Positions 1-57,515 of a DNA stretch of 57,515 nt are shown piece by piece; positions within the stretch are counted from its first letter, which is position 1; every line of letters begins with the position of its first letter. A program made the position numbers and the translations under genes. A model generated the notes under the pieces. The model searched no databases. It was given only the letters and a program-made list of their open reading frames with translations, and was not told the DNA's origin. Source of the stretch: an uncultured Nitrospiraceae bacterium. GTDB taxonomy: Bacteria > Nitrospirota > Thermodesulfovibrionia > Thermodesulfovibrionales > Dissulfurispiraceae. The DNA lies in the NCBI GenBank assembly GCA_903822005.1, contig CAIJNL010000029.1, positions 1-57,515 on the forward strand. Reading direction: 5' to 3'.

Positions 1-78
1 AGGGTTACTCATCATTGTGATATCATCGAAACAGGAAACGACAGTTGGAGAATAAAAACACGAAACTCTAAAAAATGA
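1..78 (+). CDS. istB: IstB-like IS21 helper ATPase, C-terminal 25 residues only
   Basis: The frame beginning at base 1 reads RVTHHCDIIETGNDSWRIKT and ends at a TGA at 76-78. This resembles the C-terminus of IstB, the AAA+ ATPase that works with the IstA transposase in IS21-family elements (typically a basic LTHRCxIIExxGxSxR tail). The gene begins outside the window, so its integrity cannot be judged. The IS21-type terminal repeats right after the stop support the call. Confidence 0.75.
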   Translation, partial: RVTHHCDIIETGNDSWRIKTRNSKK

Positions 79-89
79 CCGTCCGGGGT

Positions 90-134
90 GGGTCAAAATT
101 GGACGCCGATGCCGGGTCAATATTCAATGCCGAT
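90..134 (+). repeat. Two direct terminal repeats of the IS21-like element
   Basis: Copies at 90-110 and 114-134 are 21 bases long, share 17 of 21 positions and are spaced 24 bases start to start. Both begin GGGTCAA and end GCCGAT. Their position just past istB fits the transposase-binding multiple terminal repeats of IS21 elements. Confidence 0.7.
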
Positions 135-176
135 CTACAGCTTGGGCTCAAAATCACAATATCATGACAGCAAAGA

Positions 177-198
177 GCGGCCTATTGCCATAGGCCGC
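177..198 (-). terminator. Hairpin terminator downstream of the EamA transporter gene
   Basis: A perfect 9-bp stem (GCGGCCTAT / ATAGGCCGC) closes a 4-nt loop at 186-189. It lies 46 bases past the stop of the minus-strand transporter gene. On that strand only a weak T-rich run (CTCTTT) follows, so termination efficiency is uncertain. Confidence 0.55.
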
Positions 199-243
199 CT
201 GAATATGGAATTTCACCGTGCCGGCAATATCAAATAAGGATAT

Positions 244-1182
244 TCAGAGCTCGGTTGCGATCGGGTCTGTGTCCCGCGCCGGTGTTGCTCCGGGCGCTGA
301 TTTCAGGTTGCTAAGATTGTAGTATGTGGCTGCGATACCGCTCGCCAGAATGACTGCAATTCCGAGCCAGCCCATCCAGCTCAGGGTGTCATCCCAGATA
401 AGGATGCCCCACCCGCTCGAAAAGATGATCCCGGTATACTGCAAATTAGCGGTAACGAGCGTCTTGCCCATCCGGTAAGCCCGCGTCATGGCCATTTGTG
501 CCAGAGTGCCACTCACTCCTACCGTCATCAAGAGAAGGATGCCTTTGGCGCTGTGACTGGTCCACGCAGGCCCGCTTCCCCCTGCAAACAGCCCATCGTA
601 AAGAGTGCCCAGAAAACCGAAGATCATTCCGATCAAAGAGAGATAGAAGACCACGCGGGAGTCGGGCTCTCCCATGCGGCCCAGGCTTCTCACCTGCAGG
701 TAAACCAACGCCGCTAGAATACCCGACATTAGCGCCATAACACCGCCAATCCACTGGTCTGCACTGATAGAAGGGCGCAGGAGCAGGGCAACACCAATAA
801 AGCTCATTATCACAGCGGCGACCAAGCCCCAGTCAAAGCGCTTTTTGCCCAGCCACAGGCCGCTGACAAACAGCATAACGGCCATCCAGATAGGCGACAT
901 GTAATTGAGGGTAATCGCTGTTGCGAGCGGAAGTTCGGCGATAGCATAAAACCACAACCACGCTGAGATGACGCCGGTAACGCTGCGCAGTACGTGCCGC
1001 GAAAAATATTTTGTCCTGATCGTTTCGCCCCGATGTATTATGAAAAAGGACATGAAAAACAGCCCGATTATGCCCCTGTACATAACTATTTCCGATGTCG
1101 AATAATTGTCTGCTGCCAGCTTGATACTGAGACCCATGATCGAGAATATGAAGGCGGCGAGGAGCATCCAGAGAGATTGCAT
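244..1182 (-). CDS. EamA/DMT-superfamily transporter
   Basis: This 312-aa protein has about ten hydrophobic segments arranged as two EamA repeats, the architecture of drug/metabolite transporters (RhaT/YdcZ-like exporters or permeases). The first half contains the EamA pattern YRGIIGLFFMSFF followed by LPLATAITLNYMSPIW. The substrate cannot be read from sequence. It is last in a minus-strand run behind a radical SAM gene (92-bp gap), so it may export a product of that operon, but it could also have its own promoter. Length is normal for the family (about 290-320 aa). Confidence 0.85.
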   Translation of the reverse strand: MQSLWMLLAAFIFSIMGLSIKLAADNYSTSEIVMYRGIIGLFFMSFFIIHRGETIRTKYFSRHVLRSVTGVISAWLWFYAIAELPLATAITLNYMSPIWMAVMLFVSGLWLGKKRFDWGLVAAVIMSFIGVALLLRPSISADQWIGGVMALMSGILAALVYLQVRSLGRMGEPDSRVVFYLSLIGMIFGFLGTLYDGLFAGGSGPAWTSHSAKGILLLMTVGVSGTLAQMAMTRAYRMGKTLVTANLQYTGIIFSSGWGILIWDDTLSWMGWLGIAVILASGIAATYYNLSNLKSAPGATPARDTDPIATEL

Positions 1183-1274
1183 TTGATATTTCCCGTACTG
1201 TTATTTACTTATTCTAATTTACAACAGGGACCGGCGCAAAAGATATATGATTTTGGGCAGTATCATAATAGAGG

Positions 1275-2189
1275 TCACGTCTGTCGGAGACATCTTGGGT
1301 CCGGCGCGGTGAGGTCACCATAAAGCATCAGGCCCAGGGCCGGGCATCCTCCATGACAGTCGGAGAAATGCGGGCAAGTCAAAGTCGGACAGTTGTTGGT
1401 TTCGAAAATCCTGAAGAAATCAAGGATTGTGTTATTCAAAATGGTATTCAGATTGTCGCTAAAAATATTGCCCAGCCTGAACTCAGGTCTTCCAAAGAAG
1501 AGATAGCAGGGATATACCGATCCATCGGGCATAACAGAAAGCTTTGCTGTCCCGGCAGGGCATCTGACTTCCCTGAGGGTAGGAGTATTAACACTATCTG
1601 ATATGAATCCCGTGCAGTACACGCCTTCCAGATTGCCAAATTCGCGCTTCATCTGCTGCAGTTTTAGATAGTACTCGGGGAAAGAAAGCCCCTGTTCCAG
1701 ATCGCCGGCATTGAGCGTGTCCATGAAGATCGCATAATAGCGAATGTCCGGAATCCGGAGAAATCGCAAACCTGAGTCGGGGATGAAATGCTGTCTGTTG
1801 CAGACGCTTTTTAACCATGGCCGATGTTCGCTTATGTAATCTGTAAGTTCAGCATGAACCGGTCTGTTGCCGAGAGATACTCCGATGGCAAGCCGTGACC
1901 GATCGAACCTTAGAGACAGGGCCTGAAGCGTTTTGACATTGGATCCGTTTGTGCTGATTGAAACAGAAAGATCTTTAGAGAACGCAATATCGATCAGCGT
2001 GACAAGCTCAGGGTGCAGGGTGGGCTCGCCCCCAAGAATATCTATATCCCTGATGTCTTCTTGTGCAAGTCTGTACGCGAGTCCGGCAAAATCATAGATG
2101 CCCATATCGGCAGCCGCATAAATCCCGCGGTTGAAACAGAAGGCGCAGGATTCATTGCACCTTAAGGTCGGGAAAACTTGTATGTACAA
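1275..2189 (-). CDS. Radical SAM protein with SPASM-like C-terminal cysteines
   Basis: The 304-aa protein has the radical SAM cluster motif CX3CX2C at C11, C15 and C18 (LRCNESCAFC), followed by the GGEP-type SAM-binding segment LGGEPTLHPELV. The C-terminal third carries CPAG...VYPCY and then CPTLTCPHFSDCHGGC, the cysteine-rich SPASM/twitch pattern that holds auxiliary Fe-S clusters. Members with this layout modify peptides, proteins or small molecules; the substrate is unknown and no precursor peptide gene is visible nearby. The start is a TTG directly after the TAA of the upstream gene, with an AGGAAA ribosome site, implying translational coupling. No close named relative is recognised. Confidence 0.8.
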   Translation of the reverse strand: MYIQVFPTLRCNESCAFCFNRGIYAAADMGIYDFAGLAYRLAQEDIRDIDILGGEPTLHPELVTLIDIAFSKDLSVSISTNGSNVKTLQALSLRFDRSRLAIGVSLGNRPVHAELTDYISEHRPWLKSVCNRQHFIPDSGLRFLRIPDIRYYAIFMDTLNAGDLEQGLSFPEYYLKLQQMKREFGNLEGVYCTGFISDSVNTPTLREVRCPAGTAKLSVMPDGSVYPCYLFFGRPEFRLGNIFSDNLNTILNNTILDFFRIFETNNCPTLTCPHFSDCHGGCPALGLMLYGDLTAPDPRCLRQT

Positions 2190-2504
2190 TTAGCTCTTTT
2201 TTTCCTGTATCACATCATCGGCCCAGCACAAAGCAGCCGAAACTGTCGGAAACCCTATGGTGCTGGTGAGCAAAATTAGCGCATGATAAATCTCATCTGG
2301 CATTGCCCCCAGCTCCAGGGCCCGCCGGGTGTGCGAATGAACAGCGCCCTCGGAGTGTATTGCGGCCGCTGCAGCAAGCTGGATAAGATGCGCGTTTTTT
2401 TCGCTTATCGGGCCGGCGGATTTTGCGGCCTTGCCGAGATTCTCGGAAGCCTTGAAAAATGTCTCGAATCTCTTTTTTATGCTTGTGAACTGGTCGGGCA
2501 ACAT
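2190..2504 (-). CDS. Carboxymuconolactone decarboxylase-family (AhpD-like fold) protein
   Basis: This 104-aa all-helical protein matches the small CMD family: KNAHLIQLAAAAAIHSEGAV, then HSHTRRALELGAMPDEI and ALILLTSTIGFP. Active alkylhydroperoxidases of this fold carry CxxC before the conserved histidine; here that position is EGAVHSH, so thiol peroxidase activity is unlikely. It may serve as a non-redox CMD-like enzyme or a binding subunit. The start has a good GGGAGG site. It sits between an iron-sulfur flavoprotein gene (30-bp gap) and a radical SAM gene (no gap), so these three are very likely one transcript. Confidence 0.8.
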   Translation of the reverse strand: MLPDQFTSIKKRFETFFKASENLGKAAKSAGPISEKNAHLIQLAAAAAIHSEGAVHSHTRRALELGAMPDEIYHALILLTSTIGFPTVSAALCWADDVIQEKKS

Positions 2505-2534
2505 GGAAACCTCCCTGTCGGTTTAGTCCTTCTA

Positions 2535-3107
2535 TTATACGGATATCAGCCTTCTGCCGGCCTCCAGGGCATCAGCCCGCGCTGTCGGATGCTGCAGGAT
2601 TGCGCCCTTGGCATCAACATCCATGAACCCCAGGCTCTCATGCACAGGAACACTTACGGTCCTGAAGAAAGCCTTTGCTGTTGCGCCTGCACACTGTATG
2701 CCGACCTCTTTCTTCATGCCGCCGACTAGAATCAATAGTCCTTTCCTTCCGAAAGGTCCCTCTGGAAGCGGTTTTTTAAGCAGATACTTTTCGCACCAGA
2801 AGGACTGACAGCGGTCTATCATCGCCTTGGCCTGTGCGCTTACTCCAAAGAAGAATATTGGCGAGGCAAGGATGATCCTGTCTGCATCACGAATCGCCTT
2901 ATAAACCTGAAGCATGTCATCTTCAATAACGCACATGCCCGAAGTTTCGCACTCGCCGCAGTCCTGACAGGGAGTGATATTCATGCTGTTAAGGTCAAAG
3001 AGGGTGATTTCATGGGCGGCCTCAAAGGCAGGCTTCAAGGCTTCTTTGAGCAGGATATCGGTATTTCCTCCTGCCCGCGGACTCCCCTGAAAAGCGACAA
3101 TTTTCAT
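2535..3107 (-). CDS. Iron-sulfur flavoprotein (Isf-like NADPH-dependent FMN reductase family)
   Basis: The 190-aa protein begins with the flavodoxin-like FMN phosphate loop GSPRAGGNTD. It then carries a compact cysteine motif CX2CX2CX5C at C47, C50, C53 and C59, the hallmark that separates iron-sulfur flavoproteins from plain NAD(P)H:FMN reductases; the motif binds a 4Fe-4S cluster. SPIFFFGVSAQAKAMIDR is the second conserved FMN-binding segment. Isf proteins in anaerobes pass electrons from ferredoxin to O2 or peroxide or to unknown acceptors. It is the first gene of the operon with the CMD-like and radical SAM genes, where it could supply electrons for the radical SAM reaction (inference). 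Confidence 0.85.
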   Translation of the reverse strand: MKIVAFQGSPRAGGNTDILLKEALKPAFEAAHEITLFDLNSMNITPCQDCGECETSGMCVIEDDMLQVYKAIRDADRIILASPIFFFGVSAQAKAMIDRCQSFWCEKYLLKKPLPEGPFGRKGLLILVGGMKKEVGIQCAGATAKAFFRTVSVPVHESLGFMDVDAKGAILQHPTARADALEAGRRLISV

Positions 3108-3255
3108 TTATTCTCCATCACTGTGCCAAAAATAAAAATGATACGGTAGGGGCCGCCAAACTGCGCCTTGCACATTCGATTTGACCGTCCCTGCCGTCCG
3201 TCAGAACAGATTCCTGTTATTTAAGTCTGCCTCAGCACTGTCGTTATTCCGTGAA

Positions 3256-3750
3256 TCAGTCTATTTTTTTATAAGCCTGTTTCTTTGACTTGCAGACCGG
3301 GCAGTCGCCTGTCGGCTCGTTCTCTATTGTATGGCCGCATACGCTGCATACGTAATAATCGGCGTCCGCGTTTTTGCCGAGATTGGCCAAAGCATTTTTG
3401 TACAGCTCGGCATGGATTTTTTCGACCGCGTTGGCAAATGTGAAAGTCCTTAAGGCTGCGGTGTTGCCTTCAGCCTCTGCCTCGGTGATCATCTGCGGGT
3501 ACATTTTTTCAAATTCAAATACCTCGCCGGAAAGGGCCGCCTCAAGATTCTCTTTGGTTGACTTGATACCGCCCATCTCCTTAAGATGGCCGTGCGCATG
3601 AACAGTTTCTGCTTCAGCAACAGCCTTAAAGAGCTTTGCCACCTGCTTGAATCCTTCCTGCTCCGCTTTTTTTGACCAGGCCAGATATTTCCTGTTAGCC
3701 TGAGACTCTCCTGCAAAGGCGTTCTGAAGATTGGTTTCTGTTTTAGACAT
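3256..3750 (-). CDS. rbr: Rubrerythrin
   Basis: The 164-aa protein has the two-part rubrerythrin structure. An N-terminal four-helix ferritin-like domain (residues 1-130) carries the diiron ligands in AFAGESQANRKY, AEAETVHAHGH and ANAVEKIHAELY. A C-terminal rubredoxin-like Fe(Cys)4 domain uses C135, C138, C150 and C153. Rubrerythrin reduces hydrogen peroxide to water in the cytoplasm of anaerobes. It starts 15 bases after the flavodiiron protein gene ends, so the two are co-transcribed and together remove O2 and H2O2. A good AAGGAGG ribosome site precedes the ATG. Confidence 0.95.
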   Translation of the reverse strand: MSKTETNLQNAFAGESQANRKYLAWSKKAEQEGFKQVAKLFKAVAEAETVHAHGHLKEMGGIKSTKENLEAALSGEVFEFEKMYPQMITEAEAEGNTAALRTFTFANAVEKIHAELYKNALANLGKNADADYYVCSVCGHTIENEPTGDCPVCKSKKQAYKKID

Positions 3751-3765
3751 TTTGATCCTCCTTAA

Positions 3766-4983
3766 TTATTCAAAGTTTTTGTGGTATTCTTTGACCTTTT
3801 GCGCAAATGCCACGCCAAAGTCATAGCATTTTTTCTCATCCTCTGCCGACGGTTTATAAAGTATTTCAATGCCGGGCTCAAACGTCTGCAGGCCCATCTT
3901 CTGAAGAGTTTCATAAGCTTCTTTTACTGCGCCGCCACCCCACCCATAGCTGCCAAAGGCTCCGGCGATCCTGTTCTTTGGCCTCAATCCCCGCAGGTGA
4001 GTCAGAAAATCGGCCACGGTCGGGAACATGATATTGTTCAATGTAGGGGTGCCCACCAGCAGGCCGCGTGATTTCCAGAACTCCTTTATCGCGATGCTCT
4101 GCGGAGTTGCCCTGAGCTTTATAATCCTGCCTATAACGCCTTCGTCCCTGATACCGTTTAATATCGGCACAGTCATAAGTTCGGTGCTGTGCCACATGGT
4201 GTCGTACACTATCGAGATGCTGAGATCTGCCCTGCTTTCAGCCATATCGAGATACATCTTGAGCACCTTGCCGGGATTCTGGCGGAATATTACACCATGG
4301 TCCGGCGCTATAATATCGATCTCCAGGCCGAGTTTCTGGATTTCCGCGATCTTGCTCTTGATCATGGCCCCGAAAGGCATAAGTATGTTCGCGTAATAAT
4401 CCTTTATGGCATCTTCGAGCTCGGCTTCGGAATTGCTTGCTATATACTCATCGTCAAAGCGCGCTGAAGAGGCTATATGCTGTCCAAACCCGTCCTGGCT
4501 GATGAGAATCTTGTCCTCTTTCACATAGGTCATCATCGAATCCGGCCAGTGCAGCATCGGCGTTTCGAGAAAGAGGAGCGTGCGTTTGCCTATGTTGAGT
4601 GTTTCGCCTGATTTAACGATCTTGAGCTTCCAGGCCGAAAGATCGAAGAATCGTTCCAGCCCCTTACGGCCTTTCTCGGTAATATAAATCGTCGCGTCGG
4701 GACATAGTTCCATAATCTTGTCCAGGCTGGTAACATGATCATTCTCTATATGATTGACTACAACATGCTTTATCCTGGCCGGATCAACAAGCGCCTTGAT
4801 GTTTTTTATGGAGGTTTCGGCAAAGTCATACTTGACCGTGTCGATCAGGGTTACTTCACTATCTATGATGAGATAGTTGTTATATGAAGTGCCCCGCGGA
4901 GTTTCGTATCCGTGGAAGTCGCGCACTGCCCAATCAACGGCCCCCACCCAATAGATATCTTTTTTCAGTTCTACAGCCTTCAT
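3766..4983 (-). CDS. fprA: Flavodiiron protein (FprA-type O2/NO reductase)
   Basis: The 405-aa protein has the two-domain flavodiiron core. The metallo-beta-lactamase domain (about 1-250) carries HxExDH at H78, E80, D82 and H83 for the Fe-Fe site. The flavodoxin domain (about 255-400) has SIVYDTMWHSTELM for FMN phosphate binding and FGSYGWGGGAVKE. There is no C-terminal rubredoxin extension, so this is the simple class A form. It reduces O2 to water (or NO to N2O) with electrons from rubredoxin-type donors, which the adjacent rubrerythrin operon partner fits. The gene has an AAGGAGG site and heads the two-gene operon. Confidence 0.95.
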   Translation of the reverse strand: MKAVELKKDIYWVGAVDWAVRDFHGYETPRGTSYNNYLIIDSEVTLIDTVKYDFAETSIKNIKALVDPARIKHVVVNHIENDHVTSLDKIMELCPDATIYITEKGRKGLERFFDLSAWKLKIVKSGETLNIGKRTLLFLETPMLHWPDSMMTYVKEDKILISQDGFGQHIASSARFDDEYIASNSEAELEDAIKDYYANILMPFGAMIKSKIAEIQKLGLEIDIIAPDHGVIFRQNPGKVLKMYLDMAESRADLSISIVYDTMWHSTELMTVPILNGIRDEGVIGRIIKLRATPQSIAIKEFWKSRGLLVGTPTLNNIMFPTVADFLTHLRGLRPKNRIAGAFGSYGWGGGAVKEAYETLQKMGLQTFEPGIEILYKPSAEDEKKCYDFGVAFAQKVKEYHKNFE

Positions 4984-5016
4984 ACAGCCTCCTTTATGAT
5001 TGTCATTTATGAATAA

Positions 5017-5045
5017 ATGCTATTAGATTATAAAGTACCTGTCAA
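5017..5045 (-). promoter_or_regulatory. Predicted promoter of the fprA-rbr operon
   Basis: On the minus strand a perfect TTGACA (5045-5040) is followed after 17 bases by TAGCAT (5022-5017; 4 of 6 to the -10 consensus). A short palindrome ATTTATGAATAAAT lies at 5005-5018, and a PerR half-site ATTATAA reads at 5027-5033 inside the spacer. Control by PerR is plausible from the neighbouring gene, but the site is not a full PerR box. Confidence 0.4.
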
Positions 5046-5067
5046 GCCGAGCAACATGCTTTTTGCG

Positions 5068-5481
5068 CTATCTCTTGTTTGCTGTCGTTGTCTTTCTGCA
5101 GTCAGGGCACAATCCATAAAACTCGACATGACTGCCAGTTATCTCGAACCCGCGCAAATCAGTATCTGCCGCAGAAAGATCAAAATCCATAAATATATCA
5201 ACTATCTTTTTGCAGCCGGTGCATATGGCATGATGATGACGTCCTGTTTCAGGGTCGAAATGCCTTTTTTCAGCGTCAATCGTTATCTCTTTGATTCTGC
5301 CCCTGGCTTTTAACGTTTCCAAAGTTTTGTAAACAGTTGCAAGAGACATGGTCGGGAATTTCTTTGCTATATGCCTGTAGATGTCTTCGGCCGTAGGGTG
5401 ACTTTTGTTATTTTCGAGAAACGCAAGAATGGAGAGACGCTGTGGCGTCAGTTTCAGCCCAAACTCCTTGTATCTCTGCAT
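5068..5481 (-). CDS. perR: PerR-type peroxide-sensing Fur-family repressor
   Basis: This 137-aa protein has a winged-helix N-terminal domain and a C-terminal dimer domain with a structural Zn(Cys)4 site (C87, C90, C125, C128). The regulatory metal ligands of PerR are all present: H28, D76, H82 or H83, H84, and D95 in KIVD. The aspartate at the last position is the PerR-specific choice where Fur has glutamate. With Fe2+ bound, PerR is inactivated by H2O2 oxidation of histidines. It lies 84 bases upstream of fprA-rbr, its likely targets. A PerR box overlaps its own start region, implying autorepression. Confidence 0.9.
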   Translation of the reverse strand: MQRYKEFGLKLTPQRLSILAFLENNKSHPTAEDIYRHIAKKFPTMSLATVYKTLETLKARGRIKEITIDAEKRHFDPETGRHHHAICTGCKKIVDIFMDFDLSAADTDLRGFEITGSHVEFYGLCPDCRKTTTANKR

Positions 5482-5495
5482 AATTCCCCCTCATT

Positions 5496-5518
5496 TTGTT
5501 AATAATTATTATCAACAA
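5496..5518. promoter_or_regulatory. PerR box in front of perR
   Basis: A 23-bp palindrome TTGTTAATAATTATTATCAA.. has only one mismatched pair around its centre at 5507. The central 15 bases (5500-5514) match 12 of the 14 defined positions of the PerR box TTATAATNATTATAA. It sits 15 bases before the perR start codon and 129 bases before the divergent lipoprotein gene, so it could control both. Confidence 0.75.
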
Positions 5519-5646
5519 ATAAATGTTATCAAATAAAACTATCTTTGTCAACAGGAATCTTGAGAAGAATTGATCAGTATAGTTATTATTAACCAACAGG
5601 CTGTTCCTGACCGTATTAAAAATACGCGCTGCCGGGAAAGGTGGGT

Positions 5647-6039
5647 ATGAAAAAATCGAGGAAGATTGTGCTTACACTTATTGCATCAGCCTGTATTGTT
5701 GCGTCAGGCTGCGGTTCCGATGAAGAAAAGAAGACAGAGAGGCAGGTTTATGCGTCGAGGGATGCCTGCGCCAAAGATTGGGGCAGCGGCGATTGCGAAC
5801 TAAGCGATAGCGACAGGCGTTATTACGGCCCGCACTATTATTTCATGGGCAGCAGGATCTGGTATTATCCGGTCGGTTACAACACCCCGATGGAGCCCCG
5901 TCCGGGCATGGGCGCCTCCACTATCAGGCCCGGTGCCGTATCTTCCGCAGCAGTCGGGCATGTCAGTTCCACAAGTTCCGCAAGGGGCGGATTCGGATCT
6001 TCTGCGCATTCACATGGCGCATCTGGTGGAAGCTCATAA
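5647..6039 (+). CDS. YgiB/DUF1190-like lipoprotein
   Basis: The ATG at 5647 has an AAGGTGG site; an in-frame GTG at 5641 lies inside that site and is rejected. The 130-aa product has a lipoprotein signal with the cysteine at C22 (IVASGC). YASRDACAKDWGSGDC resembles the YATREDCVAEFGEGQC segment of E. coli YgiB, and the C-terminal ARGGFGSSAHSHG resembles the TRGGFG tail of that protein. The remainder is Ser/Gly/Tyr-rich. In E. coli ygiB precedes ygiC, just as here the next gene is a YgiC homologue overlapping this stop by one base. The role of YgiB is not established; it is presumably anchored in the envelope. Confidence 0.75.
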   Translation: MKKSRKIVLTLIASACIVASGCGSDEEKKTERQVYASRDACAKDWGSGDCELSDSDRRYYGPHYYFMGSRIWYYPVGYNTPMEPRPGMGASTIRPGAVSSAAVGHVSSTSSARGGFGSSAHSHGASGGSS

Positions 6040-7169
6040 TGAAGAGGCTCAAGGTCCGGCAGCGTCCGGGGTGGCAGAAGAAATTTGAAGAGCTCGGGTT
6101 CACTTTTCACTCCATGGGCGGATGTTACTGGAGCGAAGGCTTCTGCTATGAATTCTCATCAGACCAGATAGACCATCTTGAAGAGGTGACCCAGGAACTT
6201 TATGGGATGTGCCTCAAGGCAGTGGATCATGTAATTTCAAATGATCTCTTTTCAAAGCTCGGCCTTGGCGAACAGGCTGCTGAACTGGTAAAGGAATCAT
6301 GGAAACGCCAAGACGTGAGTCTGTATGGCAGGTTCGACTTTTCATACAACGGCAAGGATGAGCCGAAACTCCTCGAATATAATGCCGACACACCGACATC
6401 ACTTTACGAATCGAGTGTAGCCCAGTGGGTATGGCTCGAAGAGATGTTTCCGAAATACGATCAGTTCAATTCGATCCATGAGAAGCTTACTGACGCGTTC
6501 AATGCGGTCAAACAGAAGATGCCGCTGGTATCAAGACTCTATTTCAGTTGCGTTAAAGACAACGAAGAGGACCTGGCCACAGTCGAATACATGCGGGATG
6601 TGGCAACACAGGCAGGAATAGATACTGCGCATATTTATATCGAGGACATCGGGTACAGTGCCGACCTGAACAAATTTACGGACCTGGGCGAAGAGGCCAT
6701 CGACTTTATGTTCAAGCTCTATCCCTGGGAATGGCTGCTCAACGATGAATTCGGAAAGGACATAACTCCTGAAACGATCACGCTGTTTGAGCCTGCATGG
6801 AAGATGCTGCTTTCGAGCAAAGGCATTCTGCCGATATTGTGGGAGATGTATCCTTACCATAAGAACCTGCTGCCCTGCTATTTCAACGCAGCCGTGCTGG
6901 GAGATAATTTTGTAAAGAAGCCGATTTTTTCACGCGAGGGCGCAAATATAGAGATGAAGCGTGACGGCCAGTCGATAGTGACCGACGGCACCTATGGAAG
7001 CGAGGGCTATATTTATCAGGGCATAAGCGAACTCCCGTCTTTCAACGGCCGTTACGCAGTTACAGGTTCATGGATAGTAAACGGCCTGTCCGCGGGCATT
7101 GGCATAAGGGAGGATGAAACCCCTATTACAAAAAACACGAGCAATTTTGTGCCGCATTATTTTATCTAA
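6039..7169 (+). CDS. ygiC: YgiC-like glutathionylspermidine-synthase-family ATP-grasp ligase
   Basis: The 376-aa protein follows the E. coli YgiC pattern throughout: QRPGWQKKFEELGFTFHSM, EPKLLEYNADTPTSLYESS, FKLYPWEWLLNDEF, KGILPILWEMYPYHKNLLP, KKPIFSREGANIEM and SWIVNGLSAGIGIRED near the end. The fold is the synthetase half of glutathionylspermidine synthase, which joins a carboxylate to an amine using ATP. The amidase half is absent, as usual for YgiC/YjfC. The natural acceptor is unknown. It overlaps the YgiB-like gene by one base and is followed by DUF350, a combination also seen in the E. coli yjf cluster. Confidence 0.9.
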   Translation: MKRLKVRQRPGWQKKFEELGFTFHSMGGCYWSEGFCYEFSSDQIDHLEEVTQELYGMCLKAVDHVISNDLFSKLGLGEQAAELVKESWKRQDVSLYGRFDFSYNGKDEPKLLEYNADTPTSLYESSVAQWVWLEEMFPKYDQFNSIHEKLTDAFNAVKQKMPLVSRLYFSCVKDNEEDLATVEYMRDVATQAGIDTAHIYIEDIGYSADLNKFTDLGEEAIDFMFKLYPWEWLLNDEFGKDITPETITLFEPAWKMLLSSKGILPILWEMYPYHKNLLPCYFNAAVLGDNFVKKPIFSREGANIEMKRDGQSIVTDGTYGSEGYIYQGISELPSFNGRYAVTGSWIVNGLSAGIGIREDETPITKNTSNFVPHYFI

Positions 7170-7196
7170 AACAGAATACATGATCGGGGAGGAATA

Positions 7197-7601
7197 ATGG
7201 AACTGACAGCACAATTTAACGCTATACTCAAGTTTCTTCTCTATTTCGGAACAGGGGCGGTGCTTACCGCACTGTTTATCGTGGCTTATATCTGGGTGAC
7301 GCCTCAAAAGGAATTTGACCTGATCAGCCGCGGAAACACTGCAGCGTCATACAGTCTTGGCGGGGCACTCATCGGTTTTATCATTCCACTTTCGAGCGCT
7401 GTTGTTCACAGCGAGAATCTTGTTGACATGATCATATGGGGACTCGTCGCGCTTGTGGTCCAGATTATTGTCTTCTTCATAGTGAAGATGATCTTTGAGA
7501 ACCTCACGCACAGCATCGAAAAAGGGAATACTGCAGAGGGTATTTTTCTGGGTGCTCTCTCGCTGGCGGCCGGAATACTCAATGCGGCATGCATGTCGTA
7601 A
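7197..7601 (+). CDS. DUF350 inner-membrane protein (YjfL-like)
   Basis: This 134-aa protein has four hydrophobic segments at roughly 12-35, 50-72, 78-100 and 112-132. It contains the DUF350 signature ISRGNTAASYSLGGALIGFIIPLSSA and, in the second repeat, IEKGNTAEGIFLGALSLAAGILNAA. The two segments are clearly related, so the protein is an internal duplication of a two-helix unit. DUF350 genes commonly neighbour YgiC/YjfC ligases; no biochemical function is established. The gene begins 27 bases after ygiC with a GGGGAGG site. Confidence 0.85.
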   Translation: MELTAQFNAILKFLLYFGTGAVLTALFIVAYIWVTPQKEFDLISRGNTAASYSLGGALIGFIIPLSSAVVHSENLVDMIIWGLVALVVQIIVFFIVKMIFENLTHSIEKGNTAEGIFLGALSLAAGILNAACMS

Positions 7602-7622
7602 TAATAACGGGGCAATCGGAAG

Positions 7623-8579
7623 ATGAACCATCGAAAGTGCATAAGCCGGGGAACGGCAACAGCAGTGCTGGCCTGTATGGCCATTATCATCATTTCGTTG
7701 TCTGTAACGGACAGGGCATATCCTGATGAAGGAGCAATAATGAAAGGTACTTCTGATTTGTGGCCCAATGAGATAAACGGCTGGAAAATAACCGAAGGAC
7801 CTGTGCCGTATGATTCAACGACTGCCTATAAGTATATGAACGGCGCTGCCGAGCTTTTCATTGCATTCAACATGCGGACGCTGAATGTCCTGAAATATGA
7901 AAAGACAGGTCAACCGGCAATTACCCTCGAAATCTTTCGGATGGCCGCTCCGGAAGACGCATACGGAATCTTTTCCTTTGAGAACGATGATCCCAGGGGC
8001 AGCATTGGCCAGGGATCTGAATTCGGCGGAGGTCTGCTCAGGTTCTGGAAGGGGAGTTATTTTGTAAGCATCTATGGAGACGCGCCAGGGGCTGAAGTCG
8101 AAAAATCGACCCTCAGACTCGGAGAGCAGGTCGCTTCTACTATAAAAGAGAGAGGAGACCCTCCAAAGATACTTAATTTACTGCCAGCAGGCCAGGCGCC
8201 GTTTGCAAAAACACAGGCATGGTTTCTTCACAGCCACATACTTCTCAACCAGAGATTCTTTGTTGCGTACGACAATATACTGAATCTCTCAGGCGATGTG
8301 AAGGCCGCCCTTGGCCGGTATGGCAGCCAGAAGGAGAAGGTCCAGCTGCTGCTGATCGAATATCCTTCCGCTCCCGGGGCCGACGAAGCTTTCGGAAACT
8401 TCAAAAAAATATATTTATCAAATGCCGGCGTCAAGGTCCCGGTAAAGACAGAAAACAATAAATGGACAGCTGCGGAGAAACGCGGCAACTATCTTGTCAT
8501 AGTATTTGATGCGCCCGATTCGCAGTTTGCCGTTAAAATGATTGAACTCACATCAGCCCGACTGAAGGAGGGGAAATGA
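7623..8579 (+). CDS. Exported DUF6599-like protein
   Basis: The 318-aa product has an N-terminal hydrophobic segment (about 13-33) ending near AYPDEG, consistent with a signal peptide or membrane anchor. The body contains YKYMNGAAELFIAFNMRTLN, then EIFRMAAPEDAYGIFSF and later QAWFLHSHILLNQRFF. I associate these with the DUF6599 family from memory; the family number should be confirmed. Function is unknown. It overlaps the downstream Tat-exported DUF362 gene by four bases (ATGA), so the two products are translationally coupled and probably act together outside the cytoplasm. Confidence 0.65.
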   Translation: MNHRKCISRGTATAVLACMAIIIISLSVTDRAYPDEGAIMKGTSDLWPNEINGWKITEGPVPYDSTTAYKYMNGAAELFIAFNMRTLNVLKYEKTGQPAITLEIFRMAAPEDAYGIFSFENDDPRGSIGQGSEFGGGLLRFWKGSYFVSIYGDAPGAEVEKSTLRLGEQVASTIKERGDPPKILNLLPAGQAPFAKTQAWFLHSHILLNQRFFVAYDNILNLSGDVKAALGRYGSQKEKVQLLLIEYPSAPGADEAFGNFKKIYLSNAGVKVPVKTENNKWTAAEKRGNYLVIVFDAPDSQFAVKMIELTSARLKEGK

Positions 8580-9466
8580 AAACAGAAAAAGCTATTACCC
8601 GCCGTGATTTTATTAAAGGTGCAGCAGGTATTGTTTTGACAACTGCGATAGGCTCCTCGTTGCCGTCTGCAGGAGAGGCAGAAACGAGATCAAGGGTAGT
8701 CGTCGTTAGAGACGCTAACGTACTGGGTCCCCAGGGCGAGATAAACAGCAAAGTATTGCAATCCATGCTTGATGAAGCGGTCCGTGCACTCACAAACAAA
8801 AAAGATGCGCAGGCAGGCTGGAAGACCCTGATAAAAAAATCCGATATCGTGGGCATAAAGACAAATGCCTGGAGGCAGCTCCCGACTCCTCCCGAGCTTG
8901 AGCAGGCCATAAAGCAGCGCGTCATCGAAGTAGGCGTTGCAGAAAGCAACATGTCCATCGACGACAAGGGCGTGCGCAATAATCCGATATTCCAGAGCTC
9001 TACGGCGATTGTAAATACCCGCCCGCTCCGCACTCACCACTGGGCAGGCACCGGGACATGCCTGAAAAATTACATCATGTTTGTGCCGACTCCTTCGGAA
9101 TATCATCCGGACGGCTGCGCTGAACTGGGAAAGATATGGACGCTGCCTGTAGTAAAGGGCAAGAACAGGCTCAATATACTCGCTGCCCTGACACCCCAAT
9201 TTTACGGCCGCGGCGCGAATTTCTTTGACAGGCGTTATGTGTGGCAATACAAGGGAATAATTGTTGGTACAGACCCCGTAGCTGTCGATGCCGTAGGAGC
9301 AGAACTGCTGAGGCTGAAACGCATCGCCCATTTCAGTGAGGACATGGCACTCGATGTTGCGCCGCGACATATACAGGTAGCAGACCAGAAGTATAAGCTC
9401 GGCAATTCGGACCTGAAAAAAATTGATATTGTGAAGATTGGCTGGAAAGAGGACATACTCCTTTAG
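8576..9466 (+). CDS. Tat-exported DUF362 protein
   Basis: The 296-aa protein starts with a twin-arginine signal (ITRRDFIKGAAGIVLTTAIG), indicating export in a folded, possibly cofactor-bearing state. The mature part follows DUF362: ILKKSDIVGIKTN-type segment (LIKKSDIVGIKTNAW), then LNILAALTPQFYGRG and GIIVGTDPVAVDAVGAELLRL. No ferredoxin CX2CX2C domain is present, unlike the longer DUF362-ferredoxin fusions. It is coupled to the DUF6599-like gene. The biochemical role of the family is not known. Confidence 0.8.
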   Translation: MKTEKAITRRDFIKGAAGIVLTTAIGSSLPSAGEAETRSRVVVVRDANVLGPQGEINSKVLQSMLDEAVRALTNKKDAQAGWKTLIKKSDIVGIKTNAWRQLPTPPELEQAIKQRVIEVGVAESNMSIDDKGVRNNPIFQSSTAIVNTRPLRTHHWAGTGTCLKNYIMFVPTPSEYHPDGCAELGKIWTLPVVKGKNRLNILAALTPQFYGRGANFFDRRYVWQYKGIIVGTDPVAVDAVGAELLRLKRIAHFSEDMALDVAPRHIQVADQKYKLGNSDLKKIDIVKIGWKEDILL

Positions 9467-9534
9467 CGATTGATGACATTTCTTGCTGCAGCTGCCCCCT
9501 GCATATAGCGAGTGAAAATTAGGAGAATGACTGA

Positions 9535-12500
9535 ATGTCCTTCATGCTAAAATTTTTTAAATTGGTACTTTCAAAGACGTCATTTACACGACGCCTTGTC
9601 ATCGGAGCAGTGCTTTTCAATCTGCTGCTCGCCGCGTTTGCAGGAATGACCCTTTACAATCAACGCAGCCAGGTTGAGATGGGTGTCGCAGTTTCGACCC
9701 AAAATATCTGCCATATATTGGAGCAGAACATTTCAGGGATAATCAAAGAGGGCGATCTGGGACTGCTTTTGCTTAAGGACCGATATGAATTGCAGCTGGC
9801 TGAAGGCGGCATTGACAAAAAAAGACTGGACTCACTTATAGCCAACCTGAATACCCATGCACCCCATATTGTAGGCTACCGGATTGCGGACGCAAGCGGC
9901 ACCGTCCTATATGGCCAGGGAAAGGTTGCTGGCACAGTAGTTCAGAAAACAGCGCTCGGTCAGGAATATATTGACCGTCTCCGCAACGATTCCGGAACAG
10001 AGCTTGTCATTTCCAGGCCAGTGCTTGGGAACGTCTCAAAGAAATGGGTCATAATCATAGCGCGCCGGCTCAACAAACCTGACGGTTCCTTTTCTGCGGT
10101 TGTCTTTGGATCGATACCAATTGAGCATCTTGCCGGGATGTTTTCTTCAATCAATCTTGGTAAAGGCAGTGTCATTTCGCTGCGCGACGAGCAAATGGGG
10201 CTGATTGCCCGTTACCCGGAAAGTGATGCGTCCGGAAAGCCGATCGGGCAGAGACCGGTTTCGAACGAGCTGCAAAGGCTGATTGCAGAAGGGCGAACAG
10301 CGGCCACATATTATACGCCGACCGGTTCGGACGATATTGCCCGTGTGGTGAGCTTTCGCAAGATCGGCAGCCAGCCACTTTATATCGCAGTTGGCATTTC
10401 CCGGCAGGTATATCTTGCAGACTGGTGGGATTCTGTCACAGAGGATGCACTATTTATGCTGTTATCGATAATCTGTTCAGCTGGTACGGTATTGCTGCTT
10501 TACAGGGCCAGGAAAAAGGAACAGATTGCCATGAACCAAATGGTGCAGCAGGAAGAAAAGTACCGTGTTGTTGCGGATAATACCTTTACCTGGGAATTCT
10601 GGCTAGCCCCTGATGGATCGTTTATCTACATATCTCCGTCCTGCGAGCGTGTGACTGGCCATGCTGCCCCCGAATTTTATAGTGATGAGGGACTGCTGTC
10701 AGGCATCATCCACCCTGATGATAAGGCGCTTTTTACCGTACACAGACATGATGCGAATACCGGTATTTTTACGGCTGGACCTCTTATTTTCAGGATCATC
10801 CATACTGATGGAAGCGATCGCTGGATAGAGCATATCTGCCGCCCTATTTATGATGACTCAGGTCTGTTTCTCGGGGTCCGTGGCAGCAATCGGGACATCA
10901 CTGAACTTAAACAGGCCGATGAGGATCTCCATAAGGCCAACGCCTATCTCCAGGAGGCCTTTGCTTTTGCGAACGACATGGCTGTCAAGGCAGAAATGGC
11001 CAATGAAGCAAAGAGCGAATTTCTGGCCAATATGAGCCATGAGATCCGTACTCCCATGAATGCCATCACCGGCATGGCCTACCTTGCGCTGAAGACAGAC
11101 CTTGATCCGCGTCAGCGGGACTACGTTTCGAAGATCCACCGCTCAGCCGAATCACTGCTTGGCATCATCAATGACGTGCTTGATTTTTCAAAGATCGAGG
11201 CAGGCAAACTCGAGATTGAATCGATCGATTTCAGTCTGTCAGACGTTTTTGACAATGTGGGCGATCAGATCTCTTTGAAGGCAGAAGAAAAAGGGGTTGA
11301 GGTGATGTTTTCGATTGCTCCCGAGATTCCGCGCATGCTGGTCGGAGATCCCCTCAGACTGGGACAGGTCCTGAATAACCTGGCAGGCAACGCCGTAAAG
11401 TTCACAAGGCATGGGAACGTGATTATCTCTGTTGAAGCAGCCTCTCCGGCAGAGCAGGATACGATAGCGCTGACTTTTAAGGTCACCGACACCGGCATCG
11501 GCATGGATGCAGCCCAGAAAGAGCGGATATTTGCGCCTTTTACCCAGGCGGACAGTTCGATCACGCGCAAATACGGAGGTACCGGCCTTGGCCTGACTAT
11601 AGTGAAACGACTGGTCGAATTGATGGGCGGCAGTCTTCAGGTTGAGTCAGAGCCCGGAAAGGGAAGCTGCTTCTCATTCACAGTTACGGCAGGAGTTTCA
11701 TCCCGGCGCTATGAAGACTCAGTGTGTACCGCCGATTTCAGCGGGAAGAGGGCATTAGTGGTGGACGATAACGAGGCATCACGGACAATCCTGAGCACCA
11801 TGCTGGAATCCTGCGGACTCAGGGTTACGTCAGCGGATTCGGGTGAGGCGGCGCTTGCGGCCATGAAGCAGAGCCCCGAAGATGATCCATATCTCTGCAT
11901 ACTGCTTGACTACAGAATGCCCGGCATGAATGGCATCGAAACCGCACGCCGTATAAGAGAATTATATGGTTCTGCTGCCGCCAAAGGGAGTCTGATCATT
12001 ATGGTGACTGCATATTCCAGGGATGCGGTAAGTCAGGGAATGAAGGAGCAGGACATAAGGGCTTTCCTTTCCAAACCGATCACGCCAGCGTCATTGTTCA
12101 GGGCCATGAACGAGGTGCTCCTGAATAAGGGGATAACAGTAGATGTGAGCACCGATGCACGGACTTCCGTTAATGTTGGGCTGCAGTACCTGTCCGGAGC
12201 GCGTGTACTGGTGGTGGAGGACAACAGCATAAATCAGCAGATAGTGACTGAACTGCTGGAACATATTGGCCTGACAGTTGAACTTGCAGGCAACGGACAG
12301 GAGGCTGTAAGCCTGGTGGCCGCTTCAGCGCCGTTTGACGCTGTACTTATGGACCTGCAGATGCCGGTCATGGACGGTTATGAGGCGACCCGCCTTATAC
12401 GCCAGGAGAGATCTTCTGAAGAGCTGCCTATTATCGCCATTACGGCACACTCCATGGCCGACGAGCGCGAGCGCTGTCTTGCATCCGGGATGAACAGCCA

Positions 12501-13236
12501 TGTCTCAAAACCGATAAATCCTGATGAACTGTATAAAAATCTTGTGCAATGGGTCAAACCCCGGCATGGCAGGGCTGCAGTCACCATATCGCGTCAGGAG
12601 AAACAGGATTCCGTGCTTCCAGAAAAACTGCCTGGCATCGCCATTGAATCTGCACTTGAAAGGGTCATGGGCAACAGCTCGCTGCTGAGGACCATTATTA
12701 TTGATTTCCGGACACGGAATCTGAAAACAATGGCCGGCATAAGGCAGGCGGTGGCGGCACATGACCGTGATCAGACACTGTCACTTGCGCATGGACTAAA
12801 GGGGGTGGCGGGCAATATCGGTGCCTCGGCCCTTGCCGATACTACGCGAACTTTTGAGGATGCGGTAAGGGAAGGGGAGGAATCCGGGCTTCCGCAGCTG
12901 CTTGATGCCCTGGAACTGCAAATGGCAGAGGTGTTTGAGGCTGCCGGGATTCTGGAGAAGGCAGATACTATGCAAACAGCGGACGATCAGCCCGGAGAAG
13001 ATGCATCTTTGGACCAGGATGCTCTGGCATTTGATATGGGTGAATTGTATAAGCTGCTCAGCCTCAGCAGGGTTTCTGCGTCAAACAAGTTTAGGCTGCT
13101 TAAAGCCGCACTGCCTGATACAGGGGAGCGCGCCGCCTTGGACAAGCAGATTGCCGGTCTAGACTTTAGGGCTGCAATGGAATCACTCAGGCGGCTGGCC
13201 GAAACAATGGGGATAGTCCTCGGGGAGCGGTCATGA
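9535..13236 (+). CDS. Membrane hybrid histidine kinase: Cache-like sensor, PAS, HisKA-HATPase, two receivers, HPt
   Basis: The 1233-aa protein has a membrane helix at about 20-42, a periplasmic PDC/Cache-like sensor (about 45-295), a second helix at about 300-325, a PAS domain (about 340-460) and a short coiled coil. The phosphorylated histidine is H502 (NMSHEIRTP). The HATPase domain has KVTDTGIGM and GGTGLGLT. Receiver 1 has D792, receiver 2 has D940, and an HPt domain has H1086 (LAHGLKGVAGNIG). About 90 further residues follow the HPt. All phosphorelay residues are present. It overlaps the diguanylate cyclase gene by four bases (ATGA), pointing to c-di-GMP as an output. The ligand is unknown. 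Confidence 0.9.
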   Translation: MSFMLKFFKLVLSKTSFTRRLVIGAVLFNLLLAAFAGMTLYNQRSQVEMGVAVSTQNICHILEQNISGIIKEGDLGLLLLKDRYELQLAEGGIDKKRLDSLIANLNTHAPHIVGYRIADASGTVLYGQGKVAGTVVQKTALGQEYIDRLRNDSGTELVISRPVLGNVSKKWVIIIARRLNKPDGSFSAVVFGSIPIEHLAGMFSSINLGKGSVISLRDEQMGLIARYPESDASGKPIGQRPVSNELQRLIAEGRTAATYYTPTGSDDIARVVSFRKIGSQPLYIAVGISRQVYLADWWDSVTEDALFMLLSIICSAGTVLLLYRARKKEQIAMNQMVQQEEKYRVVADNTFTWEFWLAPDGSFIYISPSCERVTGHAAPEFYSDEGLLSGIIHPDDKALFTVHRHDANTGIFTAGPLIFRIIHTDGSDRWIEHICRPIYDDSGLFLGVRGSNRDITELKQADEDLHKANAYLQEAFAFANDMAVKAEMANEAKSEFLANMSHEIRTPMNAITGMAYLALKTDLDPRQRDYVSKIHRSAESLLGIINDVLDFSKIEAGKLEIESIDFSLSDVFDNVGDQISLKAEEKGVEVMFSIAPEIPRMLVGDPLRLGQVLNNLAGNAVKFTRHGNVIISVEAASPAEQDTIALTFKVTDTGIGMDAAQKERIFAPFTQADSSITRKYGGTGLGLTIVKRLVELMGGSLQVESEPGKGSCFSFTVTAGVSSRRYEDSVCTADFSGKRALVVDDNEASRTILSTMLESCGLRVTSADSGEAALAAMKQSPEDDPYLCILLDYRMPGMNGIETARRIRELYGSAAAKGSLIIMVTAYSRDAVSQGMKEQDIRAFLSKPITPASLFRAMNEVLLNKGITVDVSTDARTSVNVGLQYLSGARVLVVEDNSINQQIVTELLEHIGLTVELAGNGQEAVSLVAASAPFDAVLMDLQMPVMDGYEATRLIRQERSSEELPIIAITAHSMADERERCLASGMNSHVSKPINPDELYKNLVQWVKPRHGRAAVTISRQEKQDSVLPEKLPGIAIESALERVMGNSSLLRTIIIDFRTRNLKTMAGIRQAVAAHDRDQTLSLAHGLKGVAGNIGASALADTTRTFEDAVREGEESGLPQLLDALELQMAEVFEAAGILEKADTMQTADDQPGEDASLDQDALAFDMGELYKLLSLSRVSASNKFRLLKAALPDTGERAALDKQIAGLDFRAAMESLRRLAETMGIVLGERS

Positions 13237-14141
13237 CCGGCGAAAACAAGAAACAGATTATAATGATTGTTGATGATGCGCCTATTAACCTTCAGATGCT
13301 GATCGAGGTGCTTGGGGACGAGTATGAGATAGTCTTTGCCGGCAACGGCAAAGATGCGCTTGCCGTTGCTGAAAGCAACCATCCCGACCTTATCCTTCTT
13401 GATATCCAGATGCCTGGCATTAGCGGCTACGAGGTCTGCAGCGCCCTTAAAGCGATTCCTGGTCTGACAGGTGTGCCGGTCATATTCCTGACCGCCATGT
13501 CTCAGCAGCAGGATGAAGTTAACGGGCTTAAACTTGGTGCCGTGGATTACATCACAAAGCCGTTTAATCCCGATATTGTCAGGCTGCGGGTGCAGAACCA
13601 TCTTGAGCTGAAGCGGTATAGGGACGAGCGTTCGCGTCTCGCCCTGCTCGACGGCGTTACCGGCATTCCCAATCGCCGCGCCTTTGATGATCAGTTCCGT
13701 CGCGACTGGTTCCGCGCCATGCGCAATAAGACCGCATTGTCGTTGATCATGATCGATATCGATTATTTCAAGGCTTACAATGATACCTACGGGCATCTTG
13801 GCGGCGATGACTGTCTGAAACAGGTTACAACGGCAATGCTCGCCTCCCTGCGAACTTCCGATTTTGCGGCCCGGTATGGCGGAGAAGAGTTTGTCTGCAT
13901 TCTCCATGAAACAGATGCGGACGGAACGCTCATAACTGCTGAGAGGATACGCGCAAAGATTGAGCTGCTCCATATACCGCATGGTGCTTCACAGGTCTCA
14001 CCATTTGTCACTGCAAGCCTCGGAGCTGTATCACTCATACCTGCGGAGGACTTTGTACCGGACAACCTGATCAGGCTGGCTGATCAGATGCTGTACAAGG
14101 CCAAAGACATGGGACGCAATCGGGTTGAACCGCCTCACTAA
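13233..14141 (+). CDS. Response regulator with GGDEF domain (diguanylate cyclase, PleD/WspR type)
   Basis: The 302-aa protein has an N-terminal receiver (about 7-125, phosphorylation site D57 in LLDIQMPG) and a GGDEF domain (about 130-300). The active-site loop is GGEEF at 216-220, a catalytically competent form, and an inhibitory RxxD site (RTSD, 207-210) lies five residues before it. It is therefore predicted to make cyclic di-GMP and to be feedback-inhibited by the product. The four-base overlap with the upstream hybrid kinase gene makes that kinase its probable phosphodonor, via its HPt. Confidence 0.93.
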   Translation: MTGENKKQIIMIVDDAPINLQMLIEVLGDEYEIVFAGNGKDALAVAESNHPDLILLDIQMPGISGYEVCSALKAIPGLTGVPVIFLTAMSQQQDEVNGLKLGAVDYITKPFNPDIVRLRVQNHLELKRYRDERSRLALLDGVTGIPNRRAFDDQFRRDWFRAMRNKTALSLIMIDIDYFKAYNDTYGHLGGDDCLKQVTTAMLASLRTSDFAARYGGEEFVCILHETDADGTLITAERIRAKIELLHIPHGASQVSPFVTASLGAVSLIPAEDFVPDNLIRLADQMLYKAKDMGRNRVEPPH

Positions 14142-14369
14142 ATATAGCTGCAACTCTGATAAACGCTTTATGGTAATGATTCTTCGTCTGCTTAATCCTG
14201 CAGCCCTCAATTCATAGCATGTTTTTATTGCGTTCACAGGTAGGCAACGGGCAGCCGTTAATCTCCAGATTTGATCCCCTGTTTTTTTGGAAGTGTCTCT
14301 TTTAAGCGTTATCCTGTAAGGGAAGGTTGTGCCCTGCGGATATGCTGATAATTGAGATGGAGGAAATGG

Positions 14370-17516
<3,147 letters not shown>

Positions 17517-17538
17517 AACAATCCCAAAAAGGAGTATC

Positions 17539-17934
17539 ATGAAAATTCTGATTGCTGAAGATGATTTCACGAGCCGTCTGCTGTTGCAGGAGCTGCTGAA
17601 GAGTTACGGTCTGTTCCACATTGCTGTCAACGGGAAGGAGGCGGTCGAGGCTGTGAGTATGGCACTGGAGGCAGGCGAACCCTATCACCTGATATGCCTG
17701 GACGTCATGATGCCAGAAATGGATGGACAGGAAGCGCTGATCGAGATCCGTCAACTGGAAGAAAAGAAAGGTATCCCGGGACCGGCGCGCGCAAAAATTA
17801 TCATGACCACAGCCCTTGCCGACAAGGCTAATGTCCTTAAGGCCAGCGAGCATCAATGCGACTACTACCTGATCAAGCCTTACGACCGGTTAAAACTTCA
17901 GCAGGCGCTATACAAGCTGAACCTGATCAAATGA
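17539..17934 (+). CDS. Stand-alone receiver-domain response regulator (CheY-like)
   Basis: The ATG at 17539 follows AAAAAGGAG; an upstream in-frame start at 17479 would run inside the kinase gene and is rejected. The 131-aa product is a receiver only: acidic pair in IAEDDFTS, phosphorylation site D55 (CLDVMMPEMDG), T/S switch in IIMTTAL and conserved lysine in YLIKPYD. With no output domain it must act through protein contact or as a phosphate shuttle. It starts 22 bases after the hybrid kinase, which is its likely donor. Its first ten residues are nearly identical to the next gene, suggesting a local duplication of the receiver. Confidence 0.88.
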   Translation: MKILIAEDDFTSRLLLQELLKSYGLFHIAVNGKEAVEAVSMALEAGEPYHLICLDVMMPEMDGQEALIEIRQLEEKKGIPGPARAKIIMTTALADKANVLKASEHQCDYYLIKPYDRLKLQQALYKLNLIK

Positions 17935-17950
17935 ACGGAAGGACATCCTT

Positions 17951-18577
17951 ATGCGCATTCTGATTGCTGAAGACGATTTTACTTCCCGCACTGTGCTGGC
18001 CGGTGTGTTAAAAAAAACCGGGCATGAAGTGTTGGAAACTGTCAATGGCTCTGCAGCATGGACTGCCATGCAACTGCCGGATGCTCCGCGCATGGCAATA
18101 CTCGACTGGATGATGCCAGAAATGGACGGACCGGAGGTGGTGCGAAGGGTTCGCGACCTGCAGCCGGTCTGCCAGCCTTACATAATCATGCTTACGACCA
18201 GGGGCGAGAAGGCGGACATCATAGCCGGGCTGGATGCCGGGGCAGATGACTATATAGCCAAGCCGTTTGACCCCGGAGAGCTTCGCGCCCGGGTCGAGGT
18301 CGGCCGGAGACTGATCGGGATGCAGGACGCTCTGGCAGCCAAGGTTGATGAGCTTCGCCAGGCGCTCGATCAGATAAAAACCCTGCAAGGCATTCTGCCT
18401 ATCTGTTCAAGCTGCAAGAAGATCCGCGACGACCGGGGCTACTGGAACCAGGTGGAGGTCTATATCAGTGACCACACAGATGCCGAGTTTACCCATGGCA
18501 TCTGCCCCGAGTGCGTGAAAAAACTCTATCCCTGGATGAAGCAACCCGGAGACAGTAAAGAGGAAAAAGCCCTGTAA
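17951..18577 (+). CDS. Response regulator with a C-terminal four-cysteine (probable zinc-binding) motif
   Basis: The 208-aa protein has a receiver (1-120; D52 in ILDWMMPEMDG; lysine in IAKPFDPGEL), a short coiled coil (about 125-148) and then a conserved tail. The tail contains C152xxC155 (ICSSCKKIRDDRGYWNQ) and C185xxC188 (GICPECVKKLYP), likely ligands for one metal ion. I recognise this tail from many receiver or PAS proteins of environmental bacteria, but know no assigned function. It follows the stand-alone receiver by 16 bases and closes the signalling island. Confidence 0.8.
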   Translation: MRILIAEDDFTSRTVLAGVLKKTGHEVLETVNGSAAWTAMQLPDAPRMAILDWMMPEMDGPEVVRRVRDLQPVCQPYIIMLTTRGEKADIIAGLDAGADDYIAKPFDPGELRARVEVGRRLIGMQDALAAKVDELRQALDQIKTLQGILPICSSCKKIRDDRGYWNQVEVYISDHTDAEFTHGICPECVKKLYPWMKQPGDSKEEKAL

Positions 18578-18632
18578 GGCGAGGACTATTAATCAATCAG
18601 GCCTTCGGGGCATCATTTACTGATTCTTGGGA

Positions 18633-19595
18633 CTAAGGCACCAGTATTATCTTTCCCTGTGCCGATGACTCCATCACCTCATGATGTCCGCGTGCAGCCT
18701 CAGCAAGCGGCAGTTTCTTCCCGATAACCGGCCGCAGGGTGCCGTTTTCGAGTCCGCTGTAAAGCGCCGCATTAATGCGTTTTTTTTCATCTTCTGTTGC
18801 CTGCATTATTACCATGCCGAAGATGGCCGCATTGCGCCCCATGAGGTCGCGGGGGTCTATCTCAACTTTGCCGCGGCTGCCGATAATTACCACCCGGCCA
18901 TTCTTAGCGAGCATTGGCAGGTCGTTGCCAAGGTTCACGTTGGCGAGCATCTCAAGTATGACATCGACTCCATTGCCTCCGGTTAATACTAAAATCTGCT
19001 CCGAATGCTTTGGGTCCTTATGGTCTAATGCATGGTGTGCGCCCTGCTCCATAATATGCCTGCGCCCTTCATCCGTGCCGCCGGTTGCGATAACCGTCAT
19101 GCCTGCTGCGCGGGCGAGCTGAACGGCGGCTGTGCCGACCCCTCCGCTGGCGCCATGTATCAGCACCGTCTCGCCTGCCGCTGCCTTTGCCCGGTGGAAA
19201 AGTGCGTGGTATGCGGTAGAGTAGGGCACTCCTATACCTGCACCTTGTTCAAATGATATATTGGCCGGTAGGCGATGGCCCTGCGACTCAAGGCAGAGGG
19301 CTTTCTCAGCGTATGAGCCCGAGACCGCGGCGTCTATATAGACCCTATCGCCTGGTGCGAAGCCGATTACTCCTTCTCCGACAGTCTCTACTACTCCTGC
19401 GCCGTCCTTTCCAGGCGTATACGGCAGTGCCGGTTTCATCGGATATTGCCCCGTCCTTATATAGGCATCTACCGGGTTAATGCCGATCGCATGCAATTTC
19501 ACAACAACTTCACCCTTTGCAGGTTTTGGGTCCTGAATTTCTACAAGCTTCATCACTTCCGGCGCGCCGAATTCAGTCACACGTATTGCTTTCAT
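18633..19595 (-). CDS. NADPH:quinone reductase / zeta-crystallin-like MDR oxidoreductase
   Basis: The ATG at 19595 is preceded by TTGGAGGATAAA, so the slightly longer TTG start is rejected. The 320-aa protein is a zinc-free medium-chain dehydrogenase/reductase: GroES-like domain (1-125; HAIGINPVDAYIRTGQYP) and a Rossmann domain with the NADPH loop HGASGGVGTAAVQLA. The cysteine zinc ligands of alcohol dehydrogenases are missing, which fits the quinone reductase branch. It probably reduces quinones or enones with NADPH. It stands alone, divergent from the heptosyltransferase gene and convergent with the response regulator. Confidence 0.88.
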   Translation of the reverse strand: MKAIRVTEFGAPEVMKLVEIQDPKPAKGEVVVKLHAIGINPVDAYIRTGQYPMKPALPYTPGKDGAGVVETVGEGVIGFAPGDRVYIDAAVSGSYAEKALCLESQGHRLPANISFEQGAGIGVPYSTAYHALFHRAKAAAGETVLIHGASGGVGTAAVQLARAAGMTVIATGGTDEGRRHIMEQGAHHALDHKDPKHSEQILVLTGGNGVDVILEMLANVNLGNDLPMLAKNGRVVIIGSRGKVEIDPRDLMGRNAAIFGMVIMQATEDEKKRINAALYSGLENGTLRPVIGKKLPLAEAARGHHEVMESSAQGKIILVP

Positions 19596-19717
19596 TTTAT
19601 CCTCCAAGTATGTTCAAACAATCTGATTAGATATTACCAAGCAATTGAAAGGCGGGCAATATAAGCCCCGGTCAATTTTCGCAGAAAGGTCTTAACCCAA
19701 AATGTTAGAATATCCGG

Positions 19718-21229
19718 ATGGATGGGAACGAAAATATTCTTGTTAGAGGGGTCAACTGGGTCGGAGACGCGGTGATGACCATGCCTGCCCTGAGGGCCAT
19801 ACGGAAAGCCTATCCGGCAGCCCGCATAAGTCTCCTGATCAAGCCCGCAATAGCCCCTTTGTTTGAACAGAATCCGGACATAGATGAAATCATATTCTAC
19901 GAAGACCGCCACAGGGGAATGTTCGGAAGGCTTCGCCTGGCATACAGATTGAGGAAAAAGAGGTTCACAAAGGCCATACTCCTTCAAAACGCCTTTGATG
20001 CTGCGCTGATTGTGTTTCTTGCGGGTATTCGCGAGCGCATCGGATACGACAGGGATGGCAGAAAATTCCTGCTCACAAAGGCGGTAAGCCCCCAGAATGG
20101 CGACCGCAAAGACCATCATATATATTATTATCTGAACCTCCTCAAGGCTGTTGGTATTGACGCCGAATTTTCCGAGCCGAGTCTCAGGATTACTATCCAG
20201 GAGAGGATGGATGCGCGCCGGGTTGTATCTGAATTAACAGGCCCTATACTCGGCATAAATCCGGGCGCAGCATTCGGCCTGTCGAAAAGGTGGCTGCCCG
20301 AAAGGTTTGCCGAAGTGGCCGGATGGTTCATAAAGGAGACGAAAGGCAGCGTGATTATATTCGGAGGCCGATACGAGACTGCCATTGCCGAGAGGATATT
20401 CAGGCAACTGCCCATGAACAAGATGTTTCTTGCCGGCCGCACCTCGCTGAGGGAACTGGTGGCCTTTATTTCCGAGTGCGACGTCTTTCTCACAAATGAT
20501 ACCGGACCCATGCATATCGCATATGCCGTCGGCACACCTCTGGTCGCGGTCTTTGGTTCGACGTCACCCGAGCTGACAGGCCCTGTCGGAAAGGGGCATG
20601 CGGTTATACGGACCAAACTTGATTGCAGCCCATGTTTTTTAAGGATGTGCGACAAGGATTACATCCGCTGCATGTTTGGCGTTACTTCCGAAGAGGTCTA
20701 TGACAATGTAAGGCGCCTGCTGCCGACAAAGAAGGCGGTCTTTTTTGACAGGGACGGCACGCTCTGCAAAGACGCGAATTATCTCGGCAGCTGGGACGAT
20801 TTTGAGTTGCTGCCGGGCGTTGAGAGGCTCAAAGACCTTAAAAACGCGGGTTTCGAACTCATCGGAGTCAGCAACCAGTCAGGGATAGCAAGGGGGATTG
20901 TCCCAGAATCCTTTGCCCGTGAGGTGAACAATCTCTTTGTAGATAAATATGGTTTTACGGATTTTTATTATTGCCCGCACGCTCCGGGGGACAATTGCGC
21001 CTGCCGTAAGCCCCAGCCCGGTATGCTTTTAAGGGCCAGGGCCGAATACGGAATAGATCTCAAGAAATCCTTTGTGGTGGGCGACAAGGATGCTGATATA
21101 ATGCTCGCAAAGGCAGTTGGCGCGAGGGGTATACACATAACAACGGGTCAACATGCCGAATGCCCGGGCGCCGATGCTGTTGTCGATAATCTTGACACTG
21201 CCATTAAGTATATCTCGAGATGGAAGTGA
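19718..21229 (+). CDS. waaF-gmhB: Heptosyltransferase II fused to D-glycero-D-manno-heptose-1,7-bisphosphate 7-phosphatase
   Basis: The 503-aa protein is a two-enzyme fusion. Residues 1-335 are a GT9 glycosyltransferase (ILVRGVNWVGDAVMTMPALR, NPGAAFGLSKRWLPERFAEV, NDTGPMHIAYAVGTPLVAVFG), matching heptosyltransferase II, which adds the second heptose to the LPS inner core. Residues 340-503 are an HAD phosphatase with nucleophile D344 and acid/base D346 (FFDRDGTLC), and the GmhB zinc loop CPHAPGDNCACRKP. GmhB removes the 7-phosphate during ADP-heptose synthesis. The two enzymes are usually separate genes. No other heptose biosynthesis genes (gmhA, hldE, hldD) are present in the window. Confidence 0.92.
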   Translation: MDGNENILVRGVNWVGDAVMTMPALRAIRKAYPAARISLLIKPAIAPLFEQNPDIDEIIFYEDRHRGMFGRLRLAYRLRKKRFTKAILLQNAFDAALIVFLAGIRERIGYDRDGRKFLLTKAVSPQNGDRKDHHIYYYLNLLKAVGIDAEFSEPSLRITIQERMDARRVVSELTGPILGINPGAAFGLSKRWLPERFAEVAGWFIKETKGSVIIFGGRYETAIAERIFRQLPMNKMFLAGRTSLRELVAFISECDVFLTNDTGPMHIAYAVGTPLVAVFGSTSPELTGPVGKGHAVIRTKLDCSPCFLRMCDKDYIRCMFGVTSEEVYDNVRRLLPTKKAVFFDRDGTLCKDANYLGSWDDFELLPGVERLKDLKNAGFELIGVSNQSGIARGIVPESFAREVNNLFVDKYGFTDFYYCPHAPGDNCACRKPQPGMLLRARAEYGIDLKKSFVVGDKDADIMLAKAVGARGIHITTGQHAECPGADAVVDNLDTAIKYISRWK

Positions 21230-22242
21230 TCAGGCTCAAAAAAGCACCCGGCAAAATACTTATCATTAAACCCAGTTCGCTCGGAGACGTAGTCCATGGC
21301 CTGCCATTTTTATATGCTCTTCATAAATGCTTTCCGGGCGCCGTTATCCACTGGATAGTAGCGCGCGGAAATGAGGGCGTGCTTGAAGGCAATCCGATGA
21401 TCACGAAACTCTGGATTATAGACAAGGACAACTGGAAAGACTTGGGCAGGCTCAGGGACACCTTGACGGAAATTACAGGAACCACCGCAGCGCTCAGAAA
21501 AGAAAAGTTTGATATGGTTATCGATCTTCAGGGCCTTATGAGAAGCGGTCTGATGGCTCAGGCAACTGGCGCCCCTGTGCGCGTGGGATTCAGCGAAGCA
21601 AGAGAGGGCAGCCATCTCTTTTATACCCACAAGGTGCGGGGCGGGAGGGGCATCCATGCGGTTGACAGGTATCTGAAGGTGGCCCGAGCTCTCGGATGCG
21701 CGACTGAAGAAGCAAGATTCCCGATGCCTCCCGTCAGCGAGCCTGAACGAATAACCCGCATTAAAGACAAGCTTGGCGATTATTCCGTCATCGTGCCTGG
21801 TGCCCGCTGGCATACTAAACAGTGGCCGGCGGAAAGGTTTGGCCGGCTTGCCTCAATGCTGGGCATCAGAAGCGTGATAGTCGGCAGTGCTGCGGATTAT
21901 GAAACGGCAAGGTTGATTGAGGCGGCAAGCGGCGGCAAGGCGCTCTCCATCGCCGGTGAGACGGATATCAGGGAGCTCATATGCATCATAAAAGGCGCAA
22001 AATATATGATTACCAATGATTCCGGCCCAATGCATATAGCGGCCGCGTGCGGAATTCCTGTAATCGCTATTTTCGGCCCTACCAATCCGGTACTGACCGG
22101 TCCCTATGGTTCCAATAATATCATCGTCCAGGCACCTGTTGACTGTTCCCCCTGCCGCAAAAGAGAGTGCGATGACCTGAAGTGCATGAAAGAGATTACG
22201 GTGGAGCAAGTGCGGGAGGCGGTCGGCAGACTTAGTCCATAA
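21220..22242 (+). CDS. waaC: GT9 glycosyltransferase, probable lipopolysaccharide heptosyltransferase I
   Basis: The 340-aa protein has the GT9 layout: ILIIKPSSLGDVVHGLPFLYAL at the N-terminus (the SLGDVVH form is typical of WaaC), VPGARWHTKQWPAERFGRLA in the middle and ITNDSGPMHIAAACGIPVIAIFGPTNP in the nucleotide-sugar site. Heptosyltransferase I adds the first L-glycero-D-manno-heptose to Kdo on lipid A at the inner membrane. It overlaps the upstream fusion gene by 10 bases from the ATG; a GTG at 21226 would give a classic GTGA overlap and cannot be excluded. The stop codon lies in the left arm of an inverted repeat. Confidence 0.85.
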   Translation: MEVIRLKKAPGKILIIKPSSLGDVVHGLPFLYALHKCFPGAVIHWIVARGNEGVLEGNPMITKLWIIDKDNWKDLGRLRDTLTEITGTTAALRKEKFDMVIDLQGLMRSGLMAQATGAPVRVGFSEAREGSHLFYTHKVRGGRGIHAVDRYLKVARALGCATEEARFPMPPVSEPERITRIKDKLGDYSVIVPGARWHTKQWPAERFGRLASMLGIRSVIVGSAADYETARLIEAASGGKALSIAGETDIRELICIIKGAKYMITNDSGPMHIAAACGIPVIAIFGPTNPVLTGPYGSNNIIVQAPVDCSPCRKRECDDLKCMKEITVEQVREAVGRLSP

Positions 22243-22394
22243 GCGGTCTTCAGAGGCTCCGAATCTCGGCTCGCCAAATAAGAACACGAACATCCTTCTA
22301 GCGCAGTATCTAAAAGAATCAGTATCAACCGTGCGATAAGCGACTCAACGACCGCGGCGAGTCTTCGATTCTATCGCCTCCGAAGACCGCTTAT
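22239..22394. repeat. MITE-like element with long imperfect inverted repeats
   Basis: Arms of 19 bases at 22239-22257 and 22376-22394 are complementary at 18 of 19 positions (ATAAGCGGTCTTC-GAGGC). Pairing continues inward in a weaker form, with CTCGCC at 22273-22278 against GGCGAG at 22357-22362. The roughly 156-base unit has no coding capacity and lies between waaC and guaB. It could be a small non-autonomous transposable element or a large terminator-like hairpin. No clear target duplication is visible. Confidence 0.5.
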
Positions 22395-22485
22395 CAACAT
22401 CAATCTAAACTGTGCACTTGCCGTACTAAAACATGAGAATATATTGCCATTTCACCAATATTTTCCTCTTTCAGCACTTAAATGG

Positions 22486-22491
22486 TATAAT
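22486..22491 (+). promoter_or_regulatory. Predicted -10 element upstream of guaB
   Basis: A perfect TATAAT lies 30 bases before the guaB start codon in an AT-rich stretch. The -35 region at 17-base spacing (TTCCTC) is poor, so this is only a moderate prediction. It would drive the guaB-guaA-ispA-dxs run. Confidence 0.4.
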
Positions 22492-22520
22492 TAATATCAA
22501 AATTCATAAGGGGTGGGCCA

Positions 22521-23981
22521 ATGCTTACCGATGATTTGCCGCTTGGATTAACTTTTGACGATGTTCTGCTCTTACCTGCCAAATCTGATGTCCTGCCGGG
22601 CGAGGTGGATGTAACCACTTATCTGACCAGGAATATCAAGCTTAATGTGCCTATTATCAGTGCTGCCATGGATACTGTCACCGATTCGAGCCTCGCGATT
22701 GCGATAGCAAGGGAAGGCGGACTCGGCATCATGCACAGGGCCATGTCGCCGCAGAAGCAGGCCCTTGAGATAGACAAGGTTAAGAAGTCCGAAAGCGGCA
22801 TGATCGTGGACCCGATTACCGTGGGCCCCGACGCTCCCATATCCGATGCAATGGTGCTTATGGCCAGATACAAGATTTCGGGCGTGCCTGTGACAGAGAA
22901 CAGCAAGCTCGTCGGCATTCTTACCAACAGGGACCTGAGATTCGAAACTAACGGAAAGCGAAAAGTACATGAGGTGATGACGAGCAAGGAGCTTGTTACC
23001 GCGTCCATTGGCACTACTCTCGATGAGGCCAAGGACATACTCAACAGGTACAAGATCGAAAAGCTGCCTATAGTCGATAATGAAATGTATCTCAAAGGCC
23101 TTATAACCATCAAGGACATCGAGAAGCGAAGGAAGTATCCGCAAGCCTGCAAGGATTCTCTGGGAAGGCTGCGTGTTGGGGCTGCTATCGGCGTAGGAGA
23201 GAACACGATCGCAAGGGCGGAACTGCTGATAAAGGCAGGTGTTGATGTGCTTGCTATCGATACGGCCCATGGCCATTCCAAGGGTGTCATCAATACTCTC
23301 AAGGAATTAAAAAAGAAGTTTGATGTTGAGGTGATAGCCGGTAATGTCGGCACTGCCGAAGCGACCGAGGAGCTTATCAGGGCCGGCGCCGATGCCATCA
23401 AGATCGGAATAGGGCCGGGATCGATCTGCACCACCAGGATCGTTGCAGGAGCGGGTGTTCCGCAGCTCACCGCCATAAAGAACTGCTTCAGCGTTGCCTC
23501 AAAAGCGGGTATACCCCTTATCGCAGACGGAGGGCTTAAGTACTCAGGCGACATTGCAAAGGCCATTGCTGCGGGAGCGCATTGCGTCATGATCGGCAGT
23601 CTCTTTGCAGGCACTGATGAATCGCCGGGAGAGGCCATTCTTTTCCAGGGCAGAAGCTACAAAACATACCGCGGTATGGGCTCCATAGGAGCCATGCAGC
23701 AGGGCGCAAAGGACCGCTACGGACAGGAAGGCGTGCTCAAGGAGAAGCTTGTTCCTGAGGGAGTAGAAGGCAGGGTCCCCTGCAAGGGTCCGATCTCAAG
23801 CAGCATACATCAGCTTGTCGGAGGTCTGCGTTCAGGCATGGGTTATTGCGGCTGCAGGACGCTTGAAGAAATGAGGGCCAATGCCAGGTTCATACAGATA
23901 ACAAATGCGGGCCTTAGAGAGAGCCATGTGCATGATGTCATCATCACCAAAGAAGCCCCCAATTACCAGATAGAGCAATAA
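22521..23981 (+). CDS. guaB: Inosine-5'-monophosphate dehydrogenase
   Basis: The 486-aa protein has the IMPDH barrel split by a tandem CBS (Bateman) domain at about 95-205 ([25 protein letters not shown]). The catalytic loop is [15 protein letters not shown] with nucleophile C303. The mobile flap contains [13 protein letters not shown] and DRYGQ. It oxidises IMP to XMP with NAD+, the first committed step to GMP. Length is normal (about 485-490 aa). It is followed after 12 bases by guaA, the next enzyme of the pathway. Confidence 0.97.
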
Positions 23982-23993
23982 CCTTATAATTTT

Positions 23994-25544
23994 ATGAGTA
24001 AAATAACTAACGAAGACAAGATACTCATTCTGGATTTCGGCTCTCAGTATACCCAGCTTATAGCGCGGCGTGTCAGGGAGGGCAAGGTCTATTCAGAGAT
24101 ATTTCCTTTTAACGCGCCTATTGAAAAGATCAAAGCATTCGCGCCAAAGGGCATCATACTTTCGGGTGGTCCCGCGAGTGTTTATGATGCAGAGGCTCCT
24201 GTCTGCGATCTCGAGATTTTCAAACTCGGAGTCCCTGTATTCGGAATCTGCTACGGCATGCAGTTGATGGCCCACGTTCTCGGGGGCCGGGTGGCCAAGG
24301 CCGCAAAGAGGGAATATGGCCGCGCCGAACTTACGGTTGACGACAACACCGACCTCCTGTGGGGAATAGCCGGCCAGTCAAAGGTCTGGATGAGCCATGG
24401 AGACAGGATTGAGAAGATGCCGGAAGGATTTTTGGGCATTGGTCATACAGAGAACTCGCCTGTGGCAGCGATGGCCGACAAGTCTCACAAATTTTTCTGC
24501 CTGCAGTTCCATCCCGAAGTTGTGCATACAGAGGAAGGCAGCAGGATACTCCAGAACTTTGTGTTCGAGATATGCCGCTGCAATCCGACCTGGGAGATGG
24601 CCTCATTCATAGAGTGGCAGATAGCAGACATACGCGCCAGGGTAGGCGGCAAAAAAGTAATTTGTGCGCTAAGCGGCGGCGTAGATTCATCAGTCGTGGC
24701 CCTTCTCATCCACAAAGCGCTGGGCGAAAGCCTAACATGCATATTCGTGGACAACGGTCTTCTCAGAAAAGACGAGGCGGAGAAGGTTCGTAAGACCTTC
24801 CGGGACCATTTCCATATCAATCTCGATTTTGTTGATGCGCGGGCGCGTTTTATCGATGCTCTGGCAGGCGTGACCGAGCCCGAAAAAAAGCGTAAGATCA
24901 TAGGGCATGAATTCATAGCCATCTTTGAAGAAGAGGCAAAAAAATTCACCGATGCAGAGTTTCTTGCCCAGGGGACCCTCTATCCCGATGTCATAGAGAG
25001 TGTGTCCTTTAAAGGACCCTCGGCCGTTATCAAGAGCCATCATAATGTAGGCGGGCTGCCCGAAAAGATGAAGCTGAAGCTTATAGAGCCATTGCGGGAA
25101 CTTTTCAAGGATGAGGTGCGCGTACTCGGCCACGAACTTGGACTTCCCGAGGAGATATGCTGGAGACACCCGTTCCCCGGCCCGGGCCTTGCAATCAGGT
25201 GTATCGGAGAGGTCAACGAAGAAAACCTAGAGATGCTGAGAGAAGCCGATGCAATAGTGCTCGAAGAGATCAAGGCAGCGGACCTTTACAAGACGATCTG
25301 GCAGGCGTTTGCAGTAATATTGCCCGTGCAGAGCGTAGGGGTTATGGGCGACGAGAGGACCTACGACAAGGTAATAGCTGTGCGAGCGGTGACAAGTCTT
25401 GATGGCATGACGGCAGACTGGGCGCATATACCCTATGATGTACTCGGTAAAATCTCGGGCCGAATCATAAATGAAGTAAGAGGCATTAACAGGGTCGTTT
25501 ACGATATCACCTCTAAACCGCCCGGAACCATAGAATGGGAATGA
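23994..25544 (+). CDS. guaA: GMP synthase (glutamine-hydrolysing)
   Basis: The 516-aa protein has a class I glutamine amidotransferase domain (about 8-195) with nucleophile C86 (FGICYGMQ) and the His-Glu pair in [13 protein letters not shown]. The ATP pyrophosphatase domain follows, with the PP-loop LSGGVDSSV, and then the dimerisation domain ending [17 protein letters not shown]. It converts XMP, ATP and glutamine to GMP. It lies 12 bases after guaB and 8 bases before ispA, so guanine nucleotide and isoprenoid genes share a transcript here. Confidence 0.97.
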
Positions 25545-25552
25545 GATAGATC

Positions 25553-26443
25553 ATGGAACTGAAAACTTACCTGAAAGAAAAGCGGGAACTGGTCGAATCT
25601 TTTCTCGGCTCCTATTTCGGGCCTGAAGATGCTCCGCGCGTGCTATTCGACTCAATGGGTTATTCTGTCCAGGCAGGGGGCAAGCGCATAAGGCCGATCC
25701 TCTGCATTGCAGCTTATGAAGCATGCGGCGGCAAGGCAGATAATATTGTGCCGCAGGCGGCCTCAATAGAGCTTATACATACTTATTCACTGATTCATGA
25801 CGATCTGCCCGCAATGGACAATGATGACCTCAGGCGCGGCAAGCCGACTAATCACAAGGTCTTCGGTGAGGGCATGGCCATACTCGCTGGTGACGGCCTT
25901 CTCACAGAGGCCTTTGTGCTGCTTGCAGATCCGCGCTACAGGCATTCGTCTCTGAGTGCTTCAGCAGTAATAAAGATTATTTATGAGCTTGCTTTTGCTG
26001 CCGGCGCGCATGGCATGGTAGGCGGGCAGGCGCAGGACCTTCTGTCCGAAGATGCCGAGCCTGATGCGGAGACACTTTCTTTTATCCACAGGCATAAAAC
26101 AGCCGCGCTGCTTTCTCTCTCGGTGCGTATGGGCGGAATACTCTCGGGCGCCGACAAAGCGATCCTCGACAAGCTGAATCTTTACGGGGAGAAAATCGGG
26201 CTCGCATTCCAGGTAGTTGATGACATCCTGGATATTGAGGGCGAGACAGAGGTATTGGGAAAGCCTAAAGGGTCAGACGAGAAGAAAAAGAAGATGACAT
26301 ATCCGCGCCTTTACGGGATTGAAGAGTCGCGTAAGATAGCAAAGGAGCTGATAGATTCGGCCCTCGACGCATTATCTGCATTCGACGAAAAGGCAGATCC
26401 CCTGAGGGCCATTGCCGGATATCTTTATGAGAGAAAGAATTAG
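25553..26443 (+). CDS. ispA: Polyprenyl (farnesyl/geranylgeranyl) diphosphate synthase
   Basis: The 296-aa trans-prenyltransferase has the first aspartate-rich motif DDLPAMDND starting at D83 and the second, DDILD, at D223-D227. GGKRIRP (IPP binding) lies near residue 43. The two residues between the aspartates of the first motif (DDLPAMD) fit the bacterial type II farnesyl diphosphate synthases. It condenses IPP with DMAPP to C15 (possibly C20) products for quinones and undecaprenyl carriers. Pairing with dxs 12 bases downstream is a frequent arrangement. No xseB lies next to it. Confidence 0.92.
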   Translation: MELKTYLKEKRELVESFLGSYFGPEDAPRVLFDSMGYSVQAGGKRIRPILCIAAYEACGGKADNIVPQAASIELIHTYSLIHDDLPAMDNDDLRRGKPTNHKVFGEGMAILAGDGLLTEAFVLLADPRYRHSSLSASAVIKIIYELAFAAGAHGMVGGQAQDLLSEDAEPDAETLSFIHRHKTAALLSLSVRMGGILSGADKAILDKLNLYGEKIGLAFQVVDDILDIEGETEVLGKPKGSDEKKKKMTYPRLYGIEESRKIAKELIDSALDALSAFDEKADPLRAIAGYLYERKN

Positions 26444-26455
26444 GCTGTCTCCATT

Positions 26456-28357
26456 ATGCTCACATATAAGATAAAATCGCCGCAAGACCTTAAAGGCCTC
26501 ACAATGGAAGAACTGAAGGCCCTTGCCGAGGAATTGCGCGGGCTCATCATCGAGACGGTCTCGAAAAACGGAGGTCATCTCGCATCGAACCTTGGCGTTG
26601 TCGAACTCACGATTGCCCTGCATTATGTTTTCAACTCACCTGAAGACAAATTCATATGGGACGTGGGTCATCAGTCGTATTCCCATAAACTGCTTACCGG
26701 CAGACATGGCCTGATGGGTACCTTAAGGAAGTTCGGCGGCATGTCAGGCTTCCCTAGCATTAAAGAGAGCCCCCATGACGCCTTCGGCACCGGACATAGT
26801 TCGACCTCTGTTTCAGCCGCCCTGGGCATTATCGAGGCAAGGGACAGACTCAGGGAAAAGTACAAGGTCATTGCCGTCATTGGCGACGGAGCGCTTACCG
26901 CCGGACTTGCATATGAGGGACTGAACCAGGCCGGCCATCTGAAAAAGGACCTGATCGTGATACTGAACGACAATGAGATGTCGATATCACAAAATGTCGG
27001 CGCCATGTCGGTATATCTGCACAGGGTCCTGACCGGCACTTTTTATAAGCGGGTCAAGTACGAAACAAAGGCGCGGCTTAAGGGCATACCAAAGATCGGC
27101 GAGTCGGTAGTCAAGATAGCCGAGAGGGCAGAGGGCAGCTTTAAGGGTTTTTTCCTGCCGGGCGGACTTTTCCAGGACCTTGGATTCAACTATCTCGGAC
27201 CTATAGACGGACATGATCTGCCACTGCTCATAGACACCTTAAAAAGCATCAGGACTTACGACGAGCCGATACTCCTGCATATAGTCACGAAAAAAGGGAA
27301 GGGCTATAAATTTTCCGAAGATGATCCCTGCGTCTTCCATGGCATAGGGCCGTTCGAGATAGAGACGGGCGAGACCAATATTGTTGTCAATTCAGACGAA
27401 AAACTCGGCGAGTGCATCGCATACAGCGAGGGCTTTGGCAGGGCGCTTACGGATGAGGCTTCAGAGGATGGAAGGATAATAGCCATAACTGCGGCGATGG
27501 CTGAAGGAACAGGGCTCGGTTGCTTTGTTGAAAAATATCCGGACAGGTTTTATGATGTCGGTATTGCCGAACCTCATGCAGCTACCTTTGCGGCCGGACT
27601 GGCAAGCCAGGGGTTGAAGCCGGTAGTAACCGTCTATTCGACATTTATCCAGCGGGCTTATGACCAGATAATACATGATGTCTGCCTGCAGAATATGCCG
27701 GTGGTCTTTGGCATCGACAGGGCCGGCATAGTGGGAGAGGACGGGCCTACACATCAGGGGCTCTTTGACATCTCTTTCCTGAGGAATGTGCCGAACCTCA
27801 TGTTCATGGCCCCGGCGGACATGCCTGAGCTGCGCAAGATGCTCAAGCTGGCCTTGCGGCATGGCGGGCCCGCGGCTATCCGGTATCCGCGGGGCAAGGC
27901 CTTTGAGTTCCAGCATGTTTCGCGGGACACAGAGGTGTTGCCCGGCATGGCGGACCTGATCAGAGAGGGCGATGATGTAGCGATTATCGGCATAGGCAAC
28001 ACAGTCCAGCCTGCGCTTAAGGCTGCCAAGCTGCTCAATGCCGACGGGATCAATGCCGCGGTCATTAACGCGCGCTTTATTAAGCCTCTTGATGAAAAAC
28101 TTATTGTCAGTATTGCGATGCGTACTAAAAAAATAATTACGGTGGAAGAGAATGTGCTTGCAGGAGGCTTCGGGTCCGCTGTCCTGGAATGCCTTTGCAA
28201 GCAGGGCATTTCGGACGTTGCCGTAAAAATGATCGGGATAGACGATGAGTTTGTTGAGTACGGGTCTCAGCGCATCTTGAGGGAGAAATACGGCCTCGAC
28301 GAGCAGGGGATTTATCGCACAGCCCTCGAATTTGTGACAGGCAAGATAATAAAGTAA
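26456..28357 (+). CDS. dxs: 1-Deoxy-D-xylulose-5-phosphate synthase
   Basis: The 633-aa thiamin-diphosphate enzyme carries WDVGHQSYSHKLLTGR, the ThDP/Mg motif GDGALTAG (from about residue 143) ending at NDNEMSIS, the central GIAEPHAATFAAGLA, and DRAGIVGEDGPTHQG in the pyrimidine domain. It condenses pyruvate and glyceraldehyde-3-phosphate to DXP, the entry to the MEP isoprenoid pathway and to thiamin and pyridoxal synthesis. Length is standard. Its product feeds the ispA enzyme encoded just upstream. Confidence 0.97.
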   Translation: MLTYKIKSPQDLKGLTMEELKALAEELRGLIIETVSKNGGHLASNLGVVELTIALHYVFNSPEDKFIWDVGHQSYSHKLLTGRHGLMGTLRKFGGMSGFPSIKESPHDAFGTGHSSTSVSAALGIIEARDRLREKYKVIAVIGDGALTAGLAYEGLNQAGHLKKDLIVILNDNEMSISQNVGAMSVYLHRVLTGTFYKRVKYETKARLKGIPKIGESVVKIAERAEGSFKGFFLPGGLFQDLGFNYLGPIDGHDLPLLIDTLKSIRTYDEPILLHIVTKKGKGYKFSEDDPCVFHGIGPFEIETGETNIVVNSDEKLGECIAYSEGFGRALTDEASEDGRIIAITAAMAEGTGLGCFVEKYPDRFYDVGIAEPHAATFAAGLASQGLKPVVTVYSTFIQRAYDQIIHDVCLQNMPVVFGIDRAGIVGEDGPTHQGLFDISFLRNVPNLMFMAPADMPELRKMLKLALRHGGPAAIRYPRGKAFEFQHVSRDTEVLPGMADLIREGDDVAIIGIGNTVQPALKAAKLLNADGINAAVINARFIKPLDEKLIVSIAMRTKKIITVEENVLAGGFGSAVLECLCKQGISDVAVKMIGIDDEFVEYGSQRILREKYGLDEQGIYRTALEFVTGKIIK

Positions 28358-28433
28358 GTCAGGCCGCATTCACCAAGGCAGCATACACCTTGTAACAGCG
28401 TGAAAAATGTTAACATCAAATTGAGGTCATACA

Positions 28434-29174
28434 ATGGCTCCCGGTAAAGAGAGACTCGACAAACTTATTCTCGACAGAGGTCTTGTCGTGAGCCGTGAAA
28501 GGGCGAAGGCTTTTATCATGGAAGGAAAGGTGCTGGTAAACGGCACGCCGGCAGTAAAGGCGGGAGAACTGGTCGGCATCGACGCGCAGATCGAGATAAA
28601 AGGCGAAGACCTTAAATACGTAAGCAGAGGCGGTCTCAAGCTTGAGGCTGCGCTCCGCCATTTCAGCATTGACCTGAAGGGCAAGACCGCAATGGACGTA
28701 GGTTCTTCTACCGGCGGTTTCACTGACCTGATGCTCCAGGATGGAGCGAGCAGGGTTTATTGCATAGATGTGGGTTATGGCCAGCTCGCCTGGAAACTAA
28801 GACAGGACCCGAGGATTGTCCTCCTCGAACGTACCAACATACGCCACCTCGAAAAAGAGCAGATACCCGAAATAGCGGATATCGCGGTAATTGACGTATC
28901 TTTCATATCACTAAGCAAGGTGGTGCCGCATGTGCTCGGCTTTCTTTCTGAAAAGGGCGAGCTTGTCGCGCTCATAAAACCGCAGTTCGAGGTCGGCAAG
29001 GGACAGGTCGGCAGGGGCGGCATTGTGAAGGATGAAGAGAAAAGGCTTGCCGTAATTGCTCGAATCAAAGAAGAGTTTGAGTCCTTCGGCCTAAACGTTC
29101 AAGGAGTGATCCCGTCGCCTATCACAGGGCAAAAAGGGAATGTGGAATATCTTATCTATAGCCGCAAGCAATAG
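28434..29174 (+). CDS. tlyA: TlyA-family rRNA 2'-O-methyltransferase
   Basis: The 246-aa protein combines an N-terminal S4 RNA-binding domain (about 5-65; RLDKLILDRGLVVSRERAKAF) with an FtsJ-like methyltransferase domain containing the SAM site DVGSSTGGFTDLML. TlyA methylates the ribose of cytidines in 16S and 23S rRNA, and bacterial homologues are often called hemolysin A for historical reasons. It lies 76 bases after dxs, a common neighbourhood, and probably shares that transcript. Confidence 0.9.
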   Translation: MAPGKERLDKLILDRGLVVSRERAKAFIMEGKVLVNGTPAVKAGELVGIDAQIEIKGEDLKYVSRGGLKLEAALRHFSIDLKGKTAMDVGSSTGGFTDLMLQDGASRVYCIDVGYGQLAWKLRQDPRIVLLERTNIRHLEKEQIPEIADIAVIDVSFISLSKVVPHVLGFLSEKGELVALIKPQFEVGKGQVGRGGIVKDEEKRLAVIARIKEEFESFGLNVQGVIPSPITGQKGNVEYLIYSRKQ

Positions 29175-29211
29175 CCTTTACTGAAGCAGTCACAACTTTA
29201 AGTATGCCGGG

Positions 29212-29241
29212 TTGTATATAGAAAAGAAACCATTATATGAT
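29212..29241 (+). promoter_or_regulatory. Predicted promoter of nfeD-SPFH
   Basis: TTGTAT (29212-29217) and TATGAT (29236-29241) are separated by 18 bases, each close to the sigma-70 consensus. They lie 45 bases before the NfeD start in an otherwise gene-free 111-base gap. Confidence 0.35.
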
Positions 29242-29285
29242 ATTAAAGCATCCATAAAATTAACCGGACAGGGGGACAGGCAACG

Positions 29286-29699
29286 ATGTCAGAATGGATC
29301 TGGGCAGCCATAGGGCTGGTACTTATTATTACAGAACTGGTAGTCCCGACTTTTTTTATCATTTTCCTCGGCATCGGCGCGCTGATCGTTGCTGTTACAA
29401 CCTTTACGGGTCTTTCAGAAGGCCTGAACACTCAACTGCTTATATTCGCGCTGTCCTCCATATTGCTGATGCTGTTACTGCGCAGCAGGCTCAAGAAAAG
29501 GATTTCCGCAAAAGAGATGGAGCCTGAATATATGGGGAAGCTGGCAACGGTGACTGAAACAATACTGCCCGGACGGGAAGGCAAGGTCTCATACAGCGGA
29601 TCTGTCTGGCCTGCGGTTGCCGATTCAGAGATTCCGAAAGATTCTACCGTAACCATAATCGGCAGAGAGGGAATCTGCCTTAAGGTCAAACCGGCCTGA
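29286..29699 (+). CDS. Short NfeD-family membrane protein
   Basis: The 137-aa protein has two or three membrane helices in residues 1-72 (WIWAAIGLVLIITELVVPTFFIIFLGIGALIV) and a soluble OB-fold domain of about 55 residues (GKLATVTETILPGREGKV). It lacks the ClpP-like serine protease domain of long NfeD proteins. Short NfeD proteins pair with SPFH proteins and help organise them in the inner membrane; such a gene follows after 38 bases. The exact role is not settled. Confidence 0.88.
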   Translation: MSEWIWAAIGLVLIITELVVPTFFIIFLGIGALIVAVTTFTGLSEGLNTQLLIFALSSILLMLLLRSRLKKRISAKEMEPEYMGKLATVTETILPGREGKVSYSGSVWPAVADSEIPKDSTVTIIGREGICLKVKPA

Positions 29700-29737
29700 A
29701 ATAACGCCCACAATATCGCAGGGAGGTAATACAAGCC

Positions 29738-30679
29738 ATGATTTACAGCTATATCACCTTGTTCATCCTAGCACTGGTTGCCATCATCATCATCGCAAGA
29801 TCAATCAGGGTTGTGCCTCAGCAGACGGCTTATGTTGTCGAAAGACTCGGCAGGTATCAGGACACCCTGAGCGCAGGTATCCATGTCATCACGCCCTTCA
29901 TAGACCGCATTGCCTACAAGCATACTCTGAAGGAGCAGGTAATTGAGATACCCGAGCAGGTATGTATAACAAAAGACAATGTGCAGGTCGGTATTGACGG
30001 CATTGTATATCTGCAGGTCGTCGATGCCAAACAGGCTTCCTACGGCATTGCCAATTATTTCATCGGAATTACCCAGATGGCCCAGACCACCATGCGTAGC
30101 GAGATCGGCAAGATCGACCTCGACAAGACCTTCGAGGAGCGGATGATCATAAATACAAATGTGGTCAATGCGGTTGATGCTGCCGGGCGTCCATGGGGCG
30201 TAAAGATTATGCGTTACGAGATCAAGAATATTGTGCCTCCAAAAAATATCATCCAGTCTATGGAGAAACAGATGATCGCCGAGCGCGAGAAGAGGGCCGC
30301 CATACTACTGTCCGAGGGACAGCGCGATTCAGCCATCAACATAGCCCAGGGCCAGAGGCAGAAGGTTACTCTTGAAGCCGAGGGCCAGAAGTCAAAATTT
30401 ACCCTTGAGGCAGACGGACAGGCGGCCGCCATAAAGGCCGTCGCGGAAGCTACCGCTGAAGGACTGAAAAAAGTTGCAGCCACCATCAAAGAGAGCGGCG
30501 GCTACGAAGCCATGCAGCTGAGGGTTGCAGAGCAGTGGGTCGCCCAGTTCGGCAATCTCGCGAAGAACACCAATACCATGATACTGCCGGCAAATCTTGG
30601 GGATATCGCGTCTTTTATTGCGACTGCTACAAGCGCTATCAAAATGTCCGGCGGGAGCGGTACCGGAAGCGGAAAATAG
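29738..30679 (+). CDS. qmcA: SPFH/Band 7 (stomatin, QmcA-like) membrane protein
   Basis: The 313-aa protein has one N-terminal membrane helix (about 3-22), then the Band 7 domain (VVPQQTAYVVERLGRYQDTLSAG) and a coiled-coil stretch with repeating EGQRDSAINIAQGQRQKVTL-type units, ending in a flexible GSG-rich tail. This is the stomatin/QmcA pattern. These proteins form large ring assemblies in the inner membrane and modulate proteolysis or membrane domains. It is co-transcribed with the short NfeD gene and ends just before a strong terminator. Confidence 0.9.
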   Translation: MIYSYITLFILALVAIIIIARSIRVVPQQTAYVVERLGRYQDTLSAGIHVITPFIDRIAYKHTLKEQVIEIPEQVCITKDNVQVGIDGIVYLQVVDAKQASYGIANYFIGITQMAQTTMRSEIGKIDLDKTFEERMIINTNVVNAVDAAGRPWGVKIMRYEIKNIVPPKNIIQSMEKQMIAEREKRAAILLSEGQRDSAINIAQGQRQKVTLEAEGQKSKFTLEADGQAAAIKAVAEATAEGLKKVAATIKESGGYEAMQLRVAEQWVAQFGNLAKNTNTMILPANLGDIASFIATATSAIKMSGGSGTGSGK

Positions 30680-30717
30680 GACGAGCCGGGCATACAGGCA
30701 GCTGGAGAGTTAATTTA

Positions 30718-30755
30718 ACGGGGCCGTCAGGGCGTTAAAATCCTGACGGCCCCGT
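30718..30755. terminator. Strong bidirectional terminator
   Basis: A perfect 14-bp GC-rich stem (ACGGGGCCGTCAGG / CCTGACGGCCCCGT) closes a 10-nt loop at 30732-30741. It is followed on the plus strand by TGTTG...TTTATTGTTTT and on the minus strand by TAAATTAACTC. It separates two convergent genes and should stop transcription from both. Confidence 0.88.
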
Positions 30756-30771
30756 TGTTGAATTTATTGTT

Positions 30772-31758
30772 TTATCTTCCGCATGGCTGCGGGTTTTCAG
30801 GGGTGCCGCAATTCAGCAGTTCGGTCCTCCGGTTCGGGTTGACATATCCGCCTCGAGTCGCGTCCCAGGAGCTGTGCTGCGAAGAATACCTCTGGCCTGT
30901 GGCAGGATCGTATGTCGGCTGATTTCCCCTCATCGCATTGGCCCAGTTCTGCATCGACCTGTCACCCGACTGGTTTTTATTTTGCCCTGCCTTGACGATT
31001 GAATCGTGGCCAGTGTTGGGATTATTCTTGGGGCTGATGATTGTATTGTTGCCGAAAGCGGTCGAAGCGTTTGTGAGCACTATGCTCTTTGATATGGCGC
31101 TCAGTAGAGGCCTTGCCTGCTGATAGTCCGGGGTGGCTGCCCGGTAGCCTATGATCAGGGCATCGTTCATGCGATATTGGTTTGCAGTGCCCACTTTGAA
31201 AGTGCCTATCACCGGAAGACCCTTGTCAGTAAAAGATACCTCGGCCTCAATGAAGTTCCAGACCTGATATGCATTGCGTTCGCTCGGCAGGTTTCTGATC
31301 GAAATGACCCGCGCGTTTTTGTAATCAGGCACATGATTGAACACCCAGGACAGGAAATCCTTTGGTGCCCTGCTTCCCCTGGAACGCATAACTCCCGAGA
31401 GGGAGGCGCCGAAGCGGCCGTCAGGAGAGAGGAGTGTAACCCCCGCGTTTGTTTCACTGACCTTCCATCCAGCCGGTGCGGACCATCTGAAATATCTGCC
31501 CTGTTGGGGCTGAAGAGCAGCATTGTAGTTATTCATCATCGGCTGCTGCATCTGCTGACCCTGATAACCCTGCTGCGGATAACCTTGCTGACTGTAGCCC
31601 TGTTGCTGCATCTGCTGACCCTGATAACCCTGCTGCGCATATCCCTGCTGACCGTAGCCTGGGTTTTGGGAGGGCTGGTTATTCATTCCCTGATTATCGG
31701 AACAGGAAGTCAGAAAAAAAAACGAGACAGAGCAAACAACAATCGTGATTTTACGCAT
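30772..31758 (-). CDS. Lipoprotein with a Gln/Gly/Tyr-rich low-complexity segment
   Basis: The start at 31758 has a GGAGGACA site; a longer reading from 31851 would begin without a ribosome site. The 328-aa product has a lipoprotein signal ending at C19 (LTSC). Residues of about 22-80 are a disordered Q/G/Y-rich tract made of GYQGQQMQQ and GYGQQGY-type units. A folded domain follows (about 85-220; RYFRWSAPAGWKVSETNAGVTLLSP... to SAISKSIVL). The tail contains QNWANAMRGNQPTYDPATGQRY and ends NCGTPENPQPCGR. I do not recognise the family. Composition suggests a surface or periplasmic adhesive or self-associating protein, which is only inference. Confidence 0.75.
   Translation of the reverse strand: MRKITIVVCSVSFFFLTSCSDNQGMNNQPSQNPGYGQQGYAQQGYQGQQMQQQGYSQQGYPQQGYQGQQMQQPMMNNYNAALQPQQGRYFRWSAPAGWKVSETNAGVTLLSPDGRFGASLSGVMRSRGSRAPKDFLSWVFNHVPDYKNARVISIRNLPSERNAYQVWNFIEAEVSFTDKGLPVIGTFKVGTANQYRMNDALIIGYRAATPDYQQARPLLSAISKSIVLTNASTAFGNNTIISPKNNPNTGHDSIVKAGQNKNQSGDRSMQNWANAMRGNQPTYDPATGQRYSSQHSSWDATRGGYVNPNRRTELLNCGTPENPQPCGR
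31544..31637. repeat. 60-base direct repeat coding the Gln-rich tract
   Basis: A 34-base sequence at 31544-31577 recurs exactly at 31604-31637, a period of 60 bases or 20 codons. Weaker similarity continues after each copy. It encodes repeated GYQGQQMQQ units of the lipoprotein, so copy number could change by slippage or recombination. Confidence 0.85.
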
Positions 31759-31893
31759 GACATGTCCTCCATAAGGGGCTTCAGCATTGGGAAAGCATAT
31801 AAAACATGCAGCTGATAGCGGCGGGATGCGCACCTGCGATCCAGACCCCAATATCTAATTTTAGCATCACGCAGCAGGCACGGGCAAATTTAG

Positions 31894-32646
31894 TTACTTA
31901 TAACCTAAAGCAGAAGATATCTGCTCTGCCGTCCGCACGACCAGGGGGACGGTATTTTTTATCACATCTGCGGTAAACCGGATTTCAGGGGCAGCAATGG
32001 CAAGAGAAGCGATTATTTGTCCGCTGGCATCGAATATGGGCGCGGCTATTGCAGCAACGCCCTGTTCGCGTTCGCCAATGCTGATGGCATATCCCCGGTG
32101 CCTTATTGCCGCCAGTTCATCAAGCGGTATTGCAATATTGTTGGCCAGCAGCAGCTTCAGCTGTTTCTCGGGCATCCAGGCCAAAAGCGCCTTTCCCCCG
32201 GCCCCCTTGTTAATCGGCAGACGCTCGCCTACGTTGATGACCCGCCGCAGCGCGTGCGTTGTCTCTATCCTCTCCATACAGAGCCGGTATTCACCGAGCG
32301 CTACATAAAGACTGACGCTTTCATTGGAGGAGTCAAAGAGTTGCTGCATATGTGGTTTGGCTATGGACCTCAGGTCCGAGGCTTCAAGCGACGGCAGAAA
32401 AAGACGAAAAAGCTGCGGCCCGAGCTGATATTTTTTTGTTTCGGGATCGCGCTTCAGATAATTCCTTTTTTCGAGCGTTGCAAAAATTCTGTGTGCGGTG
32501 CTCGGGTTCAGGCCGGTAAGAGTTGTGACCTCGGTCAAAGAGAGCTTGGAAGATCCCTGGCAAAAACAGTCGAGCACATCCAGTCCCCGCTCCAATGTTC
32601 TGAGCGAGACGGGCGTTTGCTTCTCATCCGGGTCAATATCATTCAC
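31894..32646 (-). CDS. IclR-family transcriptional regulator
   Basis: The 250-aa protein has an N-terminal winged helix (about 15-75; ERGLDVLDCFCQG, LTEVTTLTGLNPSTAHRIFATLEKR) and a C-terminal GAF-like effector domain (INVGERLPINKGAGGKALLAW, IASLAIAAPEIRFT). It begins with GTG behind a GGAGG site. IclR proteins bind palindromes and respond to small organic acids. It is divergent from the CoA-transferase operon, and a long palindrome overlaps that operon's promoter, so it most likely controls that operon. Whether it represses or activates is not evident. Confidence 0.93.
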   Translation of the reverse strand: MNDIDPDEKQTPVSLRTLERGLDVLDCFCQGSSKLSLTEVTTLTGLNPSTAHRIFATLEKRNYLKRDPETKKYQLGPQLFRLFLPSLEASDLRSIAKPHMQQLFDSSNESVSLYVALGEYRLCMERIETTHALRRVINVGERLPINKGAGGKALLAWMPEKQLKLLLANNIAIPLDELAAIRHRGYAISIGEREQGVAAIAAPIFDASGQIIASLAIAAPEIRFTADVIKNTVPLVVRTAEQISSALGYK

Positions 32647-32774
32647 TCAACTTGCCTCCAAAGCGGAACAGCGATTATGGAAACCGGACAAACAACGATT
32701 TAACAATTATAATTACTTTTTTAAACAAAATCAAACAGATCCGGAATATATTTCGTCCAAGGCCGGATGGGCTA

Positions 32775-32803
32775 TTGACAATTAAACTGCCCTGTAGTAT
32801 TCT
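32775..32803 (+). promoter_or_regulatory. Promoter of the CoA-transferase/HMG-CoA lyase operon
   Basis: A perfect TTGACA at 32775-32780 is followed after 17 bases by TATTCT at 32798-32803 (4 of 6). The -10 element overlaps the left arm of the operator at 32799. Confidence 0.6.
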
Positions 32804-32837
32804 CACTCTATGGAAATAGCTTCCACAGAGTGAGAAT
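32799..32837. promoter_or_regulatory. Palindromic operator, probable IclR-family binding site
   Basis: Two 17-base arms (32799-32815 and 32821-32837) around a 5-base centre are complementary at 16 of 17 positions; each contains the pattern CTC(A)CTCT or its complement AGAGTGAG. The site covers the -10 element and the expected transcription start, which suits repression. As RNA it could also form a hairpin in the 5' leader just before the ribosome site at 32839-32844. Confidence 0.7.
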
Positions 32838-32852
32838 GGGAGGAAGATATAG

Positions 32853-34043
32853 ATGTCACTTTTAGCAGGGATTCGGGTGCTTGATGTGTCAACTGTCATA
32901 GCCGCGCCGTTTGCGGCAGGACTGATGGCAGATTTCGGTGCGGATGTGATAAAGGTCGAAATGCCCAACTCAGGCGATCCTTTCCGGGCCCTGGGACCAT
33001 ACCACAAAGGAGAGGCCATGCGTTGGGCCGCAATGGGAAGAAACAAGCGCTGTATTACTCTCGATCTCCGCAAGGAAAAAGGCAAAGAACTCTTTCTGTC
33101 TCTCGTTGAGAAAAGCGACGTTGTTATAGAAAACTTCCGCACCGGCACGCTTGATAAATGGGGGCTTGACTATGAGACCATGAAGAAGCGCAATCCCCGT
33201 ATCATAGTTACACGTATTACCGGATATGGCCAGACAGGTCCCAACGCCCTGGTTGCAGGGTTCGGGACTCCCGCAACAGCTTTCTCCGGACTTACATATG
33301 TTACGGGATACAAGGACCGCCCGCCTGTAAGCCCTTCATTTTCCATTACCGACTACATAAGCGGAATATATGCGGCCATGTCTACGATGATGGCCCTTTA
33401 TTCCAGGGACGCAAAAAAAGGAGAACCGCAGGAGATCGATGTAAGCCTTTACGAGGGCATATTTCGCATGATGGAAATACATTGTGCGGACTATCATAAA
33501 AATGGAATCATACGTGAAAGGGCCCCCAAACTCAGCGGCACTTCAAGCCCTGGAGGAACATACGAGACACGGGACGGCAAATGGGTTGTACTGGTCTGCA
33601 GCACAGACCGTACATGGGACTATCTTACTGTTGCAATGAACCGCCCTGATTTGCTTACCAACCCGCTTTACTCGAGCATGAAAGAGCGTTTGGCCAACGA
33701 TAATTCCCTGGATGACATTGTGCGTACATGGATAGCCTCACTCGATTATGAAAAACTGAAAGGCATTGTTGACAAAGAGGGAGTTCCGGTAAACCTTGTA
33801 TACAGCATCGAGGATATTTTTAATGACAGCCATTATGCTGCGCGTGAAAATATTGTAGAAATGCCCCACCCAACGCTCGGCACCATCAAGATGCCGGGCA
33901 TTGTTCCAAAGTTCAGCCGCACCCCGGGAGAAATAAAATGGGTCGGCCCGCCGCTTGGGGCCCATAATGAGGAGATTTACAACGGGTTGCTCGGACTCAC
34001 CGCAGAAAAAATCAGCGAACTGAAAAGCGAAGGTGTAATATGA
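32853..34043 (+). CDS. Class III (CaiB/BaiF) CoA-transferase
   Basis: The 396-aa protein fits the formyl-CoA transferase family: LAGIRVLDVSTVIAAPFAA, ADFGADVIKVEMPNSGDPFR, then NKRCITLDLRKEKGKELF and SDVVIENFRTGTLDKWGLDYE. The catalytic aspartate that forms the acyl-CoA anhydride is D167 (SITDYISGIYAA). These enzymes move CoA between carboxylic acids. Given the HMG-CoA lyase gene overlapping by four bases and the carboxylate transporter downstream, it may activate a dicarboxylate such as 3-hydroxy-3-methylglutarate using succinyl-CoA, as in the SUGCT subgroup. That substrate is inference; other C5-C6 diacids remain possible. Confidence 0.92.
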   Translation: MSLLAGIRVLDVSTVIAAPFAAGLMADFGADVIKVEMPNSGDPFRALGPYHKGEAMRWAAMGRNKRCITLDLRKEKGKELFLSLVEKSDVVIENFRTGTLDKWGLDYETMKKRNPRIIVTRITGYGQTGPNALVAGFGTPATAFSGLTYVTGYKDRPPVSPSFSITDYISGIYAAMSTMMALYSRDAKKGEPQEIDVSLYEGIFRMMEIHCADYHKNGIIRERAPKLSGTSSPGGTYETRDGKWVVLVCSTDRTWDYLTVAMNRPDLLTNPLYSSMKERLANDNSLDDIVRTWIASLDYEKLKGIVDKEGVPVNLVYSIEDIFNDSHYAARENIVEMPHPTLGTIKMPGIVPKFSRTPGEIKWVGPPLGAHNEEIYNGLLGLTAEKISELKSEGVI

Positions 34044-34999
34044 GACAGGAAAAAGGAATTGACTGGCCATCCAGTATTGTTGTCTGCGAAGTCGGACCCA
34101 GAGACGGCCTGCAGAATGAAAAGAAACTGTTCAGCGTTGAACAGAAGGTTGAGCTGATCGAGCGCTCAGTGCATGCAGGGGCAAAAATCATAGAGATAGG
34201 TTCTTTTGTCCATCCGAAGGCAGTCCCGCAAATGGCGGATACGGACGAGGTCGCCAAACGGATAAAACGGGTTGAGGGCGTCGAGTACCGCGCGCTCGTT
34301 ATGAACATGAAAGGTCTCGAGCGCGCTCTAGCAGCAGGCATAAGGAAAACCAAACTAACGGTTTCTGCCAGCAGGTCTCACTGCCTGGCCAATATGAATC
34401 GCACCCCGGAAGAGGTGGTTGCCGGGTTCGGAGAATTTGCCGAATTCACGGCAAAGCATGGCATCGAACTTTCGGGCGGGATTGCGACCTCCTTTGGTTG
34501 TCCTTTCGAAGGGCGTGTGCCATTGGAGCAGCTCGTTTCAGTAATATCAGGCTTCAAAAAGATCGGCGTCAAAGAGGTATCAATTTCCGATACAACAGGC
34601 ATGGCCAATCCAAGACAGGTCTATGAGTATGGCGTTCATGTGAGAAAGCTGTTTCCGGACATGAAGTGGATCTTACACTTTCATGATACGCGGGGTATGG
34701 GTCTTGCCAATGTTGTGGCAGGAATGTTGGCCGGAATTGACCGCTTTGATTCCTGTTTTGCAGGCCTGGGCGGATGCCCTTTTGCGCCTGGCGCCACCGG
34801 AAACATTGCAACCGAAGACCTCGTACACATGTGTCATGAAATGGGCATAAGCACCGGCATGGATCTCGACGAGGTAATTTCGTTAGCCAGGTCAGTAAAA
34901 GAAATAATCGGCCATGATACCTCCGGCTTCATTCTTAGGGCAGGCAAATGCAGTGACATTGTGGCGCCACCAAAAAAAGATGGAAAAGAGGCGTCCTGA
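34040..34999 (+). CDS. Hydroxymethylglutaryl-CoA lyase
   Basis: The 319-aa TIM-barrel protein has the HMG-CoA lyase set: catalytic Arg-Asp in VCEVGPRDGLQNEK, metal histidines in LHFHDTRGMGLANV, and the active-site cysteine C246 in GLGGCPFAPGATGN. It cleaves 3-hydroxy-3-methylglutaryl-CoA to acetyl-CoA and acetoacetate; some homologues act on related 3-hydroxy-3-carboxyacyl-CoAs. It overlaps the CoA-transferase gene (ATGA), so activation and cleavage are coupled. No leucine-degradation genes such as methylcrotonyl-CoA carboxylase are in the window, which argues for a pathway starting with an imported acid. Confidence 0.92.
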   Translation: MRQEKGIDWPSSIVVCEVGPRDGLQNEKKLFSVEQKVELIERSVHAGAKIIEIGSFVHPKAVPQMADTDEVAKRIKRVEGVEYRALVMNMKGLERALAAGIRKTKLTVSASRSHCLANMNRTPEEVVAGFGEFAEFTAKHGIELSGGIATSFGCPFEGRVPLEQLVSVISGFKKIGVKEVSISDTTGMANPRQVYEYGVHVRKLFPDMKWILHFHDTRGMGLANVVAGMLAGIDRFDSCFAGLGGCPFAPGATGNIATEDLVHMCHEMGISTGMDLDEVISLARSVKEIIGHDTSGFILRAGKCSDIVAPPKKDGKEAS

Positions 35000-35041
35000 T
35001 AAGGCACACTTGAGCAGCAGATAAAAGTCTGAAAGATCACT

Positions 35042-36484
35042 ATGGGGGGGTATATGTTTTTGGGCACAGACCTGTCATTTGACGAATTGAAAAAGAGAAC
35101 CGGCGTTCCGCTGGCCATTGCAGCATGTATTGCTGTTTACCTGATTCAAACGCCGCCAAATCTGTCGGCCCATGGACATACCGCTCTTGCATTATTTGCA
35201 GGGATATTTGTCCTGTATCTCACTGAGGCAATACCTCTGGCAATAACCAGTCTCGCAGTAGTTCCCCTGGCAGTCCTCATGGGAATTGAGACACCGCGGG
35301 GCGCGCTTCTCGGGTTTGCCTCCACTTCAGTTTATCTTATAGTGGGCGCCTTTATATTGGCGGCAGCAATGGTCAAATCGAAGCTTGCCGAGAGGATCAC
35401 CTACCAGATCATGAAGTGGGTCGGGACCAGCACCTTTAAAATAACTCTGGGCATAACCATGGCCAATATTGTCCTGGCCTTTCTGGTGCCCTCCACAACC
35501 GCGCGCGTGGCGATCCTGCTGCCGGTCTGCCTGGGTATAATCGAAGTCTTCGGGAAAGAAGGACGCTCGAACCTGAGCGTTAACCTGCTGCTGACGCTCT
35601 GTTTTACAAATGCCACCATAGGCGCAGGCATTTTAACTGCTACAGTGCCCAATCCGGTCACCATTGACTTTATCGCCAAAGCGGGCGGCCACACCATCAC
35701 CTATGGAGAATGGTTCATATACGGTTTCCCGCCGGCATTTCTAATGACAATGTTGACGTGGTGGGCCATTCAAAAGATCTTTCCGCCAGAGGTTAAAGAG
35801 ATTCCTGGGGGAGACCGGTATGTAAAAGAAAAACTGCAGGAACTCGGCCCCCTGTCAATAAACGAAAAAAAATCACTGGGAGTATTCCTTCTGGTTGTCG
35901 GTCTCTGGGTCACCGGAGGATGGACAAAAATAGATACTACTATAGCATGCCTTGCGGGCATTATTATCCTGTTTATGCCCAAGCTCGGTTTTATGACATG
36001 GAAAGAGGCTGAAAGGGGCGTATCGTGGCAGGTCGTGCTGGTCTGCGGCGGCGGAGTAAGCCTTGGCGAAATACTCATGAAAACAGGCGCCGCAAAATGG
36101 CTGGCCATGACCATATTTGATTCACTCGGATTATCGGGACTTAGCGTAATTGCTATGCTCGTGCTGCTTATGCTGGTCATACAATATATGCATATACTTT
36201 TTGTCGGTACGACTGCGATGGCCACGGCCCTGCTGCCCATCGTGCTCGGAATGGCCCAGGTGGCTGGTGTAAACCCAGCGGTATTCGCACTGCCTGCAGG
36301 AATGATAATCGGCGGCTATCCACTTCTGATGTTCTACAATACGCTGCCGAACATCCTCATTTACGGCACAGGAGTGCTGAAGGTCGGGGATTTTCCAAAG
36401 GTGGGGTTCATTCTTTGCGCGGCAGCCTGTCTTGTTTACACTCTCTGCGCATTTACTTATTGGGAGTGGCTCGGGCTTTATTAA
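35042..36484 (+). CDS. DASS-family (SLC13) carboxylate/sodium symporter
   Basis: The 480-aa protein has about twelve hydrophobic segments and the DASS pattern: YLTEAIPLAITSLAVVPLAV, FLVPSTTARVAILLP, CFTNATIGAGIL (first SNT-type substrate motif), and GTTAMATALLPIVLGMA in the second half. Such carriers import dicarboxylates or sulfate, often with Na+. As third gene of the IclR-controlled operon it probably brings in the acid handled by the CoA-transferase and lyase. Two starts are possible: ATG at 35042 or ATG at 35054, the latter close behind a run of seven G residues. Confidence 0.9.
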   Translation: MGGYMFLGTDLSFDELKKRTGVPLAIAACIAVYLIQTPPNLSAHGHTALALFAGIFVLYLTEAIPLAITSLAVVPLAVLMGIETPRGALLGFASTSVYLIVGAFILAAAMVKSKLAERITYQIMKWVGTSTFKITLGITMANIVLAFLVPSTTARVAILLPVCLGIIEVFGKEGRSNLSVNLLLTLCFTNATIGAGILTATVPNPVTIDFIAKAGGHTITYGEWFIYGFPPAFLMTMLTWWAIQKIFPPEVKEIPGGDRYVKEKLQELGPLSINEKKSLGVFLLVVGLWVTGGWTKIDTTIACLAGIIILFMPKLGFMTWKEAERGVSWQVVLVCGGGVSLGEILMKTGAAKWLAMTIFDSLGLSGLSVIAMLVLLMLVIQYMHILFVGTTAMATALLPIVLGMAQVAGVNPAVFALPAGMIIGGYPLLMFYNTLPNILIYGTGVLKVGDFPKVGFILCAAACLVYTLCAFTYWEWLGLY

Positions 36485-36496
36485 ATTAATGCGGGG

Positions 36497-36529
36497 ATCG
36501 GCCGGATTATTCGTACTAGTCCGGCTGAT
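36497..36529. terminator. Terminator hairpin between the transporter gene and kdpE
   Basis: Arms ATCGGCCGGATT (36497-36508) and AGTCCGGCTGAT (36518-36529) form a 12-bp stem with two G-U pairs on the plus strand and a 9-nt loop. It lies between two convergent genes and overlaps the last codons of kdpE. The following T-run (ATTTTG) is short. Confidence 0.5.
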
Positions 36530-37232
36530 TATCCATTTTGCATCGCAGGCGGTATCCAACTCCCGGCTCATTGATAAAAAATTTAGGGCAGGCCGGGTCC
36601 TCTTCGAGTTTGTGCCTCAGCATTCCCATGTAAACACGAACATAATGCATCTGGCTGGCATATGCCGGGCCCCAGATTTCCTTTAACAGTTGTCTGTGTG
36701 TGACCACTTTCCCCGCATTTCTTATCAGATATGAAAGCAGTTTGTATTCTATGGGCGTGAGATGCACCTCGGAATCGCTGATAAAGACCTGTCTTTTCTC
36801 AAGATCCACCTTCAGATTGTCGAGCACGAACAGAGGCTCGGCGGGACCTCCCTGCTGAATTACCCTGTGGCGAAGGGCGACGCGGATTCTTGCAAGCAAT
36901 TCTCCGGCACTGAACGGCTTGGTCAGATAATCGTCAGCCCCGCTGTCCAGGGCCGTGATCTTGTCGCGCTCCTGTTCGCGGGCCGAGATGATAATCACGG
37001 GGACACCTGACCACTCGCGTATCCCTGCAAGCACATCGAGGCCGTCCATATCCGGCAGCCCGAGGTCAAGAAGTATTACATCCGGATTACGCGTAGCCGC
37101 ATCTGTAAGCCCTTCATGACCATTCTCCGCCTCCACCAGTTCATATCCCTGGCTCTGAAGAGTGACCCGCAGAAAGCGTCTCATTTGCGGTTCATCATCA
37201 ATAAGTAATATACGGGCGCTTTTGTCAGACAT
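36516..37232 (-). CDS. kdpE: KdpE, response regulator of the kdp operon
   Basis: The 238-aa OmpR-family regulator has a receiver (phosphorylation site D56 in LLDLGLPDMDG; lysine in LTKPFSAGEL) and a winged-helix DNA-binding domain (LTPIEYKLLSYLIRNAGKVVTHRQLL, YVRVYMGMLRHKLE). Phosphorylated by KdpD, it activates kdpFABC when K+ or turgor is limiting. The gene begins two bases after kdpD. A site nearly identical to the E. coli KdpE operator lies upstream of the operon at 45144-45162. Confidence 0.95.
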   Translation of the reverse strand: MSDKSARILLIDDEPQMRRFLRVTLQSQGYELVEAENGHEGLTDAATRNPDVILLDLGLPDMDGLDVLAGIREWSGVPVIIISAREQERDKITALDSGADDYLTKPFSAGELLARIRVALRHRVIQQGGPAEPLFVLDNLKVDLEKRQVFISDSEVHLTPIEYKLLSYLIRNAGKVVTHRQLLKEIWGPAYASQMHYVRVYMGMLRHKLEEDPACPKFFINEPGVGYRLRCKMDNQPD

Positions 37233-37234
37233 AA

Positions 37235-39922
37235 TTATACAGTCACCTCAGAATCTACCGCGGGCGGCACTTCCTCAAGCGGAAGGGTGAAGCGAAAAGA
37301 TGCGCCGCCTTCCGGCCTGTTCCCTGCCCATATTCGTCCGCCATGTGCCGTTATGATGGCTTTGCAAATAGTCAGTCCCAAACCTATGCCGCCTGCACCA
37401 GTCGAACTTCTAAAGAATTTGTCGAAGATTCGTTCCTCGTCACCAGGCTTTATGCCGGGACCGCTGTCAGAGACCTCGACAAGTACGCTGTCCTTGTTAA
37501 TAGATGATGCTATTTCGAAAGAGGCGGATGCAGATGTATATTTTACGGCATTTTCGAGGAGGTTCATCAGCACCTGTTCGATCAGCAAAGGATCGAAGGA
37601 AACGAGAGGCAAGTCTGCCGGCATATTGACCGTGACTGAATGGCCCCTGAGTTTTTCCGCAAGGCGGTTAAGAACCGCCCCGACTATCTCTTCCATATGC
37701 AGCCATTCCTTTTTAACGGTTATGGCGCCGGATTCTATGCGGGTCATATCGAGAACGTTGCGGATGATGCGATTGAGGTGCTCGGACTCTTCAATGATGG
37801 TCTGCACGAGTTCGCGTTTGCCTCCGGCATCGAGTAAAGCATCCGGCTGCAGCAATGTTGTGGAGGCGCCTGTTATCGCCGCAAGCGGCGTGCGCAGGTC
37901 GTGCGACAAAGAACTCAACAGCGTATTCCTGAGGCTTTCGGTCTCGGCCTTTAGAAGGGCCTTCTGCGCCTCTTCTCCCATCAATGCGCGCTCAATGGCC
38001 ATGGCAATCTGATGCGCGAAGTTTTCGATGGCGTGGATCTGTTCCTGGTCAAAAAAGGCAGAGTCTTTAAGAATGATCCCGATTATGCCCACAGTCCTCG
38101 AAGAGGCGACCATAGGCAGATAGAGTCCGCCTGCACCCGGAAGTGTATCTGTATTCCTGCCCGCGTGTTGTTTGTGATCAAATGCCCAGCTCGCCACGCT
38201 TAATTCGCGTTCATCGAGTTCCAGATTTTCGGGCTTTGCCGTCAATATTGAGAGGGCGCTGTTTTCATCAGGGACCAGTATAACCGTATCCCTCGAAAAA
38301 GCCTCGCTGATATGCTTCACCGCTATTTCGCCCAGCCGTTTAATGCCTCGTTCATGTACAAGTTCTCCACTCAGACGATAAAGGGCGGCAGTGCGTCTCT
38401 CTCGCCTGCGAGCGGCATCAGCATGTTCTCTGATGCGCAGAGTCAGGCTGCTTGTGATGAAAGCCACGACAAACATGACCGCAAATGTCACCAAATATTT
38501 GATGTCAGTCACGGCGAAAGTATAAAAAGGCGGAATAAAAAAGAAATCAAAGGCAGCCACGCTCAGAAATGAAGCGAGCAGCGCCGGGCGTTTGTCGGTC
38601 CAGCTCGCTATCAGCACCACAAAGAGTATGTATGTCATGGCCACATCAACAAGTGTCAGATAATAGTCCATTATAAAAGCGAGTCCGGTGCCTGCTGCGA
38701 CACCCAGGATACTGATCAGCCATTCTCTTGGGGCCGTCTTTTTTACGGCTGTCCGTGTCTGAATGGCCGATGCCGGGACAGCGACATCTCCAGATATGAC
38801 ATAAACCTCAATATCTCCGCTGCCGCGTACAATGTCATCAAGCATGGACCCGAATATTAAGTCTTTCCAGCGGGGATGCGTCGGTTTACCAATGATAATT
38901 TTTGTGACATTGCGGCTGCGCGCATAGTTCAGTATCTCGTTGCTGGCCTTGTGTCCCGAGAGTACGACGGTCTCGGCTCCAAGGCTTTCAGCAAGCCGCA
39001 TGTTATCGGCCAGTTTCCTGATATCTTTTTCAGAAGGCCTCACCGTGGAAGGAGCCTCAACATTGACTGCAATCCATTCGGCATGGAGGCCGTCGGCCAT
39101 GCGCTTGGCCGCCCTGATCAGTCTGACAGCAAATGGGCTCGGGCCAACGCAGACAAGAATGCGTTCTGCAGCAGGCCATACGTCATGCACACCCTTATTG
39201 CGCCTGTAGTCCTGCATCTGGGCGTCTACACACTCGGCAGTGCGGCGCAGTGCGAGTTCGCGCAGTGCGAGAAGGTTGCCTTTACGGAAAAAATTCTTTC
39301 GTGCGCGAGCCGCCAGGTCGGGCACATAGACCTTTCCTTCCTGCATCCTCTGCAGGAGATCGTCAGGCGGCAGGTCTATCAATTCCATTTCATCGGCCCT
39401 CTCGAGGACCGAATCAGGCAGGGTTTCGCGGACGGTGACACCGGTTATCTGGGCGACAATATCATTAAGGCTTTCTATATGCTGAACATTCAACGTTGTA
39501 TAGACGTTGATTCCAGCATCCAGCAGCTCTAACACATCCTGCCAGCGTTTATTGTGGCGCGATCCCGGCGCGTTGGTATGCGCCAGTTCGTCCACAAGTA
39601 TGATGGAAGGTTTTCTCTTCAGGGCCTCATCAAGATCAAATTCCTTAAGGGTCGCGCCTTTATAATCGATATTGCGTCGCTCAAGTATCGTGATATCTGA
39701 CAATAAGGCTGCCGTTTCCGCGCGGCCATGAGTCTCCACCAGCCCTGCTAGCACATCCACGCCCTCAATCAGTTTTTGCTGTGCTGCTGCCAGCATCGCA
39801 TATGTCTTTCCGACTCCGGGGGCAGCGCCGAAGAATATCTTCAGTTTTCCCTGATGCCTGCGCTCTTCTTCAGCCTGCACCTGTCTTAGCAGCAGGTCGG
39901 GATCAGGACGGCGTTCTTCCAC
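37235..39922 (-). CDS. kdpD: KdpD, K+-sensing histidine kinase
   Basis: The 895-aa protein has the full KdpD layout: N-terminal KdpD domain with Walker A GAAPGVGKT (32-40), a universal-stress-like domain (about 250-370), four membrane helices of the DUF4118 unit (about 400-500), a GAF-like domain, HisKA with H674 (SLSHDLRTP; E. coli uses H673) and HATPase (SDSGPGI, GIGLGLT). It senses low K+ and phosphorylates KdpE. It starts with GTG behind GGAG, 91 bases after the exported-protein gene, so it may have its own weak promoter as well as read-through. Confidence 0.96.
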   Translation of the reverse strand: MEERRPDPDLLLRQVQAEEERRHQGKLKIFFGAAPGVGKTYAMLAAAQQKLIEGVDVLAGLVETHGRAETAALLSDITILERRNIDYKGATLKEFDLDEALKRKPSIILVDELAHTNAPGSRHNKRWQDVLELLDAGINVYTTLNVQHIESLNDIVAQITGVTVRETLPDSVLERADEMELIDLPPDDLLQRMQEGKVYVPDLAARARKNFFRKGNLLALRELALRRTAECVDAQMQDYRRNKGVHDVWPAAERILVCVGPSPFAVRLIRAAKRMADGLHAEWIAVNVEAPSTVRPSEKDIRKLADNMRLAESLGAETVVLSGHKASNEILNYARSRNVTKIIIGKPTHPRWKDLIFGSMLDDIVRGSGDIEVYVISGDVAVPASAIQTRTAVKKTAPREWLISILGVAAGTGLAFIMDYYLTLVDVAMTYILFVVLIASWTDKRPALLASFLSVAAFDFFFIPPFYTFAVTDIKYLVTFAVMFVVAFITSSLTLRIREHADAARRRERRTAALYRLSGELVHERGIKRLGEIAVKHISEAFSRDTVILVPDENSALSILTAKPENLELDERELSVASWAFDHKQHAGRNTDTLPGAGGLYLPMVASSRTVGIIGIILKDSAFFDQEQIHAIENFAHQIAMAIERALMGEEAQKALLKAETESLRNTLLSSLSHDLRTPLAAITGASTTLLQPDALLDAGGKRELVQTIIEESEHLNRIIRNVLDMTRIESGAITVKKEWLHMEEIVGAVLNRLAEKLRGHSVTVNMPADLPLVSFDPLLIEQVLMNLLENAVKYTSASASFEIASSINKDSVLVEVSDSGPGIKPGDEERIFDKFFRSSTGAGGIGLGLTICKAIITAHGGRIWAGNRPEGGASFRFTLPLEEVPPAVDSEVTV

Positions 39923-40013
39923 TAGTGCAGCTCCATGTGAGAAAAGAATAAAACCGGTTTATTCACCTTGACTGATTTTCCCATCTATTGCCCTCATGAG
40001 TAAAGACTATTGT

Positions 40014-40382
40014 CTATTTGCAAATAAAAGCGGCCGGCGTTACAAGATATAATACCGATCCTTTCCTGGCCATGTCTCCAGGCCTTATATTACCATCAAC
40101 AACCTCGGCCCTGATGTAATTATCACCGCCGAAGGAGACTATACGGATCTTTCCAGCCTCAAGGACAGTTCGACAGGGATCTTCACGATAGACCGTCAGT
40201 ATGTCACCTGTAGCTGCTGCGTCCTTTATCTCAGCAGTGCCGCTGTGGAAAAGATAAACACTTGTTCCGGCTTTCGCGCCGGTCAGTTCTTCCGGAAAAT
40301 ACGAAGTGGCGGCAGAAATTGCAGGCATCAAGCAAAAGAATGAAACCATAACAATGAGCAGTATCTTTGCTTTCGCTTTCAT
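40014..40382 (-). CDS. Small exported protein inside the kdp operon
   Basis: The 122-aa product begins with a clear signal peptide (MKAKAKILLIVMVSFFCLMP, cleavage likely after AISA near residue 24). The mature part is about 98 aa, beta-rich, with AGTSVYLFHSGTAEIKDAAA and ILTVYREDPCRTVLEAGKIR, and ends AAFICK. Two cysteines could form a periplasmic disulfide. It lies 9 bases after kdpC and before kdpD, so it is co-transcribed with the pump. I do not recognise the family. A periplasmic accessory to K+ uptake or sensing is an inference from position only. Confidence 0.75.
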   Translation of the reverse strand: MKAKAKILLIVMVSFFCLMPAISAATSYFPEELTGAKAGTSVYLFHSGTAEIKDAAATGDILTVYREDPCRTVLEAGKIRIVSFGGDNYIRAEVVDGNIRPGDMARKGSVLYLVTPAAFICK

Positions 40383-40391
40383 ATCAGCTCC

Positions 40392-40970
40392 TTAAAGTTT
40401 CTGCGCTTGGTCAAGCGCAAGATTCAGTTTCAGTACATTTACCCTCGGCTCGCCGAGTATCCCGAACTGGCGGCCGTCGGTATATTTTGCGACAAATGAG
40501 CGCACCGCTGACTCATCGATCCCGCGTGCACCGGCGATCCTCTTCACCTGGTATTCGGCCGCAGCAGGGCTGATGTGCGGATCGAGTCCGCTGCCTGAGG
40601 CCGTGGCGAGATCAATCGGGACCTGCGTTGCAGACTGAGGATCAGCTTCACGCAAGGCATCTATTCGCCCCTTCGCCTGTTTGACCAGATCAGGATTTGT
40701 CTGTGACAGGTTAGACCCTCCCGAGGAGGCAGAATTGTACGGAAATGGAGCAGTTGCCGAGGGCCTTCCCCAGAAATATTTCGGGTCATCAAACGGCTGC
40801 CCTATAAGTGATGAACCCGCAGGTTTATTGTCCTTCATAATGATGCTGCCATTTGCCTGCTCAGGAAAAAATAACTGCGCCAGCGCGGTAACTGTCATGG
40901 GGTATAGCCCCCCGGCTATTACGCTGAAGATAAACAAAGAAACTATAGTCGGTCTTATCAGTTTTAACAT
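40392..40970 (-). CDS. kdpC: KdpC, accessory subunit of the K+-ATPase
   Basis: The 192-aa protein has a single N-terminal membrane helix (about 10-32) and a periplasmic domain with the KdpC motifs [35 protein letters not shown] and [11 protein letters not shown]. KdpC stabilises the complex and raises its K+ affinity. It begins 8 bases after kdpB. Length is typical. Confidence 0.96.
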
Positions 40971-40978
40971 ATATCACC

Positions 40979-43051
40979 TCACACCAGATGCAGAAAATTA
41001 ACGAGCATATCTATCAGCTTGATACCGATAAAGGGCACTATCAGTCCGCCCACGCCATAAATAAGTATATTGTTGCGCAGTACAATGCCGGCGCCCCCCG
41101 GACGGTAAGTGACGCCGCGCAGGGCCAGCGGTATCAGCGCAATAATTATTACCGCATTGAATATGACGGCAGAGAGTATGGCGCTCTGAGGTGTCTGGAG
41201 TCCCATTATGTTCAGGACCGCCATTTGCGGATAAGTGGCAATGAACACTGCAGGCAGTATCGCAAAATATTTTGCGACGTCGTTTGCTATGCTGAAGGTC
41301 GCGAGGGTGCCGCGCGTCATCAATAACTGCTTGCCGATTTCTACGATTTCAATCAGCTTGGTCGGGTTCGAATCGAGGTCAACCATGTTGCCTGCTTCTT
41401 TTGCGGCCTGTGTGCCTGTGTTCATCGCAACGGCCACATCCGCCTGCGCCAGTGCTGGCGCGTCATTGGTGCCGTCACCGGTCATGGCGACCAGTTTTCC
41501 GCCTGCCTGGTGCTTCCGTATCAAAGCGAGTTTTGTCTCCGGTGTTGCCTGGGCAAGGAAATCATCGACCCCTGCTTCTGCGGCCACAGCAGCAGCTGTC
41601 ATAGGGTTATCACCGGTTATCATGACTGTAGAGATGCCCATCTTTCTCAGCTCGGCAAAACGTTCCCTGATCCCGCCCTTCACTATATCATTCAACCGGA
41701 TAACGCCAAGCACATCTTTTCCGTCAGTTACCACAAGCGGGGTCGCTCCTTCGCGCGCTACCTCATCAACAGTTACCGTGACGTCTGCAGGGAAAACACC
41801 GCCCTTAGATGTCACAAAGGCAGCTACTGCATCAGCTGCGCCTTTGCGTATCTGTCTGCCGTTAAGATCAACTCCGCTCATGCGGGTTTGGGCTGAAAAG
41901 GGAATGAATTTTGCTCCAAGCGACGTTATGTCGCGCTCACGGATACCGTACTCTGTTTTTGCCAGTACCACTATGCTTCGGCCTTCGGGTGTCTCATCAG
42001 CAAGAGAGGCCAGCTGGGCAGTATCTGCCACGGCATTGATCTCCCTTCCCTTGGCGGGGATAAAAGCGGTTGCCTGGCGGTTGCCGAGAGTGATGGTCCC
42101 GGTCTTGTCGAGAAGCAGCACATCCACATCACCCGCTGCTTCAACCGCTCGGCCGGACGTGGCTATGACATTGGCCTGGATAAGGCGGTCCATGCCCGCG
42201 ATGCCGATTGCTGAAAGGAGCCCGCCTATAGTAGTCGGTATAAGGCATACAAGCAGCGACACGAGCACCACTATGGTGGCCGGATTCCCCTGTCCTGCCG
42301 CAGCGACACTGAACATAGAAAAAGGCAAAAGCGTCGCGGTGGCAAACAGGAAAATGATGGTCATACCCGCAAGCAGTATATCCAGGGCTATTTCATTAGG
42401 CGTCTTCTGCCGCTTGGCGCCTTCGACCATTGATATCATCCTGTCGAGGAAGGTCTCGCCGGGGTTTGCGGTGATCTGCACAATTATCCAGTCTGAAAGC
42501 ACAATGGTGCCGCCGGTTACGGCGCTGCGGTCGCCGCCGCTTTCGCGTATGACCGGTGCGCTTTCCCCCGTAATGGCGCTTTCGTTCACCGATGCGACGC
42601 CGGCGACGACCTCGCCGTCACCCGGGATAATATCACCTGGTTCCACCAGGACATAATCACCCTTTCTCAATTGGGAAGACGGGACAGGCGTGACACCGGC
42701 ATCCTGTTTAGGTTCCGAAAGCTTCTTCGCATTTACATCCTTGCGTGAGCCTCTCAGGGCATCGGCCTGGGCCTTGCCGCGGCCTTCGGCCATCGCCTCG
42801 GCGAAATTGGCGAAGAGCACTGTTGCCCAGAGCCAGAGCGAGATCGAAAAAATGAACCATGGAGACTCCGCACCCGGTACAAACAGGGACTGTACAAAGA
42901 GCAGCGAGGTCAGGATGCTGCCGACCTCTACCACAAACATTACCGGATTGCGAAGCTGGTTGAGCGGATTCAGCTTTATAAATGAATCTATCAATGCGCG
43001 CTTCATAATTCGCCCATCGAAGAGGGAAGACTTTTTCTTTTTATTGATCAT
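40979..43051 (-). CDS. kdpB: KdpB, P-type ATPase subunit of the K+ pump
   Basis: The 690-aa protein is a type IA P-ATPase. The phosphorylated aspartate is D315 in [14 protein letters not shown] (E. coli D307). TGES lies in the actuator domain ([15 protein letters not shown]), and the hinge [19 protein letters not shown] is intact. Membrane helices flank these in the usual pattern. It hydrolyses ATP to drive K+ transport through KdpA. It begins 17 bases after kdpA. Confidence 0.97.
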
Positions 43052-43068
43052 CGGATAGTTCCTCCTTG

Positions 43069-44853
43069 TTACTTATAGAGCATCAGGTGCTCTGCGATCG
43101 GCCCCAACCCAAGGGTTGGAAAGAAGGTCAGCGCGCCGACGATAATTACAACACTCGCCAAAAACAGGATGAAGAGCGGCGTATGTGTCGGCAATGTGCC
43201 TGCGCTTGGCTGGACATATTTCTTTGAGGCAAGGGACCCGGCTATGGCCAGTATGGGTATCATGGTCCAGAACCTGCCGAACAGCATTGCTATTCCGCCT
43301 AAGGTGTTGTAGAACATGGTATTTGCATTTAGACCGGCAAACGCGCTGCCGTTATTGTTGGCCATTGATGAAAAGGCGTACAGCACCTGCGAGAACCCGT
43401 GCGGACCGGGATTGGAGATACCGGCGATGCCGTCAGCAGTAACAGATGCTATGGCTGTTCCGAGCAGGACAAAGCAGCAGGGGACAAGGATTACTATTGC
43501 TGCCATCTTGACCTCATAGGCCTCGATTTTTTTGCCGAGATACTCAGGTGTTCGTCCCACCATAAGGCCGGAGATAAATACAGCGACGAGCGCAAAAGCG
43601 AGCAGTCCATAAAGACCGGAGCCAACGCCGCCGAATACGACCTCGCCGAGCTGCATCAGCACCATCGGCGCCAGTCCGCCGAGAGGACTGAACGAATCAT
43701 GCATGGCATTTACAGATCCGTTAGAAGCCGCAGTGGTAGCAGTGGCCCAGAGCGCCGAATTGGCAACGCCGAATCTGAGTTCCTTGCCCTCCATATTGCC
43801 GCCCGACTGATCTATGCCCAGCGGTGAGAGGAACGGATTTGCAGCCTGTTCACTGGAATAACAAAAGAAAAGCAGAGGGATAAAAATTACGGCCATCGCG
43901 GCAAGCAGTGCCCAACCCTGCCTCCTGTCACCGATCATCCTGCCAAAGGTATAGCAGAGTGCGGCCGGTATAAGCAGGATCGCGAGCATTTCCAGGAAAT
44001 TCGAAAACGGCGTCGGGTTTTCATAAGGATGCGCTGAATTTACATTGAAAAAACCGCCGCCATTGGTGCCGAGCTGTTTTATTGCAATCTGGGATGCTGC
44101 CGGGCCAAGAGGCAGGGACTGTTCAGTGGCCTTGGCAGGCTCTGTAACCGGCTTTCCGTCAGAGGTCAGTACCGCTTTGCCGTTGGCATCCATCTTGGGG
44201 TTATCGTAATTGATAGTCTGCACAAGCGGCACAGTTTTATACGGACTGAGGTTTTGGACGACTCCCTGAGAGACGAGTATTATCGCCATGATCAGGCTTA
44301 AGGGCAGCAAAATATAGAGGAACGAACGCGTGAGGTCGACCCAAAAATTGCCGATCGTGCTTGTGGTCCTCCGTGAAAAGCCGCGGATGAGCGCAACAAG
44401 CACAGCCATGCCCTGGGCAGCTGATACAAAATTCTGAACAGCAAGCCCCGACATCTGCGTGAGATAACTCATGGTCGATTCTCCGCCATATGCCTGCCAG
44501 TTGGTATTGGTAATGAAACTCACTGCGGTATTGAAGGAGAGGTCAGGAGCGACACCCGGGAAGTTCTGCGGGTTCAACGGCAGTATCCCCTGAATACGCA
44601 TAAGCGTAAACAAGAGGATAAAGAACGCGAATTTGAAGAGCAGGCATGCCACTGCATACATCTTCCAGGACATCTCTTCTTCGGGCCGCGTGCCGAGCAG
44701 CCTGTAAATCAGACGCTCAACCGGGCCGAGAACGCGGGTTATCAGTAATGATTCACCCTGATAGACCTTTGCCATATAACTGCCGAGCGGTTTGACAAGA
44801 AGACCCAGTACTGTCAGGTACAAGATAATCTGAATTATTCCGTTTGTCGTCAT
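43069..44853 (-). CDS. kdpA: KdpA, K+-translocating subunit
   Basis: The 594-aa membrane protein belongs to the superfamily of K+ transporters with four pore-loop repeats. Recognisable segments include [34 protein letters not shown] and [14 protein letters not shown], each holding one selectivity-filter strand. The ATG overlaps the kdpF stop by ATGA. It binds K+ with high affinity and forms the entry tunnel towards KdpB. Confidence 0.97.
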
Positions 44854-44942
44854 GAGAACATCTCCGGTTTTAATAGCGCGATTACAAGATAGACCAAAAG
44901 GCCCGCGGCAATCAGGCCGCTAATCCAGTACAATGTTTCCAT
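44850..44942 (-). CDS. kdpF: KdpF, 30-aa lipid-like stabilising subunit
   Basis: Behind a GGAGG site an ATG opens a 30-codon frame beginning METLYWISGLIAAGLLVYLV and ending ALLKPEMFS. It is one membrane helix of the KdpF type, with the typical L-KPE-F end, and overlaps kdpA by four bases. KdpF sits at the KdpA/KdpB interface and stabilises the complex. It is easily missed because of its size. Confidence 0.92.
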   Translation of the reverse strand: METLYWISGLIAAGLLVYLVIALLKPEMFS

Positions 44943-44988
44943 ATTAACCTCCACATCCAAACAGTGTTTGTAATTGGCGAAACGTCGA

Positions 44989-45075
44989 TTACTGTGTAAG
45001 CTTTTCCGCAAGTTTTACCAGCAGCCATGAAAGCGCAAAGAAAGCTACGGTGATACCGACAAATAATATATCCAT
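44989..45075 (-). CDS. 28-aa single-helix membrane protein leading the kdp operon
   Basis: An ATG behind AGGGGG opens a 28-codon frame beginning MDILFVGITVAFFALSWLLV and ending KLAEKLTQ. It is one hydrophobic helix with a basic C-terminal end, and lies 46 bases before kdpF as the first gene after the predicted kdp promoter. From memory, similar MD-FV-T--FFALSW peptides occur at the head of other bacterial kdp operons, without assigned function. It may be another small pump subunit (inference). Confidence 0.7.
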   Translation of the reverse strand: MDILFVGITVAFFALSWLLVKLAEKLTQ

Positions 45076-45093
45076 ATAGCACCCCCTTTTCAG

Positions 45094-45099
45094 ATTGTA
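45094..45099 (-). promoter_or_regulatory. Predicted -10 element of the kdp operon
   Basis: TACAAT on the minus strand (5 of 6 to consensus) lies 18 bases before the first start codon. No good -35 is seen at 16-18 bases, as expected for a promoter that needs KdpE. The KdpE operator begins 44 bases upstream of it. Confidence 0.5.
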
Positions 45100-45143
45100 T
45101 CAGCAAATTGCATCAAATAGGAGTAAAGAAGGGCAGATGTAGC

Positions 45144-45162
45144 GTAAAAAAAGTATAAAAAT
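45144..45162 (-). promoter_or_regulatory. KdpE operator
   Basis: The minus strand reads ATTTTTATACTTTTTTTAC, identical over 19 bases to the core of the E. coli kdpFABC KdpE-binding site as I remember it. It sits about 57-75 bases upstream of the expected transcription start, the same spacing as in E. coli. The rest of the 327-base gap (45163-45402) is AT-rich and shows no gene; it must also hold the promoter of the divergent kinase gene. Confidence 0.8.
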
Positions 45163-45402
45163 TACTATATAAAGATTATATGTACTCCCGGTTCCCAGGC
45201 TGTGAGCTTTTGCATCATCGCGAAATTGCAGTCGTTGGCCTATAGTGTGATAAAAAAACTTTAAAGTGGAATCTGTCTTTCTTATTCTGCTTGACTTAGG
45301 GCCGGTCAGTAATGAAATATATAGCAAATTGAGTAATCTTTGGCAAAGTTAAAATGAGGGTCCAACCTGATACTGGGAAATATCTTGAAAGGAAGGGCAG
45401 CC

Positions 45403-48195
45403 ATGAATACCGTAGCACATCCTGAAGTGCGGCGCTATTCGCCCAGTCGTGTGGGCCGGATGGCCTGGTTACCCATTCCCCTGTTGCTGACAGCTATTGT
45501 TTTGGCAAGGCTGGCGGATGTGCAGAGTACTTACGAGTCCCATACTCTGACATTAATCCTGAGCCTAACATTCTACACGCTGGTTTCGCTGGGCACCCTC
45601 TATCTGGTCGGACGGAGTTTCCTTGTGTTAGGCTCGCCCGGACTTTTGCTGCTGGAGTGCGGGGTCATACTGTGGAGCCTGTCCGGCACGGTGGGTGACG
45701 CCGTCTCCGGCGGCGACGCAAATATAAACGTTACCATTTTCAATACAGGCATATTGCTGGCCGGGATGTGCCATCTGGCAGGTGCCATCTTCTCTCTGAG
45801 GCCGCAGCGAGTGCTCCGTGCGAAGGCCTTGTGGCTTGCGGCAGGATGCACAACCGCCCTGGGCGCGCTTTGGATAGTTTCGCAGGCAGCGCTGTCGGGC
45901 TGGCTGCCGGTTTTTTTCATCCCGGGCCATGGGGGCACGATGGTGCGCTACTGCGTCCTCATTTCGGCCATCACCATGTTCGTACTCTCCGCCGGCTTGC
46001 TGTTGACCAAACAGCGCTCAGCTTTTCTCCCATTCAGCTATTGGTATGCCCTGGCCTTGCTTTTGCTGGCAGTAGGGCTGTTTGGCGTAATGATCCAGTT
46101 GTCCCTTGGCTGCGTTGTGAACTGGCTGAGCCGCACGGCGCAGTGGCTCGGGGGGATCTATCTGCTACTCGCCGCCATAGCTTCGTTGCGCGAGTCAAAC
46201 CTGCCGCTTCTGCCGTCTGAAAAGAAGTCGTATCGGGTGTATTATCGGGAGGCCACTGCCGTGGCGGTAGTGTTCGCAGCGGCAGCCCTGCGTCTTGTGT
46301 TTCTCTCGGACCTGGGGATGCAAGCCCCCTATCTGACGTTTTACCCTGCCGTGATGCTGGCCGCACTCTATGGAGGCTTGCGCTCGGGCCTGCTGGCAAC
46401 GGCCCTATCGGCGATATTGGTCGATTACTTCTGGATTGGGCCGGCTGGGCCATTAATCATAGCTCAACCTGCCGACTGGCTGCGTCTAATAACCTTTGTT
46501 CTGAGCGGTGTAATGATAGCCTGGATCACGGAAGCCATGCATCGCGCACGTGCCCGCGCAGTCGTGGCTGAAACTCAGGCCCTGCTTGCAGCTGAGCGTG
46601 AGTCTGTAGCAGAAACGATGCGCAAAAACGAGGCAATGCTGGAGGAAGCGCAACGGATTGCAAATATTGGAAGCTGGGAGTGGGATGTGCAATCAGGGGA
46701 AGTATTTTGGTCCAGGCAGATGTTTTCCATTTTTGGTGAAGATCCTGCATCGTTTATACCCAGCTACGAGAGTCTTCTTGCCCTCGTTCACCCGGATGAT
46801 AGACAGCACATCGACGAAGTAATCCGTAATGCGGTTGCTAAAGGGAGTTCTTTTTCGGTCGTGCACCGTGTTCTGGACAGGCTGGGTGAGACGCGTGCGG
46901 TCCTTGCCCGGGCAGAGGTCATATCGGATTCTGATACGCGCGGCCAGCGGTTTATAGGTACATCGATGGACATCACAAATCGCAAGATTATGGATGATGT
47001 GCTCAGGTTTCTTGCGCAGGGCGGAATTGCCACGGGCGAGGATTTCTTTCAATCGCTGGCGAATCATCTGGCCCAGAGCCTGGATATGGACTATGTCTGC
47101 ATTGACACGATAGAGGAAGGCTCGCTGACGGCCCAGACAGTAGCCGTATACTTTGACGGCAAGTTTGAGGACAACGTGGTCTATACGCTGAAGGACACAC
47201 CGTGCGGCGATGTCGTCGAAAAGAAGGTTTGCTGTTTCCCAAAGGATGTGCGCCATCTGTTCCCAAGGGACCAGGTGCTGCAGGACATGCTGGCTGAGAG
47301 TTACATAGGGACGACCCTATGTAATTCCCAGGGGCAGCTTATCGGCCTGATCGCAGTTCTGGGGCGCAAGCCGCTTGCGAATCCGGAGTTTGCAACATCG
47401 ATCCTGCAGCTGGCGGCAGTGCGCGCAGCCGGTGAACTGGAACGCAGGCAGGCCGAAGAACAGGTCAATACGCTTAACGAGCAGTTGAAGCTCCAGGTAG
47501 CTGAACTTGACGCTGCCAACAAGGAGCTGGAATCTTTCAGCTACTCAGTCTCTCACGATCTTCGCGCCCCTCTTCGGCACATATCGAGTTTTGAGAAACT
47601 ATTGAGGCAGAGATTGCAGGATCATCCTGATGAAAAAGTGCACCATTATGCGGACCTGATATCCACGGCTTCTAAACGGATGAGTACGCTTATCGATGAC
47701 CTCCTGAATTTTTCACGCATTGGACGTACAGAACTTCAGAAGAGAAAGATAAATTTTAATGACCTGGTAAGAGGCGTTGTGCAGGAATTTCAGGGAGAAC
47801 TGGAAGGACGTAAAGTTATATGGGATATCGGCAAACTGCCTTCGCTTTACGGCGACCGGGCACTGTTGAGACTTGTGATTGTCAATCTTGTTTCGAATGC
47901 AGTCAAGTTTACAAATACCCGAAGCGCGGCCGAGATCAGGATACGATGCCAGGATGAGGGTGATAAAGTTATCTTTTCGATAGCGGACAATGGTGTCGGA
48001 TTTAATATGAAATATGCCGACAAACTCTTTGGGGTATTCCAGCGTCTCCATCGACAGGATGAATTTGAGGGCACAGGCATCGGCCTTGCGCATGTGCAAA
48101 GGATAATTTCACGGCATGGCGGGAAGGTCTGGGCTGAAAGTCTTGAGGGACAGGGCGCCACATTTTATTTCACATTGCCAAATAAGGATAAATAG
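45403..48195 (+). CDS. Multi-sensor histidine kinase with KdpD-like DUF4118 membrane domain
   Basis: The ATG at 45403 follows AAAGGAAGGG; the in-frame TTG at 45385 is rejected. The 930-aa product has an N-terminal seven-helix sensor (about 15-270, MASE3-like by appearance), then a DUF4118 four-helix unit as in KdpD (YLTFYPAVMLAALYGGLRSG), a PAS domain with PAC (about 410-520), a GAF domain (about 535-680), HisKA with H718 (SYSVSHDLRAPLRHI) and HATPase (IADNGVGFN, GTGIGLAH). There is no receiver, so a separate regulator is needed. It is divergent from the kdp operon, so a link to K+ or turgor is possible but unproven. Confidence 0.85.
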   Translation: MNTVAHPEVRRYSPSRVGRMAWLPIPLLLTAIVLARLADVQSTYESHTLTLILSLTFYTLVSLGTLYLVGRSFLVLGSPGLLLLECGVILWSLSGTVGDAVSGGDANINVTIFNTGILLAGMCHLAGAIFSLRPQRVLRAKALWLAAGCTTALGALWIVSQAALSGWLPVFFIPGHGGTMVRYCVLISAITMFVLSAGLLLTKQRSAFLPFSYWYALALLLLAVGLFGVMIQLSLGCVVNWLSRTAQWLGGIYLLLAAIASLRESNLPLLPSEKKSYRVYYREATAVAVVFAAAALRLVFLSDLGMQAPYLTFYPAVMLAALYGGLRSGLLATALSAILVDYFWIGPAGPLIIAQPADWLRLITFVLSGVMIAWITEAMHRARARAVVAETQALLAAERESVAETMRKNEAMLEEAQRIANIGSWEWDVQSGEVFWSRQMFSIFGEDPASFIPSYESLLALVHPDDRQHIDEVIRNAVAKGSSFSVVHRVLDRLGETRAVLARAEVISDSDTRGQRFIGTSMDITNRKIMDDVLRFLAQGGIATGEDFFQSLANHLAQSLDMDYVCIDTIEEGSLTAQTVAVYFDGKFEDNVVYTLKDTPCGDVVEKKVCCFPKDVRHLFPRDQVLQDMLAESYIGTTLCNSQGQLIGLIAVLGRKPLANPEFATSILQLAAVRAAGELERRQAEEQVNTLNEQLKLQVAELDAANKELESFSYSVSHDLRAPLRHISSFEKLLRQRLQDHPDEKVHHYADLISTASKRMSTLIDDLLNFSRIGRTELQKRKINFNDLVRGVVQEFQGELEGRKVIWDIGKLPSLYGDRALLRLVIVNLVSNAVKFTNTRSAAEIRIRCQDEGDKVIFSIADNGVGFNMKYADKLFGVFQRLHRQDEFEGTGIGLAHVQRIISRHGGKVWAESLEGQGATFYFTLPNKDK

Positions 48196-48508
48196 ACAGG
48201 TCTGTAATTTGGCGCTAACATGCAAGAGAGTCAGACCGAAAATGTTGTGTTGACTAAGAAAAGGATGTAATGATAACGTAGTGGCAATGTTGCATTTGTT
48301 GATATTCGGTACGACTTGAAGGCTTCTGGGAGGGGGCACGAAAAGTTTACGGACCGTTTGCAGCTTTTGGCCGGGTCGGCAAGGGAGTCAGTCCTTTGAA
48401 GACGCGGCTTTTATTTTTTTGATTTTCATTTAGGGAAATATGCGAGCACAATAGAAAAAATCATGGTATAAGAACATAATTATCGGATACATATAAGGAG
48501 GAAACTCA
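48196..48508. other. Gene-free 313-base interval
   Basis: No convincing gene is seen on either strand between the kinase gene and the Bro-N gene. There is a T-run at 48412-48420 that may end kinase transcription, though only a weak stem precedes it. TATAAG at 48467-48472 is a possible -10 for the downstream gene; no matching -35 is evident. The AAGGAGG at 48495-48501 is the ribosome site of the next gene. Confidence 0.4.
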
Positions 48509-49333
48509 ATGGACTCACAACTTGTCGTTTTCAAGGGCAAACAGATTCGCCGGACGCTGCACAATAACGAATGGTGGTTCTCGATTGTTGATGTGGTTGC
48601 GGTTCTTACTGATTCAGTTGATCCAAACGGTTATATTAAAGACATGCGTCGTCGGGATGATGAGCTTTCCAAAGGGTGGGGGCAAATTGCCACCCCCCTT
48701 TCAGTCCAGACCGAAGGCGGCCTGCAAAAAATGAACTGCGCTAACACCGAAGGTATCTTCCGCATTATTCAATCTATCCCATCGCCTAAGGCAGAACCAT
48801 TCAAACGCTGGCTGGCAAAGGTTGGCTATGAGCGTGTGCGGGAGATCGAAAACCCAGAACTTGGAACACAGCGCACTCGCGTACTCTATAAGGCAAAAGG
48901 CTACTCAGACGACTGGATTGAAAAACGCATGCGCGGCATCGCAATCCGCGAAGAGCTTACTGACGAATGGAAAAAGCGTAACGTGAAGGAAAAGAAAGAA
49001 TATGAAATTCTCACTGCAGAAATCGCAAAGGCCGCCTTCGGCATAACGCCGGGCACACACAAGAAGCTAAAAGGCCTGAAGCGTGAGAACCTGCGCGATC
49101 ATATGAACGACCTTGAACTGATCTTTTCGATGCTCGGTGAGGCGGCTACTACCGAGATCACGCGGGTTGATGATGCACAGGGCTTTCACCAGAGCAAGAA
49201 TGCCGCACGGAAAGGTGGTGCGGTTGCTGGTACTGCACGGAAAGACCTGGAAAAGAAGATCGGCAAAAAGGTTGTGTCAGGTGAGAATTATATGACAACA
49301 CCGGAAAAGGTCAAACGGCTTAGAAACAAGTGA
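48509..49333 (+). CDS. Bro-N domain protein (phage antirepressor-like)
   Basis: The 274-aa protein begins with a Bro-N domain (about 5-110: VVFKGKQIRRTLHNNEWWFSI, VVAVLTDSVDPNGYI, NTEGIFRIIQSIPSPKAEPF). The Bro-N fold occurs in phage antirepressors and baculovirus BRO proteins and binds DNA. The middle (YSDDWIEKRMRGIAIREELT) and the C-terminus (EITRVDDAQGFHQSKNAARK) are conserved in stand-alone chromosomal and mobile-element members; the tail is lysine-rich. It lies alone, 95 bases before cas3 on the same strand. Phage origin is likely; a function linked to CRISPR is not shown. Confidence 0.8.
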   Translation: MDSQLVVFKGKQIRRTLHNNEWWFSIVDVVAVLTDSVDPNGYIKDMRRRDDELSKGWGQIATPLSVQTEGGLQKMNCANTEGIFRIIQSIPSPKAEPFKRWLAKVGYERVREIENPELGTQRTRVLYKAKGYSDDWIEKRMRGIAIREELTDEWKKRNVKEKKEYEILTAEIAKAAFGITPGTHKKLKGLKRENLRDHMNDLELIFSMLGEAATTEITRVDDAQGFHQSKNAARKGGAVAGTARKDLEKKIGKKVVSGENYMTTPEKVKRLRNK

Positions 49334-49428
49334 TGCAGACCAAGACATTGCGGAGGTACATGTGAATCGTATTTATTAGGGAAGGGTTAAGATATGGTGT
49401 CTTTTATGAATATCGAAAAGGCGGCGAC

Positions 49429-51630
49429 ATGATATCGAAAGATATATTGGCTCATATCGCAGAAGACGGCAGAAGGCATGGTCTTTGCGCACATCTGAGA
49501 GAAACTGCGGGAAGGGCAACTGCGTTCGCCGAGTCTTTTTCGTCAGCTGATTGGGCCTGGAATGCCGGGCTGCTGCACGATCTCGGCAAAGCTGACGTTT
49601 TGTTTCAGGCATATATCCGTCGCGAAAATGGGATGGATGATCCTGAATATGAGGGAATTGGCAGGAATAGAGTAAATCACTCAAGCGCAGGTGCTGCATT
49701 TGCCGAAGGACAGTTCAATCAGGCCAATATGCCAGTTGGCAGAGCACTATCATACATAGCAGCAGGGCATCATGCCGGATTGCCAGATTGGTATTCAGCC
49801 GATACGGGGAATGCAGCGCTCCAAAACAGGCTTATCGAAGGCAGAGCAAATCTTGAGCGTATTCTGCCTGCTGCAAAAAAACTATCTTACAAACTGCGCG
49901 CCATAACCAAACCGCCATTATTTGTGAAACCGGCTAATTTTCACCTGTGGGTGAGAATGCTTTATTCATGCTTAGTTGATGCCGATTTTCTGGATACCGA
50001 AGCTTTCATGAACGCAGAACAAGGACAGGCACGCGCTGGGTTCAAGCCCCTGATTGAATTGAAAGATGCTTTTGATAACTATATGCTGAACAAAACTGAA
50101 AAAGCACCTCAAACAAGCTTGAACATAATACGGCAAGAAATTCTCGCTGCTTGCAGATCTGCTGCCTATCAAGCTCCAGGGCTTTTCTCTTTAGCTGTAC
50201 CGACCGGCGGAGGGAAAACCCTTTCAAGCATGGCGTTTGCCCTCGATCATGCGATACGATATGGCAAGCAGCGCATTATTTATGCCATTCCCTACACAAG
50301 TATTATCGAGCAGACTGCTGAAATATTTTCAGATATCTTCGGTGCTGAAAACATCGTTGAACACCATAGCAATCTTGACCCGGAGCGCGAGACGCAACGC
50401 AGCTGCCTGGCTTCGGAAAACTGGGATGCTCCGATTATTGTTACCACTAATGTCCAATTCTTTGAATCACTCTTTGCTTACCGCTCAAGCCGTTGCCGCA
50501 AACTACATAATATCGTCAACAGCATAGTTATTCTGGATGAAGCTCAAATTCTCCGGCCTGAGTTGCTTATGCCTTGTACAGACACGCTTAATGTCCTGAC
50601 GCGCCATTACGGCGTAACCATTGTGCTATCTACCGCAACTCAGCCGGCATTGCCTGGGATTGATGCACCGCGCGAGATTATGGCTAATCCTGCCGAACTA
50701 TACAAGAAACTAAAACGGACTGAAATTCTTTCACCCAAATCATTTGAGAAGCCTGACGAATGGGAAATACTTGCACTGGAACTCCGACGACATCAACAAG
50801 TGCTCTGTGTTGTAAACTCGCGCCATGACTGTTATGATCTTTTCAGACTGATGCCCGAGGGGACAATCCACCTTTCGGCGCTTATGTGCGGCAAACACCG
50901 CACTGAGGTCATCAAGGAGATAAAGCAACGACTGAGCAATGGAGACTCCATACGCGTTATCAGTACGCAGCTTATCGAGGCAGGTGTCGACATTGACTTT
51001 CCCGTAGTCTATCGTGCTTTAGCCGGACTTGACTCGATAGCTCAGGCTGCTGGCCGCTGTAACCGCGAAGGCAAACTAAATGCAGAGGGTCAGCTTGGAC
51101 AGGTGCATATATTTGTGCCACCAAAACCGGCACCTCGAGGGCTCTTGCATAAAGGGGAAAGCACGACGAAGGAACTGCTTTTGCTTCCTGAATTTGATAT
51201 GCAGAAGCCGGAATCATACACCAGATACTTTTCCTGTTTTTATGCAAAAGTGAACGACACCGGCACACGCTTTATGGAATGGCTGACACCGGATGATTCT
51301 CATACACTTGCCGTGCATTTTCGGACAGCGGCACAGAATTTCAGGTTTATTGATGATCAGGCGCAACAGTCCGTTATTGTCAGATACAAGGATAGTGAAA
51401 AGCTGATAAATACTTTGAAGCAGATTGGGCCAAATCGCGCATTGATGCGCAAGCTGCAACGATATATAGTAACCCTGCCTGCACGTATGGCAACTCGTAT
51501 GCTTGAAGATGGCAGGCTTGAAGAAATTGTTCCCGGTATTGTGGTCCAAAGCAGTCTGAAGATTTACGACAACTCGGTTGGGCTTGATATATACAAAGAT
51601 GCATTGCCGGTTGAGGATTTGGTTATATAA
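49429..51630 (+). CDS. cas3: Cas3 nuclease-helicase, type I-C
   Basis: The 733-aa protein carries an N-terminal HD nuclease domain (H22, H50-D51 in LLHDLGK, then IAAGHHAGLPDW) and a superfamily 2 helicase: Walker A with K263 (VPTGGGKT), motif II DEAQ at 370-373, and motif VI QAAGRCNREGK. DEAQ in place of DEAH is, from memory, common in this subtype. Cas3 is recruited by target-bound Cascade and degrades DNA. It begins the cas operon; cas5 follows after 24 bases. All catalytic motifs seem intact. Confidence 0.96.
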   Translation: MISKDILAHIAEDGRRHGLCAHLRETAGRATAFAESFSSADWAWNAGLLHDLGKADVLFQAYIRRENGMDDPEYEGIGRNRVNHSSAGAAFAEGQFNQANMPVGRALSYIAAGHHAGLPDWYSADTGNAALQNRLIEGRANLERILPAAKKLSYKLRAITKPPLFVKPANFHLWVRMLYSCLVDADFLDTEAFMNAEQGQARAGFKPLIELKDAFDNYMLNKTEKAPQTSLNIIRQEILAACRSAAYQAPGLFSLAVPTGGGKTLSSMAFALDHAIRYGKQRIIYAIPYTSIIEQTAEIFSDIFGAENIVEHHSNLDPERETQRSCLASENWDAPIIVTTNVQFFESLFAYRSSRCRKLHNIVNSIVILDEAQILRPELLMPCTDTLNVLTRHYGVTIVLSTATQPALPGIDAPREIMANPAELYKKLKRTEILSPKSFEKPDEWEILALELRRHQQVLCVVNSRHDCYDLFRLMPEGTIHLSALMCGKHRTEVIKEIKQRLSNGDSIRVISTQLIEAGVDIDFPVVYRALAGLDSIAQAAGRCNREGKLNAEGQLGQVHIFVPPKPAPRGLLHKGESTTKELLLLPEFDMQKPESYTRYFSCFYAKVNDTGTRFMEWLTPDDSHTLAVHFRTAAQNFRFIDDQAQQSVIVRYKDSEKLINTLKQIGPNRALMRKLQRYIVTLPARMATRMLEDGRLEEIVPGIVVQSSLKIYDNSVGLDIYKDALPVEDLVI

Positions 51631-51654
51631 GAATGCAGTAACACGAGGTGAGCC

Positions 51655-52371
51655 ATGAAACAGTTTTGTCTTGAAGTAAGTGGGCCGTTTGCCTGCTTCA
51701 CTCGTCCTGAAATGAAGGTGGAGCGCGTCAGCTATGACGTCATTACGCCTTCAGCAGCACGAGCTATCTTCGATGCAATTCTTTGGAAACCTGCTATCCG
51801 CTGGAACATCAGTCGGATTGAGGTGCTTGCGCCTATCAGATGGATATCTGTTCGGCGCAATGAGGTCGGGAGTGTCATGTCGCCCCGAATCGCTTGCCTA
51901 TTTGTAGACGATCCTAAAATGCGACAGCAAAGAGCAGGCTTATTTCTTCGAGATGTTAAGTACCGTCTTTTTGCCAATTTTGAGTTTATTCCGCCAGATA
52001 GACGAGGTCAGATCCGAAATCCAGTTCCTGAATATCTAGTAGATGTTGACGACGCGCAGGAGCTTCGCAAAGACGAGACTCCCGCAAAATATGCAGCAAT
52101 ATTTGAACGCCGAGCAAGCAAAGGGCAATGCTTCAATCAGCCATATCTCGGCTGCCGGGAATTTTCTTGCGACTTCAAACTGATCAAGACAGAAGAAGCG
52201 TCGGCAGGACTACCGGTTGAACTCGCAGGGCAACGAGATCTTGGATGGATGCTTTACGACATGGACTACGACAACCCCGCTGAACCCAATCCACTGTTTT
52301 TCAGGGCGCAGATGAATAATGGTGTTATACAAGTTCCTGAGCGAACTAATAGCGCGGAGGTGCGCGGATGA
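51655..52371 (+). CDS. cas5c: Cas5c (Cas5d), pre-crRNA endonuclease
   Basis: The 238-aa RAMP protein has VSGPFACFTRPEMKVERVSYD and PSAARAIFDAILWKPAIRW at the N-terminus, and LGCREFSCDFKLI and LGWMLYDMDY towards the end, all typical of type I-C Cas5. In this subtype Cas5 replaces Cas6 as the enzyme that cuts the repeat RNA, and it stays bound to the 5' handle. It overlaps cas8c by four bases (ATGA). Confidence 0.95.
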   Translation: MKQFCLEVSGPFACFTRPEMKVERVSYDVITPSAARAIFDAILWKPAIRWNISRIEVLAPIRWISVRRNEVGSVMSPRIACLFVDDPKMRQQRAGLFLRDVKYRLFANFEFIPPDRRGQIRNPVPEYLVDVDDAQELRKDETPAKYAAIFERRASKGQCFNQPYLGCREFSCDFKLIKTEEASAGLPVELAGQRDLGWMLYDMDYDNPAEPNPLFFRAQMNNGVIQVPERTNSAEVRG

Positions 52372-54101
52372 TCCTACAATCGCTTAAGGAATACTATGAC
52401 CGGAAACCTGGCATGCCGCCCGAAGGGTTTGAAGAAAAAGAATTCCCTTTCATAATTGTTATTGATGAAAAAGGTTGTTTCATTACCCTTGAAGATACTA
52501 GAGAACAAATTGGCAAACGGCTTATTGGTAAGAAGTATTGGGTTCCCAGATCACAATCTCGGACTGGCAGTAGAAGCTACGAAACTACTTTTCTGCTTTG
52601 GGATCACGTTGGGTATCTCCTTCAACATCCTGAATCAGACGCAAAGGCAATCAATCAGCATAAAACGTGGCTTGCATCCCTTGAATCATTGCCGACTGCA
52701 TTGCGTGTTGATGATGGAGTAGCATCACTTATTCAGTTCTATAGTAACGATGGCCTCAGCTCAGTAAAAAAGGCTGCTAATTGGGCAGATTGTGCTGGGC
52801 TTGTTTCATGTAATATGACGTTTCGGCTTGTTCATGATTTAGAGCCAATTCCCTGTCGCCCTGCCATCCGAGAATATGTAAAGCGGTTAGATAGCCAAAA
52901 AAAGAACGCTATTGCTCGCTGCTTAGTGACCGGGGAAATGGACGAGATAGTAAGGGTTCATGGAAGAACTCCAATAAGCAAAGATTCAAAGTCTCTTGTC
53001 AACTTTCAAAAGCACGCAGGCTATGATTCTTATGGAAAAGAGCAGGGATATAATGCTCCCATTGGCAGGCATGCTGAATTTGCCTATACCACGGCGCTCA
53101 ATACACTCCTGAAATCCAAGAAATCAAGGATGCAAATTGGCGACGCGGCAACTGTTTTTTGGGCAGCTAAAGACACTGATAGCGGATTTGAAGATTTATT
53201 TAGCGAGCTTTGGACAGATAACCCTGATAGAAATGTTGCGGCTGTAAAAAGTTTGTTCACTGCACCAAAGACAGGTGCCTTCGTGACTGATGAGGATTCG
53301 ACACGTTTCTTTGTTTTGGGTCTTGCGCCAAATATGGCACGAATTTCTGTGCGATTTTGGATAATGGAGACTGTTAGCAATATGGCTAAAAGAATTCGCC
53401 AGCATTTCAATGATATCAATATTATATGCCCCGGCTATGAAGCGTATGTACAGCTTTCTCTTAATGCGTTACTTGCCGCAACTGCAAACGAAACCAAAGC
53501 AGCAAATAACAAAGCTAACCTTGTTTCCTATCGTGGAAAACAGTATGACGTAAAACCGCAGCTCTCTGGTGACACCATGAGGGCTATTCTTGAAGGGCTA
53601 CCATACCCGCAAACGATGCTACAAGCCGCGATTAGACGCATTCGGGCGGAGCGAGAGATAACCTACCCGAAGGCTGCTCTTATTAAAGCATGTATAAACC
53701 GGGCAACACGCTATCGAATGCCTGAAATAAAGGAGGAACTTACCGTGAGTCTTGACGAAACAAACATGAACATCGGGTATCGGCTCGGTCGTCTCTTCGC
53801 TACGCTTGAGAAAATCCAGTCAGAAGCCAACCCGGGTATTAATGCAACGATACGAGATCGTTGCTATGGCGCAGCCTCTGTTACGCCCGTGACAGTTTTC
53901 GGAAATCTTATGCGTTTGAAAAACCACCACCTTGCAAAGCTAGATCGTGCAGGGCGGCGCATATACTTCGAGAAGCTGATCGGTCAAATTATGGACGGTT
54001 TTAACGACTTTCCTGCTCACCTTGTTCTTGCAGATCAGGGCCGATTTGCCATCGGCTATTACCACCAAATGCAGAATTTCTATACCAAGAAAAGCGAATA
54101 G
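52368..54101 (+). CDS. cas8c: Cas8c (Csd1), large subunit of the type I-C effector
   Basis: The 577-aa protein has the Csd1 pattern: MILQSLKEYYDRKPG start, GRTPISKDSKSLVNFQKHAGYDSYG (here FQKHAGYDSYGKEQGYNAP), RFFVLGLAPNMARISVRFW and GALIKA-like PKAALIKACINRA. Cas8c recognises the PAM and starts R-loop formation. Its last 118 codons also encode Cas11c from an internal start at 53745. Length is typical. Confidence 0.95.
   Translation: MILQSLKEYYDRKPGMPPEGFEEKEFPFIIVIDEKGCFITLEDTREQIGKRLIGKKYWVPRSQSRTGSRSYETTFLLWDHVGYLLQHPESDAKAINQHKTWLASLESLPTALRVDDGVASLIQFYSNDGLSSVKKAANWADCAGLVSCNMTFRLVHDLEPIPCRPAIREYVKRLDSQKKNAIARCLVTGEMDEIVRVHGRTPISKDSKSLVNFQKHAGYDSYGKEQGYNAPIGRHAEFAYTTALNTLLKSKKSRMQIGDAATVFWAAKDTDSGFEDLFSELWTDNPDRNVAAVKSLFTAPKTGAFVTDEDSTRFFVLGLAPNMARISVRFWIMETVSNMAKRIRQHFNDINIICPGYEAYVQLSLNALLAATANETKAANNKANLVSYRGKQYDVKPQLSGDTMRAILEGLPYPQTMLQAAIRRIRAEREITYPKAALIKACINRATRYRMPEIKEELTVSLDETNMNIGYRLGRLFATLEKIQSEANPGINATIRDRCYGAASVTPVTVFGNLMRLKNHHLAKLDRAGRRIYFEKLIGQIMDGFNDFPAHLVLADQGRFAIGYYHQMQNFYTKKSE
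53745..54101 (+). CDS. cas11c: Cas11c, small subunit made from an internal start within cas8c
   Basis: AAAGGAGG at 53729-53736 is an excellent ribosome site lying inside cas8c. Eight bases later an in-frame GTG at 53745 (codon 460 of cas8c) opens a 118-aa helical product (VSLDETNMNIGYRLGRLFAT...). Internal translation of Cas11c from the cas8c 3' end is known in type I-C systems, where two copies bind along the effector. An ATG at 53766 is a less well placed alternative. Confidence 0.85.
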   Translation: MSLDETNMNIGYRLGRLFATLEKIQSEANPGINATIRDRCYGAASVTPVTVFGNLMRLKNHHLAKLDRAGRRIYFEKLIGQIMDGFNDFPAHLVLADQGRFAIGYYHQMQNFYTKKSE

Positions 54102-54125
54102 CGCTAAATTGAAAGGAGAATACTT

Positions 54126-55223
54126 ATGAGCAATCCCATCAAAAATCGTTACGACTTCGCCCTTATCTTTGATGTAAAAGACGGAAATCCGAATGGAGAC
54201 CCAGACGCAGGCAACCTTCCGCGCGTTGATGCAGAAACCGGTTGTGGGCTTGTTACCGATGTTTGTTTGAAAAGAAAAGTGAGAAACTATGTTCAGTTAA
54301 CTAAAAGTTGCGAGCGCCCGTACGATATCTACATAAAAGAAAAAGCTGTCTTGGGGCAGGCGCATTTTATGGCTTTTAAGGAGTTAGGTATTCCAACTGG
54401 CGACGAATCTCGTGCAACGGTACCACACGAGTTAAATGAGTTATTTTCGGATATTTCTTTGCCAGAAGGCATCACCTTTAATGAGGGTGATGACGAAAAT
54501 AGCAGCGAACTTCTTATTGCGCCGGATGCCGACAAAAAAGCTATTAAAGAATGGTTAAAGGAAGAAAAGCCTGACAAAAAAATAGAAAGCATAATAAAAG
54601 CAGCTATCAAAGATGCTAAACCTCGAAAACCCACTGCGGAAGACTCAAATCAGGGCAGGGGGAAAATGTGTCAGGACTTCTTTGACATCAGAACTTTTGG
54701 CGCAGTGCTTTCTCTGAAAACAGCACCAAACTGTGGCCAAGTTCGCGGCCCGGTGCAACTGACCTTTGGAAGATCAGTTGATCCAATAGTATCGTCTGAG
54801 CATTCAATAACGCGCATGGCTGTCGCCACCGAAGCCGAGGCTGAAAAGCAGGGAGGCGACAACCGGACGATGGGTCGCAAAAATACCGTTCCTTATGGTC
54901 TCTATGTAGCTCACGGCTTTGTATCAGCCCATCTTGCTGCCCAAACAGGCTTTAATGAAGACGATTTAAGCTTGCTGTGGGATGCTCTTGTCAATATGTT
55001 TGAGCATGACCGTTCTGCAGCTCGCGGGCTGATGTCTACCCGCAAACTAATCATCTTCAAGCACGATAGCGCTTTGGGCAACACCCAGGCATATACCCTA
55101 TTTGAGCGCATCAAAATCGAGCTCAAAGATGTCAGCAAAGTGGCGCGGGACTTTGCTGATTACATTGTTACTATTGATGACAAGTGTTTGCAGTCGAGCA
55201 TAACGGTAGAGGTCAAACCATAA
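54126..55223 (+). CDS. cas7c: Cas7c (Csd2), backbone subunit, with an enlarged insertion
   Basis: The 365-aa RAMP protein has the Csd2 core: [53 protein letters not shown] and [20 protein letters not shown]. Several copies coat the crRNA spacer. By recall the family is about 280-300 aa; here residues of about 90-178 form a charged, Lys/Glu/Asp-rich segment that most homologues lack in this length. The core motifs are intact, so the protein should still function. Confidence 0.95.
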
Positions 55224-55225
55224 GA

Positions 55226-55855
55226 GTGCAACAGGACGACCTGATCCAACTTTCGTCCTTGCAGCACTATGCATACTGCCCGAGGCAATGTGCATTGATA
55301 CATATTGAGCAGGCATGGAGTGAGAACGTCTTTACAGCTGAGGGCAGGATCATGCACGACAAGGCCGATAGTAATAAACACGAGTCGCGAGGCAATGTTC
55401 GTATAGACTACAGCGTACCTCTGCGGTCACTTAAACTCGGACTAATCGGCAAGGCTGATGTCGTAGAGTTTCATCGGCAGGTTGACGGAACATGGCGGCC
55501 ATTTCCCGTTGAATACAAACGCGGGAAGCCGAAAGCTAACAATTGCGACAGGGTGCAGCTCTGCGCACAGGCAATCTGTCTTGAAGAAATGCTTAAGGTG
55601 CAGATAAGTGAAGGTGCTCTATTTTATGGGCAGACGCGACGCAGGGAAGATGTTGTCTTTGACGAAAAACTGCGAACTGAGACAGCGGATATTGCCAGAA
55701 AGGTGAGAGAGCTTATTGAAAGAGGCATTACGCCCAAACCGGAATTTTCAAAGAAATGCGAGCAATGCTCTTTGCTTGAATTATGCATGCCAAAGCCTTG
55801 CGGCAAGGCCAAATCGGCAAGCAGTTATCTGCTGAAAGTAACGAGGGAGGAATGA
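55226..55855 (+). CDS. cas4: Cas4, RecB-like nuclease for spacer acquisition
   Basis: A GTG at 55226, two bases after the cas7 stop and behind AGAGGT, gives 209 aa. A GTG at 55184 within cas7 is less likely. The protein has N-terminal cysteines C18 and C22 (YAYCPRQC), the nuclease motifs VEYKRG and the Q of VQLCAQAICLEE, and a C-terminal triplet KKCEQCSLLELC for the 4Fe-4S cluster. Cas4 trims prespacers and selects the PAM. Its TGA overlaps the cas1 ATG. Confidence 0.93.
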   Translation: MQQDDLIQLSSLQHYAYCPRQCALIHIEQAWSENVFTAEGRIMHDKADSNKHESRGNVRIDYSVPLRSLKLGLIGKADVVEFHRQVDGTWRPFPVEYKRGKPKANNCDRVQLCAQAICLEEMLKVQISEGALFYGQTRRREDVVFDEKLRTETADIARKVRELIERGITPKPEFSKKCEQCSLLELCMPKPCGKAKSASSYLLKVTREE

Positions 55856-56883
55856 AAAAACATCTCAACACGCTTTTTGTCACGACCCAGGGAGCATATC
55901 TTGCCAAAGAAGGCGAGACGGTTGCCGTCAAGGTTGACCATGAAATAGTCTTGCGCGTGCCTGTTCATACACTCGGCGGGATCGTCTGCTTTGGGCAGGT
56001 ATCGTGCAGCCCTTACTTGATGGGCTTTTGCGCAGAGAATGGTGTGGCGATCAGCTTTCTTACGGAAAACGGCAGATTCCTTGCAAAAGTGCAGGGGCCG
56101 GTGTCGGGCAATGTGCTTCTTAGGCGAGAGCAATACCGCAGGGCTGATGACTTGCAGGCTGCGTCTGCAATAGCTCGAGCGATTGTAACCGGCAAGATAG
56201 CGAATTGCCGCACTGTACTTCAAAGATCACTTCGAGACCATTCCGACAAGATTGAGGCAGATGCCGTTTCTTGTGCATCGCAGTATCTTGTGCATTCGAT
56301 ACGAAGACTGCAATGCGAGCATCCGCTCGATATTGTGCGAGGGTTTGAAGGCGATGCGGCCAACACGTACTTCGGTGTCTTCAATCACATGATAACCTCG
56401 CAAAAGGACATATTCATTTTTGACGAGCGAAATAGACGACCGCCGCTTGATAACGTAAACTGTCTGCTCTCATTTCTTTATACTCTGCTTATGCATGATG
56501 TCAGGTCTGCCCTTGAGTCAGTGGGGCTCGATCCTGCAGTAGGCTTTTTGCACAGAGACCGTCCTGGTCGCTATGGGCTTGCCCTCGACATAATGGAAGA
56601 GTTTAGGCCGTTTTTTGCGGACCGGCTTGCGCTTTCACTGATCAATCTTTGTCAGGTGCAGGGTAAAGGGTTTAGTCAAAAAGAGTCGGGTGCTGTTTTA
56701 ATGAATGACGACACAAGAAAGACCGTACTCGTTGCGTATCAAAAGCGCAAACAGGAAGAGATACTGCATCCTTTTATAAATGAGAAGGTAACAATCGGTC
56801 TGTTGCCTTATGTGCAGGCGATGCTGATGGCGCGGCATCTGAGGGGCGATCTCGATTGTTATCCGCCGTTTATCTGGAGGTGA
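55852..56883 (+). CDS. cas1: Cas1 integrase
   Basis: The start at 55852 (GGAGGAATGA) overlaps the cas4 stop and gives 343 aa, the normal type I-C length; a longer reading from 55783 lies within cas4. The metal-binding residues are in FEGDAANTYF (Glu), VGFLHRDRPGRYGLALDIMEEF (His, Asp). Cas1 with Cas2 integrates new spacers at the leader end of the array. The gene is intact. Confidence 0.96.
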   Translation: MKKHLNTLFVTTQGAYLAKEGETVAVKVDHEIVLRVPVHTLGGIVCFGQVSCSPYLMGFCAENGVAISFLTENGRFLAKVQGPVSGNVLLRREQYRRADDLQAASAIARAIVTGKIANCRTVLQRSLRDHSDKIEADAVSCASQYLVHSIRRLQCEHPLDIVRGFEGDAANTYFGVFNHMITSQKDIFIFDERNRRPPLDNVNCLLSFLYTLLMHDVRSALESVGLDPAVGFLHRDRPGRYGLALDIMEEFRPFFADRLALSLINLCQVQGKGFSQKESGAVLMNDDTRKTVLVAYQKRKQEEILHPFINEKVTIGLLPYVQAMLMARHLRGDLDCYPPFIWR

Positions 56884-56892
56884 GGTCAAGGC

Positions 56893-57183
56893 ATGTTTGT
56901 GATTGTAAGTTATGATGTTGCGACCAGCGAAGGTAATGGACAACGCCGCTTGCGAAGGGTAGCAAAGGCGTGTCAGGATTTCGGGCAGCGTGTGCAGTTT
57001 TCGATATTTGAATGCATTGTTGATCCTGCACAATGGGCCGTGCTGAAAGAGAGATTGATAAGCGAAATTGATCAAGAAAAGGACAGCCTCAGATTCTATT
57101 ATCTGGGGTCGGAATGGCATAGACGGGTTGAGCATGTTGGCGCTAAAGTGCCGCTGGATCAGGAGGGGACGTTGCTTGTTTGA
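56893..57183 (+). CDS. cas2: Cas2
   Basis: This 96-aa protein starts MFVIVSYDVA with the conserved Asp at position 8 and has the ferredoxin-like fold pattern (QRVQFSIFECIVD, SLRFYYLG). Cas2 bridges two Cas1 dimers in the integration complex. It lies 9 bases after cas1 and is the last cas gene before the array. Confidence 0.95.
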   Translation: MFVIVSYDVATSEGNGQRRLRRVAKACQDFGQRVQFSIFECIVDPAQWAVLKERLISEIDQEKDSLRFYYLGSEWHRRVEHVGAKVPLDQEGTLLV

Positions 57184-57364
57184 GAATGCGCGAACCTGTA
57201 GTTTGCATGATTTTGCAGGAATGTTCGCAAATTGAGATTCAGCTTTTAAAACAGTAAGTTTTGCAGTTTGCTCTTTGACAACTTTGATATTTCCGGGACG
57301 AAGTTGGCACCTTCGCAAAAAGAAAGCATTTTGGTCTTATATATTAATGAGTTAAGTTGTAACA
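57184..57364 (+). promoter_or_regulatory. CRISPR leader
   Basis: This 181-base gap joins cas2 to the first repeat. It is AT-richer than the repeats and has no gene. The array orientation (repeat ending ATTGAAAC away from cas2) places the leader here; it should hold the array promoter and the Cas1-Cas2 docking signal. No clear -35/-10 pair is called. Confidence 0.75.
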
Positions 57365-57515
57365 GTCGCGCCCCGCGCGGGCGCGTGGATTGAAACAAAG
57401 AAGATGCTTATATCTTCTTCCCAGGCCATTATGTCGCGCCCCGCGCGGGCGCGTGGATTGAAACTCGCATATGCCGCATATCTCGATATTATGGATGGTC
57501 GCGCCCCGCGCGGGC
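57365..57515 (+). CRISPR. Type I-C CRISPR array, leader end (cut by window edge)
   Basis: A 32-base repeat (starts GTCGCGCCCC, ends GTGGATTGAAAC) occurs at 57365-57396 and 57433-57464, and its first 18 bases again at 57498-57515. Spacers are 57397-57432 (36 bases) and 57465-57497 (33 bases). Both full repeats are identical. The repeat forms a 7-bp stem (CGCGCCC/GGGCGCG) followed by exactly 11 bases, TGGATTGAAAC, matching the 11-nt handle left by Cas5 cleavage. These spacers are leader-proximal and thus the most recent. Confidence 0.97.

Follow-up and report, generated by a model that had tools for sequence, protein, structure and literature searches.

Results

The kdp locus

The window, that is, the whole stretch of 57,515 nucleotides analysed here from an uncultured Nitrospiraceae bacterium, carries a complete kdpFABC-DE operon that runs leftward on the minus strand in the order 28-aa ORF, kdpF, kdpA, kdpB, kdpC, 122-aa ORF, kdpD and kdpE (Table 1). 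Among NCBIfam models, the KdpE equivalog matches the response regulator best, with a score under its cut-off (287.8 of 325 bits); the best solved relative of the protein is KdpE of 4kny, and the nearest KdpE among the matches listed belongs to Nitrospiraceae bacterium Ngb-4 (67%).

Table 1. Features of the kdp promoter, operon and neighbouring DNA in the window
Feature	Position	Strand	Basis or description
19-mer ATTTTTATACTTTTTTTAC	45144..45162	-	search of the window and comparison with E. coli; same letters as in the kdp promoter of E. coli
Half-site S1 TTTTTATA, distal pair	45154..45161	-	predicted KdpE site; weight matrix and half-sites in the available part of PMC3264566
Half-site S2 TTTTTACG, distal pair, 11 bp after S1	45143..45150	-	predicted KdpE site; weight matrix and available part of PMC3264566
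Proposed half-site S3 TCTTTACT, proximal pair, 32 bp after S1	45122..45129	-	pair score
Proposed half-site S4 ATTTGATG, proximal pair, 11 bp after S3	45111..45118	-	pair score
-10-like hexamer TACAAT, TG at the extended -10 position	45094..45099	-	62 bp downstream of the S1 start; gap of 11 bp to S4
One-helix ORF MDILFVGITVAFFALSWLLVKLAEKLTQ, 28 aa, between promoter and kdpF	44989..45075	-	similar ORFs in relatives
kdpF, 30 aa	44850..44942	-	PF09604 E 8.7e-10, TIGR02115 E 2e-09
kdpA	43069..44853	-	PF03814 E 2.8e-248
kdpB	40979..43051	-	E1-E2 ATPase and Hydrolase domains, operon position
kdpC	40392..40970	-	PF02669 E 7.4e-75
122-aa ORF between kdpC and kdpD	40014..40382	-	without convincing family match
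kdpD, sensor kinase	37235..39922	-	PF02702 E 7.4e-96, Usp, DUF4118, HisKA, HATPase_c
kdpE, response regulator	36516..37232	-	Response_reg and Trans_reg_C
Divergent histidine kinase, 936 aa	45385..48195	+	KdpD-like DUF4118 membrane domain, PAS, GAF
Bro-N protein and Cas3-like HD helicase	48509..51630	+	beyond the divergent kinase, in DNA of lower G+C

The 28-aa ORF in front of kdpF matches no family in Pfam or NCBIfam. Upstream of kdpA, 71 of 283 loci contain small ORFs with the signature FFx[LIVMA][SA], versus 2 of 283 on the antisense strand; at least one of the 71, that of locus L306, resembles a chance hit. In E. coli, the region upstream of kdpA holds no ORF with this signature. On the other side of the promoter, the divergent kinase may share the control of the intergenic region.

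The 19-mer and its E. coli counterpart

Upstream of the operon lies a 19-mer that equals, at 19/19 bases, the sequence found upstream of kdpF in E. coli K-12 MG1655, and comparison of the two promoters thus bears out the identity claimed by the first-pass annotation. The claim of an equal distance also holds: between the end of the 19-mer and the -10-like hexamer (TACAAT, 45099-45094, in the window and TACCCT in E. coli) we counted, by eye, 44 bp and 43 bp, respectively. A placement at -57 to -75, proposed at the same time, is compatible with the E. coli footprint, given as -72 to -50 in the available part of the published account (PMC3264566), on the assumption of a transcription start some 7 nt past the -10. 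The letters next to the 19-mer differ between the two promoters (C in the window and A in E. coli before it, A and G after it), and the first start codon follows the 19-mer at 68 bp in the window (28-aa ORF) and at 83 bp in E. coli (kdpF). A blastn search with the 96-bp promoter (45080-45175) returned no match in E. coli genomes, presumably owing to the shortness of the sequence in common.

With A or T at 17 of its 19 positions, the 19-mer could be taken for a chance AT-rich stretch. We rejected this reading and regard its probability as negligible, since shuffling leads to an expectation of 0 such matches, the motif is shared across kdp promoters (see below), and motif, place, operon and regulator all agree. 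The 19-mer is the sole match within the window at up to three mismatches, and its 18-base core has one exact match in the whole genome, the other 13 among the matches listed all showing three mismatches.

The site is built of two TTTA-starting 6-bp direct repeats 5 bp apart (TTTATA-N5-TTTACG), and a weight matrix trained on kdp promoters, that of the window included, gives it 25.3 bits. For the E. coli kdpFABC operator, the available part of the published account names TTTATA and TTTACA as KdpE half-sites and reports that a 21-bp fragment with S1/S2 is enough to bind the DNA-binding domain of KdpE (PMC3264566); the sixth base of S2, A in the E. coli operator, is G in the window. Judged from its sequence and surroundings, the 19-mer is very likely the KdpE operator of the kdpF-A-B-C-(122-aa ORF)-D-E operon at an E. 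coli-like position. In its identity it is ordinary and belongs to a known kind of KdpE operator.

The kdp promoter motif across bacterial groups

KdpA loci were gathered with the Pfam KdpA profile (E ≤ 0.001). Genomes with kdpA numbered 82/295 in the phylum of the window, 80/249 in that of Paraburkholderia, 39/148 in that of Bacteroidales, 41/121 in that of Pleurocapsa, 36/119 in that of an acidobacterial MAG, 13/79 in that of a Rokubacteria MAG, 16/119 in each of two draws listing the same genomes apart from the centre, and 19/30 behind loci of the KdpE matches listed (30 of the 80 loci). Groups bear the name of the genome at the centre of each draw, not of each member genome, and the upstream regions represent the best 30 matches per draw and part of the rest, not every matching genome. 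From 341 KdpA loci, 58 were dropped (two copies of the window, two with less than 250 bp upstream, two without a matched N-terminus and 52 duplicates), which left 283 regions. Plain match counting on TTTATA-N5-TTTAC turned out too blunt, with at least 9 of 11 matches in 71 real versus 60 reversed regions, and a weight matrix, seeded with a consensus written after this count, was therefore trained on 274 upstream regions.

The trained motif reads roughly T[CT]TTDA[CT][AG]-N3-T[CT]TTDA[CT][AG], a tandem TYTTDAYR-N3-TYTTDAYR, and is present at posterior >0.9 in 169 of the 283 deduplicated regions: Nitrospirota 56/71, Pseudomonadota 61/77, Cyanobacteriota 13/33, Bacteroidota 12/31, Acidobacteriota 11/30, Methylomirabilota 5/12, the doubly drawn set 6/16, others 4/12 and E. 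coli 1/1. No motif reaches this level in the remaining 114. Sequence-level retention across phyla had been called unusual for an operator, and a collection of kdp promoters had been proposed as a check; the collection shows conservation to be common, and operator conservation in 'various genera' had been published in 2012 by Narayanan and colleagues (PMC3264566, in its available part). A T-rich stretch bound by the kdp response regulator has likewise been seen in several bacteria, as described in the available part of PMC5716572. It should be noted that the matrix was seeded with this consensus and trained on upstream regions of the same collection, so that the detection counts are partly circular; this does not apply to the controls and to the fixed-offset test described below. 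At a level of at least 20 bits, the motif occurs in 95 of 283 real regions, versus 3 when they are read as the reverse complement, 0 when reversed and 0.2 on average when shuffled.

Presence of the motif tracks the KdpE gene: among 123 loci that have at least 8.5 kb downstream (or are the window), it was found in 84 of 100 with KdpE in the locus versus 9 of 23 without it (Fisher p 3e-5). The available part of PMC3264566 names R193, R200 and T215 as DNA-contact residues of KdpE. Both arginines are kept in KdpE of the window and are present in 105 and 106, respectively, of 107 KdpE rows; position 215 is N in the window, and among the 107 rows it is T in 94 and N in 12. The kept contact residues offer a reason for the conservation of the motif across phyla.

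Scanning the genome of the window with a degenerate pattern for more KdpE targets gave one exact match, that of kdp itself, and 70 with one mismatch; this total of 71 does not exceed the 79 of the reversed control, so no wider KdpE regulon can be claimed from it. The main text of a P. aeruginosa transcription factor atlas contains no KdpE.

Motifs on the opposite strand

For M. smegmatis, a 22-bp, A-rich KdpE site was defined by footprint and gel shift and, in the available part of the report, described as having no noticeable similarity to E. coli and other KdpE sites (PMC5401905). This site, which represents bench data from outside the training of our matrix, fits the tandem motif on its complementary strand with 18.17 bits, a score that none of 20,000 shuffles reaches on either strand. 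Scores of at least 15 bits on the strand opposite to kdp were found in 15 of the 283 regions, and in 11 of these 15 they beat the best forward score. The reverse-complement control may therefore hold some real sites. Among the 11 loci whose best motif faces against kdp are L045 (Arthrobacter), L052, L277 and L278, and such an orientation is possibly, in part, an actinobacterial trait. Locus L052 is recorded as Sporosarcina; its kdp site resembles that of Arthrobacter L045 and the draws around both list the same genomes, so the record may be misnamed.

A proposed second pair of half-sites 32 bp from the first

In the column profile around 165 aligned sites, a second T-rich zone is seen. In the window it contains S3 and S4, which score 15.06 bits as a pair at d=32, the next best value among offsets 22-49 being -6.78. 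A second pair above 5 bits lies at exactly +32 in 55 and at exactly -32 in 18 of the 169 promoters, none of them counted twice, and 196 control offsets give a mean of 0.21 and a maximum of 2 promoters (offsets 21 and 43 in either direction, which overlap a true half-site, were omitted from the control; +43 had 4). The 73 two-pair promoters form 45 clusters at 60% identity and come from six named groups, two mixed sets and E. coli. In E. coli, S3 and S4 are TTTTTGCG and TCTTTGCA and reach 7.07 bits, G replacing a near-invariant A in both half-sites.

With half-site matrices trained without the group in question, and anchors still taken from the full matrix, the pair at +32 was recovered in 20/56 Nitrospirota, 11/61 Pseudomonadota, 7/13 Cyanobacteriota, 5/12 Bacteroidota and 2/11 Acidobacteriota promoters. 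One high control value in this test (12/56 in Nitrospirota) agrees with the 12 Nitrospirota promoters whose partner lies at -32. The -32 class comprises these 12, all five Methylomirabilota promoters with a site and one from Acidobacteriota, and in it the stronger pair is the proximal one. A supposed Nitrospirota family with a single pair was discarded as wrong, as 12 Nitrospirota promoters carry a partner at -32. Partial partners occur in further promoters, 12 with an S4-like half-site only and 7 with an S3-like one only. At the 5-bit threshold no second pair was found in 96 of the 169 promoters, including 46/61 of Pseudomonadota and 23/56 of Nitrospirota.

The position of the -10 follows the same geometry. 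With a -10 matrix written by hand, the peak falls at +61 in the +32 class (42% above 3 bits) and at +29 in the -32 class (61% above 3 bits), so in both classes 18 bp separate the start of the last half-site from the -10, leaving a gap of 10 bp after its end. In the window, this gap is 11 bp and the -10 lies at d=62, next to the d=61 peak. A consensus scan of 44980-45400 detected no -35/-10 pair using TACAAT and one hit elsewhere (shuffles give a mean of 1.2). As far as letters can tell, the arrangement is thus pho-box-like, a repeat pair ending 11 bp before a TACAAT that has no paired -35.

It might be argued that the distal pair is the only KdpE site and that RNA polymerase rather than KdpE reads the T-rich repeats at +32/+43, as part of the core promoter or as bending sequence. 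The E. coli footprint and minimal fragment do show S1/S2 only (PMC3264566, available part), and the spacer between S3 and S4 prefers C at +41 (0.78 of the cluster-weighted +32 class), which could reflect a contact with sigma. However, S3 and S4 follow the same half-site matrix in held-out groups and do so at one exact offset, with a 17-bp spacer, a -35 would fall across the S3-S4 gap and coincide with neither half-site, and in 18 promoters the stronger pair itself occupies the proximal place; the lack of a -35 paired with TACAAT in the scan points the same way. We consider a single KdpE site unlikely. A second pair exactly 32 bp from the first was not found in the open-licence literature searched (this excludes Sugiura 1992, the KdpE-DNA structure paper and the C. 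acetobutylicum papers). KdpE has been placed at kdp by ChIP-exo in E. coli (PMC7657598), the available part of which does not give a base-level layout.

Origin of the operon and rarity of the exact match

How rare is an exact match within such a motif? Relative to the E. coli 19-mer, Nitrospirota sites show a median of 5 mismatches and Pseudomonadota sites one of 8. Only 7 of 10,596 between-group pairs are exact: the window pairs with E. coli and with three further rows, and E. coli, which forms its own group, with the same three, whose KdpE is 79-83% identical to that of E. coli. The pooled matrix emits the 19-mer at 4.6e-5 per site, so that about 0.0026 occurrences are expected in 56 Nitrospirota sites if columns are independent. 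The identity is rarer than the pooled matrix predicts, which weighs somewhat against a purely incidental match and makes it noteworthy, yet it does not single out transfer.

The first-pass annotation had seen in this identity a sign of horizontal spread of the complete regulon, and an exchange of operon and operator between enteric bacteria and the Nitrospirota lineage, with the operator kept unchanged, would account for both the 19/19 match with its low expectation and the patchy presence of kdpA in the family of the window, where, among the genomes listed, it was found in the window's own genome and one of the same genus and was absent from the other 19. The protein trees led us to reject this explanation. 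Of the 283 loci, 107 yielded a KdpE and 280 a KdpA sequence, and 111 of these 280 entered the KdpA tree; these were quick trees, restricted to KdpE and KdpA, and the partial sequence of L387 was too short for them. KdpE of the window falls within an all-Nitrospirota set of 9 of 107 rows and its KdpA within one of 3 of 111 rows, each with SH-aLRT 99, and neither protein groups with enteric ones; by path from the window's KdpE, that of E. coli takes place 57 among 106. Identity to the window proteins is 55% (KdpE) and 54% (KdpA) for E. coli, versus 71% and 80% for L287, a locus of the same order. Also, G+C of the operon (52-53%) resembles that of the DNA to its left (47-53%), and right of 48 kb it falls to 46-48%. 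Finally, the promoter of L387, from the same genus, differs from the 19-mer at 2 of 19 bases and that of L287 at 1, so the 19-mer is not fixed in this lineage, and these differences are easier to reconcile with a hit inside a degenerate motif than with a block carried over whole. The claim of horizontal spread of the regulon thus finds no support, and exchange with enteric bacteria appears highly improbable.

A gain from inside the order is a different matter. The operon could have come, for example, from the family coded f9 and brought its operator along, with the E. coli match being incidental. The patchy occurrence of kdpA in the family fits such a history, as does the KdpA of L287 (family f9), which at 80% identity is almost as close as the partial KdpA of same-genus L387 (81.5%); these two findings together make a gain from inside the order possible. 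Repeated loss within the family explains the same pattern, however. We mention this scenario tentatively, as a less probable one.

Discussion

Our data point to a KdpE-dependent promoter of a complete kdpFABC-DE operon, with two KdpE pairs placed 32 bp apart and an E. coli match that arose without transfer, as a close hit within a slowly changing motif. Taken jointly, we consider these statements probable. Shortage of potassium would cause KdpD to phosphorylate KdpE, whose dimers would then bind head-to-tail on the 11-bp direct repeats (TYTTDAYR-N3-TYTTDAYR) and induce the operon. The distal pair S1/S2, contained in the 19-mer, would be the counterpart of the footprinted E. coli site, and the proximal pair S3/S4, which ends some 10-11 bp before the -10, would stand in for a -35 in pho-box fashion. 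As 32 bp is close to three helical turns, both pairs would face the same side of the DNA. A KdpE dimer sitting at the -35 place could touch sigma, and the distal dimer might raise its occupancy by cooperation. What the sequences themselves show is the identity of the 19-mer, the spread of the motif over several groups, the sharp spacing of 32 bp, the steady distance to the -10 and the kept contact arginines of KdpE. Weighing against the model are the E. coli footprint, confined to the distal pair, the loss of the conserved A from both proximal half-sites of E. coli, and the 96 of 169 promoters in which no second pair reaches the threshold.

Going beyond the window, we think it fairly likely that many phyla, E. 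coli included, share an ancient scaffold with KdpE half-sites at 0, 11, 32 and 43 and a -10 at about 61, in which the strength may lie with either of the two pairs and the place of the -35 is taken by the proximal one. Footprinting in E. coli would then have caught the stronger half only, and the mycobacterial site would be the same motif on the other strand.

Cross-genus conservation of the operator is already known from the available part of PMC3264566, and it is the two-pair layout that is worth testing. From this layout, KdpE sites can be predicted in genomes for which no more than a T-rich patch had been described, and reading the motif on the complementary strand removes the apparent mycobacterial exception. 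A perfect operator match between phyla is by itself no sign of gene transfer. As a two-component system, KdpDE has been studied extensively, and it serves as a structural model for regulators of the OmpR/PhoB family; the open-licence literature searched does not state in what way KdpE engages RNA polymerase, and a four-half-site layout kept across phyla provides a concrete, testable hypothesis on this point.

Among known systems, the pho box has an 11-bp period and a 10-bp distance to the -10. Like the promoter of the window, the box of PhoB, a member of the OmpR/PhoB family, places direct repeats over the -35, where they overlap it in a modelled complex (PMC3348028, available part). It differs in half-site letters and regulator, and the window has in addition a second pair at a fixed 32 bp. 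The T-rich kdp sites of Deinococcus and other bacteria resemble the window in being a T-rich stretch bound by the kdp response regulator, but no half-site or two-pair anatomy is described for them in the available part of PMC5716572. The M. smegmatis site shares the tandem motif with the window and carries it on the strand opposite to the printed one. Closest of all is the E. coli kdpFABC operator, with the same 19 bases, the same 11-bp half-site period, the same operon and regulator and a distance to the -10 that is equal within 1 bp; the two promoters part in the proximal pair, which at 15.06 bits is strong in the window and at 7.07 bits degenerate in E. coli.
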